Below are positions 1 through 33,779 of a stretch of DNA of 33,779 bases, in pieces (within the stretch, counting starts at the first letter, position 1; every line of letters begins with the position of its first letter). The notes beneath the pieces were generated by a model. That model was not told the DNA's origin, searched no databases, and was given only the letters and a program-made list of their open reading frames with translations. The stretch is from the IMG/VR virus record IMGVR_UViG_3300031975_000086, positions 1 through 33,779 of that record; one strand, written 5' to 3'. Origin of the DNA: a virus. The position numbers and the translations under genes are program-made.

Positions 1-56
1 CTGTAAGAACACCAGTCGGTAGCGGTCTAGGTGGCTATGCTGTAATTGAAGACTAA
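1..56 (+). CDS. C-terminal end of a convergent plus-strand gene (partial)
   Basis: An open plus-strand frame enters from the left edge and ends with TAA at 54-56. It reads V-R-T-P-V-G-S-G-L-G-G-Y-A-V-I-E-D. Only 17 residues are visible, so no function can be given. Support is indirect: the frame is open to the edge, and its stop interlocks with the stop (TAG, 53-55) of the large minus-strand gene, a common arrangement where two phage transcription units converge. Seventeen open codons could also be chance. Confidence 0.4.
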   Translation, partial: VRTPVGSGLGGYAVIED

Positions 57-2962
57 AGAAGATCGGCGCTTCCAAGCCCACCAAGTAAGCTCGAAGCTAC
101 TGCTGGGTTTTGCGCCGCTCTTTGTCTTATAGCGGATTGATTAGCTTGAGGCGCAGATATATTTGACATTATTTGTGACAAAGTTGCTCCTTCAATTGCG
201 CTAGGTGCAACATTTGGCACAGGCATTGATCGTTTTTGTGAAACTTGTTGTGGTTGTAGTGCATTGCTAACAAGAGACTTTGTTTGATCTACACCGCTTG
301 AAATTCCCTTAGCCGATGTTTGACCTACAATTTGAGATACAGATTTAGCTAATAAATCAGCAAATGCTTCTCCTTTTGGAACCCCTTTACCAGTCAAAAG
401 TCTGTAATCTTTCATAAATCGTTTATAAAAAATTTCAGAAGAAAACATTCTTCCTAAAAGAGTAAATTTAAGAAGCTTGCCTACATTTTGCAAAGGACTA
501 GCTGCTATACTAGCAGCTATCAACTCGCCACCCTCTGCTGCTTTTGCATTAAGTTTTAGAATTTTTCCAAATTGCAACATTTCTTTAGACATTTCCTCTC
601 CAAAAATTTCTGAAATTTTTGCATTATCTTTAATTAATTTATCTGCAAAAGTTCTAAATTGAGTTGGATCTGTTAAAAATTTTGAATCAAAGTTACCTAT
701 TAAATCATCCATATATGCACCTTTAAGAACTTCTTTTGAGGCATCATCTTTAAAATAATTCATAACTTTTGCAACGTCTGCTGGTTTAGTATTTGGGTTG
801 CTAATATAAGCGGCAGCTTCTACGTCATCTAAAGTACCATCTCTTAATTTTTTAACTAAACTACTTCTTTGAAATTCATTTATTGAACTTCTTTTGTTTA
901 CTAAGTTTTGTAATAAGTCAATTCCATCATCTGCAAATACAGTGCCTTCATCTAAAAGACCTATTATTCTTTGATCTAAATTAGATAAAGACAATGCGTT
1001 CATTTGTTCTGCAAGTTTTTTTACTTGAGGGGCTTTAGAACCAAATAATTCATCTGCCGTTGTTCCTAAAGATTTATAAGCTTTTGCAAATTTCTCACCT
1101 TTAAATTTTGTAGGATCTAAAATAGAAGCAGATTCATCAATATTTCTTCTCAACCACTCTCCTGCCATTCGAGATCTTAAATTTTCATATTCACTAACCA
1201 CACTTTTAGTACCAGGTTTTCTAGCAGCATTCATTCTTTCCGCTTGATTATCTAATACTTTTTTTAAACTTATAAGTCTTTCAGGAGCATCGGGTTTTAA
1301 TATACTAGCTTCCATTCTGGAAGCGTCTACAGGTTTATTATTTCTAACAGTATTAGCTATATCTTTTAATATTGAAGAATGCTCTAAAGCATCAAACTGC
1401 CTCATTCCTTCAGCAAAAAGCCTTCTCTGTTCTTGAACAGAATCTGCTGCAGAAAGAATTTTTTTTCTTGAACCAGCTCCAGCGCCAATATTTCTAAATG
1501 CAGTGTTTTCAATACCTTCTAAATTTTTTCTTGATAAGATGGTGTCTATTTCATCAATAAACTTATTAGCCATATCGTAAACGCCTTGCTCTGCGCCTTG
1601 ACTCATTTTTGTATCACTTAAAGATTTTCTAGCAGAATACAACTTTGCAAAAGAAGATTTTTCGCCTACTCGACTCATAGATGTTAAAATAGTTTTTTCT
1701 AAATCTTGACTTGTGTTTGGAATTATATTGTCATATTTTGCAATTCCTCCAAAATCATCTACTAAAGTTTTTAAGCTTCCAGAAGGGATGATGTCAGAGT
1801 TTCCAACAACTGATCTATTCATCTCATCTATTTTTTTAAAGCCAGCAGCAGATAAATCATCGAAATGTTTAAAAGATTGACTTAATATTGAAAATAAATC
1901 ATTATCTATTGTCAAATCTTTCACAGCTGCTCTATCAAGATTATCCGCTGCTTTAGTCATAAAAGAAATTACATCTTTAGATAATTGCGCTTCCTCTTGT
2001 AGCAATTTAGTATTTCCAGAATCCGCAGCTTCTTTTAATATACGACCTAATTCATTAGGGTCTGAAGCTCCTGCTTTTTCTCTAAATTTTTCTATTTTAG
2101 AGGTTATAACATCAAAATTTCTTTTTAATCGAGGTGACGATTTAAAAATCCTTTCAGCTAACGCTTGTTGTCTTGATATAATAGAGGAGGCTCCTAATGT
2201 ACTTAAAGTAGGATTGATCCCCATTTCTATAGACTCTCCCATTAATTTTAAATCTTCAGGAGACATTTTTGAACCTCCTGGACTAAAAACTTTACCTATA
2301 GTTTTAAATAAAATTTGTCCTCCACCTTCAAAAGCACCAGACAATAAAGCTTCTTTACCAGTTTGTTTAGCTATTTCTCCTGGTGTTTGCCTAGACACAC
2401 CAGCAGCCATTTCGTAAAACTCTTCAATTAAATTTGCGCCACCGCCGCCTACAGCCGCACCAATCATAGCTCCCAATATAGGAATTGGTATTAATGCTTG
2501 ACCAACTACAGCCCCTGTCACGGCGCCTCCTATTTCTGGAGCAATACCTGCAAGATCGCTAATATCATTTTTGCTTAAACCTCTTTCATCTATAACAATA
2601 TTTTTATCAGTTTCTATACCAAATTTAATAGCGCCCGAAGGAGTCAGGGCTAATTGCCCTCTATTATCTTTGGTGTAATCTTCCTCGTTTAAACCATTTT
2701 TTTGCAAAACTGCTTCTTGCTCTTCAAATTTGTCTGCTATACTTAAACTGGCTCGAAGACCCGCGTCTTGAATACCAGTTGTCGTATCAAAACTTTGGTC
2801 AGAACCTTGCGCTGATGTTTGACCCTGATCTATTTCAGAAAAAAAAGGTTTAGGATTAGAAACAATTTCTCTTATTTTATCATTTTCTAATTGAGTAGGG
2901 GCATCACCACTAATTTCAAACTCCATTGCTCCATAAGCAGTATCTACTGAAATAATACCCAT
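53..2962 (-). CDS. Large internal virion (DNA-ejection) protein candidate, 969 aa
   Basis: A 969-residue protein at the end of the late operon. It is mostly predicted helix, rich in Lys, Glu, Ser and Ala, with one Gly/Ala/Ile-rich hydrophobic block at about residues 143-175 that could insert into a membrane, and a Gln/Pro/Ala-rich C terminus. I see no enzyme motif. Size, helical character, a single membrane-seeking patch and its place after the tail-adaptor genes match the largest of the three ejection (internal core) proteins of podoviruses, which leave the virion to form a channel across the host envelope. That is inference from architecture and order, not recognised homology. An AAGGA ribosome site for the start lies in the last codons of the preceding gene, 7 bases away, so translation is probably coupled. 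Confidence 0.6.
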   Translation of the reverse strand: MGIISVDTAYGAMEFEISGDAPTQLENDKIREIVSNPKPFFSEIDQGQTSAQGSDQSFDTTTGIQDAGLRASLSIADKFEEQEAVLQKNGLNEEDYTKDNRGQLALTPSGAIKFGIETDKNIVIDERGLSKNDISDLAGIAPEIGGAVTGAVVGQALIPIPILGAMIGAAVGGGGANLIEEFYEMAAGVSRQTPGEIAKQTGKEALLSGAFEGGGQILFKTIGKVFSPGGSKMSPEDLKLMGESIEMGINPTLSTLGASSIISRQQALAERIFKSSPRLKRNFDVITSKIEKFREKAGASDPNELGRILKEAADSGNTKLLQEEAQLSKDVISFMTKAADNLDRAAVKDLTIDNDLFSILSQSFKHFDDLSAAGFKKIDEMNRSVVGNSDIIPSGSLKTLVDDFGGIAKYDNIIPNTSQDLEKTILTSMSRVGEKSSFAKLYSARKSLSDTKMSQGAEQGVYDMANKFIDEIDTILSRKNLEGIENTAFRNIGAGAGSRKKILSAADSVQEQRRLFAEGMRQFDALEHSSILKDIANTVRNNKPVDASRMEASILKPDAPERLISLKKVLDNQAERMNAARKPGTKSVVSEYENLRSRMAGEWLRRNIDESASILDPTKFKGEKFAKAYKSLGTTADELFGSKAPQVKKLAEQMNALSLSNLDQRIIGLLDEGTVFADDGIDLLQNLVNKRSSINEFQRSSLVKKLRDGTLDDVEAAAYISNPNTKPADVAKVMNYFKDDASKEVLKGAYMDDLIGNFDSKFLTDPTQFRTFADKLIKDNAKISEIFGEEMSKEMLQFGKILKLNAKAAEGGELIAASIAASPLQNVGKLLKFTLLGRMFSSEIFYKRFMKDYRLLTGKGVPKGEAFADLLAKSVSQIVGQTSAKGISSGVDQTKSLVSNALQPQQVSQKRSMPVPNVAPSAIEGATLSQIMSNISAPQANQSAIRQRAAQNPAVASSLLGGLGSADLL

Positions 2963-2969
2963 ATTAATT

Positions 2970-4730
2970 TTAATCCTTTGATATTACAGAAATTCTAGGA
3001 ATAGTGCTTGTAACAATGTCTCCATCTACAAGTTTATATTCTACTCTTTTTAAATTCATTGCTCTTTCTTTATTTTCTTCCCACTCAGATTCTAGTGCAT
3101 AATAAGATGGATCTTGAAGTAGATTAGCCACACCGTCTATATCTTGTTTTTTAGATAAGAATATTTCCCTAATAGCGCTAACATTCATTTTTAACTGTTC
3201 TATACTTAAAAATTCTCCTGGTTTTCCTAACAGCTCTACTAATCTGTTTACATCTGTATTTGAAATACCATTTCCAGATTCTTGAGTTAACATTTTTTTA
3301 TACTCAGCTATAATTGCGTTACCTAATGATTCTATTTGAAGTCTTGGAGATAAATTTTTATTTTTAGGATTGTCAAAATCAAAGTCAGCGCCAAACCTAT
3401 TAGCCATTTCCTTTGCTCTGTTTAAAGCTATTGTACCAGCACTTCCAGCAAAATTACCTGCATCATCGTAAGAAGATAATAATATATCAATTTCATCGGT
3501 TTTTGTTAAAGCGCCATTAATCCTTTTCATAGCAGATTCTGTTTTATTTAAAGCATTTCCAGGAAGAGCAAATTTTGCGCCTGTTGCGTTTCTTCCCATT
3601 TCTACATCAAATCCATTAAAATATTTTACGTTTTTAACGCCTTTTACTTCTAAACCTGCTTTTTTGTCTTTTTTAGCGTCTATATTTAATTCTAATATTT
3701 TTAAATCTCTAGCTTGATTTAGCGCTCTTCTTTCTTTTGCAAGCGCAGCAGCCGCAGATTTACCAGCTTGAATTTGACCAAGAGCATATTTACCAGCTGC
3801 TACTTGTTCAGCTTTGGCTGTAGCTTTAGCCTTAGTAAGTTCTGGCAGTGCTTTCTCTCCAGCCTCTCCAACAGCAGATAACATTTTGCCTACATTAAAT
3901 CCCTTACCAGCTTTATTCTGCATTAAGCTAAGACCTAAAGCCATAAGAGCCGCACTCTTATCAACTTTGCCACTTGAATCAAGTCCAGTAGCATCATAGA
4001 ATTCTTTCTTGTACTTTGCTAAAAGATCCTCTTGTGTTTCTGGCGTTACTGTTTCACCTTTAGCTTTAGCTGTGTCTAAAAGAGCTTCTTTAAAAGTATC
4101 TTCCATAGCTTTTTCAGTTCCAGGAAAAGTTGCGTCAGGATACTTAAAAAATTGATCATCCATCATTTCACCAGGCTTTGGCTTGCCAGGTTGACCTGTA
4201 AAAAATTCTTCTTCATAAGTTTCTTTAGGTTTTTTCATTCCTATTTCACTTGGGTCTTGAGCAACATAACCACCAGCAGCTTCTTCTAATTTTGTAGAAG
4301 TACCCGCTGTATTTGTTATTCCAGGTATATCAACAATAGTAGGAAATTCATCTGGTTCAAACTCTGTAATATCAATATTACCATATTTTTCATTAAATCT
4401 ATCTTCTTCATCTTCACGGTATATACTGTCGCGTGAACCCATAGTATTTAAACCTGAAAGCGCAAAATCTCCAAAAATATTTTCTGAAGGAAGCTCACTA
4501 GAAATGCTTTCTTCAAGTTTTATTTCTGGACCAGAATAAGAACCAGTCGCTTCTTGCCCCATTTTTATTAATTCAGATAAAATACCAGTTCCAAGAACTT
4601 TTTTTAAATTTTGAGTTTTGTTAAAAGAATCTTTAGAAATATCATAAAGAGATCCAATGCCCCTCTTTGTAGCTTCGTCAGATATAAGAGGCCCTTGACC
4701 TGTAAAAACTCTTTGTAGTGGATCAGCCAT
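2970..4730 (-). CDS. Internal virion / ejection protein candidate, 586 aa
   Basis: Second of the large proteins at the left end. Residues 1-250 are acidic and low in hydrophobics (many Glu, Asp, Pro, Gly), followed by an Ala/Lys/Glu-rich helical stretch at about 265-350, likely coiled coil, and a mixed C-terminal domain. There is no signal peptide, membrane segment or catalytic motif that I recognise. A GGAG ribosome site sits 7 bases before the ATG. It lies between two other internal-protein candidates with gaps of 7 and 13 bases. Position and helical make-up suggest a capsid-internal protein co-injected with DNA; a structural protein of another kind is possible. Confidence 0.55.
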   Translation of the reverse strand: MADPLQRVFTGQGPLISDEATKRGIGSLYDISKDSFNKTQNLKKVLGTGILSELIKMGQEATGSYSGPEIKLEESISSELPSENIFGDFALSGLNTMGSRDSIYREDEEDRFNEKYGNIDITEFEPDEFPTIVDIPGITNTAGTSTKLEEAAGGYVAQDPSEIGMKKPKETYEEEFFTGQPGKPKPGEMMDDQFFKYPDATFPGTEKAMEDTFKEALLDTAKAKGETVTPETQEDLLAKYKKEFYDATGLDSSGKVDKSAALMALGLSLMQNKAGKGFNVGKMLSAVGEAGEKALPELTKAKATAKAEQVAAGKYALGQIQAGKSAAAALAKERRALNQARDLKILELNIDAKKDKKAGLEVKGVKNVKYFNGFDVEMGRNATGAKFALPGNALNKTESAMKRINGALTKTDEIDILLSSYDDAGNFAGSAGTIALNRAKEMANRFGADFDFDNPKNKNLSPRLQIESLGNAIIAEYKKMLTQESGNGISNTDVNRLVELLGKPGEFLSIEQLKMNVSAIREIFLSKKQDIDGVANLLQDPSYYALESEWEENKERAMNLKRVEYKLVDGDIVTSTIPRISVISKD

Positions 4731-4743
4731 TTAATTACTCCAT

Positions 4744-6315
4744 CTATGCTTGGTTTAGCCCTTGAAGCGTAGAATATGCTCCAATTCCAGCTAAAAACGG
4801 ATTCGTTTGAGCAACTGGAGATGTTTGATATTGATTGTACATACTAGCAGAAGGTGTGCCAGATAGCGCACTGTAAGCATAATTGTAAGGCATTAGAGCT
4901 TGTTGTGTATTTCTCATGCCCTCTTGTCTACCAATATCTATTCCTTGCTGTCTGTAATCTCTTCTACCCATTCCCAGTGAACCCATCATAGCGATGTCTG
5001 CTGGTGCAAGTTTTGAGTACGCAGTGCCAATATCAGCTCCTCTAGCAGCAAGATTACCGTATCTACCACCCATTTCACCCTGAGCAGAGCCAACAGCGCC
5101 TAGAGTCTGTCCTAGACCGCCATATAAGCGTCCTGCTTCTAAGTTGCGCTTCTTTTCATCTTCAGCTGCTTTAGCCTGTGCCTGTGCGCTAGAAAGACCC
5201 ATAGTTCTGTACATATCAGCCGCTTGTTGCAATCTTTTTTGACCGCTTTCAAACGCTGTTTGTCGAGCTTTATTTTCTGCATCAGTTATACCAGCTCCAA
5301 GTTGTCCTGCCGATAGATCTCTTTTCCTTGCGCCTTCAAATGCTGAAGTTTCAAGCCTAGCACCTTCTGCGCCTAACTTACCAGTTAGTCCTGCCGCTTC
5401 TAATGCTCTTCTTCTTGATGCTTCGTCTGCTGACATTGCAGATGATAACGATTGTGAATAACCGCTTGATAACAAGTCAGCTATGGTTTTATTTTTTGCA
5501 TCTTGAATATTTTTAGCAGTTTCTGCAGCTTGAACGCCTGTTCGAGAACCACCAAACGCTCCAGCGCCAATTGCACTAGCGTTCATTTTGTTCAGGGCTT
5601 GCTCACCTTGTTTATTGATCTCCTTCATAGCTTGATCAATAACCTGTTGTTTATAAGGGTCCATGAAAGATGTGACTGCTTGAGAAGGATCAAACTTACC
5701 AAGACCTTGTTTTGCTGTTTCTAAAGAAGGGTCAATCCTTCTGTCATATGTTTGTCTAGCGGCAAAATCACCTTGACCGCTTTGAATCGCTCTTATTGCA
5801 TCCTCATAAGAATCTACAGGAGGTTTATATGTTTCAGAACCTAAATCAGCCCTTAACTTTGCACCGCCAAGTTCAGTATCATACATTCCTTTAGCACCAA
5901 CAGCACCTGTTCCACTGTCAAGATATCTTTGAGCATCTGGGAAATAAGTTTTTGCCTGGCTTAATGTGTCTAGTCCAGCTGCAATACCAGATCCAGCTTC
6001 TTGTAAGTACCTTGGTCTTCCAGATGCGTCTAAGAAATATGGTTGATAGCGATTAACATACGCCTGTCTTTCCTCTGGAGTATCAAACATTCCATAAGCT
6101 GCTTGCTCTAAAGGATCTAACGCTGCTTGCTTGTATTCTGGTATGGTAAATAAATCAGGATATTTAGAAGCGTCTATTAAACCGCCAGTGTAGGTTACGT
6201 TACCTTCGTCATCTGTACTAGGTCTACCAAATATTTGATCTAATAAAAGCTGTTCACGTTGTTCAATGTATTCTGGACGACGATTTGTTGTTTGGACTGT
6301 AGTTGTTTCAGCCAT
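4744..6315 (-). CDS. Internal virion protein candidate, Ala/Gly/Gln-rich, 523 aa
   Basis: A 523-residue protein. The N-terminal half is rich in Tyr, Pro and Asp; the centre (about 215-400) is a long Ala/Gln/Glu/Arg-rich helical region in which short blocks of the type GARxxxxSAG recur; the C-terminal tail is rich in Gly, Tyr, Gln and Ser. A Gly-rich turn (S-A-I-G-A-G-A-F-G-G-S-R) near residue 250 is a pattern I recall from marine podovirus-like phages. No membrane segment or enzyme motif is seen. The start codon shares its A with the stop of the upstream gene (TAATG), with AAGGA upstream, so the two are translationally coupled. Best guess is an ejection or inner-core protein. Confidence 0.55.
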   Translation of the reverse strand: MAETTTVQTTNRRPEYIEQREQLLLDQIFGRPSTDDEGNVTYTGGLIDASKYPDLFTIPEYKQAALDPLEQAAYGMFDTPEERQAYVNRYQPYFLDASGRPRYLQEAGSGIAAGLDTLSQAKTYFPDAQRYLDSGTGAVGAKGMYDTELGGAKLRADLGSETYKPPVDSYEDAIRAIQSGQGDFAARQTYDRRIDPSLETAKQGLGKFDPSQAVTSFMDPYKQQVIDQAMKEINKQGEQALNKMNASAIGAGAFGGSRTGVQAAETAKNIQDAKNKTIADLLSSGYSQSLSSAMSADEASRRRALEAAGLTGKLGAEGARLETSAFEGARKRDLSAGQLGAGITDAENKARQTAFESGQKRLQQAADMYRTMGLSSAQAQAKAAEDEKKRNLEAGRLYGGLGQTLGAVGSAQGEMGGRYGNLAARGADIGTAYSKLAPADIAMMGSLGMGRRDYRQQGIDIGRQEGMRNTQQALMPYNYAYSALSGTPSASMYNQYQTSPVAQTNPFLAGIGAYSTLQGLNQA

Positions 6316-7319
6316 TATGCAATTCCTTCCAGATTATCTTGTAGAGCATACGCTCTTTCTATACCTTTTTTCTGATTGCCGCCACCTAATCCTTTTATAG
6401 CGTCTTGAGTTAAAACAAACTCTCCTGCCATAAGCATAGCAGGTACATCATCTTTAGTTCCTGATCCTTCACTTGGCATTATTCCGCCAGTTCTTCTTGG
6501 AAAGTATTCTGGAACTGGGCCACCTTTTTCTGCTCTCATCATAGGAGCTGAAACTCTTACATTACCATAACCAAATGGTCTGTTAGCTTCTGCCCCCATT
6601 GCGTCTGTTTCTTCTTTATCAAACATAGATAGACCTTGAGCGCCAAGGCCAAACAATAATGCTTCTCCAGCAGGAGTGTTTAAAATATTACCTAAAACAT
6701 TACCTTCTTTTCCAATACTTGGAAATATTTTAGAAAGAATACTTCCAGCGCCCATTAAATCATCTCTAAATTTAATGTCGCCCCCTGTCTTGGCTGCAGT
6801 TTTAGCAATCTCAGAAAGACCTTTTTGCCCCCTATCTTCTGCTAAATAACCTCCATAAGGTTGTTTTGCACTAGCGCCAATAATACCAGAAGTTATGTCA
6901 TCTGTGCCTAAGCCAAATGAATCTGCCAAAGAACCACCACCTAAAGTATTTATACCACCACCTAAGATGCCACTGAGCAAAGTACCTCGAAGAGTTGGTT
7001 TTTGACCTGATATTAAACTACCAGCAATATTAGTAAGAGCGGCTTGACCCGCAGCACTTCCTAAAATTGGTTTCATAAAAGTAAGTAATTCAGTAAAGAA
7101 AAACTCTGGCTGACCAGTCATTGGGTTTATACTGTTGTCTGAACTGCCAACTTTATATCTTCTAGGATTTCCACCCATGTCCATGATAGCAGCATTAATC
7201 CCAGCATTTAGCTCAGGACGATTATTAAGAACCTGCCGTGGAACTACCATTTCACCTGGAGAAACGTGCGCTAACTGCGTATCTCCGTTTCTTCCCATAG
7301 CTGCCATATTTTGCATCAT
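6315..7319 (-). CDS. Virion protein with paired SPGE/AGEF motifs, 334 aa
   Basis: A Gly/Ala-rich protein with hydrophobic, possibly membrane-active stretches around residues 85-150. Near the N terminus is H-V-S-P-G-E-M-V-V-P-R-Q, and near the C terminus M-L-M-A-G-E-F-V-L-T-Q-D. These two blocks look like versions of one motif; similar ones occur near the ends of phage tape-measure and ejection proteins, where their role is unknown. A promoter candidate lies just upstream (7337-7366), making this probably the first gene of a four-gene unit with the other internal-protein candidates. The ATG at 7319 has only a weak GAG; the adjacent second ATG is equally possible. The function is inferred from position. 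Confidence 0.55.
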   Translation of the reverse strand: MMQNMAAMGRNGDTQLAHVSPGEMVVPRQVLNNRPELNAGINAAIMDMGGNPRRYKVGSSDNSINPMTGQPEFFFTELLTFMKPILGSAAGQAALTNIAGSLISGQKPTLRGTLLSGILGGGINTLGGGSLADSFGLGTDDITSGIIGASAKQPYGGYLAEDRGQKGLSEIAKTAAKTGGDIKFRDDLMGAGSILSKIFPSIGKEGNVLGNILNTPAGEALLFGLGAQGLSMFDKEETDAMGAEANRPFGYGNVRVSAPMMRAEKGGPVPEYFPRRTGGIMPSEGSGTKDDVPAMLMAGEFVLTQDAIKGLGGGNQKKGIERAYALQDNLEGIA

Positions 7320-7336
7320 ATCAATCTCATTAGCTA

Positions 7337-7366
7337 ATTATATACACTTTAACAAAACTTTTACAA
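7337..7366 (-). promoter_or_regulatory. Sigma70-like promoter for the ejection-protein unit
   Basis: On the minus strand TTGTAA (7366-7361) is followed after exactly 18 bases by a perfect TATAAT (7342-7337), about 18 bases before the ATG of the 334-aa gene. The -35 box matches consensus at four of six positions. It lies in one of the few real gaps of this strand (7320-7377). AT-rich DNA yields chance matches, but position and spacing are good. Confidence 0.5.
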
Positions 7367-7377
7367 CATTACTAGCA

Positions 7378-7671
7378 TTATGTGCTAACTGTTACTGAAC
7401 CAACCGCTCCTGTCGCTTGAAAACCTCTTACATAAGGAGAATACTCTACAGGAACTCTTAAAGCTCCTCCATGATTAAATACACCTCCATCCTCCAAACC
7501 AGAGTCATCAGTTTGAAGATTTGTAAATACAGTAAAGGTGTTTCTGCCTTCTCCGGCATTTTGAATTTGCGTTAAGTATGTTGAGTAAGTCCTTATAACT
7601 TCATCAAAATATCTTCTTTCGTATTGCTCTGGCGCTATGGGCAGATAAGGTAAGTTTAAATTTCTTGACAT
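7378..7671 (-). CDS. Small tail-associated protein with GAVGSVTVST tail tag, 97 aa
   Basis: A 97-residue soluble protein with a Tyr/Arg-rich N-terminal half and a C terminus ending T-G-A-V-G-S-V-T-V-S-T. The same end-tag appears in the 109-aa protein at 22325 and, several times over, in the repeat protein at 20058. The start overlaps the stop of the gp10-like gene (TAATG), so it is coupled to a tail gene. I recall similar small proteins beside the gp10-like gene in marine phages, but know of no function. A structural part of the tail hub or an adaptor for a shared partner is reasonable. Confidence 0.6.
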   Translation of the reverse strand: MSRNLNLPYLPIAPEQYERRYFDEVIRTYSTYLTQIQNAGEGRNTFTVFTNLQTDDSGLEDGGVFNHGGALRVPVEYSPYVRGFQATGAVGSVTVST

Positions 7672-9785
7672 TAACGCCTCCCATCAAGTCGCATATCGAC
7701 TCTTGGCGTACCTAACCTCCACGTCACCCCTTCATCGTCACTTTCTATTCTGAAAGCAAATGATCTTCCCCTAAGCCTTAAATATATTTGATCAGTAAAT
7801 TGTTCTACTGGTACTGTTGCGCTTTGAGAAACAGAGTTTGCATTGTTTTGCAAATAATTACCACCTGGGAAGTTTCTTGTTTTTAAAGTAACTGTAGCTG
7901 CAGGAGTTGCAGCCGTAGAATTTCTAAACGTTAAATCTGGTATTAATTTTTTCATAAAGACAAAACGATCACCATCGCCCATATCTATCTGACTGCTTTC
8001 TATGTAAGCGCTAATAGCGCTACTAGGAGAGCTACTACCATCATCAAACCCAACTTCATGCGAGTATAAGAAATGATCCGTTCCAGCGGCAATAGGATCG
8101 CTCTCAACGCCCCTGTCTAGCCATACTGTCCTAGATAACGTTCCGTAATACCAAATCTGTTGCTGATAGTTATAAACAACGTAACGATCACATTCAGAGC
8201 TACTTGCAGATGGATAGAGCCACATTATCTCTGCAAATGCTGTATTTGTAGATGCAGTAACTTTTTCTAACTGACCATTGTTTATATCGTTAAATACATA
8301 ATCCCTTACAGAACAAGGCAACCGCTGAACGGCGCCACTGTATACATAAAACTCTTCTGCACCCATCCAGTAAACACTATCTTCAACCGCTATTGAAGCC
8401 AATGGTCCAGCTATTGTTATGTTTTCAGATATAGAATTAATGCCAAAAGTAAATGGTGGTCCTAAATACTGCATTGCGTGTAAAGAAACATCAGTAAAAA
8501 CAAGGACTTGTTGTCTAGTTTCAACAGCAGTTACAATTTTTGATCCAGAACCAATTCTTAAATCACCCGCAGTATTTGTAACAAGAGAGTTCCAAACAAG
8601 AACATTTTCTTGATCTGAAAATCTAATTAACAATGGATCTTGCACGCCAGCATTTGTTTCGCTGTCACATCCAAAAGCAATAACGTGCCTATCTTTATCA
8701 GAAACTAATACTTGTTTTGCGATAGTCGGTGCTGAAACTGAATTAGCAAGGTCACTTATTGCAACGGCTCTTGTGGAGGTGCCATTCGTTTTGTCCCAAT
8801 AGAAAATACCAGCATCTCTAACATTAATAATTAAGTCTTCACCAAAGTTATCATGGCTCCAAATTCTTAAAGTAGAACCAGATACAATCAGAGAAGAAGA
8901 AGAGTTCCAAGTACCACGACCCCAAGTTCCTGCACTCCAACCTGTTCCAGTTATAGTTGTATCAAGGCCAGTGTTAATTTGATAAGCAGCTACAACAGAA
9001 CTACCTCCATTGCTACTATCGCTTGTATTTGAAAATACATATGTAGGTTCTAATCCATTTGTTGTGGTAATATCACCAATAGTTGCTACTTCTCTTACCT
9101 CAATTTGATATGTGTTATCGTTTACAATATCTGTAATTTGATATTCTTGGTTTAAAACAGCTGCTGTTACTAACCCACCCAAGCTTGCAGCACCTGAAAA
9201 CGTAACAAAATCATTTACTAAAGCACCATGACCAGTTTCACTAACTGTTATAGTTGCACAACCAACAGACGCACCAGAGCTATGCGCTGCTGCCGCAGTG
9301 TTGTTTAAACCTCTTACACAACCAATTAAATCATTACTTGACACAGCTGCGTAAGTTATTATCTCACTATCTATTTTTATTCTACCAGACGCTGGAAAGC
9401 CTGTAGAGCTTGTTAATGGAATGGTAGTGTCCACCGCTGTAACTGAAGCGCTTAAGGTATTCGCTTTAGTGGCAAAAGTAGCGTCACCAGCAGAGGTTGT
9501 TAATCTTATAGGTGTTATGTCGTAGTAAGCACCACCCTCATTAATATAATATTTTAAGTGCGTGCCAACGCCTAAGTAAGCACTACTATCCAAAGCGACC
9601 CAAGGATGTAATGCTCTACAAGTTCCTAAAAAATTTGTAGTTGTATTTTTTATCCATCCACCAATTTTCTCAGGAAAGCCAAATCTGAACCTAACTTTAT
9701 CCATGTCAAACCAACCACCTTCATTAGAATAAGAGGTGGTTTCACGGTTTATACCGGGTTTAAACTGGAGTTTGGTCAATGGCAT
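7671..9785 (-). CDS. gp10-like tail hub / DNA stabilisation protein candidate, 704 aa
   Basis: A beta-rich 704-residue protein. It opens with K-L-Q-F-K-P-G-I-N-R-E-T-T-S-Y, a start I recall from marine podovirus-like tail proteins. Its body has repeated aromatic strands suggesting a propeller-like fold, and the C-terminal part (about 600-704) carries long strands with R-L-R-G-R-S-F-A-F-R. This agrees with the P22 gp10 family, hexameric proteins that plug the portal and stabilise packaged DNA. A module at about residues 105-165 (T-T-I-P-L-T-S-S-T-G-F-P then C-V-R-G-L-N-N-T) looks like an inserted Ig-like unit seen in many phage fibres, which would explain its length over P22 gp10 (about 470). 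A Gly/Trp stretch (G-T-G-W-S-A-G-T-W-G-R-G-T-W) follows near 285. AGGAG precedes the ATG by 6 bases. Confidence 0.6.
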   Translation of the reverse strand: MPLTKLQFKPGINRETTSYSNEGGWFDMDKVRFRFGFPEKIGGWIKNTTTNFLGTCRALHPWVALDSSAYLGVGTHLKYYINEGGAYYDITPIRLTTSAGDATFATKANTLSASVTAVDTTIPLTSSTGFPASGRIKIDSEIITYAAVSSNDLIGCVRGLNNTAAAAHSSGASVGCATITVSETGHGALVNDFVTFSGAASLGGLVTAAVLNQEYQITDIVNDNTYQIEVREVATIGDITTTNGLEPTYVFSNTSDSSNGGSSVVAAYQINTGLDTTITGTGWSAGTWGRGTWNSSSSLIVSGSTLRIWSHDNFGEDLIINVRDAGIFYWDKTNGTSTRAVAISDLANSVSAPTIAKQVLVSDKDRHVIAFGCDSETNAGVQDPLLIRFSDQENVLVWNSLVTNTAGDLRIGSGSKIVTAVETRQQVLVFTDVSLHAMQYLGPPFTFGINSISENITIAGPLASIAVEDSVYWMGAEEFYVYSGAVQRLPCSVRDYVFNDINNGQLEKVTASTNTAFAEIMWLYPSASSSECDRYVVYNYQQQIWYYGTLSRTVWLDRGVESDPIAAGTDHFLYSHEVGFDDGSSSPSSAISAYIESSQIDMGDGDRFVFMKKLIPDLTFRNSTAATPAATVTLKTRNFPGGNYLQNNANSVSQSATVPVEQFTDQIYLRLRGRSFAFRIESDDEGVTWRLGTPRVDMRLDGRR

Positions 9786-9818
9786 ACGTTTCTCCTAGTA
9801 ATGTTTTACACTAAAAAA

Positions 9819-10331
9819 TTAATTTAACAAGTTTAAAGCCTGTTCTTTTGTCTCATCATTTCTTCTAATCCAACCACGACCAAACGTATCAAACGTACTT
9901 AAAGATCGGTAGAAGTTATCTCGCATATGGTGCATTTGTTCTATTATTTCTGCTGGCTCTACTTCCAACACAGCCTGTAGTGTCATTGGGCCTATGCCGC
10001 CATCTTGCTCTACACCTGCAATACGCTGTAGTGCCTTAGCTGATCTGCTTGTTCCAGAGTTTACACCCCAATCAAATACAGACCAGTCAACACCAGAAGG
10101 AAGGTCATCTGCTCGAATGCGATCCCAATAGTTCTCTCTATATATAGGATACACATCATCGTGGGTAAGACCCTCCATCTCACCGTCCATTACTTGCCGA
10201 CCAGCATACTGTTCGTAAACTGCGCGTGTAACTCCATGATTTGTCTCGCCGCCAGGATCATTAGGGTGATTTACATACCCCCCTTCGTGTTCTAACAGCC
10301 AACCCATGCACTGTTCAAAATTTTGTTTCAT
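9819..10331 (-). CDS. Endolysin, glycoside hydrolase family 108 muramidase
   Basis: A 170-residue peptidoglycan hydrolase. The N terminus has the family signature: E16 in H-E-G-G-Y, then N-D-P-G-G-E-T-N-H-G-V-T (24-35). E16 is the expected catalytic acid. Residues about 105-145 (Q-D-G-G-I-G-P-M-T-L-Q-A-V) match the small peptidoglycan-binding domain usually found at the C terminus of this family (GH108 plus PG_binding_3). Length is typical. There is no signal peptide, so release should depend on the holin encoded just upstream, whose stop overlaps this start (ATGA, 10328-10331). It cleaves the cell wall glycan at the end of infection. Confidence 0.93.
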   Translation of the reverse strand: MKQNFEQCMGWLLEHEGGYVNHPNDPGGETNHGVTRAVYEQYAGRQVMDGEMEGLTHDDVYPIYRENYWDRIRADDLPSGVDWSVFDWGVNSGTSRSAKALQRIAGVEQDGGIGPMTLQAVLEVEPAEIIEQMHHMRDNFYRSLSTFDTFGRGWIRRNDETKEQALNLLN

Positions 10332-10792
10332 TTTGCATTCTTTCTTAGTTTAGCAAATTGGCGTGATCCAAACCAAAATGAGATAATACTTGTAAAGAGT
10401 AAATTTGTATCGTCATTCCATATAGCTTGTGCCGCATCGTTAAATGAAACACCTGTACTCATAGAATAGAATAAGCCACTAATTTTTACAGTCAGAAACA
10501 AACCCACAAATAAATATGTTACAACTGGCCTGACTGACCCTGATAGCGCCGCTGCGAATCCAGACTTAGCGTTAGCTGCCGCCATACTCTTATATATGCC
10601 TTCCGCTTCAGCAATATCTGCTTTAGACTCAAGTTCGTCTAATTTAAGAGAAGATAATTGCGCTGCGTACTTACCCTTGGCCTCAAGCATTTTAAGCTCT
10701 TGGGCATCTTTCTGTTTTTGCTGAAAAAGATCAAGAATACTGGGAATGATAGAAGTACCAAATCCTAGCGCTGCTCCTAACAGTGATAACAT
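10328..10792 (-). CDS. Holin, 3-transmembrane family
   Basis: A 154-residue membrane protein with a hydrophobic N-terminal stretch (about 3-22), a central charged Lys/Glu/Ala-rich helix (about 24-70), a strong membrane segment after the R-P-V-V-T-Y motif (about 88-110) and a third segment (about 129-146) ending in F-G-S-R-Q. This layout is that of the 3TM holin family known from gene transfer agents and many marine phages. It forms the inner-membrane lesion that lets the endolysin reach the wall. The gene overlaps the endolysin by 4 bases, the classic holin/endolysin pair, and follows two other small membrane-protein genes. Confidence 0.85.
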   Translation of the reverse strand: MLSLLGAALGFGTSIIPSILDLFQQKQKDAQELKMLEAKGKYAAQLSSLKLDELESKADIAEAEGIYKSMAAANAKSGFAAALSGSVRPVVTYLFVGLFLTVKISGLFYSMSTGVSFNDAAQAIWNDDTNLLFTSIISFWFGSRQFAKLRKNAK

Positions 10793-10801
10793 ATTATCCT
10801 C

Positions 10802-11125
10802 CTATTTTAATTTAGTCTTAGAAATAGCTGTAGCACCCATAAAACCAACCACCACACCTAACTGAGCAACGATAAAAGTGTTTAAAAAACCTGAAGCAGT
10901 CGCAACTCTTTCAACAGCTACTACAGGTGTTAGCAAAACAACGACAGCTACAATCGTCACAATCATTGCAATCCACGCCATAATACGTTGCGTATCGGCC
11001 AGCTTGTCTTCATTCTCTAAACGTATCCAACGCTCGTGGCGATCCATCTCATCATCGGTTATAACACCGTCACCATCCGCATCTGCCATTGCGTACTTAC
11101 TATTTTCTTGTAATTTCTTAGCCAT
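10802..11125 (-). CDS. Two-TM membrane protein with a canonical EF-hand loop, 107 aa
   Basis: Starts at the ATG at 11125, which has AGGAG 5 bases upstream; an in-frame TTG at 11152 has no such site. Residues 15-26 read D-A-D-G-D-G-V-I-T-D-D-E: Asp at loop positions 1, 3 and 5, Gly at 6, Ile at 8 and Glu at 12, a full EF-hand calcium-binding loop. Two hydrophobic segments follow at about 47-70 and 77-100. With the loop on the short N-terminal side, calcium would be sensed either in the cytoplasm or the periplasm depending on topology. It lies between a coiled-coil membrane protein and the holin, so a role in lysis (holin, antiholin or timing) is plausible but unproven. Confidence 0.75.
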   Translation of the reverse strand: MAKKLQENSKYAMADADGDGVITDDEMDRHERWIRLENEDKLADTQRIMAWIAMIVTIVAVVVLLTPVVAVERVATASGFLNTFIVAQLGVVVGFMGATAISKTKLK

Positions 11126-11148
11126 TTTTTCTCCTAGTCTTAAAATGC

Positions 11149-11706
11149 TCAATTAGACAACGGGTTGTCAAGAGCCTCCTGTAATCTCTCATTTAACTGT
11201 TCTTCAAGTTTACGCATATCTTCTTCTATTCTGTTTTCTATGTCGCGCATTGTATCACGAACATCCTTCTCTGTCTCCCTATTTAACGTTTCAACCTCTC
11301 TTATTGCAGCTGTCACGTCTTTTTGCACCTCGTTCATTTGATTAAGAACGTCTTCTAATACCAAGTCTATAGAACTTTGCGTTGTTTTTATACGTTCTGA
11401 GGAATTTTCAATCTTTGTTTCAAGCTTATCAATATACCCCTCTAGTTTAAGAAGATCATCTCTGAGGTTGTTCTTAATGTCTCTGGTATAAACAATAGCG
11501 TCATCTAGCTTTGTTAAAACCAACTCGTTCTCAGCTTTAATCTCGTCTATGTCGATCTCCTGCACTACTTCGCGCAAATCAAGATAATCAAAATAAAACT
11601 CGTAACCTACATACGCCGACCCTGCTAACGTGCTTAATGCTGTGACTGCAATACCGATTTTACCAAAGCCAGAAAATTTTACGCCACCTACTTCCATCTC
11701 TGCCAT
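11149..11706 (-). CDS. Membrane-anchored long coiled-coil protein, 185 aa
   Basis: One membrane segment at about residues 14-36 is followed by about 140 residues of nearly unbroken heptad-like sequence rich in Glu, Lys, Asp, Leu and Ile, ending near the C terminus. Topology is probably N-in with the coiled coil in the periplasm. Such a rod spanning the periplasm recalls i-spanins (Rz-like), although this one is longer than usual, and sits immediately before the EF-hand protein, holin and endolysin. The adjacent probable lipoprotein at 11716 could be its outer-membrane partner. I do not recognise the family; the spanin idea is inference from layout. Confidence 0.65.
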   Translation of the reverse strand: MAEMEVGGVKFSGFGKIGIAVTALSTLAGSAYVGYEFYFDYLDLREVVQEIDIDEIKAENELVLTKLDDAIVYTRDIKNNLRDDLLKLEGYIDKLETKIENSSERIKTTQSSIDLVLEDVLNQMNEVQKDVTAAIREVETLNRETEKDVRDTMRDIENRIEEDMRKLEEQLNERLQEALDNPLSN

Positions 11707-11715
11707 AATCTTCTC

Positions 11716-12144
11716 CTAATTCTCAAACGATAAGTCATTACCCAACTCACGCAACCTATTAATTTCCTGTTGTAGCTTCATTACTTCTAGTTGTTTTTTC
11801 TTTAATTCAATCTCATACAGCCTGTTACAGTCTAACCGGGAGCCTTTATTCCTTCTGCCCAGTGGTATTGTAATTTTAGAATAAATACCAATATCGCCTG
11901 TTTTACCACTGTTTTCCGCTGTGCCGCCCTGAATGATAGATGTAAGTCCAAACTCAATGTTCGTTGCACTCCCTAGCGCCATGCTACAATCAAGTTCTCC
12001 TGCTCTAAAAGAATCTGACTGATAGTTACCGCCTGTGTTAGGGAGAGATAGACTTAGCGAGTTAGATGTACTATCGGCAAAAACACTTATTACACTGCAA
12101 CTTGTTACAGACATAACAACTATAATAAATAACCATACTTTCAT
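11716..12144 (-). CDS. Probable lipoprotein with two LDC motifs and coiled-coil tail, 142 aa
   Basis: The ATG at 12144 overlaps the previous stop as ATGA; an upstream in-frame TTG is less likely. Residues 1-23 are an export signal containing V-T-S-C (C16), a fair lipobox; cleavage by signal peptidase I after V-F-A (21-23) is the alternative. The mature part has a Ser/Leu-rich stretch, a beta-type middle with C53 (E-L-D-C-S-M), C106 (R-L-D-C-N-R-L-Y), then a Lys/Glu/Leu helix. The two Cys could form a disulfide. I recall proteins with this paired L-D-C pattern next to curli/CsgG-like genes in marine bacteria and phages, but no function is known. No CsgG is present here. Confidence 0.65.
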   Translation of the reverse strand: MKVWLFIIVVMSVTSCSVISVFADSTSNSLSLSLPNTGGNYQSDSFRAGELDCSMALGSATNIEFGLTSIIQGGTAENSGKTGDIGIYSKITIPLGRRNKGSRLDCNRLYEIELKKKQLEVMKLQQEINRLRELGNDLSFEN

Positions 12145-12515
12145 TCTATTTTTGAGCAAATCCTTGAAGTTATCAAAGCTCTCTGCTCTTCTCCCTTAAA
12201 AACTTTTGATATTGTACATATGTATCCAACCCTATCTAGGTCAGAGTTTCGTATATAAACATCAAATGGATATTTTTTAGCGTGTTTTACCTTTATCAGT
12301 TTTGATGTAGAGGCAAAGGGTATTTCTTTCCAATCTAAGGTAAACACACCTATTTGGTAGTATGAAACATCATTACGCCTGTTAAACAAAAACATTTTTG
12401 TCACAGACACTCCCTCAATATAACTATAGTTAAACTTTGGGTATGCTGGAGTCATTTCATGTGCCTGAGCCTGAAACCCAAACAACATAAAAATTAAAGC
12501 TACTTTGCTATACAT
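12141..12515 (-). CDS. Exported small beta protein, weakly chaperone-like, 124 aa
   Basis: Residues 1-18 are a clear Sec signal ending A-Q-A. The mature part is about 106 residues and strand-rich: V-T-K-M-F-L-F-N-R-R-N-D then Y-Y-Q-I-G-V-F-T-L-D-W, and a late K-K-Y-P-F-D-V-Y-I-R. Two Cys near the end (G-Y-I-C, S-R-I-C) could pair. The strand order and the N-R-R-N / D-W pattern are faintly like the first Ig domain of PapD-type pilus chaperones, but length and motifs fall short, so this is only a suggestion. The gene overlaps the pilin-like gene by 16 bases and has no strong ribosome site, so coupling to that gene is likely. It overlaps the following gene by 4. Confidence 0.6.
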   Translation of the reverse strand: MYSKVALIFMLFGFQAQAHEMTPAYPKFNYSYIEGVSVTKMFLFNRRNDVSYYQIGVFTLDWKEIPFASTSKLIKVKHAKKYPFDVYIRNSDLDRVGYICTISKVFKGEEQRALITSRICSKIE

Positions 12516-12997
12516 TCAGCTAATATTAATGCTGTATAAGTCCCAGAAGGAAATGCACGATTATATCCATATTCAACCGTTGAAGCTACTGTAAAGAATG
12601 TCGTTCCTGCCAAAGTCATATCGAAGGTTGTTTCATTGCCCACAACTACCTTACCTGTTTCATACGCGCTCATGCCCGAAGCACTTCCAGATGTGTAAAC
12701 ACTACTGCCCGTCCAAGTTAATGTATCACTTAATGAAGGTGATGAGCTAAAACTATTCGGGTGTGTAATCTTTACTTTGTACTTATCAGCCGTTCCTATT
12801 TGAGTTTTTATAACAGCATCTTGACCCCCATCTGCGGCAGCAGTTGAAAGCTTCCATATGTTTGGCACCCCGTACTGTCCGGGAGTTGTCGTTACAATGC
12901 TACAACTAGCTTGAACTGTACCTGTAATTGGCGAGTTGACTGCCCAAGCGTAACTGGTCGAAAGCAAAAATATTAAAGGTGTTATTTTTTTAATCAT
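12500..12997 (-). CDS. Pilin-like exported beta protein, 165 aa
   Basis: A Sec signal (1-19, ending A-W-A) is followed by I-T-G-T-V-Q-A-S-C-S-I-V with C32, a Ser/Thr/Gly-rich beta body and a last strand Y-T-A-L-I-L-A-E-C with C162. One Cys after the first strand and another at the end of the last, with a Gly-rich approach (P-S-G-T-Y), is the layout of spore-coat-U/fimbrial-like Ig-fold subunits. No usher or sortase partner is in the window. GGAG lies before the ATG. A secreted subunit that assembles on the cell or virion, or a receptor-masking protein, are possibilities. Homology is tentative; export is well supported. Confidence 0.65.
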   Translation of the reverse strand: MIKKITPLIFLLSTSYAWAVNSPITGTVQASCSIVTTTPGQYGVPNIWKLSTAAADGGQDAVIKTQIGTADKYKVKITHPNSFSSSPSLSDTLTWTGSSVYTSGSASGMSAYETGKVVVGNETTFDMTLAGTTFFTVASTVEYGYNRAFPSGTYTALILAECIAK

Positions 12998-13011
12998 GTT
13001 ATCTCCGTTTG

Positions 13012-13899
13012 TTAGTCGTCATACTGAGAACGAACCATACTTCTGTGGACGCTGTCTTGGCCTAAACTTCTAAAAGCCTTAACGTTGTCTTTAAATTCAC
13101 CGCCGTCTATTTGTAAGACATCTTCATAGACACCCCCATCTATATCAAGATTATAATATAATTCAAGTTTTCCAACAGCAGCGATCTGTTGCATCATTTC
13201 TAATTGCTGCACAGGATCTGCAATTTTATCTACAACACCCGCGACTGATAGTATTTCTTCTACGGTCAGTTCTTCACTTTCTTCTTCTTCTTCAGCCTCT
13301 TCAACTTCTTGCTCTTCTAACTCTGCCTGTTCCTCTAATTGTATCTGTACCCATTTATTATAGTAAGGATCTTCCACGTTTTGTGCATCGAGTAATTCGT
13401 TATCAAGTAAGTATTGGTACAGCGCGTCTTTAAAATTAGGACAGGTTGGGTCGTTAAGAGGTGTATCACACGGGTCGTATTTATAATGGTACAGTATTAA
13501 AACGTCAGAAAGAGATCCGTCCCCTGTAACTTTTATCTCACCATCGCCAAAAAGAGTGCCAAGTGTAGGCGCTATTGGGTCATATTTAATCTTTGTGCCG
13601 CTGGGCAAGTTGTTCCAATCGTCTACATACTCATAGACATTGTCGTCACTACCCACTTTTTTGTTTGTAATTGACACAGTTGCGTCTGTAGTTGAATCTT
13701 TGGTTATTGTGTATTTGTGGAACACACCCTCGATTGTCAGATTATTTTGGGCTGGGAGTAGGTTATTCATTACCCATTTGTGTGCGTTCGAAGCAGCGTT
13801 CTTTGTGTTACCGTAAATATTCTCAGAGTAAGAATAACAAGGCCAAGAAAAGACCGCCAATGCCAGCAGCCCCACGAGCTGTTGCCTTATCGTCTTCAT
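13012..13899 (-). CDS. Exported acidic protein, 295 aa
   Basis: Starts at the ATG at 13899, which has AAGGAG 7 bases upstream; a start 9 codons earlier lacks this. Residues 1-25 are a Sec signal. The mature part has a beta-type domain (about 45-140) with repeated Thr/Asp strands and G-D-G-E-I-K-V-T-G-D-G, a Cys pair in D-P-C-D-T-P-L-N-D-P-T-C, a very acidic Glu-rich stretch (about 195-225) that may be coiled coil, and a C-terminal mixed domain. No known family recognised. Its first 77 bases lie inside the preceding gene in another frame, so its signal peptide is encoded over that gene's C-terminal hydrophobic segment. It is part of the exported-protein cassette. Confidence 0.7.
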   Translation of the reverse strand: MKTIRQQLVGLLALAVFSWPCYSYSENIYGNTKNAASNAHKWVMNNLLPAQNNLTIEGVFHKYTITKDSTTDATVSITNKKVGSDDNVYEYVDDWNNLPSGTKIKYDPIAPTLGTLFGDGEIKVTGDGSLSDVLILYHYKYDPCDTPLNDPTCPNFKDALYQYLLDNELLDAQNVEDPYYNKWVQIQLEEQAELEEQEVEEAEEEEESEELTVEEILSVAGVVDKIADPVQQLEMMQQIAAVGKLELYYNLDIDGGVYEDVLQIDGGEFKDNVKAFRSLGQDSVHRSMVRSQYDD

Positions 13900-14431
13900 C
13901 CCATTTCTCCTTCTTACCCGCAACATAGCCAGGTACTAAATGTGGATTGTTTTCCCACTCAGTTTTAGCCGCATCTCCCACAAGACCGTTGATTGGACAT
14001 GGGGTGCCAGAATTAATCATCGCCGTCCAAATTCTTTTGTCCTCACACATAATTGCTACAGCACTTATTTTTAAGCCCATATCGTACATGACCTTGGCAT
14101 TTTTTAGGCGCTCACAGTTTAAATCTCTAATGGTTGTGCCGCCACTAATTCCCAATATCTGCGTCTGCACAGAACCGCCCGCAGGTATGTGACACGTATC
14201 TGAGCTTGATGAATTAATACTAGGAGACATAGCGGAGGGTGGGGGAGACTTTACAGTAGTCGTACTGGTTATGTTAGAATTAGTTGTAGAATTTGTATTA
14301 CTGTTTGTCTCAATACAGTTACTGTTCGTTGCGCTATCGCAGCCTTCATCTGCGTAAACCATAGGCACCAGTACAATTAAAAACAATAAAGCTAAAAACA
14401 CCCAGGTTAAGTACAACAAAGATTTTTTCAT
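13823..14431 (-). CDS. Exported Cys-containing protein with C-terminal anchor, 202 aa
   Basis: The ATG at 14431 has GGAG 6 bases upstream and overlaps the stop of the small lipoprotein gene (ATGA); a TTG 4 codons earlier falls in the ribosome site itself. An N-terminal signal (about 1-27) is followed by an Asn/Ser/Thr-rich linker (about 35-75), then a compact domain with four Cys: T-C-H-I-P-A-G-G-S, D-L-N-C-E-R-L-K-N-A-K, A-I-M-C-E-D-K and G-T-P-C-P-I. The C terminus is a hydrophobic segment (G-I-G-G-L-F-L-A-L-L-F-L-L) that could anchor it in a membrane. I recall the N-C-E-R / G-T-P-C-P pattern from other marine phages, without a known role. Confidence 0.72.
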   Translation of the reverse strand: MKKSLLYLTWVFLALLFLIVLVPMVYADEGCDSATNSNCIETNSNTNSTTNSNITSTTTVKSPPPSAMSPSINSSSSDTCHIPAGGSVQTQILGISGGTTIRDLNCERLKNAKVMYDMGLKISAVAIMCEDKRIWTAMINSGTPCPINGLVGDAAKTEWENNPHLVPGYVAGKKEKWDEDDKATARGAAGIGGLFLALLFLL

Positions 14432-14547
14432 CGTTTGCTCCAACTACAGAAATCCTTACCAAGTGTCATCGGACAGTCTAATGTAAAGCCTGTACAACCA
14501 GGTATAATTAAAAATATTATTAAAAAATATTTAAAAAGCATACGCAT
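14428..14547 (-). CDS. Small lipoprotein, 39 aa
   Basis: A 39-codon ORF with an export signal and I-P-G-C lipobox at residues 15-18. It begins M-R-M-L-F-K-Y-F-L-I-I-F, and the short mature part has two more Cys (L-D-C-P-M-T, D-F-C-S-W). The start could be residue 1 or 3. Its TGA overlaps the next ATG as ATGA, and it fills the gap between two convincing genes. The ribosome site is weak (TAGG, about 10 bases away). After cleavage only about 22 residues would remain, tethered to the outer or inner membrane. Rz1-type o-spanins are somewhat longer and Pro-rich, so I do not call it one. Confidence 0.65.
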   Translation of the reverse strand: MRMLFKYFLIIFLIIPGCTGFTLDCPMTLGKDFCSWSKR

Positions 14548-14557
14548 TTAATAAAAC

Positions 14558-14749
14558 CTACCCCATTTTAAGTAATATACTCACTAACATAGCAATAGTA
14601 GCGCCAAGCCCACCCACTAAAAATACTTCTAAACGTTTTAATCTATAGAAAACTTCTTTAAACTGAATGTGATTTTCAGTCTCTAGTTTAGTAATCTTAG
14701 GTTCGATTGTATCTATGCGGTCGTGAGCTTGCACTACTGTTCTTGCCAT
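14558..14749 (-). CDS. XhlA-like small coiled-coil membrane protein, 63 aa
   Basis: Residues about 5-40 form an amphipathic, heptad-like helix (R-I-D-T-I-E-P-K-I-T-K-L-E), and residues about 42-62 a single C-terminal membrane segment. This is the plan of the haemolysin XhlA family, small proteins that work beside holins in cell lysis. The resemblance is in layout rather than identical residues. It stands just upstream of the exported-protein cassette and about 4 kb before the recognised holin, with the export genes between. It may be part of the lysis set or serve the cassette. Confidence 0.55.
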   Translation of the reverse strand: MARTVVQAHDRIDTIEPKITKLETENHIQFKEVFYRLKRLEVFLVGGLGATIAMLVSILLKMG

Positions 14750-14757
14750 TGTTAATC

Positions 14758-15003
14758 CTAACTTGCTTCAGCTTCTTCTTTCATTTCTTCAGGCTTTAAA
14801 GATTCAGCAAGTTTAGCTCTCATAACACTAAGAGCCGCCAACTTTTGATCCATTTGAAATTGAAGGTTGTTCTGTTGAGCTTCTAAATCTTTAATTTGAG
14901 CAATAAAATATTTGGACTGTTGAGATAAAGATTTCTCTGTAAACTCTTGCCCGTCAATATTGATTACATTTTCCTTAACTTCTTCTTTTGCCCATTTAGC
15001 CAT
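14758..15003 (-). CDS. Small coiled-coil protein (V-I-N-I-D-G-Q-E-F-T type), 81 aa
   Basis: An 81-residue soluble protein: a short beta-like lead with V-I-N-I-D-G-Q-E-F-T-E-K-S-L-S at about 13-27, then a helix rich in Gln, Leu, Lys and Ala (about 28-68) and an acidic end. I recall proteins with this N-terminal phrase and following coiled coil in many marine phages, usually close to tail-fibre genes, with no known function. An AGGGAG ribosome site lies before the ATG, and the next gene starts 8 bases after the stop. It may chaperone a fibre or be a minor virion part; neither is shown by the sequence. Confidence 0.6.
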   Translation of the reverse strand: MAKWAKEEVKENVINIDGQEFTEKSLSQQSKYFIAQIKDLEAQQNNLQFQMDQKLAALSVMRAKLAESLKPEEMKEEAEAS

Positions 15004-15029
15004 AATTTTCTCCCTATGTTATGGTTTGT

Positions 15030-15299
15030 TTATCCTATAAATGTAGTCGCTGCACTAATCGCGTTTGTTACTGGAGCCATGTCTTCGCTACCCCAATCAT
15101 CTAGTGCTTTCATGTGGTCTAAGTAACCTTTACTTCTAGCGACACGCTCTTTCTTTTCTGCTGTTGTCATATCACCACAGAAGTCTTCACTTGTTGCTGA
15201 AGCACCTTTGTCGTGTGTCTTTATAACTTCAGTAATAACACTTACACTGCCCAGCATTGCTGAGTAGTCTTGTGCAATCTGATCTGCTTCTCTTGCCAT
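15030..15299 (-). CDS. Small repeat-family protein B, 89 aa
   Basis: Homologous to the 81-aa protein at 15951-16196. Shared blocks are A-Q-D-Y-[ST]-A-M near the start, and M-K-A then D-W-G-S-E-[DS]-M followed by T-N-A-I-[ST]-A near the end. The two copies sit either side of the oxygenase gene. It is soluble, mainly helical, with one Cys (F-C-G-D-M). No family or function recognised. Its start follows the oxygenase stop by 1 base, so expression is coupled. Divergence between the copies is large in the middle, so the duplication is old or each came with its neighbour. Confidence 0.65.
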   Translation of the reverse strand: MAREADQIAQDYSAMLGSVSVITEVIKTHDKGASATSEDFCGDMTTAEKKERVARSKGYLDHMKALDDWGSEDMAPVTNAISAATTFIG

Positions 15300-15300
15300 T

Positions 15301-15936
15301 TTATTTTTCCTCTATATTAATATTACCTGATATTGATATTCTTTCCCCGTCACTTTCATAGAACGGAAAAACTTGGTGGAGCATTTGCGAGGGAAACATA
15401 ACCATGTAACCTTCTGCTTCCTTCTCCATATTATACGCAAATGTAGATACTTTGCCTAGTGTATTTGTGTAACTAAACGCAAAGTTAGATATGTGATTAT
15501 CTGCATTTGACTCAGCGCATACAGGTAGCTTGCGCTGTTCTGCAAAGGATGTAGGTATCTGCATCCATATAACAAAACTATAAACGCCACCGTGATCATG
15601 TGGTGGGTTAAACTCGTGCTCCTTCTGAAAGTTTACCCAGAGGCTTTCTAGGTTAAACCCTTCACCTTCCTTCATTACAGCTCTCCAAGGTGGCCCATAA
15701 GACTCCATGTGACTGTCCATAAACTTAGGGATTAACTCACCGACAAACTCTTCTAGCAGTGGTGAGCTACCATCAAGGCGTATAGAGGAGCTGATGTTAC
15801 CTGCAAGTTCAGGCTTCATGTTATCTGGCTTCTCTCTTGCCTCGTTAATCACAGTCCATAGGTTAGCCACAACATCCTCTGGGAGTTGTCCTTCAACAAC
15901 CCCTATGTTTGGAAAGTGACGTGGCATTAGCTCCAT
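15301..15936 (-). CDS. 2-oxoglutarate/Fe(II)-dependent oxygenase, 211 aa
   Basis: A double-stranded beta-helix oxygenase of the small phage/marine type (2OG-FeII_Oxy_5-like). Metal-site candidates are H113-D114-H115 in N-P-P-H-D-H-G-G and the distal H187 in F-P-S-Q-M-L-H-Q-V-F-P; R199 in E-R-I-S-I-S-G-N-I would hold the 2-oxoglutarate carboxylate. Order and spacing of these three blocks fit the family, and length (about 200) is normal. It would hydroxylate a substrate using O2 and 2-oxoglutarate. The substrate is unknown; its place right after the fibre gene hints at a virion protein, but related enzymes are widespread in marine phages in other contexts too. AAGG lies about 7 bases before the ATG. 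Confidence 0.85.
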   Translation of the reverse strand: MELMPRHFPNIGVVEGQLPEDVVANLWTVINEAREKPDNMKPELAGNISSSIRLDGSSPLLEEFVGELIPKFMDSHMESYGPPWRAVMKEGEGFNLESLWVNFQKEHEFNPPHDHGGVYSFVIWMQIPTSFAEQRKLPVCAESNADNHISNFAFSYTNTLGKVSTFAYNMEKEAEGYMVMFPSQMLHQVFPFYESDGERISISGNINIEEK

Positions 15937-15950
15937 AGTAAACCTTTATA

Positions 15951-16196
15951 TTAAGATGCAGTGTAACCTTTACCTGCTGTAATTGCATTGGTGGTTGCTG
16001 TCATAGACTCGCTACCCCAATCTGACTTAGCTTTCATAAGCTCAAGGTGTGCTACATTTCTATCTACACAATCTTGTCTATCTTCTTTAGCTTCACCAGC
16101 CATACGATTACCAGCAATCACATCATTAATAAGGTCTATTGAGTGACCCATTGCTGTGTAGTCTTGTGCTAGTTCTTCTGTTGTTCTGTCTGTCAT
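15951..16196 (-). CDS. Small repeat-family protein A, 81 aa
   Basis: Paralogue of the 89-aa protein on the other side of the oxygenase gene. Both share A-Q-D-Y-x-A-M, a hydrophobic V-I pair, L-x-x-M-K-A, D-W-G-S-E-x-M and T-N-A-I-x-A. This copy follows the fibre gene after only 5 bases and has AAGGA 8 bases upstream. It is short, polar and mainly helical with one Cys (Q-D-C-V-D), and shows no export signal. The function is unknown; adjacency to the fibre and oxygenase suggests it acts with one of them. Confidence 0.65.
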   Translation of the reverse strand: MTDRTTEELAQDYTAMGHSIDLINDVIAGNRMAGEAKEDRQDCVDRNVAHLELMKAKSDWGSESMTATTNAITAGKGYTAS

Positions 16197-16201
16197 TTTA
16201 T

Positions 16202-19200
16202 TTATCCTTCTAGTGTTGCTATGCGAGCGAGTGCCGCATCTAATGCTGTTGATAATTCTTGTACTGCTTTTACCATCATTGGCATCATAGCTCCGTCAGC
16301 TAAACTGTGTACGCCTTGAGCATCTATATCAGTTATACTGTTTCCTTCTACAACCTCTGGATGATTAGCAATAACAGCTTCTACTTCTTGAGCTATAAAT
16401 CCGTGAACCTTTTTACCCTTACCAACACAAGGTGCATCATCTGCAACTTGCGAATAATTAAATTTCATATCTTCTGGTATGTCACGTTTCTTTTTCCAAT
16501 CAAAAGTAACAGGTCTTAAATCATTGATAAACGATAAACCTGCTGTAGAAGTCTCTATGTTTTCTTTCAGTCTTTCATCAGAAGACTTAGTCCAGCTTGT
16601 TGTTGAGTTGTCTAAACCAATATAAACTGTACCAGTATCACTTCCGAACCTAACAGTATTATCTCCTGCTCCACTTGTATTTGTTGTAGCAATAACGATT
16701 TGTTCTTGTGCAGAAGCAGTAGAAGGATTAGGGCCATTACCTATACAAACATTTTGATCGCCAGTAGTTATATTATTACCTGCATCTTTACCAACGTTAG
16801 TATTTGAACTACCACTTGTATTTTGACTCCCTGCTCCATACCCTAAAGCAGTACAGTTATTAGCACTTGTAAGGTTAAATAAAGCATAAGCTCCACTTGC
16901 AGCATTGCTGTGTCCAGTTGTACAATCTTCTAGTGCCTTGTATCCAGCAGCAAAGTTACCAGCAGCAGTCGTGTTATTGCCTAATGCAAGGTATCCAAGT
17001 GCTGTGTTGTTAGCACCTGTTGTGTTGTCCAGCATTGCGTGATAGCCCACCGCAACATTAGTACCTGCTGTGGTGTTTGCTGCTAAAGCATTTTTACCTA
17101 TCGCAACATTCTGTGCTCCAGTCGTATTAGCTGATAAAGAAGCTGAACCTACTGCTGTGTTTTCTGAAGCTGTTGTTTGTGAAGTACCTGCCCTTTCACC
17201 TATAAAAGTATTATAAGCTCCTGTAGTAAGTGTAGTACCTGCTTGATAACCAAAAACATCATTTCTTGTGCCAGTTGTAATAGCGGCTCCTGCTGAACTA
17301 CCGACTGCTGTGTTGTAATCTGCTGTGGTGTTGGCAGTTAAAGCCGAGCTACCCACTGCTGTATTATAACTACCAGTTGTGTTAGCATCTAAAGAACTAT
17401 TACCCATAGCTACATTAAACGTTCCTGTAGTATTAACTCTCATGGCAGACTCACCGACTGCTGTATTAGCGTTTGCTGTAGTAGCTGCACTTAATGCCGC
17501 ACGACCTAACGCTGTATTTGATGCACCAGTCGTGTTTGCATCTAATGCAGACTCACCGACTGCTGTATTTTCAGAGCCTGTAGTGTTTAAACGTAAAGCT
17601 TGTAATCCAAATGACGAATTATTAGCACCTGTAGTAGTAGCTTCTTGCGACTGATACCCTACTGCTGTATTTGAACTTGCTGTTGTATTTGATTTTAAAG
17701 CATCTTTACCGATTGCTACATTTGCACCACCTGTTGTGTTTGTTGTTAAAGCATCATATCCTATAGCTGTATTGTTATCACCAGTTGTAACAGCATCACC
17801 AGCCGCAAATCCCATAAGTGTATTTTTTTCACCAGTTGTAATTGCCCCACCTGCGGATTGTCCTATACCAACATTATAAGATGCCGTTGTAACAGACCCT
17901 AAAGCATTAAGACCCATAGCTATATTAGATGAACCAGTCGTTATAGCGTCACCAGCTAGACCTCCGATGAGAACGTTTTCAATGCCTGTGGTTATTTGAC
18001 TTCCAGCTTCACTTCCAACAGCTACGTTGTGCATATCTGTAGCAGTTGAAGGGTTTTGAAAAAGAAGAGCATTATCACCTATTGCAACAGAATGACTTCC
18101 AACTGTATTTACGCTCAAAGCATTATAACCCACTGCTACGTTAGTTGAACCAGTAGTAGTTGCATCGCCAGCTTGACCACCTACGAAGGTGTTTTGTACA
18201 CCTGTAGTTACTGCTTTACCTGAATTGTACCCTATTGCTACATTGTAAGGACTACTAGCAGTTGTATTATTTTGAGCAAGTAAAGCATTTTCACCAATAG
18301 CAATATTTCTACTACCCTTTGTTTCAGTACCTAAAGCACCTGTTCCAACTGCAACGTTACTTTCAGCAACAGTAAGCGCATCACCAGCTAATGCACCTAT
18401 AAGAGTATTCTGTATGCCTGTGGTTATTGCTCTACCTGCTTCACTCCCTACTGCTGTATTGTAGCTATTTGTAGCAGTTGTAAAGTTTTGAGCGACTAGA
18501 GCAGCATAGCCTATTGCTACTGAGTTACTACCTAAAGTATCTGAAGATAATGCTGCATAACCCAGTGCTACATTCTGATCAGCATCTGTTAAAGCATCGC
18601 CAGACAAGCCACCGATGAGGGTGTTGAGTGTGCCTGTGGTTACTGCTTGCCCAGCCGAAGAACCAACCGCTACATTGTATGCATTTGTGGCTGTTGTAAA
18701 GTTTTGAGCTTCTAAAGTATTTTTACCAATAGCAACACTTTCGCTACCTAAAGTATCCGCACTTAGTGCATCTTTACCAATAGCAACATTGTCAGACCCT
18801 GTTGTAAGGGCATCACCAGCTAAACCTCCAATAAGAACATTTTGTACGCCTGTGGTTACTGCTGTACCAGCGTTGAAGCCCAATGCTGTGTTGTAAGTGT
18901 CTGTAGCTGTTGTAAAGTTTTGTGTGCTTAATGTTCCTGAGCCAATAGCAACAGTCTTACTGCCTAATGTATCTGAACTTAAAGAACCAAATCCCATTAC
19001 TGTATTGTTATCAGCATCAGTAAGAGCATCACCTGCTAAACCTCCAACTATGACGTTTTGTACGCCAGTTGTCATTCCTTCACCCGCTTTGAATCCAACA
19101 CCCACATTGTAGTTTGTTGTACTTGCACCCATGTTTTGAGCTTCTAATGCACTATACCCAACTGCTGTAGCACCATTACCTAGTATTTCAGTTGTTAAAG

Positions 19201-20047
19201 TTTTATGTCCTATTGCAATATTATTAGAACCTTCAGTAATTGCATCACCAGCTGTGTAGCCGATAGCTATATTGTTATCCCCCGTAGTAATCGCAGTACC
19301 TGCTTCGTCACCAACAACCACGTTGTAGTTACCGCCAGATGTTATTGAGTTACCTGCGTTGACACCTGCTCTGAAGTTAGATGTACCTGCTGTAGCAGTA
19401 ATAATATCTGCACCATCTGCAAAGGTAACATCTGCTGCAAAGTTAGCTGCACCATCTACGTCTACTGCGTCAAGGTTGGTTGTACCGTCTACGTCTATGT
19501 CACCTGAGATGTCTAAGGATGTTGCTGTTAATACTCCTGTCACACCCAGCGTTCCACCAACGGTCATATCATCAGTAACAGTTAGATCATCGCTAACCGT
19601 TAAATCATCAACCACTGTAGTTCCTGCTAAGTTAACCGCTGTAAGTAAATCGTGAACCACGCCACCCGAACCTAGACCATCCGTTGCAATAACCTTGGTC
19701 TGCCCTGCTGGAATTGCTACATTAGCACCGCTACCGCAAGTAAACGTTAGTGTGTAGCTGGTTGCGTTATACATGAACCAAGTTTTGGAACTTGTGTTTG
19801 GCAGAAGTGTAACCGTACACGCTTGACCGCCACCTGTAAGTTTTAACCCAAGGCATCTGTCTGCGTCTAACGCACCGTCTGCAATTGTGATATTATCTGT
19901 TGAGGCGTTTGCAATGGCTCTGGTTCCCCAGGCTGTTGCTTGGCCTATTATTTCTAAGTTTGTATTTGTTGTGTCACCCCATGTACCAGATTGCTCTCCT
20001 GAACCTATTTCTTCTAGTCTGAGGTTATTAACGTATGTACTAGCCAT
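16202..20047 (-). CDS. Tail fibre with YadA-head-like repeats and S74 chaperone domain, 1281 aa
   Basis: N-terminal domain (about 1-140) of the kind that joins fibres to the tail, then a spacer of short T-V/D-D-L-T-V repeats (about 143-215), then a long shaft (about 239-1103) of beta-roll repeats with the N-x-A-[IV]-G signature of trimeric adhesin heads. From about 1155 follows an intramolecular chaperone of peptidase S74 type: S-S-D-E-R-L-K-E-N-I, the site where the trimer cleaves itself, and H-G-F-I-A-Q-E-V-E-A, ending in a coiled coil. After folding, the last ~127 residues should be released. It probably determines host recognition. The DNA is strongly repetitive (separate entry). AGGA lies 8 bases before the ATG. 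Confidence 0.92.
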   Translation of the reverse strand: MASTYVNNLRLEEIGSGEQSGTWGDTTNTNLEIIGQATAWGTRAIANASTDNITIADGALDADRCLGLKLTGGGQACTVTLLPNTSSKTWFMYNATSYTLTFTCGSGANVAIPAGQTKVIATDGLGSGGVVHDLLTAVNLAGTTVVDDLTVSDDLTVTDDMTVGGTLGVTGVLTATSLDISGDIDVDGTTNLDAVDVDGAANFAADVTFADGADIITATAGTSNFRAGVNAGNSITSGGNYNVVVGDEAGTAITTGDNNIAIGYTAGDAITEGSNNIAIGHKTLTTEILGNGATAVGYSALEAQNMGASTTNYNVGVGFKAGEGMTTGVQNVIVGGLAGDALTDADNNTVMGFGSLSSDTLGSKTVAIGSGTLSTQNFTTATDTYNTALGFNAGTAVTTGVQNVLIGGLAGDALTTGSDNVAIGKDALSADTLGSESVAIGKNTLEAQNFTTATNAYNVAVGSSAGQAVTTGTLNTLIGGLSGDALTDADQNVALGYAALSSDTLGSNSVAIGYAALVAQNFTTATNSYNTAVGSEAGRAITTGIQNTLIGALAGDALTVAESNVAVGTGALGTETKGSRNIAIGENALLAQNNTTASSPYNVAIGYNSGKAVTTGVQNTFVGGQAGDATTTGSTNVAVGYNALSVNTVGSHSVAIGDNALLFQNPSTATDMHNVAVGSEAGSQITTGIENVLIGGLAGDAITTGSSNIAMGLNALGSVTTASYNVGIGQSAGGAITTGEKNTLMGFAAGDAVTTGDNNTAIGYDALTTNTTGGANVAIGKDALKSNTTASSNTAVGYQSQEATTTGANNSSFGLQALRLNTTGSENTAVGESALDANTTGASNTALGRAALSAATTANANTAVGESAMRVNTTGTFNVAMGNSSLDANTTGSYNTAVGSSALTANTTADYNTAVGSSAGAAITTGTRNDVFGYQAGTTLTTGAYNTFIGERAGTSQTTASENTAVGSASLSANTTGAQNVAIGKNALAANTTAGTNVAVGYHAMLDNTTGANNTALGYLALGNNTTAAGNFAAGYKALEDCTTGHSNAASGAYALFNLTSANNCTALGYGAGSQNTSGSSNTNVGKDAGNNITTGDQNVCIGNGPNPSTASAQEQIVIATTNTSGAGDNTVRFGSDTGTVYIGLDNSTTSWTKSSDERLKENIETSTAGLSFINDLRPVTFDWKKKRDIPEDMKFNYSQVADDAPCVGKGKKVHGFIAQEVEAVIANHPEVVEGNSITDIDAQGVHSLADGAMMPMMVKAVQELSTALDAALARIATLEG
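16739..19333 (-). repeat. Fibre shaft repeats: 72-aa then ~24-aa classes
   Basis: Coding repeats inside the fibre gene. From about 19225 to 17930 (residues 275-706) six units of about 72 residues (216 bp) follow one another, each holding four N-x-x-[IV/L]-G strands with phrases such as A-L-S-S-D-T-L-G-S, A-Q-N-F-T-T-A-T and G-G-L-A-G-D-A-L-T. After that the shaft changes to shorter units, N-T-A-V-G-x-x-A-L-x-x-N-T-T-G, that continue to about 16739. Copies differ at many third codon positions, so they are not very recent. Confidence 0.85.
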
Positions 20048-20057
20048 TTTGTAATTC

Positions 20058-20747
20058 CTATGCTGCTATAGTATTTTTATATTCTACGGTTTCCCAATTC
20101 GGAGTTTGAGAAGGAGTTACATTATTGTAACTCGGATTTTGATTTGGCACAAGCTCTTGATAATTTGCGTTTTGATCTGGTATTATTTGACCCCATGTTG
20201 CTCTTAAAGAACCTATCACCCCTGTGCCACTAACACCTGTGACTGAAATGTTTGAAGTGGCTGTAATTGTTACTGTTCCAACTGCGCCTGTGCCACTAAC
20301 ACCTGTGACGGAGATATTTGAGTCAGCAGTAATAGTTACAGAGCCAACAGCACCTGTAGAAGAAACGCCATTTAAAGTCTCAAATGTATTACCTAAAGCG
20401 GACGTTGCTGCAATTCCAGTAACTGAAACAGAAGCATCTCCTGTAATAGTTACAGAGCCAACTGCCCCAGTGGAAGAAACACCATTTAAAGTCTCAAATG
20501 TATTTCCTAAAACGGATGTTCCCGCAACACCCGTAACTGAGATATTTGCTTCACCAGTAACGGTTACGGAACCAACTGCACCTGTGCCGTTAGTGCCAGT
20601 AACACCAATGTTACCATCACCACTAACCGCAACTCCAGTGATTGCACCAGTAGCACCAGGTAAAGCAATTCCTGCGTTCCAAGCGCCTTCATTCCACCCT
20701 CTGGTAGAGCTATTCCACCCTAAAAGCGCAACAATGGCATTGGACAT
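20058..20747 (-). CDS. Tail protein of GAVGSVT/ISVTG repeats, 229 aa
   Basis: N terminus has Trp/Gly phrases (L-L-G-W-N, R-G-W-N-E-G-A-W-N-A-G). The middle (about 55-185) consists of beta repeats G-A-V-G-S-V-T-[IV]-T-x-x-x-[NS]-[IV]-S-V-T-G, two of them in 38-residue units (114 bp) with an identical spacer A-L-G-N-T-F-E-T-L-N-G-V-S. The end has three copies of a short P-x-Q-x-x-x-[YW] phrase. This looks like a rigid beta-helical or spike-like virion part. It lies directly upstream of the fibre gene and may bridge fibre and tail. The same G-A-V-G-S-V-T phrase ends two other small proteins. The start overlaps the previous stop (TAATG). Confidence 0.65.
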   Translation of the reverse strand: MSNAIVALLGWNSSTRGWNEGAWNAGIALPGATGAITGVAVSGDGNIGVTGTNGTGAVGSVTVTGEANISVTGVAGTSVLGNTFETLNGVSSTGAVGSVTITGDASVSVTGIAATSALGNTFETLNGVSSTGAVGSVTITADSNISVTGVSGTGAVGTVTITATSNISVTGVSGTGVIGSLRATWGQIIPDQNANYQELVPNQNPSYNNVTPSQTPNWETVEYKNTIAA

Positions 20748-21184
20748 TAGGCGATCCTAATTATCGCATTACTCGCATCAGCTGTTGGAAATACAATTGT
20801 AAAATCACCAGAACTTGCTGCTTTGTCTGCACCAAAGTCTAAGATACAAACGCTAGGGTCTCCAGACGCTGAATCATTAAATATCATAGCTCCTCGAACA
20901 GCTGATATAGTTACGTTTGAAAAAACTTCATCTGCAAAATCAGTAAACGCTGTTGTGCTACTTGTTGTTGGATTAACGTTCCCAAGTGCTTGTCCTTTAG
21001 CACTATAGTTTGTTCCACTTATTTCGTTACTACTTGTATATGCAGTAGTAGCCGCTGTAAAACTTGCACTATTGGTGTACAAAGCAATGTTAAAAGTATT
21101 TCCCCCAGAAGCTAAGAAGTTATGTTTTGCTTCCATTAACTCCTTTTTAAATGAGGTGCATAAAAAATTCCCAGTAAAAGCCAT
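20747..21184 (-). CDS. Virion-associated beta protein, 145 aa
   Basis: A 145-residue, strand-rich soluble protein with I-A-L-Y-T-N-S-A-S-F at about 33-42, Y-S-A-K-G-Q-A-L at about 60-67, R-G-A-M-I-F-N-D-S-A and a C-terminal D-F-T-I-V-F-P-T-A-D. I recall homologues as conserved hypothetical structural proteins of marine phages, next to the same neighbours. No enzyme motif. An AGGAG site is present, and the start codon overlaps the previous stop, as in most of this tail-gene run. Most likely a minor tail or fibre-base component. Confidence 0.6.
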   Translation of the reverse strand: MAFTGNFLCTSFKKELMEAKHNFLASGGNTFNIALYTNSASFTAATTAYTSSNEISGTNYSAKGQALGNVNPTTSSTTAFTDFADEVFSNVTISAVRGAMIFNDSASGDPSVCILDFGADKAASSGDFTIVFPTADASNAIIRIA

Positions 21185-21477
21185 TACATTCTCCTTATAT
21201 ATTCTGCTAGTTTAGGGTTTCCAGAATCTCTAATTGCGTTATATACAGTAGTTCTATCACTTTTAATAGCCTGGTGCATATAATTTGCAACTATTGCTTC
21301 TAATTCTTTTCTGTAAGCGTTAGCTTGGTCTCTAATAGCAGGTGGAGCATTATCAGAAATTCCTATAATTCTGTTAACGCAACGAACCGCTACTTCTTCT
21401 GGAGTAAAACCTCGATTGTCAGTGGTTTCTACTGTTACAGAAAAGTCATTTGACATACTAAGTGAATTTGTTAACAT
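21184..21477 (-). CDS. Small helical protein with VETTDNRGFTPEEVA motif, 97 aa
   Basis: N-terminal beta strand V-T-V-E-T-T-D-N-R-G-F-T-P-E-E-V-A (about 14-30) followed by three probable helices rich in Arg, Ala and Ile. I recall this V-E-T-x-D-x-R-G-[FH]-T-P-E-E phrase in marine phages, including cyanophages, with no known role. The ATG at 21477 overlaps the upstream stop (TAATG) and lacks a strong ribosome site; an internal ATG at codon 8 would fit the motif equally well. The neighbouring tail genes suggest a minor structural or assembly role. Confidence 0.6.
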   Translation of the reverse strand: MLTNSLSMSNDFSVTVETTDNRGFTPEEVAVRCVNRIIGISDNAPPAIRDQANAYRKELEAIVANYMHQAIKSDRTTVYNAIRDSGNPKLAEYIRRM

Positions 21478-22328
21478 TATGTTTTCTGCCTTATAATTTC
21501 ACCAGTTCTGTATTGATCTGTCACTTCTTTAGCTTCTCCAAGATTTTTCAACCTTGACATTGCCTCTGCAAATCTTGAGCTATACATAGCCATAATATCT
21601 TGCTCCTCCTTCATATAAACACTTGCTTCTATTAAAGTGCCGTATAACAACGCTATTTCAGCATTTTCACTCAACCAACTAATAGTTGTGTCAGCTCCAG
21701 TAGAGGTTACAGTCGTCGTCGCTCCACTTGTTGCTCCAGTAATTGTTTCTCCATCTGTAAACGTACCAGAAGGAACTAATATTGTTAATGTAGTTGAACT
21801 TGGAATAGCTTTAATAGTAGAAACTACACTACTTGTTGCGCCAGTAATTTTTTCACCGTTTGTAAAGCTCCCGGTTGCCCCTACTGTTAGGGTTAATTGA
21901 CTTTCAGTTAAACTAGCTGGTCTGTAAAAATAACTTAATGTAGAAACATAAGAACTATCAGGTGTTGGCCCAATGAGAAAATTATCAACATCAAATTGTG
22001 CATAATATTTTGGCGTACCAGTTGTTGCTGGATTTGGATTATAACTTTCAACAAAATCTAAATCTTTAAACATTAAAAACTCAAAACTACTGCTATTTGT
22101 AATGCTTAAAGAAAAAGGTGCTAAAAAATCACTAGGAACAGCTAAATATTGATTTCCTGAAGTCATATTACCAGCTGCATTTTTTTTAAAAACATTTAAT
22201 TGAATAGATTTTAAAATACGTTCCTCAGATAATTCTACAAAAGTACCCATATTAGCAATAAAAGATGTTTCATTGTTTTGAGTGTAATTTTGCACTGCTT
22301 CTCTTAATGTTGTAAATGTAAAACTCAT
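21477..22328 (-). CDS. gp4/gp6-like head-tail adaptor with beta insert, 283 aa
   Basis: The N-terminal half (L-R-E-A-V-Q-N-Y-T, then F-V-E-L-S-E-E-R-I-L-K) and the block P-x-D-F-L-A-P-F-S-L followed by P-K-Y-Y-A-Q-F and F-L-I-G-P-T-P look like a podovirus head-tail adaptor. So does the C-terminal helix with A-L-L-Y-G-T-L-I-E-A-S-V-Y-M-K. Between them, at about 150-215, two beta units are inserted (F-T-N-G-E-K-I-T-G-A-T-S and F-T-D-G-E-T-I-T-G-A-T-S), each about 30 residues long. It should bind below the portal ring. ATGA overlap with the upstream gene. It may be the second adaptor of a pair with the protein at 22647. Confidence 0.6.
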   Translation of the reverse strand: MSFTFTTLREAVQNYTQNNETSFIANMGTFVELSEERILKSIQLNVFKKNAAGNMTSGNQYLAVPSDFLAPFSLSITNSSSFEFLMFKDLDFVESYNPNPATTGTPKYYAQFDVDNFLIGPTPDSSYVSTLSYFYRPASLTESQLTLTVGATGSFTNGEKITGATSSVVSTIKAIPSSTTLTILVPSGTFTDGETITGATSGATTTVTSTGADTTISWLSENAEIALLYGTLIEASVYMKEEQDIMAMYSSRFAEAMSRLKNLGEAKEVTDQYRTGEIIRQKT

Positions 22329-22654
22329 GTTGTTGTCACCGTAACCTCTCCTACTGATCCAGTAGAAACTAAATTATTGTCTGGAGTTATTCCTGGTATA
22401 TCTAAAAAACCAACAGGATCAAACCCATACTGTAATGATCTTTGTTCAGTTAAATTTTGTTCTGGTCTTGGATTTCTTAAAGCTTGAGGATCTGGCCTTG
22501 TTCTAATTGGTTCTAATTGAGGATGTTTAGATTCCCACTCATCTTTTCCAACAAGTAAACCTGTCCATTCTTTACGCATATCTTTAAGTCTGTATCTGAA
22601 GCCAGAACGGTCTGATATACCGTATGCTCGTTTATCTGAGGCATACTTAGACAT
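22325..22654 (-). CDS. Small tail protein with STGSVGEVTVTTT end, 109 aa
   Basis: Starts with the phrase Y-A-S-D-K-R-A-Y-G-I-S-D-R-S-G-F-R-Y, which I recall as strongly conserved in marine phage structural modules, then K-E-W-T-G-L-L-V-G-K-D-E-[WY]-E and a Pro/Arg-rich middle. It ends in S-V-G-E-V-T-V-T-T-T, the same tag seen on the 97-aa protein at 7378. It lies between two adaptor-like genes with overlaps of 8 and 4 bases, so a stoichiometric head-tail part is likely. No enzyme motif. The family function is not known to me. Confidence 0.65.
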   Translation of the reverse strand: MSKYASDKRAYGISDRSGFRYRLKDMRKEWTGLLVGKDEWESKHPQLEPIRTRPDPQALRNPRPEQNLTEQRSLQYGFDPVGFLDIPGITPDNNLVSTGSVGEVTVTTT

Positions 22655-23315
22655 ATCTATAACTTCTCAGTTGAGGTGAGACTTGAAAAGAAGATCTATC
22701 TCTATCTTCATCCATGGCTCTACCTAGTTCTTCTTCGTACATTGGTTTTAATAAAGGTATTCTATCAGGAGCCTTTTTAACCGCTATATAATAAGCCAAG
22801 CCAGCTGCTAACGCTGGATAAAATCTAAAAGGAACTTGAACAGTATTTACGAATGTATCTGCATCGTCTAAACGAATTAAAGCATCGTAATATATAACAT
22901 CTGTGCTATTATCTGGCAAAGGCCACAATTTTAAATTTGGTGTTATTTGTCTATCTAAAAAATATTGGGTAGGTCTGCTTTGAGTAGATTTTGTAGGAAT
23001 ATTTAAATAAGCGTCTCTACTTATTCTATCTAAAGAATAATCTGTGCTATCTCTTTGTATTACCAAAGATAAAATATCTATTACATCGGCACTTAAATCA
23101 TACTGACCATCATTGCTTGTAACAGTAAAACTTCTTTGTGCAATTGTCCATTGATTGATACCTCTGTTAGCCCAATCAGCGAATAAAAGGTTCATAGAGC
23201 GTTTAGCAGTTTTTAAATCATAACCAGTTCTAACTTCTAAACCACAACGTTCAAAAGCTTCTTCAATATAATCTGCTACGTCTAATTCAAAATTTTTGGA
23301 TCCTGATACAGTCAT
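22647..23315 (-). CDS. gp4-like tail accessory / head-tail adaptor, 222 aa
   Basis: The ATG at 23315 lies 1 base after the previous stop with GAGGA 5 bases upstream; a longer reading from 23357 would run 41 bases into the preceding gene and is rejected. The protein has an N-terminal helical block (E-E-A-F-E-R-C-G-L), then M-N-L-L-F-A-D-W-A-N-R-G-I-N-Q-W-T-I, a strand region around Q-Y-D-L and L-K-L-W-P-L-P, and a helical C-terminal half with F-Y-P-A-L-A-A-G-L-A-Y-Y-I-A. This matches the P22 gp4 type of adaptor, which binds the portal and closes the head. P22 gp4 also cleaves peptidoglycan, but no such motif is evident here. Confidence 0.7.
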   Translation of the reverse strand: MTVSGSKNFELDVADYIEEAFERCGLEVRTGYDLKTAKRSMNLLFADWANRGINQWTIAQRSFTVTSNDGQYDLSADVIDILSLVIQRDSTDYSLDRISRDAYLNIPTKSTQSRPTQYFLDRQITPNLKLWPLPDNSTDVIYYDALIRLDDADTFVNTVQVPFRFYPALAAGLAYYIAVKKAPDRIPLLKPMYEEELGRAMDEDRDRSSFQVSPQLRSYRYV

Positions 23316-23316
23316 G

Positions 23317-23991
23317 TTATTCCTCGTTATAAAGGTTATCGAAAACCTTGTTAACATCTAGTGTATAGTCTAAATCACTTTTTGAATAGTGTATATGTTG
23401 AGATGGTTTAAAATCAGGAGCGCCTTCTCCAATTTGAAACCAAGCAGGGTGAGTTACACGCACACGATTATTAGGTAACGCAACAACATTACCTGTCCAT
23501 TCCCCAGCATCTAATAGCTGAAGTACATGGTTTTGTTTATGTTGCGCTGGGTCATCTGCTATTTCTGATTCAGTGTAGTCTACAGTAAATAAATATTTTG
23601 CAGGATACATTTGACCATCTATTTTAGCCATCCAAGGGCAAGGAGTAGTTCTATCCATAACATAAACAGAGTTATAATGAGAGGCACAATCCCAAGGTTG
23701 TGCATCGTATGTTTCCATTGGCTCAGGCCATTCTTCTAAAGGAATGTCACCAACAAGCGCAGTTATGGGCATACGCGCCCACATAGCACCACCATGTACT
23801 GTGTCTTCTTTTTCTCCTTCAGCCTCATTCCCAGTGAATATAACCTGAAAACTTAAACATCTATTCGGTATTGTTGTCACACCAATAACCATAGCATGAA
23901 GAAATTCGCCGTGATAATTTTCATGGTTGTGAGTGTATTCACGACGAACCCATGCTTTAAAATAAGGTATATTGCTGTGCAAATAAGCCAT
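23317..23991 (-). CDS. Conserved structural-module protein, 224 aa
   Basis: A 224-residue protein rich in Trp, His and Tyr with no signal or membrane segment. Recognisable blocks are R-R-E-Y-T-H-N-H-E-N-Y-H-G-E-F, W-A-R-M-P-I-T-A-L, P-W-D-C-A-S-H-Y-N-S-V and R-V-T-H-P-A-W-F. I recall proteins with these blocks in marine phages including cyanophages, always within the head-tail module, with unknown function. The many His residues might bind metal, but no standard motif is clear. It follows the basic-protein cluster by 3 bases and leads directly into the gp4-like gene. Confidence 0.65.
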   Translation of the reverse strand: MAYLHSNIPYFKAWVRREYTHNHENYHGEFLHAMVIGVTTIPNRCLSFQVIFTGNEAEGEKEDTVHGGAMWARMPITALVGDIPLEEWPEPMETYDAQPWDCASHYNSVYVMDRTTPCPWMAKIDGQMYPAKYLFTVDYTESEIADDPAQHKQNHVLQLLDAGEWTGNVVALPNNRVRVTHPAWFQIGEGAPDFKPSQHIHYSKSDLDYTLDVNKVFDNLYNEE

Positions 23992-23994
23992 ACT

Positions 23995-24216
23995 TTATTT
24001 TTTAACTATTTTATAACCAGAAGGAAGAACTGCTCTTGCTGCTGTAAGTGATTTTTTACCGCCAGCCGCACCGCCTTTTGTCATGCGACGAACTTTTTTA
24101 CCACCAGCAGCCCCACCTTTGGACATACGACGAACTTTCTTACCGCCCGCTGCTCCACCTTTAGACATACGACGAATTTTGCCACCAGTCCTGTTTCCTT
24201 TTTTCTTCATAGCCAT
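23995..24216 (-). CDS. Basic repeat protein, 73 aa
   Basis: Very basic: Lys and Arg make up about a third of it and acidic residues are absent. Three copies of a 14-residue unit, [KR]-[VI]-R-R-M-[ST]-K-G-G-A-A-G-G-K, occupy residues 13-54, followed by a short hydrophobic end (V-L-P-S-G-Y-K-I-V-K-K). It is the last of four basic proteins in a row. Binding to packaged DNA or to nucleic acid during assembly is the obvious idea, but only charge supports it. An AGGAG site precedes the start. Confidence 0.65.
   Translation of the reverse strand: MAMKKKGNRTGGKIRRMSKGGAAGGKKVRRMSKGGAAGGKKVRRMTKGGAAGGKKSLTAARAVLPSGYKIVKK
24055..24180 (-). repeat. Three 42-bp tandem repeats in basic protein gene
   Basis: Three in-frame copies of a 42-bp unit coding for K-[VI]-R-R-M-[ST]-K-G-G-A-A-G-G-K. 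The copies differ at scattered, mostly third-position bases. Such a repeat can gain or lose units by slippage, so copy number may vary among relatives. Confidence 0.8.
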
Positions 24217-24226
24217 AATAAACTCC

Positions 24227-24607
24227 TTATGATTGACTTACAGCGCCTTTTGTACGCTTTCTTCGATTAGACATTACTTTACCACAACCTCTTGCAACAG
24301 CAGTTTTTGGTATAGTTTTGCCATTAAATTTACGTTTAGACTTTGTTTCAACAACACCGCCATTGTTCATATTGCGAACTTTTGCTTTTTTAGTGTTGGA
24401 AACTACAGTTTTTCCTTTTGCTCCTGCACGTTTCTTTTTACGAGCAGTTTTAGCACGTTCTGCTTTAGAAAGACTTTGCGCTTTACTGCGAGGCAAACAG
24501 CGATCAGGGTTTTTCTTGTCCTTAGACGTACCACAAGGGCCTTTTATAGAACCGTCAGTACCAATCCTAACCCAATCTTGATCTACCCAATCTTTAAGCG
24601 CACCCAT
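24227..24607 (-). CDS. Basic protein with WVDQDWVRIGTDGSIKGPCG start, 126 aa
   Basis: Residues 6-45 hold a conserved-looking block, W-V-D-Q-D-W-V-R-I-G, G-P-C-G-T-S and C-L-P-R-S-K-A-Q-S-L-S, followed by a long Lys/Arg-rich tail with R-N-M-N-N-G-G-V-V and R-G-C-G-K-V-M. I recall the first block from marine phages and giant viruses as a domain of unknown function. Three or four Cys could bind metal. It starts by overlapping the previous stop (TAATG). The role may be DNA binding in the head or processing of the virion interior; the sequence shows only charge and position. Confidence 0.65.
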   Translation of the reverse strand: MGALKDWVDQDWVRIGTDGSIKGPCGTSKDKKNPDRCLPRSKAQSLSKAERAKTARKKKRAGAKGKTVVSNTKKAKVRNMNNGGVVETKSKRKFNGKTIPKTAVARGCGKVMSNRRKRTKGAVSQS

Positions 24608-24876
24608 TAGCTTTTCTTCTTTTTCTTGCCCTTTGCGCCTTTAGCGTAATTAGGGTCTTTGCAGTATTTAGAAGCCGCCATATTTGCATAAGCGCTTGGA
24701 TATGTGTCAAATGTTCTTTTAGCCCATGCTTTTCCAGAAGGGCATATTTTACTACCTTTAGATTTTTTTGAAGCGGCTCCACCCTTTCTAAAATAAGTTA
24801 AACCTCTAGGCATATCATCTTTTTTTTGAGGTGGCTTAGTAACTTGTTTTTTCATTTTACTACGACTTATTGCCAT
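24607..24876 (-). CDS. Basic protein with CPSGKAWAKRTFDTYPSAYA block, 89 aa
   Basis: Lys-rich at both ends, with a central conserved-looking domain: I-C-P-S-G-K-A-W-A-K-R-T-F then Y-P-S-A-Y-A-N and Y-C-K-D-P. The W/Y-P-S-A-Y-A phrase with two Cys is one I recall in small basic proteins of marine phages and other viruses. Another R-K-G-G-A-A-S-K-K phrase resembles the repeat of the 73-aa neighbour. The gene starts immediately at the previous stop, and the second of the four basic genes ends inside the next start. Function unknown. Confidence 0.65.
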   Translation of the reverse strand: MAISRSKMKKQVTKPPQKKDDMPRGLTYFRKGGAASKKSKGSKICPSGKAWAKRTFDTYPSAYANMAASKYCKDPNYAKGAKGKKKKKS

Positions 24877-25164
24877 TTAACACTTCCATCTTTTACGAGC
24901 TTGACGCAAACGACTATTAGGATCTTTGGCCGCTTTTGGAAACTTTTTCATTTGACCTGCGGATCGAGCGCAATATGACTTACGTCTTTTAGCCGCTTTA
25001 CTTCCGGGCTTTACTTTACCAGTAACAGCCGTTTTTAACTTGCTACCAGGGTTTTTTCTTCGATAAGCTTTAACACCAGCTTTTGTCATTCCCGCCCCAG
25101 ACTTTGTGGGACGGAAATTTTTCTTATTACGTTTAGGCATTTCGCCTTTTTTAGATTTAGCCAT
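24877..25164 (-). CDS. Basic protein with PTKSGAGMTKAGVKAYRRKN block, 95 aa
   Basis: First of four basic proteins. It contains T-K-S-G-A-G-M-T-K-A-G-V-K-A-Y-R-R-K-N-P-G and K-L-K-T-A-V-T-G-K-V-K-P-G-S-K-A, then Y-C-A-R-S-A-G-Q-M-K and a last R-K-R-W-K-C. I recall this block as strongly conserved across phages and metagenomes, as a family of unknown function. Lys and Arg make up more than a third of the residues. It overlaps the stop of the 134-aa virion-protein gene by 8 bases. Nucleic-acid binding is likely from charge alone. Confidence 0.7.
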   Translation of the reverse strand: MAKSKKGEMPKRNKKNFRPTKSGAGMTKAGVKAYRRKNPGSKLKTAVTGKVKPGSKAAKRRKSYCARSAGQMKKFPKAAKDPNSRLRQARKRWKC

Positions 25165-25561
25165 ACTCTTTCCGCATAGACATAATTACTGTATAGGTAT
25201 CTGCACTGGTATGACCTACAGTTGTGAAAAGAACATCTCCATCTTTTCCGCTACCAGCATTGTTAGGTAAACCACCAAATTCGGTGTAATCATGGTTACC
25301 ACTTTGATTTTCACCTAATTCAATACAAAAAACATTAGTTGAAGCATTCCAAAGTATTTGAACCTTCATCCCAATGCACTGCCACCATATTTTCTCTATG
25401 ACAACACCTGTACAAGCATCGCCACGAGAATTTGTAGCTAAAGCACTTACATCAACTTTAACAACCGCAGATTCACCAGAGCCATCAGAAATATTAGTAA
25501 ATTTTTGAACTACTTTTTTATCACCATCTATGAGTGTCTGCGTCGCTACAGCATCAGCCAT
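25157..25561 (-). CDS. Virion beta protein, 134 aa
   Basis: A 134-residue strand-rich protein with Q-K-F-T-N-I-S-D-G-S-G-E-S, V-I-E-K-I-W-W-Q-C-I-G-M-K-V and a C-terminal D-T-Y-T-V-I-M-S-M-R-K. I recall homologues in cyanophages and other marine phages as conserved structural proteins. It lies between a terminator-like hairpin and the basic cluster. AAGGAG precedes the ATG. A decoration or neck role is plausible; no catalytic motif is visible. Confidence 0.6.
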   Translation of the reverse strand: MADAVATQTLIDGDKKVVQKFTNISDGSGESAVVKVDVSALATNSRGDACTGVVIEKIWWQCIGMKVQILWNASTNVFCIELGENQSGNHDYTEFGGLPNNAGSGKDGDVLFTTVGHTSADTYTVIMSMRKEYG

Positions 25562-25582
25562 ATTATTCTCCTTTATAAAAGT

Positions 25583-25602
25583 GGTAGGGGTTTCCCCCTA
25601 CC
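25583..25602 (-). terminator. GAAA-tetraloop hairpin, terminator-like
   Basis: In the minus-strand RNA, GGUAGGGG, loop GAAA, CCCCUACC: a perfect 8-bp stem with a stable tetraloop, followed by ACUUUUAU. The U run is short, so termination may be partial. It lies between the 168-aa and 134-aa genes, only about 20 bases before the next start, so it may instead stabilise or process the mRNA. Confidence 0.65.
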
Positions 25603-25619
25603 TTAATTAGAACCTTTTA

Positions 25620-26126
25620 TTACTGGTCGGCAAACGCAGGTGCAGTTGCACCTGTAACAGTTCCAAAGATTTGATAGTTTGTAGAATCTTTACCAATAAT
25701 TGTAACATCAAACCCAGCAGGGACATTTAATTGAATACTGCTATTTGAGTTACCATCAGAAAATACTGCACTTACTTCATTATCAGTGTCTAAAAATGTT
25801 ACTCCGCCAACATAAAAATTAGTATTGCCTGGTGTGACAATTATCGCATCTGTTGCATCAGCCGCACCACCTGCATAAACAAATCTAAAAACAGATCCAG
25901 CAATTGGCGCTGGTAATGTATAAGTATTATCTTGACCACCATCTGGAACAAGCAAAACTCTTCCACTATGAGTGGCGTTAGTTAAGGTTACGTTACCATC
26001 TGAAAGACTTACAGGGCCATCACCGATTGTGGTAACCTCTGTAATTGTTCCAGTAGTAGAATCCTTGCTTATCGTTTTAAGTGTGGTTTCAGAGCGGACT
26101 GGACCGCTAAATGTTGTATTAGCCAT
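25620..26126 (-). CDS. Beta-rich virion protein after the capsid gene, 168 aa
   Basis: Begins A-N-T-T-F-S-G-P-V-R-S, a start I recall from marine phage structural proteins near the coat gene. The body is strand-rich and Thr/Gly/Asp-rich with G-D-G-P-V-S-L-S-D, Y-T-L-P-A-P-I-A-G and D-V-T-I-I-G-K-D-S, consistent with a trimeric beta-helix head decoration or fibre-base protein. AAGGAG lies 7 bases before the ATG. The leader contains two hairpins (separate entry), and the gene is bounded by terminator-like structures on both sides, so its amount may be set apart from its neighbours. Confidence 0.6.
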   Translation of the reverse strand: MANTTFSGPVRSETTLKTISKDSTTGTITEVTTIGDGPVSLSDGNVTLTNATHSGRVLLVPDGGQDNTYTLPAPIAGSVFRFVYAGGAADATDAIIVTPGNTNFYVGGVTFLDTDNEVSAVFSDGNSNSSIQLNVPAGFDVTIIGKDSTNYQIFGTVTGATAPAFADQ

Positions 26127-26152
26127 ATCAATCTCCTTGTCTTGGCAAATGT

Positions 26153-26191
26153 CAATCGCCCAATGCGATTGTCAAGGTATCTTTACGATAC
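26153..26191 (-). promoter_or_regulatory. Two hairpins in the leader of the 168-aa gene
   Basis: In transcript order: GUAUC-GUAAA-GAUAC (26191-26177, 5-bp stem), then CAAUCGC-AUUGG-GCGAUUG (26171-26153, 7-bp stem). CCUUG just before the second stem is complementary to CAAGG at the ribosome site of the next gene, so alternative pairing could hide that site. The whole stretch 26127-26220 otherwise holds no gene. Confidence 0.45.
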
Positions 26192-26220
26192 ACCACCTTT
26201 TAACAAAAAGAAAGACTCTT

Positions 26221-26382
26221 TTATTCGCTTGATTTTTCTTTAAGAACTAAACCAAATATAGCACAAACTATACCTGCCCACGTTAATATTGGCAGTGTTA
26301 GTAAAATGCCTAAACCAACACCAACGACAGCCGCAGCTCCATAACTTGAAGGCTCTTTTAATCTTCCTTTAATCCAATCCAT
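26221..26382 (-). CDS. Small membrane protein behind the capsid gene, 53 aa
   Basis: A 53-codon gene with AGGAG 6 bases before its ATG, standing in the gap after the major capsid gene and its hairpin. A basic N terminus (M-D-W-I-K-G-R-L-K-E) is followed by one long or two short membrane segments (about 14-46) rich in Val, Gly, Leu and Ile with a central Pro, and a K-E-K-S-S-E tail. No family recognised. Membrane proteins in a head operon are unusual; superinfection exclusion or an accessory holin are possibilities. The ribosome site and clean reading frame make it likely to be real. Confidence 0.7.
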   Translation of the reverse strand: MDWIKGRLKEPSSYGAAAVVGVGLGILLTLPILTWAGIVCAIFGLVLKEKSSE

Positions 26383-26402
26383 AATTTTCTCCTAATTAAG
26401 TT

Positions 26403-26431
26403 AAAAAAAGGCGACTTGAAGCCGCCTTTTT
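26403..26431 (-). terminator. Rho-independent terminator after the capsid gene
   Basis: In the minus-strand RNA, AAAAAGGCG pairs with CGCCUUUUU around a 9-base loop, giving a 4-bp GC core extended by A-U pairs and followed by U7. It begins about 20 bases after the stop of the major capsid gene and ends about 20 bases before the next start. It would lower transcription beyond the coat gene. No promoter of good quality follows, so read-through probably feeds the tail genes. Confidence 0.8.
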
Positions 26432-26450
26432 AATTAATTCACAAAAGCAA

Positions 26451-27359
26451 TTAAGCTCCTGGTGACCCATATACACAACGAGGATCACTGAATCCAAACG
26501 AGTAACGCTCACGAGCTTTAAATCTCATGTTACCTGTATCAAAGTCAGCTTCCATGTTTGTACGCATGGGTGAACGCTCAAAGTGTTTAAATCCATTTGG
26601 AGCGTCTGTTTTAATAAAGAACGCATCAGGGTCTGTTAAGAAGTGGTTAACTGTGTAACCCTCTGGAACCATTCCCATATTCTTTACTGCGTTGATGTCA
26701 TTATCAGCAGTGCTAGGACGTAAAGTCGATTCTAGCAAACGATCTGCAATGAATTGCAACTGAGGTGGAATTATCATTTTTGCTCCACGAAGGGCAATAA
26801 TCATATTTCTTTCATCTACAAAAGTTGAAATATCAATCAAAGCATTTTCTAACGATGTTTCGTTAAGATCAGCTGCAGTTGATGGTTCGTTTGCAAATGT
26901 ACCACCTGCACCAAGTGGGTGCGCTGTAGAACAAAGCTCTACACCATCTCCACCAGTGAAGCTTGAATTAAACGCATTGTTTAACACAGCAGCAGCTTTA
27001 ACCTGCTTAGTGTGAGCCATAGATCGGGCAAGAGCCTTTGTATAGCGTGCGCCAAGACGATCATATAGATTGTCTTCAATTGCTTCTTCAGTTAATGCGA
27101 AAGCCAAAGCGACGGTTTCATGCGAATAACGAGCAGTGTATGCTTCGTTAGCGTCATCAAAGTCGATTCCAGCTCCCTCAGTTTTTGTTGGAGCGTTGCC
27201 AAATCCAACCAACATCACTTCTTCTTCGAAAGCTCGATCCGAGGATTCTGTATCAAAGATTTCAGCGTGTTCGCCTTCATAACGAGCATACTCCATTCCG
27301 AACAAGGCATTGAGGCCCGGCTCTAGCTCTTTAACGAGTTGTGAACGTGATATAGCCAT
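26451..27359 (-). CDS. Major capsid protein, 302 aa
   Basis: A 302-residue coat protein, HK97 fold inferred. The N terminus (L-V-K-E-L-E-P-G-L-N-A-L-F-G) and the block E-D-N-L-Y-D-R-L-G-A-R-Y-T-K-A-L-A-R-S-M are those I recall from Mu gpT-like/marine phage coat proteins. So are A-A-A-V-L-N-N-A-F (about 120), C-S-T-A-H-P-L-G-A-G-G and the C-terminal R-Y-S-F-G-F-S-D-P-R. Its place after scaffold and decoration-like genes and before a strong terminator fits the most abundant virion protein. It builds the icosahedral shell. No prohead protease gene is visible in this window. AAGGAG precedes the start. Confidence 0.88.
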   Translation of the reverse strand: MAISRSQLVKELEPGLNALFGMEYARYEGEHAEIFDTESSDRAFEEEVMLVGFGNAPTKTEGAGIDFDDANEAYTARYSHETVALAFALTEEAIEDNLYDRLGARYTKALARSMAHTKQVKAAAVLNNAFNSSFTGGDGVELCSTAHPLGAGGTFANEPSTAADLNETSLENALIDISTFVDERNMIIALRGAKMIIPPQLQFIADRLLESTLRPSTADNDINAVKNMGMVPEGYTVNHFLTDPDAFFIKTDAPNGFKHFERSPMRTNMEADFDTGNMRFKARERYSFGFSDPRCVYGSPGA

Positions 27360-27371
27360 AACTCAATCTCC

Positions 27372-27956
27372 TTATGCTAACCCAGCGCCTTTGACGCCGA
27401 ATATATGGTTACCGATAACAACTTTCACGTTAGTGTTAGCTGACGAAACGTCGCTATTCTCAGGATCTTGAGAAATATCAATGGCTTTTAGAGGTAGCGT
27501 AGTTGCTGTGCCTCCATCAGTCACTTTCAATTCAGCACCAGATATACCTGTTACGGTACTTCCAGCACTTGTATATACGACATCAAAATTACCCAACAAA
27601 TCTGCAATTGGGAATGCCGCATCTGCTTGAATTTCAAAAACAACCATAGGGTCATCAATGATAAAAGCAATGATATCAGAAGCATTAGTGCTTGCAGGGT
27701 AATAGTTACTAAATGTTACCTCACCAGATGTAGGATCTGTGTAAGTGCAACCGTTGAACACACCAACAATAGGTACTGTTCCGCCATCGGCGTGTATTTC
27801 TACACCGCCACCAGTGACTTGCATTACCATGTCACCTTGGAAGATAGATGTACCGTAGTTTGCGGCGATTCTGTATCGGTTTTGTCCACCAGTGAAAGGG
27901 GTTCCCCCTATTCGACCAACAGGACGTAAACCGAAGGCAGCATCTTGATTTGCCAT
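27372..27956 (-). CDS. Head decoration-like protein, 194 aa
   Basis: Starts A-N-Q-D-A-A-F-G-L-R-P-V-G-R, a phrase I recall as conserved just upstream of coat genes in marine phages. The protein is strand-rich, with R-Y-R-I-A-A-N-Y-G, I-F-Q-G-D-M-V, V-G-V-F-N-G-C-T-Y and a C-terminal V-V-I-G-N-H-I-F-G. No membrane segment or enzyme motif. It lies between the connector-like 158-aa gene and the major capsid gene with gaps of 2 and 12 bases and has a strong GGAG site, suggesting high expression. A head-stabilising decoration protein is the best fit. Confidence 0.65.
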   Translation of the reverse strand: MANQDAAFGLRPVGRIGGTPFTGGQNRYRIAANYGTSIFQGDMVMQVTGGGVEIHADGGTVPIVGVFNGCTYTDPTSGEVTFSNYYPASTNASDIIAFIIDDPMVVFEIQADAAFPIADLLGNFDVVYTSAGSTVTGISGAELKVTDGGTATTLPLKAIDISQDPENSDVSSANTNVKVVIGNHIFGVKGAGLA

Positions 27957-27958
27957 TT

Positions 27959-28435
27959 TTACTCTCCTTCAGAGTTTTTCGCTGTATTTCGGACTGAGCC
28001 GAAGCTTACAGAGGATTTACGTTGTGGAGCAAGTTTCGGCATGGCTGGATTGTTTTCACGCATCCAATCACGATCCACTGCTTCCATTTGTTGTTGAGAG
28101 ACACCTTGATAGTGCCTATTCCGCTGCTCTGCCATTTCGACGGGGATACGAGCGAGAACAAGACCACCGACACCTATAATGCCAGCGTTTCTTCCCTCAT
28201 CTACTATTGGTCCTACATAATCTGGGTAATCCTCTGCGCGAACAAGGTCCCATCCTTCTTGCCGTTTTTTATGAACGTTAGTTTTATCGTCGAATTCCAT
28301 TACGGATTCGCGTATCCAACGGTGTTGATAACCGATTGGTGGTTCTGGAGCTTCCAAGGCTGATCCTGGACGCCATGCTTGAGGTCTCTGTGTACTCTCC
28401 CGCGTTGTTGTATCGCGTGCTGTCCTATCCGCCAT
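27959..28435 (-). CDS. Conserved head-module protein, 158 aa
   Basis: A polar 158-residue protein with P-Q-A-W-R-P-G-S-A-L-E-A-P near the start, then G-Y-Q-H-R-W-I-R-E-S, K-R-Q-E-G-W-D-L-V-R and G-G-L-V-L-A-R-I-P-V-E-M-A-E-Q-R-N. I recall this phrase order from head operons of many marine phages, between scaffold and coat, without a known role. The C-terminal third is helical and basic. It starts within the scaffold stop (TAATG). An assembly factor or inner head protein is likely. Confidence 0.65.
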   Translation of the reverse strand: MADRTARDTTTRESTQRPQAWRPGSALEAPEPPIGYQHRWIRESVMEFDDKTNVHKKRQEGWDLVRAEDYPDYVGPIVDEGRNAGIIGVGGLVLARIPVEMAEQRNRHYQGVSQQQMEAVDRDWMRENNPAMPKLAPQRKSSVSFGSVRNTAKNSEGE

Positions 28436-29391
28436 TAGTCTCTCCTATTTTCTAATTTAGCCACTTCTTTTGCATATGTATCAAGAGGAATCCTCATTTT
28501 CTTAGCAAATGCGACTTGACCCGGTGTTAATTCAACCGACTTTTTCCGCCCACTTTTTAAAGACCGTCCGTTACCAGACGAAGGAGTGATAGCTTGAGCG
28601 TTTTTCTTATCATCCTTTGTAAATTTATTTGGTATTTCAACACGCAATCTTTTGTCAATCTCAGAATAATATTCTTTGCTTGACGGATCATACGCTTCTT
28701 CTAAAACTAATTGTTCATGTATTGCTTGCGCTGCACGAGTCATTACACGATCTTTTCCAAACCATTCATTATTAGAAAGCCATTCTTTAAGCTTTGGATC
28801 TTCCTGTGCTTGATTAACTGGAGCCTGTTGTATTTGCTGAGACTGCTGCGCTTGCATTTGTTGCTGTTGTTGCGCTGCTTGTTGATTTGTAGCAGCACGC
28901 GCTTTTTGGATTCTTAATCTTTCTTTTTCTATTGCTATTTGGGAGATAGCAGATTGGGCTTCTGCCATTTTCTCAACATCACCAGCTTCATGCGCGTCTG
29001 CATAAGCACGTTTTGCTTGAGTTTCCTGAGAAACAACACGGCCTTCGTACTCATTCATGTAGCCTTTATCTAAATTTCCCAACCTTTGTTTTAACTTTTG
29101 ATTTTCTAATTCTTTTTGTTGGGCGTATTGGTAGGCTGCTTGAGCTTCTTCTGAAGCTTGCTTACGTTTAGCTGTTAGTTGGTTTATTCGACGCTGAACA
29201 TTGTCACTAAAAGACGCTAGTTCCTCATCTCCATCTGAAGTTTTAGAATCTTCACGAACATTTGTTCGGGTTTCTTCTTTTTCTTCAGTAGATGCTTCAA
29301 CCTCATCTGAAGTTGTTTCTTCTTCTATTTCAACAATAGAAGAACCATCTTCTTTAATTTCTTCTTCACGAACTTCTTCATTCATAGCCAT
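28435..29391 (-). CDS. Capsid scaffolding protein, 318 aa
   Basis: The N-terminal ~70 residues are extremely acidic (E-E-E runs); a long helical, coiled-coil middle includes a Gln-rich patch (about 165-190); the C-terminal end is basic, with S-G-R-K-K-S-V-E-L-T-P-G-Q and F-A-K-K-M-R-I-P-L-D-T-Y. This charge pattern, with a basic coat-binding helix-turn at the end, is that of podovirus scaffolds (T7 gp9, P22 gp8 class). It lies directly before the head genes. It would template the procapsid and leave before DNA packaging. AGGA lies before the ATG. Confidence 0.8.
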   Translation of the reverse strand: MAMNEEVREEEIKEDGSSIVEIEEETTSDEVEASTEEKEETRTNVREDSKTSDGDEELASFSDNVQRRINQLTAKRKQASEEAQAAYQYAQQKELENQKLKQRLGNLDKGYMNEYEGRVVSQETQAKRAYADAHEAGDVEKMAEAQSAISQIAIEKERLRIQKARAATNQQAAQQQQQMQAQQSQQIQQAPVNQAQEDPKLKEWLSNNEWFGKDRVMTRAAQAIHEQLVLEEAYDPSSKEYYSEIDKRLRVEIPNKFTKDDKKNAQAITPSSGNGRSLKSGRKKSVELTPGQVAFAKKMRIPLDTYAKEVAKLENRRD

Positions 29392-29411
29392 TTTTCCTGC
29401 TCTCCTGTTCT

Positions 29412-29906
29412 TTATACATATGAAATGTCTGTGGGGTCAAGTATTGTTGCAATAATATTGTCGTCATTTATGATACGAACCTCAAGTCCGTCCACTTTGA
29501 ACCTATTTCCACTATATCTTCCTATAAGAACCCATGACTTTTCAGAACACCACGAACCACTTGGGAACTTTTGGGCGTCTTTATAGGCATCAGGTCCTAA
29601 TTTAACGACATAAGCAGATACTGTTGCAAAACTTTCCTTTTCCCTAATAGCGTCAGGAACAATAATGCCCCCTTTTGTTTTTGCGCTGGGATAGTAAGGA
29701 ATAATCAAAACCCTATAACCAGTAGGCTGTGGAAGTCTTTCCAGGGCAGATGGCTCTAAATTAGAGGGGTCACTTTCATTTTTATTTTCTTCCTTCTTCT
29801 TACCAAATGCTGTTTCTAAGGGCTTTGGTAGTTCTGAAGAAACTTTTTTGTCTTTTGCCGCTGCTCTTGCAACGTGTTCTGGGACGAATAATTTCTTGTT
29901 AGTCAT
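29412..29906 (-). CDS. GroES-like co-chaperonin, 164 aa
   Basis: The ATG at 29906 is preferred over a TTG two codons earlier; GAG lies 7 bases upstream. Residues about 1-60 are a charged extension not found in bacterial GroES. From about 62 the Cpn10 fold is readable: G-Y-R-V-L-I-I-P, a mobile loop K-T-K-G-G-I-I-V-P-D, a core V-V-K-L-G-P-D-A-Y, then W-V-L-I-G-R-Y and I-I-N-D-D-N-I-I-A-T-I. The mobile loop normally binds GroEL through its hydrophobic tripeptide, here G-I-I-V. It likely adapts the host chaperonin to fold the coat protein, as T4 gp31 does. It sits between portal and scaffold genes, and its start overlaps the preceding stop by 8 bases. Confidence 0.82.
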   Translation of the reverse strand: MTNKKLFVPEHVARAAAKDKKVSSELPKPLETAFGKKKEENKNESDPSNLEPSALERLPQPTGYRVLIIPYYPSAKTKGGIIVPDAIREKESFATVSAYVVKLGPDAYKDAQKFPSGSWCSEKSWVLIGRYSGNRFKVDGLEVRIINDDNIIATILDPTDISYV

Positions 29907-30096
29907 CGTCAAGCTCTATACCTTTCATCGCGGTTTTAATTTCGTCTTCAACGTAGGCCATTCCGCGTATTTCGCCTACAACGTACCGATATTCTTCAAA
30001 TGATTTAATCGAATTGTCCGCAAGCTTATCTTTCAATCTACCATCGCGCTCACGAATACTTTTTAGTAGATAATCTGCTAAACTTATAGCTTCCAT
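29899..30096 (-). CDS. Small acidic helical protein, 65 aa
   Basis: A 65-residue, mostly helical protein: L-A-D-Y-L-L-K-S-I-R-E-R, then S-F-E-E-Y-R-Y-V-V-G-E-I-R-G-M and an acidic end (E-L-D-D-D). I recall similar small proteins before the co-chaperonin or scaffold in marine phages. A strong AGGAGG site lies 6 bases before the ATG, just touching a hairpin (separate entry). The end overlaps the co-chaperonin start. No function can be assigned. Confidence 0.65.
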   Translation of the reverse strand: MEAISLADYLLKSIRERDGRLKDKLADNSIKSFEEYRYVVGEIRGMAYVEDEIKTAMKGIELDDD

Positions 30097-30104
30097 AGTA
30101 CCTC

Positions 30105-30130
30105 CTAAAGATAAAATATAGGATCTTTAG
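30105..30130 (-). promoter_or_regulatory. Hairpin touching the AGGAGG site of the 65-aa gene
   Basis: In the minus-strand RNA, CUAAAGAU, a 10-base loop, AUCUUUAG: a perfect 8-bp stem whose 3' arm shares two bases with the AGGAGG ribosome site (30106-30101). It could act as a weak terminator or partly mask the site. It lies in the gap 30097-30157. Confidence 0.5.
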
Positions 30131-30157
30131 GGAAATACAAGTAATATTACCACAAAA

Positions 30158-30391
30158 TTATAAAATACCTTTAAACCTCTGGGGTCTTGATATTGGACTA
30201 ACCTTTTTTATCGCTCCGCCCAGCGCTTTTTTTTGTACTTTTTTTCGCTTTGGCTTTTGGTTTTGTTTTTTTGACTTCTTTTTTTGGCTCAACGCTATCG
30301 CTACTGCTTGCTTCTGAGGATACCCCTCTGATATCAGCTTGGACACGTTGTATGCTATCGTTTGCGGACTCGACCCCTTTTTCAACGGCAC
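30158..30391 (-). CDS. Basic protein with PLKKGSSPQTIAYNVSKL start, 77 aa
   Basis: Starts at GTG (30391), with AGAGG 8 bases upstream; a GTG three codons earlier is less likely. It contains P-L-K-K-G-S-S-P-Q-T-I, then I-S-E-G-Y-P-Q-K-Q-A-V-A-I-A-L-S, a pattern I recall in many phage and bacterial small proteins of unknown role. A Lys-rich tail follows, ending G-G-A-I-K-K and R-P-Q-R-F-K-G-I-L. It overlaps the 85-aa gene by 194 bases in another frame. Within the overlap its third positions are unusually GC-rich, as expected if the other frame shapes them. The recognised motif makes this frame very likely coding. Confidence 0.72.
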   Translation of the reverse strand: MPLKKGSSPQTIAYNVSKLISEGYPQKQAVAIALSQKKKSKKQNQKPKRKKVQKKALGGAIKKVSPISRPQRFKGIL

Positions 30392-30455
30392 TTTGAACAC
30401 CTCTTTTTGCTGCTCTTATTTGGTCTATAATTTTTTGTCTTACAGAAGAAACCAT
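30198..30455 (-). CDS. Overlapping Lys-rich helical protein, 85 aa
   Basis: Begins at the portal stop (TAATG) with AAAGGA 8 bases upstream, the best ribosome site here. The N-terminal half is an amphipathic helix (R-Q-K-I-I-D-Q-I-R-A-A-K-R-G-V-Q), the second half a histone-H1-like Lys/Ala/Thr tail. Its codons are AT-ending like the rest of the phage, unlike the other frame in the overlap. So both frames look coding: this one by start signal and codon use, the 77-aa one by its recognised motif. I do not know relatives of this protein. It could alternatively be a leader that only couples ribosomes to the downstream frame. Confidence 0.6.
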   Translation of the reverse strand: MVSSVRQKIIDQIRAAKRGVQSAVEKGVESANDSIQRVQADIRGVSSEASSSDSVEPKKEVKKTKPKAKAKKSTKKSAGRSDKKG

Positions 30456-32905
30456 TAATTCATTCCTTTTTGTCTAGCATTAAATTCAGCAATGTCTCTT
30501 TGAGTTTGAATGCGATCTTCTGCAATTCTAGTTTTGTCTTTCAACGCATCTTCTGAAATATCAATACGCTGTTGAGCAATAAGAGTATCATTACGCTCTT
30601 TTTCTTTCTCCATTTCTTGCCTTGCTACAAACTCATCGTCTTTACGCTGTAAGTCAGCAGCTTTAATTTGCAATTCCTGTTGCCTAATTGCAACAAGAGG
30701 ATCTTCTTGTGGTGGTGGTGTTACAGCTTGCGCTAACTGTTCTGTTGTGTCTGCAATGATTTGTGCTGCAATTTTATCAATTTGTGGTTTGATTTGTTGC
30801 ATCATCATTTCCATTTGCTGTGGATCTTGTTGCACTTCAGGTGGAATACCCTGCATAACCTGTGCTTGTGCTTGCGCTTCTGACATAAGGCCAATGTGTT
30901 CTTGAATATGACCTTGAAGAGCCATAACAGCATTTGGGTTCATTTGAACCGCAGATGTAGCCATAACAGCTAAATGTGTTTCTATATGTGCCTGATGGTC
31001 TTGCTCTGGAAAAGCTTGCAATGGTTGACCCATAAGAGCGTTTTGGTTTTCTTTTGCAGCATTAACAGGGGGAGGCGGTGGCGGTGGAGGCGGCAATATA
31101 GCCTCAATATTGGTTACACCTAAAGCCTCATACATTTTTCTGTATGCTTGATAAAGTCCTTGTGGCCCACCATGTATTTCTGGATTAGACTGTACTAACT
31201 GCAATTCACTTTGAGCCAGTGCAATTCTTTGTGACATGGAGAATATATTAGGATCACTGGCTGGTAAAACATCTACACGTCTATCAAAGTCTTGTGCTTT
31301 AATTTCTGGGCCTACCTCCATAGACGGAGCATAAGGATAAGGCTGTAAGCCCTCACCAAATATCTTAGCTAGTAATTTAAATTCTATCTTTTGTGAATAA
31401 TGCAATCTCTTATGAATTGCAGACATAACTTTTGTACCACGCTCCATAATCGCCATTGTTGTGCCAACAGGTGTTTCACCACCCATCTCACCTATTTTTA
31501 AATCAGCCATAGAAGCAAATCTACGTCCGGCATCGACCAAAGTACCTAAAAGATTGTAAAGGGTGCCTGACGGCTCTTTAAACGGCAATGGCATAAGAGA
31601 ACCGCGTAAGTCTCCACCTACTACGTCAATGTCTCTAAACTCTCCTGGTTGCAATGGATCGTCATCGTTTCGAATACGAGCGCCACGCGCTTTAAATCCT
31701 GCTGGTAAGTTAGCTAATGTGCCAGCGTCAATAAGCTGACGTAAAATAGAGGTAGAAGCTTGAGCTAGACCGCCAATCATATGTGTTAAGCCAAGGCCAT
31801 AAAAACCAAGACCAGGCAAAAACTTATAATGAACAAAATATTGTTTCTGACGCTTCATAGGTTCTATTTCATCATAGTTGCGTCTAATGCTTAATATCTC
31901 ATTGTTATCTTCAAGAATAGTTACAATGTAAGGGAGTTTTAATCCTGTTTGCTCTTGATCCATACCAACATCTTCAAAACCCTCTAGGTCCAAAGATGTA
32001 TGTATTTCGTATAAAACTAAATCACGAGATGCGTTAGAAGGATGTACGCCCTGAATGTCATCAATTGACTCAGTAACTTCATTTGAATCTGACTCACCAT
32101 AACCATCTTCAGGAATATCAATATCGCTATAAAAACCAGCTAACTGCAGCTTTCTAACTTCGTTTGAATCCATAGATATTCTATGCGTAATGCGTGGAGA
32201 AGACGCTAAGTCTGTCGCTCCATAAGGAACAATAAGATCTTCAGCGTGAATAAACTTACTTACGGCACGCTGCTTTAAAGGATCAAAATAAACTTTCTTA
32301 AATGTAGACCCAATTACAGGAAGATAAAAAAGCATTTGATCTAACTCAGGATCATACTCTTCCATCTCATAAGTAATCATATAATTCATATAATCTTTAA
32401 CACGCTCTGCTTGCTTAACAAGCATTTCGTTCTGCGCTCCAATAACTTGCGCTCGAACAGGCCCAGAAGCTGGAAGTAGCTCACGATAAGCTTGCGCTTG
32501 GAATTGCGTAACTGATTCAGCCAATAGCGGGTGTATTACCCCAGAAGCACCCTCAAAAGGTTCTGTTCTGTCTTCTGTTTGCATTCCTAAAAACTCAAGA
32601 CCCTTTTTATAAGTGTCTTCCCAGTCTTCTCTTGAAGACAAGTCGTCTAAAATAGATCCAACAAGATCTGACGATAGCCGTCCAAGAGCGTCTTCTTCCA
32701 TAACTTCTGCTAAATTACCATCAAAAGGAATTTGCGGAGGAGTATCTTCTGAAGATTCATACTCGCCAATAACGGCGCTGCCGTCATTAAATTCAAAAAC
32801 ACCTGGGTCAGCAGGTATTTCGGTCACCTCAACAGGAACTTGTTGGTTTGGTACTACAGGTATTTCAGGTATACCACCTGGACCCATATCATCTTCAATA
32901 GCCAT
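30455..32905 (-). CDS. Portal protein, 816 aa
   Basis: A P22-type large portal (P22: 725 residues). Features are an acidic, Pro-rich N terminus; L-L-P-A-S-G-P-V-R-A-Q-V and M-N-Y-M-I-T-Y-E-M (clip/wing region, about 140-180); a central F-V-H-Y-K-F-L-P-G-L-G-F-Y-G-L-G (about 350); T-L-A-N-L-P-A-G-F-K-A-R-G (about 395) and G-T-T-M-A-I-M-E-R-G. These resemble phrases of podovirus portals. A run of about nine prolines near 620 starts a long Gln/Glu-rich helical tail, which may be the barrel inside the head. The dodecamer is the DNA gate and the terminase docking site. AGGAG before the ATG overlaps the stop of the 33-codon ORF. It lies three small genes after the terminase. Confidence 0.88.
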   Translation of the reverse strand: MAIEDDMGPGGIPEIPVVPNQQVPVEVTEIPADPGVFEFNDGSAVIGEYESSEDTPPQIPFDGNLAEVMEEDALGRLSSDLVGSILDDLSSREDWEDTYKKGLEFLGMQTEDRTEPFEGASGVIHPLLAESVTQFQAQAYRELLPASGPVRAQVIGAQNEMLVKQAERVKDYMNYMITYEMEEYDPELDQMLFYLPVIGSTFKKVYFDPLKQRAVSKFIHAEDLIVPYGATDLASSPRITHRISMDSNEVRKLQLAGFYSDIDIPEDGYGESDSNEVTESIDDIQGVHPSNASRDLVLYEIHTSLDLEGFEDVGMDQEQTGLKLPYIVTILEDNNEILSIRRNYDEIEPMKRQKQYFVHYKFLPGLGFYGLGLTHMIGGLAQASTSILRQLIDAGTLANLPAGFKARGARIRNDDDPLQPGEFRDIDVVGGDLRGSLMPLPFKEPSGTLYNLLGTLVDAGRRFASMADLKIGEMGGETPVGTTMAIMERGTKVMSAIHKRLHYSQKIEFKLLAKIFGEGLQPYPYAPSMEVGPEIKAQDFDRRVDVLPASDPNIFSMSQRIALAQSELQLVQSNPEIHGGPQGLYQAYRKMYEALGVTNIEAILPPPPPPPPPVNAAKENQNALMGQPLQAFPEQDHQAHIETHLAVMATSAVQMNPNAVMALQGHIQEHIGLMSEAQAQAQVMQGIPPEVQQDPQQMEMMMQQIKPQIDKIAAQIIADTTEQLAQAVTPPPQEDPLVAIRQQELQIKAADLQRKDDEFVARQEMEKEKERNDTLIAQQRIDISEDALKDKTRIAEDRIQTQRDIAEFNARQKGMN

Positions 32906-32914
32906 TTAAATCTC

Positions 32915-33016
32915 CTATATAGGTGTTGAGGTGAAATTGCATCCGCCAACTATGACTGTAGGGAGGTAACCACTCATAGTTATCTTACTCCACCCCAACC
33001 TCGAAACTTGAAACAT
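32915..33016 (-). CDS. 33-aa ORF in the portal leader
   Basis: A 33-codon frame starting F-Q-V-S-R-L-G-W-S-K and ending G-G-C-N-F-T-S-T-P-I. It has AGGA 6 bases before the ATG and a stop that overlaps the portal's AGGAG. The region is also unusually foldable: the ribosome site and start lie in the loop of CUUGAAA/UUUCAAG (33033-33007), and the ORF contains AACUAUGA/UCAUAGUU (32981-32974 with 32955-32948) nested in UUGGGGUG/CACCUCAA (32998-32991 with 32933-32926). It may be a true small protein, a leader peptide controlling portal translation, or a structured RNA with a chance ORF. The spacing argues for coding. Confidence 0.5.
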   Translation of the reverse strand: MFQVSRLGWSKITMSGYLPTVIVGGCNFTSTPI

Positions 33017-33035
33017 TAAAAATCCTTTTCAAGTA

Positions 33036-33227
33036 TTATTTTACGCCAGAAAATCTGGTTCCACGCAAAGCAGCGCCACCACCACGAGCATTACCCGCAC
33101 CAGTTCCGCCCTCAATTGGAGCCTTTTTCACTTTCTCATAAGATTGAGTCATAACACCCATTTTATTTTGGCTATTGCCATCTGTGGGTGTCTTAGGTGT
33201 CTTAACCATACCGCTATCTTCTTTCAT
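33036..33227 (-). CDS. Small basic protein with C-terminal RGTRFSGVK, 63 aa
   Basis: A polar, Lys/Gly/Thr-rich 63-residue protein, probably disordered in its first half (V-K-T-P-K-T-P-T-D-G-N-S-Q), with M-T-Q-S-Y-E-K-V-K-K-A-P and a C-terminal G-G-G-A-A-L-R-G-T-R-F-S-G-V-K. The same kind of ending is on the 129-aa protein next door and on the 77-aa protein at 30158. The start overlaps the preceding stop (TAATG), and AAAGGAG lies inside that gene's last codons. No function known; position between terminase and portal suggests a packaging or head-assembly role. Confidence 0.6.
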   Translation of the reverse strand: MKEDSGMVKTPKTPTDGNSQNKMGVMTQSYEKVKKAPIEGGTGAGNARGGGAALRGTRFSGVK

Positions 33228-33616
33228 TACTTTACTCCTTTAAAATTGCCACCACGACCAGCCATAACACAACCGCCGCCTTTATACTTTTTAACTTTGC
33301 CCTTTTTAACCTCACCACCATACATCATGCCTTGAGGTCTAGCTCTTGGCCTAATAGATTTTGTAACGCCTCTACCTAAAGCCATGTTTATAGCGTCCAT
33401 ATCAAGATCAGACATTTTTGCACCAGAGTCTAGTGCTTCCATTGCAGAAGCTCTATTGCCACGGGCAACAGCTTCACCCTCTGCTAACTCTTGTAAAAGT
33501 CGCATAATCAATTGGCTTTCTTTAACACCTTGATTTCCTTTTTCTTGAACATTTTTTCCACCTAGTGCCGTAGAAAGATTTTTTATTCTGTCTTTTAATA
33601 AATTATTTCCTGCCAT
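33227..33616 (-). CDS. Basic protein with GGG...FKGVK end, 129 aa
   Basis: The N-terminal ~85 residues are helical and mixed in charge (L-L-K-D-R-I-K-N-L, S-Q-L-I-M-R-L-L-Q-E-L-A-E-G-E-A, M-S-D-L-D-M-D-A-I-N-M-A-L). The C-terminal ~40 are basic and Gly-rich (R-A-R-P-Q-G-M-M-Y-G-G-E, K-Y-K-G-G-G-C-V-M-A-G-R-G-G-N-F-K-G-V-K). I recall small proteins with such Gly-rich basic ends, in many copies, in marine phage genomes. It follows the terminase stop by 11 bases with AAAGGAG. Function unknown; a small packaging or head protein is plausible. Confidence 0.6.
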   Translation of the reverse strand: MAGNNLLKDRIKNLSTALGGKNVQEKGNQGVKESQLIMRLLQELAEGEAVARGNRASAMEALDSGAKMSDLDMDAINMALGRGVTKSIRPRARPQGMMYGGEVKKGKVKKYKGGGCVMAGRGGNFKGVK

Positions 33617-33627
33617 CTTACTCTCCT

Positions 33628-33779
33628 TTAATAATACTCTCTACGTTTGCTATAAGCATATTCATCGTCGTCATCATAATCGGTGGGTGTTGTAATAAAA
33701 CCACCTTGTCTAAATCTTAGTATAGCCTGTGTCATCGAATCTGCCAAGTCATCATGTTCACCATTGGGAAAAGAAGCAC
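33628..33779 (-). CDS. Terminase large subunit, C-terminal end (partial)
   Basis: A frame open to the right edge ends with TAA at 33628. The visible 49 residues read A-S-F-P-N-G-E-H-D-D-L-A-D-S-M-T-Q-A-I-L-R-F-R-Q, then an acidic D-Y-D-D-D-D-E-Y tail. The F-P-N-G-x-H-D-D-x-x-D-[AS] phrase is characteristic of the end of the large terminase nuclease domain, whose last Asp helps bind the catalytic metals. The order terminase-portal-scaffold-coat supports this. The ATPase part lies outside the window. Confidence 0.8.
   Translation of the reverse strand, partial: ASFPNGEHDDLADSMTQAILRFRQGGFITTPTDYDDDDEYAYSKRREYY

Follow-up and report, generated by a model that had tools for sequence, protein, structure and literature searches.

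The FGL chaperones of chaperone-usher pili possess a conserved disulfide joining F1 and G1, which is missing from the other chaperone classes (PMC4133393). Curli-type (type VIII) secretion clusters are known in pelagiphages, and are multi-gene, exported sets that move between families of marine phages (PMC7029224, PMC9599517). The locus described here was compared with both of these, with two-component spanins and with a three-gene block of pelagiphages. It lies in a virus record of 33,779 bases (IMGVR_UViG_3300031975_000086; the whole stretch is called the window), which is HTVC023P-like by its portal, this being closest to that of pelagiphage HTVC023P and its relatives. A GroES-like gene and a tail fibre of S74 type are also present in the window. 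The module occupies the minus strand between the tail-fibre region and the lysis operon, downstream of the tail-fibre gene p1281 (with S74 chaperone domain) and before p704, within the structural half of the genome, and its operon is probably late. As a whole the module is undescribed, as an earlier note on this DNA had proposed. The genes of the region are as follows.

p39, 14428..14547, minus strand: tiny lipoprotein (39 aa), an optional neighbour outside the conserved core; 14 blastp matches and eight distinct lipobox-bearing sequences.
p202, 13823..14431, minus strand: core protein (202 aa) with signal peptide, Ser/Thr/Asn/Pro-rich stretch, four-Cys domain conserved in the alignment and hydrophobic C-terminal tail; phrog_20531, E 2e-13.
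p295, 13012..13899, minus strand: core protein (295 aa) with signal peptide, conserved N-terminal domain, acidic linker and conserved C-terminus; in every intact locus.
p165, 12500..12997, minus strand: core protein (165 aa), exported, Ig-like and pilin-like by its AF2 model; phrog_25895, E 2e-8.
p124, 12141..12515, minus strand: core protein (124 aa), exported, a single Ig-like domain likened to domain 1 of PapD-type chaperones by its AF2 model, with a Cys pair invariant in the alignment.
p142, 11716..12144, minus strand: core protein (142 aa), exported, beta segments followed by a helix, from the alignment; phrog_37374, E 1e-5.
p185, 11149..11706, minus strand: core protein with N-terminal membrane anchor, long coiled coil and conserved DNPLxN end; in every intact locus.
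p107, 10802..11125, minus strand: frequent neighbour, seen in many loci, with an EF-hand-like loop (weak EF-hand match) and two hydrophobic segments.
Holin-like protein of the adjoining lysis operon, 10328..10792, minus strand: weak GTA_holin_3TM match, below the cut-off.
GH108 endolysin of the adjoining lysis operon, 9819..10331, minus strand: PF05838, E 2e-31, and PF09374, E 3e-9.

The six open reading frames from p39 to p142, on which the earlier note had centred, all lie on the minus strand at the positions it gave, with the overlaps it described; the junctions are overlaps of 4 nt (p39/p202) and 77 nt (p202/p295), a gap of 14 nt (p295/p165), and overlaps of 16 nt (p165/p124) and 4 nt (p124/p142). 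Searches of viral contigs with p165, p124, p142 and the p202 of HTVC023P gathered about 300 loci; these and the following counts are of loci and not of independent genomes, some contigs having been retrieved repeatedly by different queries. The order p202-p295-p165-p124-p142-p185 is strictly collinear and complete in 166 loci; in each of the other 42 that have p165, p124 or p142 the sequence itself ends, at most 97 bases from the last gene found, and neither an internal gap nor a reordering was found in the 166 complete and 42 incomplete loci. p39 is absent from most loci and present in a minority, and p185 is present in every intact one; the true unit is thus 11149-14431, with p185 in and p39 out. 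The proposed set of six was in this respect right about an exported, co-inherited block and off by one gene at each end. The view that the genes are made together is supported, and the core genes occur jointly in every intact locus. All six core genes are under purifying selection (dN/dS 0.02-0.13 against six relatives, where computable). The p202/p295 overlap is kept in 29 of 29 representatives, at 65-77 nt and with the relative frame of the two genes unchanged, and codes simultaneously for the hydrophobic tail of p202 and the signal peptide of p295.

Export was scored with a crude Sec-signal rule on 42 genes of the window. The rule fires on p39, p202, p295, p165, p124 and p142, which bears out the reading of six genes in a row that each begin with a Sec or lipoprotein signal. 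It picks out two further genes, p185 by its signal anchor and p89, a likely false positive. Across relatives the signal is kept in p39 (8/8), p202 (28/33), p295 (33/34), p165 (23/24), p124 (33/36) and p142 (28/29), rates far from chance under this rule. Canonical lipoboxes (LSGC, LTGC) occur in relatives of p39, in agreement with its description as a lipoprotein. p142 had been called a probable lipoprotein; this would fit the window's clade, where a lipobox-like motif (VTSC, VTGC, MAGC) is found, and not other clades, which have an ordinary signal. The placement of the genes downstream of p1281 and before p704 would suit ordinary virion or tail-fibre accessory proteins. Tailed-phage virions, however, assemble in the cytoplasm, whereas all six proteins bear export signals, and the module is carried by phages with different virions, podovirus-like and T4-like, so that this reading is judged very improbable.

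Read from the sequence, p185 has a short N-terminus that leads into one anchor and then a long coiled coil. It is related to gp48 of HTVC023P (hhalign 93.5%, E 2e-7, with shuffled controls far lower), and homologues of p202 are present in the three-gene block of HTVC023P, HTVC202P and Mosig. From the relation of p185 to gp48 it follows that pelagiphages have a shorter form of the module, made up of p202, an acidic exported protein and a p185-like protein. This short form adjoins an M15 peptidase gene in the relatives of HTVC023P and is near a holin-like gene in Mosig. The comparison of p295, for which family profile searches gave no match, with gp46 of HTVC023P is suggestive of a relation between the two acidic proteins: the whole-length score exceeds those of all 80 shuffles, at a probability of 4.8%, and the C-terminal part alone is not significant. 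In the sequence of p142, beta-like segments precede a helix-like end. A domain common to p142 and p202, proposed from a [DN]C[NE]RL motif noted by eye, was unsupported after removal of the signal peptides.

In close relatives, as in the window itself, the module runs into the holin and endolysin genes. Among 100 neighbouring proteins scanned, from 56 wider representatives, those of lysis type, encoded downstream, included GH19 (8 proteins), GH108 (6), SleB (2), M15 (2) and lysozyme (1). Some loci, such as the T4-like L201, have no recognisable lysis gene nearby. The link to lysis is frequent, not obligatory; the statement that the module is joined to the lysis operon is accordingly true in the window and often elsewhere, and does not extend to every locus.

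The module is described here as a self-contained, mobile, six-protein envelope module, and its most likely use, put forward tentatively, is the opening or weakening of the outer membrane for the exit of progeny. The exit role is proposed because the operon is probably late, because holin and endolysin adjoin it here, and because cell-wall hydrolases are often near elsewhere. All six proteins would be exported through Sec. p185 would be anchored in the inner membrane with its coiled coil spanning the periplasm, and p142 would lie at or close to the outer membrane. p165, as a pilin-like Ig subunit, would be folded or permanently capped by p124 via strand sharing, and p202 and p295 would connect the parts. 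The six proteins would thus assemble as a trans-envelope complex in the host cell envelope, and the assembly would open or weaken the outer membrane and release progeny. A trans-envelope complex, made during infection, agrees with the anatomy. The analysis shows export signals (by the crude rule), joint inheritance, purifying selection, the fold likeness of two members and occurrence in different phage types; we infer the complex, the strand sharing, the late timing and the lysis role, the function being read from position and likeness. In favour of the exit role are the strict collinearity, the dN/dS values, the conserved signals, the p124 and p165 matches, the spanin-like p185, the lysis neighbours and the presence in T4-like phages, as well as the location of the short pelagiphage form by an M15 peptidase gene or near a holin-like gene. 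Against it are the loci without a lysis gene nearby, the non-significant profile comparison of p124, and the weak match of p165 in a class of Ig-like folds that is common. If the outer membrane is indeed opened in this way, the module would show how host exit is achieved by phages that have no recognised spanins.

The AF2 model of p124 has a pLDDT of 88.2 and shows an Ig-like beta fold resembling a pilus chaperone, in keeping with its earlier description as a beta protein. Of its nine Foldseek matches in the PDB at E ≤ 1e-3, eight are to pilus chaperones of the PapD type (SfaE, E 2.6e-4, prob 1.00), and the best TM-score among the 50 listed is 0.63, to DraB. p124 is a single domain; it stops after the strand that corresponds to the final one of chaperone domain 1, and its two invariant cysteines, Cys99 and Cys119, are placed by the model in the last two strands. 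The model of p165 (pLDDT 89.6) has as its top PDB match the CFA/I pilin CfaB (E 2.4e-3), followed by the PapG pilin domain, Caf1 and CsuA/B among other Ig-like proteins, a weak match in line with the pilin-like character that had been assigned to it. Its two conserved cysteines are in the first and last strands, a placement unlike the usual pilin pattern that suggests a closed fold. Structure prediction with Foldseek, a check that had been proposed for these proteins, gave no virion-protein match for p165 or p124. The E-values are modest for both sets of matches; that of p165 is weak, and the Ig-like fold is a common one. A search of BFVD with p124 returned scattered viral proteins, mostly uncharacterised.

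Sequence comparisons used chaperone and pilin references from E. coli K-12 only. No comparison of p124 with the ten K-12 chaperones by hhalign rose above shuffled or rotated controls, and p124 has no Pfam match; a PapD homology of p124 could not be demonstrated from sequence, hhalign, local and global, being not above shuffled, reversed or rotated controls. For p165 the profile comparison (hhalign 52%) is confined to the N-terminal GxVxxxC stretch. Searches of solved structures with the p124, p165 and p142 profiles found no credible relative, and the idea that p165 and p124 are mutual duplicates was not supported. By their models p165 appears weakly pilin-like and p124 resembles the chaperone half of such a pair. 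It is telling that two adjacent genes independently match, in their predicted structures, both partners of one known type of complex.

These resemblances bear on a different possible use, in which p165, chaperoned by p124, would polymerise by donor-strand exchange into a surface fibre or polyadhesin that exits via a p142 or p202 pore, and holds sibling cells together or covers receptors. The likeness of p165 to chaperone-usher pilins and of p124 to their chaperones argues for it, as do the Cys pair of p124 where FGL chaperones have their disulfide (PMC4133393) and the precedent of curli-type clusters in pelagiphages (PMC7029224, PMC9599517). The usher (PF00577) was found in none of 15 module-bearing records, the window included and several of them fragments, with a positive E. 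coli control; CsgG (PF03783) was found in none of ten records, Mosig and HTVC023P included, with four control genomes positive. Both results tell against the fibre, as does the cysteine placement of p165 with the closed fold that it suggests, and the fibre is considered unlikely. Membership in the chaperone-usher class is not claimed and was rejected on the lack of an usher in the 15 records and of a second chaperone domain, while the fold likeness stands; identity with curli or type VIII secretion was rejected on the lack of CsgG in the ten records. A related and doubtful proposal is that of an usher-less phage chaperone/pilin system in marine phages of several body plans, in which p124 would cap p165 in the periplasm and a new trans-envelope platform, built from the four remaining proteins, would display a p165 fibre on the infected cell. 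If such a fibre is real, no earlier chaperone/pilin system made by a phage is known to us; literature searches found no description of such a phage pair.

IMG/VR contains at least 589 stretches that code for relatives of p165. The whole module was not found in 50,697 phage records; there, p165, p124 and p295 had no match and p142 no credible one, and p202 matched 11 records, mostly pelagiphages and roseophages. The PHROGs hold a p165-like (phrog_25895) and a p142-like (phrog_37374) family, so some isolate or deposited phage has distant relatives beyond the reach of tblastn. In 84,980 bacterial and archaeal genomes a single relative of p124 was found; it lies within a complete module on a contig of 7.6 kb from a Rhodobacteraceae MAG, and this contig is probably phage DNA. 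On two module-bearing contigs (219,676 and 120,963 bases) the major capsid gene is of T4 type (E 6e-151 and 6e-152), and others have tail genes in common with the window. In a tree of p165, p124 and p142 (midpoint-rooted, no support values shown) the two T4-like contigs are placed apart, and those contigs that have tail genes in common with the window are spread over at least two distant clades. L119, a contig with window-type tail genes, has a p165 that is 65% identical to that of the T4-like L201 and only 47% identical to that of the window. The tree placement and these identities suggest that the block has passed from one phage type to another. The module is common to marine phages of at least two unrelated body plans, podovirus-like and T4-like, and an order-conserved exported block in hundreds of environmental viral sequences likely matters for infection in natural waters.

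Such mobility, together with the ability of the module to sit away from lysis genes, would also suit superinfection exclusion or surface remodelling, in which the exported proteins block the receptor or the DNA entry of later phages. Exported and membrane-anchored proteins are typical of superinfection-exclusion systems, and p202 matches a PHROG annotated as superinfection exclusion, very weakly and within chance (E 0.039). To our knowledge, however, known systems consist of one or two small proteins and not six, and lysis genes adjoin the module in many loci. PADLOC models gave no match for five of the six core proteins, and those of p185 were only to coiled-coil parts of unrelated models. 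Exclusion is held to be improbable. The function of the module probably has to do with release from the infected cell or with changes to its surface. Outer-membrane opening for exit ranks first, followed by two serious alternatives, the surface fibre and superinfection exclusion, and last by virion parts, with the remainder left for functions not thought of.

Compared with chaperone-usher pili of the FGL type (DraB, SafB), the module has a p124 model like chaperone domain 1 with a Cys pair in the last two strands, a p165 model like pilins, and adjacent, overlapping p165 and p124 genes; it differs in that no usher was found, the chaperone-like protein has one domain, sequence similarity is not significant, four more exported proteins are present, and the set is phage-borne. 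It resembles the curli clusters of phages in being a multi-gene, exported set of marine phages that moves between phage types, and differs in the absence of CsgG from the ten records searched and in its different proteins, with no sequence relation seen. With two-component spanins it has in common the inner-membrane-spanin-like layout predicted for p185, a lipoprotein (p39) sometimes near, and a place beside holin and endolysin. Unlike them it is without an obligate outer-membrane lipoprotein partner (p39 is optional and five genes away, and the lipobox of p142 occurs in one clade only) or an embedded gene pair, and has five additional exported proteins. The three-gene block of HTVC023P, HTVC202P and Mosig, itself uncharacterised, is without p165, p124 and p142, and has the homologous p202 and p185 (gp48) in the same order and near lysis genes.

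The gene for p202 (signal peptide, four-Cys domain and hydrophobic tail) runs into that for the exported acidic protein p295:

13823-13899, minus strand, p202/p295 overlap with two-frame coding

The overlap spans 65-77 nt and is kept in all 29 of 29 representatives, its two frames encoding the hydrophobic tail of p202 and the signal peptide of p295.

Three further genes lie close to the module in the window:

10802-11125, small protein preceding the holin-like gene, with a loop resembling an EF hand and a pair of hydrophobic segments
14558-14749, 63-aa protein, coiled-coil-like at its start and hydrophobic in a segment at its C-terminus
15301-15936, putative 2OG-Fe(II) oxygenase (PF13759, E 5e-11)

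Relatives of the EF-hand-like protein recur near the module, including in the T4-like contigs L201 and L222. The 63-aa protein is up to 100% conserved among near relatives and matched none in the family search. The putative oxygenase gene stands between the module and the tail-fibre gene. Among 100 neighbouring proteins encoded downstream of the module in related loci (alignment A5), the HlyC-type acyltransferase family was matched twice, and a class-3 lipase and a fatty-acid desaturase occurred once each.

Directly downstream of the portal gene is a GroES-like gene, comparable to HTVC023P gp36:

29412-29912, GroES/Cpn10-domain protein (PF00166, E 3e-9)

A shorter form of the module is present in pelagiphages:

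L001:14264-16843, HTVC023P gp45-gp48
L004:1250-4313, Mosig_202-200

In this form p202 is accompanied by an exported acidic protein and a coiled-coil protein resembling p185; all of the products are annotated as hypothetical.

Follow-up and report, generated by a model that had tools for sequence, protein, structure and literature searches.

The portal gene and its leader

The window, by which we mean the whole 33,779-nt stretch analysed here (positions 1 to 33,779 of IMG/VR record IMGVR_UViG_3300031975_000086), carries a portal gene on its minus strand, and the phage group that bears the leader element described below is marine. A gap at 33035-32906 (minus strand) separates the portal gene from a 63-aa ORF, and the features around it are as follows.

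30455-32905, minus strand: portal gene (PF23899, E 9.3e-11; phrog_1216, E 1e-41)
32905-32903, minus strand: portal ATG, from the sequence
32912-32916, minus strand: portal Shine-Dalgarno (SD) AGGAG, from the sequence
33036-33227, minus strand: 63-aa upstream ORF, its stop 36 nt before helix P1
32915-33016, minus strand: leader ORF of 33 codons, ATG at 33016-33014, stop TAG at 32917-32915
33034-33027/33013-33006, minus strand: inverted repeat IR1, ACTTGAAA/TTTCAAGT, with a 13-nt loop
33006-33034, minus strand: upstream hairpin ACTTGAAA-AGGATTTTTAATG-TTTCAAGT, with the leader-ORF SD and ATG in its loop; none of its 29 sites varies among 6 variants

The IR1 loop holds an AGGA (33026-33023) together with the leader-ORF ATG. 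Two further repeats are nested, IR2 (= P2) within IR3 (= P1); both fall inside the leader ORF, the TAG of which overlaps the portal SD at 32916-32912. This is the arrangement that the initial annotation had described (three inverted repeats before the portal, AGGA and the ATG of a 33-codon ORF in the loop of the first, the other two nested inside that ORF, and an ORF stop overlapping the portal ribosome site), and all of it could be located on the minus strand. A promoter and terminator scan of 32700-33779 returned none in the leader. Elsewhere in the window, a GroES-like co-chaperonin gene (29412-29912, minus strand, phrog_3188) and a ferredoxin-like gene (23317-23991, minus strand, phrog_3704) stand among the virion genes.

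Taken by itself, the window sequence is only suggestive of a leader fold. The whole 161-nt leader folds with a z of -1.25, and 22 of 200 shuffles fold equally well; the P1-P2 core alone reaches a z of -3.41, equalled by 1 of 200. Within 130 nt there are two perfect repeats 8 bp or longer; 10 of 1000 shuffles have as many, and so do 11 of 518 overlapping stretches of this length taken from the window. Since the 161-nt fold is unremarkable, relatives were needed.

The hairpin around the leader-ORF start, proposed from the window alone, did not carry over as a general feature: it occurs only in the window's clade and is absent from the sister clade (L219/L358/L361/L362). Within the window's clade, IR1 is identical in all 6 variants, while the end of the neighbouring gene varies at 18 of 121 sites. 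IR1 being invariant, it offers no covariation; its sequence is constrained, and the hairpin itself is a prediction.

A three-way junction before the portal start

Portal loci were drawn from viral contigs (four portal queries), bacterial genome contigs and named phages, and confirmed by tblastn. A portal start was found at 381 loci, at 15 of which the upstream DNA was too short; the element was present at 264 loci (61 distinct leaders) and absent at 102 (45 distinct). The distinct counts are the meaningful ones because some contigs were fetched more than once. Later counts use 60 distinct leaders, leaving out L154/L385, a degenerate member whose P1 (GGAGCGAAGG/..CTTCGCTCC) lacks the GUUG/CAAC end and which the covariance model R1 does not match at E up to 0.1. 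Of the 48 distinct matches from two portal-blind pattern scans, 47 lie immediately upstream of a portal ORF. One pattern match, at 5050-5155 of an IMG isolate viral record (L295; R1 23.1 bits), has no portal downstream and comes from a scan of 2.9 million contigs; we take it as a chance match.

In the window, the element has the following parts.

32925-32999, minus strand: conserved leader element, P1 to P1' (R1 match 32923-33001)
32987-32999, minus strand: P1 5' strand GTTGGGGTGGAGT, 13 bp with 32925-32937
32925-32937, minus strand: P1 3' strand ATTTCACCTCAAC, its 3' end 19 nt before the portal ATG
32974-32982, minus strand: P2 5' strand, folds with 32947-32955
32947-32955, minus strand: P2 3' strand, folds with 32974-32982
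32961-32965, minus strand: anti-SD-like CUCCC of the P2 loop, shared by 59 of 60 distinct leaders
32938-32946, minus strand: junction strand, where relatives have helix P3, deleted in the window (R1 alignment)

Across the family, the element is a three-way junction of 75-103 nt made of P1, P2 with its CUCCC loop, and P3. P1 is mostly 9-14 bp long, with GUUG at its 5' end and CAAC at its 3' end; the CUCCC is near-invariant whereas the P2 stem varies; and P3 is GCUC/GAGC with a 2-nt bulge (U-N). The distance from the end of P1' to the portal ATG is 16-22 nt in the 60 distinct leaders and 18-19 nt in 50 of them. P1, P2 and place are what define the family, and P3 is usual but not required: in relatives 98.7-100% of P3 cells are paired (alignment A4, below), while the window fills 0 of 30 hidden P3 positions in the R1 alignment and P3 is deleted across its clade. 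The P3 sequence of L014-type and L096-type leaders, GCUC...GGUAGAGC, is letter for letter that of a tRNA D-stem and part of its loop; no other tRNA features were noticed in these leaders, and the likeness is probably a coincidence.

R1 was built from 32 relatives that exclude the window's clade, and it contains neither SD nor ATG. It nevertheless finds the window leader at 33001-32923 (33.8 bits, E 1.2e-6; next best E 1.1), which places this leader in the junction RNA family as defined here. In seven element-bearing records, and in the L295 record as well, R1 matched strongly once each, and it gave no match below E 0.3 on 79 element-less loci (622 kb); the whole records of HTVC023P, HTVC027P, 023Pt_psg01, DSL-LC04, CRP-902 and GB2A are without the element by this model. 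In 295 bacterial genomes (the family of the MAG carrying L082, with stricter filters) R1 matched once, in L082's own MAG, with the score of the L082 element and on a short contig where a portal gene follows; we therefore set aside a bacterial origin.

Rfam 15 at gathering score gave no match in the leader regions of the window, L014, L031, L082 and L025, and for the window leader and L096 a relaxed threshold gave only matches far below cut-off. The window leader matched none of the known riboswitch aptamers in Rfam 15, B12 included. The titles and abstract openings of the literature we searched describe no RNA leader of a portal gene, and the word 'portal' does not occur in the main text of PMC2864571. 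The junction RNA is new relative to Rfam 15, through which alone a 2017 list of 224 candidate RNAs was covered.

The stems covary. In alignment A2, whose 32 representatives do not include the window's clade, 96.9% of P1 cells, 96.4% of P3 cells and 57.3% of P2 cells are paired, and covariation is 0.344 against 0.206 in shuffles, with 0 of 500 shuffles as high. Alignment A4 (53 distinct leaders), which leans towards structure because it was fitted to the model, has 89.7% of its cells paired, and both sides have changed in 18 of its 27 pairs; in P1 these figures are 97.2% and 6 of 12. Its covariation of 0.404 compares with 0.211 +/- 0.009 in shuffles and at most 0.163 in slid versions; a further measure on A4, 'further pair types', was not unusual (70 of 500 shuffles). 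The compensatory changes whose absence would have counted against the initial annotation are thus present.

An alignment-free test gave the same answer. When 5' and 3' arms were paired among 19 representatives less than 85% alike (18 for P3), cognate arms bound better than non-cognate ones in P1 (-20.15 vs -15.77 kcal/mol), P2 (-10.99 vs -5.74) and P3 (-5.57 vs -4.48), with 0 of 100000 permutations as good in each case. The claim for P2 rests mainly on this test because MAFFT and the model align P2 inconsistently (57-69% of cells paired). At P1 positions the 19 representatives have 194 Watson-Crick pairs, 28 G-U, 0 A-C and 6 other; the excess of G-U over A-C argues that the portal-sense RNA is what selection acts on. 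Together with weaker antisense folding (mean z -2.36, against -3.64 for sense), it also rules out a DNA palindrome or packaging site. Comparison with relatives settles, at the level of sequence, that the leader structure is real: the portal-sense RNA is predicted to fold into a conserved junction whose spacing to the portal start is nearly constant.

On a tree of 75 portals (a quick tree with a midpoint root, in which the branches leading to L353 and to the named phages are long), the element label needs 3 changes, against 24.1 in shuffles. Two groups bear the element; one clade of 24 rows and L200 do not, and because it was lost there the element is dispensable. Among the 45 distinct element-less leaders, 28 have a portal ATG that abuts or overlaps the upstream stop. 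By eye, five element-less leaders (L044, L045, L046, L064, L065) have GTTG...CAACAC and an L031-type-like tail before the portal, an apparent deletion remnant of P1, and in four others (L075, L078-L080) this position holds a 7-bp hairpin, which likewise looks like a remnant.

A reading frame through the junction

The leader ORF does not look like a gene for a useful peptide. Its 13 variable sites in the window's clade are spread 4/6/3 over the codon positions and comprise 12 replacement changes and 1 silent one, compared with 104 replacement and 326 silent in the first 700 codons of the portal (Fisher p 7e-7); the leader peptide is therefore not conserved, with the proviso that RNA constraint could also lower the silent count. 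This rules out a conserved peptide, and with it the idea that the ORF acts through its product. A leader-peptide attenuator was likewise rejected, as a conserved peptide or codon run is absent and the element length differs modulo 3 between lineages. The overlap of ORF stop and portal SD was not kept either: 3 of 6 window-clade variants have lost it and have a TAA abutting the portal ATG instead.

The frame itself is kept. Set by the UUG in P1, it runs stop-free through the element in 53 of 60 leaders, against 3 and 14 for the other two; this comparison was made after the data had been seen, with the frame fixed by that UUG and three frames possible, and its counts are not independent events because the leaders are related. 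Among the 19 representatives, the open leaders number 17, 1 and 4 by frame. Dinucleotide shuffles of these 19 leave 6.1 +/- 2.0 open and at most 12 in 500, and a structure-preserving null, in which each pair and column is sampled from the family itself, leaves 7.8 +/- 2.1 and at most 15, with 17 reached in 0 of 2000. Stops occur in 3 alignment columns in the kept frame and in 18 and 12 in the others. Lineages do not share one element length modulo 3, so the codons in which the 3' half is read change from lineage to lineage, and yet this half stays open: 18 of 19 3' halves are open in their own frame, against 1 and 9 in the others, and chimeric halves are open in 178 of 194 cases with the native 3'-half frame and in 33 of 148 with a non-native one. 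The view that the ORF is incidental is overturned by these tests, and the frame conservation in relatives on which the initial annotation had also staked its case is borne out.

In all 53 open leaders, the stop of the kept frame falls -15 to +17 nt from the portal ATG. The candidate start of the frame differs between leaders: in 21 of 60 it is an ATG overlapping the stop of the upstream gene (TAATG), the window's clade has its own AGGA and ATG (6 of 60), and L014-type leaders have no ATG and only UUG starts, the UUG being one base after the upstream stop in 5 rows (five more rows of this type were assigned by script to another stop). If ATG-started ORFs in any frame are counted, they cross 41 of 61 leaders and none crosses the other 20. 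Seven of 60 leaders have an in-frame stop inside the element; L220 and L148 among them have a later ATG in the same frame, and the other five are closed (the L358/L360, L361 and L362/L364 types, and the L150/L280 and L151 types). Altogether, these comparisons show one frame through the predicted junction that has been kept open without conservation of a peptide and that closes at the portal start. An open frame that ends at a downstream start is what a translated leader would have.

Possible roles in portal synthesis and related systems

We put at about even the chance that this RNA is a translated, structured, cis-acting leader of the portal mRNA that relays ribosomes and gates portal translation. 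The leader would be translated by ribosomes finishing the upstream gene or, in the window's clade, by ribosomes loading at its own AGGA and ATG; in crossing it they would melt the junction and stop beside the portal start, where they or others could then initiate on the portal. In a leader left untranslated the junction would fold and de novo initiation on the portal would be lowered, perhaps through a CUCCC loop docked on the portal SD or through a presented binding site. Such an arrangement would couple portal output to the ribosomes arriving from upstream. We infer every step that goes beyond the leader being translatable, and control of portal dose by the leader is putative. In the 19 representatives, the predicted mean unpaired probability of the portal SD is 0.50 with the element and 0.47 without it, and that of the portal AUG is 0.69 and 0.70. 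This unchanged accessibility speaks against a relay, as do the lack of a cognate excess in loop-SD pairing, the closed leaders, the L014-type leaders without an ATG and the losses of the element. The translational-control layout proposed in the initial annotation holds up in part: a structured leader with covarying stems and an open frame (53 of 60) is there, but the predicted stems do not hide the portal SD.

A translational operator, at which a phage or host protein (for example the portal or a head protein, autogenously) blocks the 30S site, would account for the compact junction with its near-invariant unpaired motifs (CUCCC and the U-N bulge in P3), for a fold that is self-contained and does not occlude the SD, and for the near-fixed spacing and strict linkage to the portal. 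Its binding partner is putative, P3 is lost in the window's clade, and the kept-open frame is left unexplained unless it limits polarity or is incidental, so that we regard an operator as unlikely, if a serious contender. The translated leader is favoured because it accounts for both the fold and the open frame, and an operator for the fold only. Rather less probable is a pseudoknot between the P2-loop CUCCC and the portal SD as the main off-state, opened by leader translation or by a ligand. In each of the 19 representatives loop and SD can form a duplex (-3.1 to -7.3 kcal/mol), and the motif persists over a variable stem; yet cognate loop-SD pairs (-4.93 kcal/mol) are hardly better than non-cognate ones (-4.84), 16959 of 50000 permutations being as good, and loop and SD may each be conserved for other reasons.

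The helix, mostly 9-14 bp at a gene junction, would also suit an element for mRNA processing or stability between the upstream gene and the portal (an RNase site or 5'-end protector), which would need neither the 16-22 nt spacing nor a kept frame and strikes us as very unlikely. It is more improbable still that the junction is a separate small RNA, such as a packaging RNA that works with the portal and whose gene merely precedes it: a three-way junction tied to portal genes only would fit, but the near-fixed ATG spacing and the open frame fit an mRNA leader, and an Rfam match is absent. A chance fold over a chance ORF, to which the weak single-sequence signal (z -1.25) would be congenial, is scarcely credible in the face of the independent R1 match, the arm test, the covariation and the frame test.

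In the autogenous translational operators of T4 gp32, P22 scaffolding protein and MS2 coat protein, structure beside the start codon of a phage gene serves as a control site. The portal leader resembles them in position, with a binding protein that is only putative here, and none of the three is known to us to have a three-way junction with a kept reading frame. Another conserved phage RNA, Mu-gpT-DE (RF03012), occurs in the window at 26124-26177 (minus strand, 65.5 bits). Both the SD and the ATG of a gene that follows the major head protein gene (26451-27359) and occupies 25620-26126 fall within its model, so that two head-module genes of the window have an RNA element over or beside their start. 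Mu-gpT-DE differs from the portal leader in fold and place, and homology between the two was not detected: its model matches the portal leader only partially (14.3 bits against a cut-off of 49). By eye, a strong, terminator-like hairpin with a T run lies just after the major head protein gene (26403-26428, minus strand), and between it and the Mu-gpT-DE gene there is a small ORF (ATG at 26382) preceded by an SD of its own.

Closer parallels come from translated leaders. According to PMC11260477, the ppe2 and metE B12-riboswitch leaders of M. tuberculosis are likewise folded and crossed by a short translated ORF, and downstream expression at ppe2 depends on translation of that uORF and on termination-reinitiation; the portal leader is phage-borne and portal-tied, with no B12 aptamer or other Rfam match. 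Translational coupling by RNA unfolding or reinitiation, as described in a review (PMC12548453), also involves an upstream ORF ending at a downstream start, and short ORFs there may only deliver ribosomes; unlike those systems, the portal leader has a junction of 75-103 nt inside the delivering ORF, and its SD is not predicted to be hidden. The portal leader would accordingly belong to a known type, the translated leader, as an RNA absent from Rfam 15 whose frame is kept and indifferent to its peptide.

Each virion has a single portal ring, and to our knowledge it is rarely understood how phages hold portal synthesis low relative to that of the capsid protein. We suggest tentatively, at somewhat less than even odds, that the fold and the peptide-indifferent frame are both under selection and that what sets portal synthesis is translation of the leader rather than its product. 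The leader would then be a gate, worked by ribosomes, for a protein present in 12 copies per virion, and would have been lost where the portal start is directly coupled to the upstream stop. The element is a gene-specific RNA of a marine phage group, and its sister lineages provide a natural experiment because they lost it, mostly placing the portal start on the upstream stop codon. If the proposal is true, translation of a leader whose peptide is irrelevant would set portal output.
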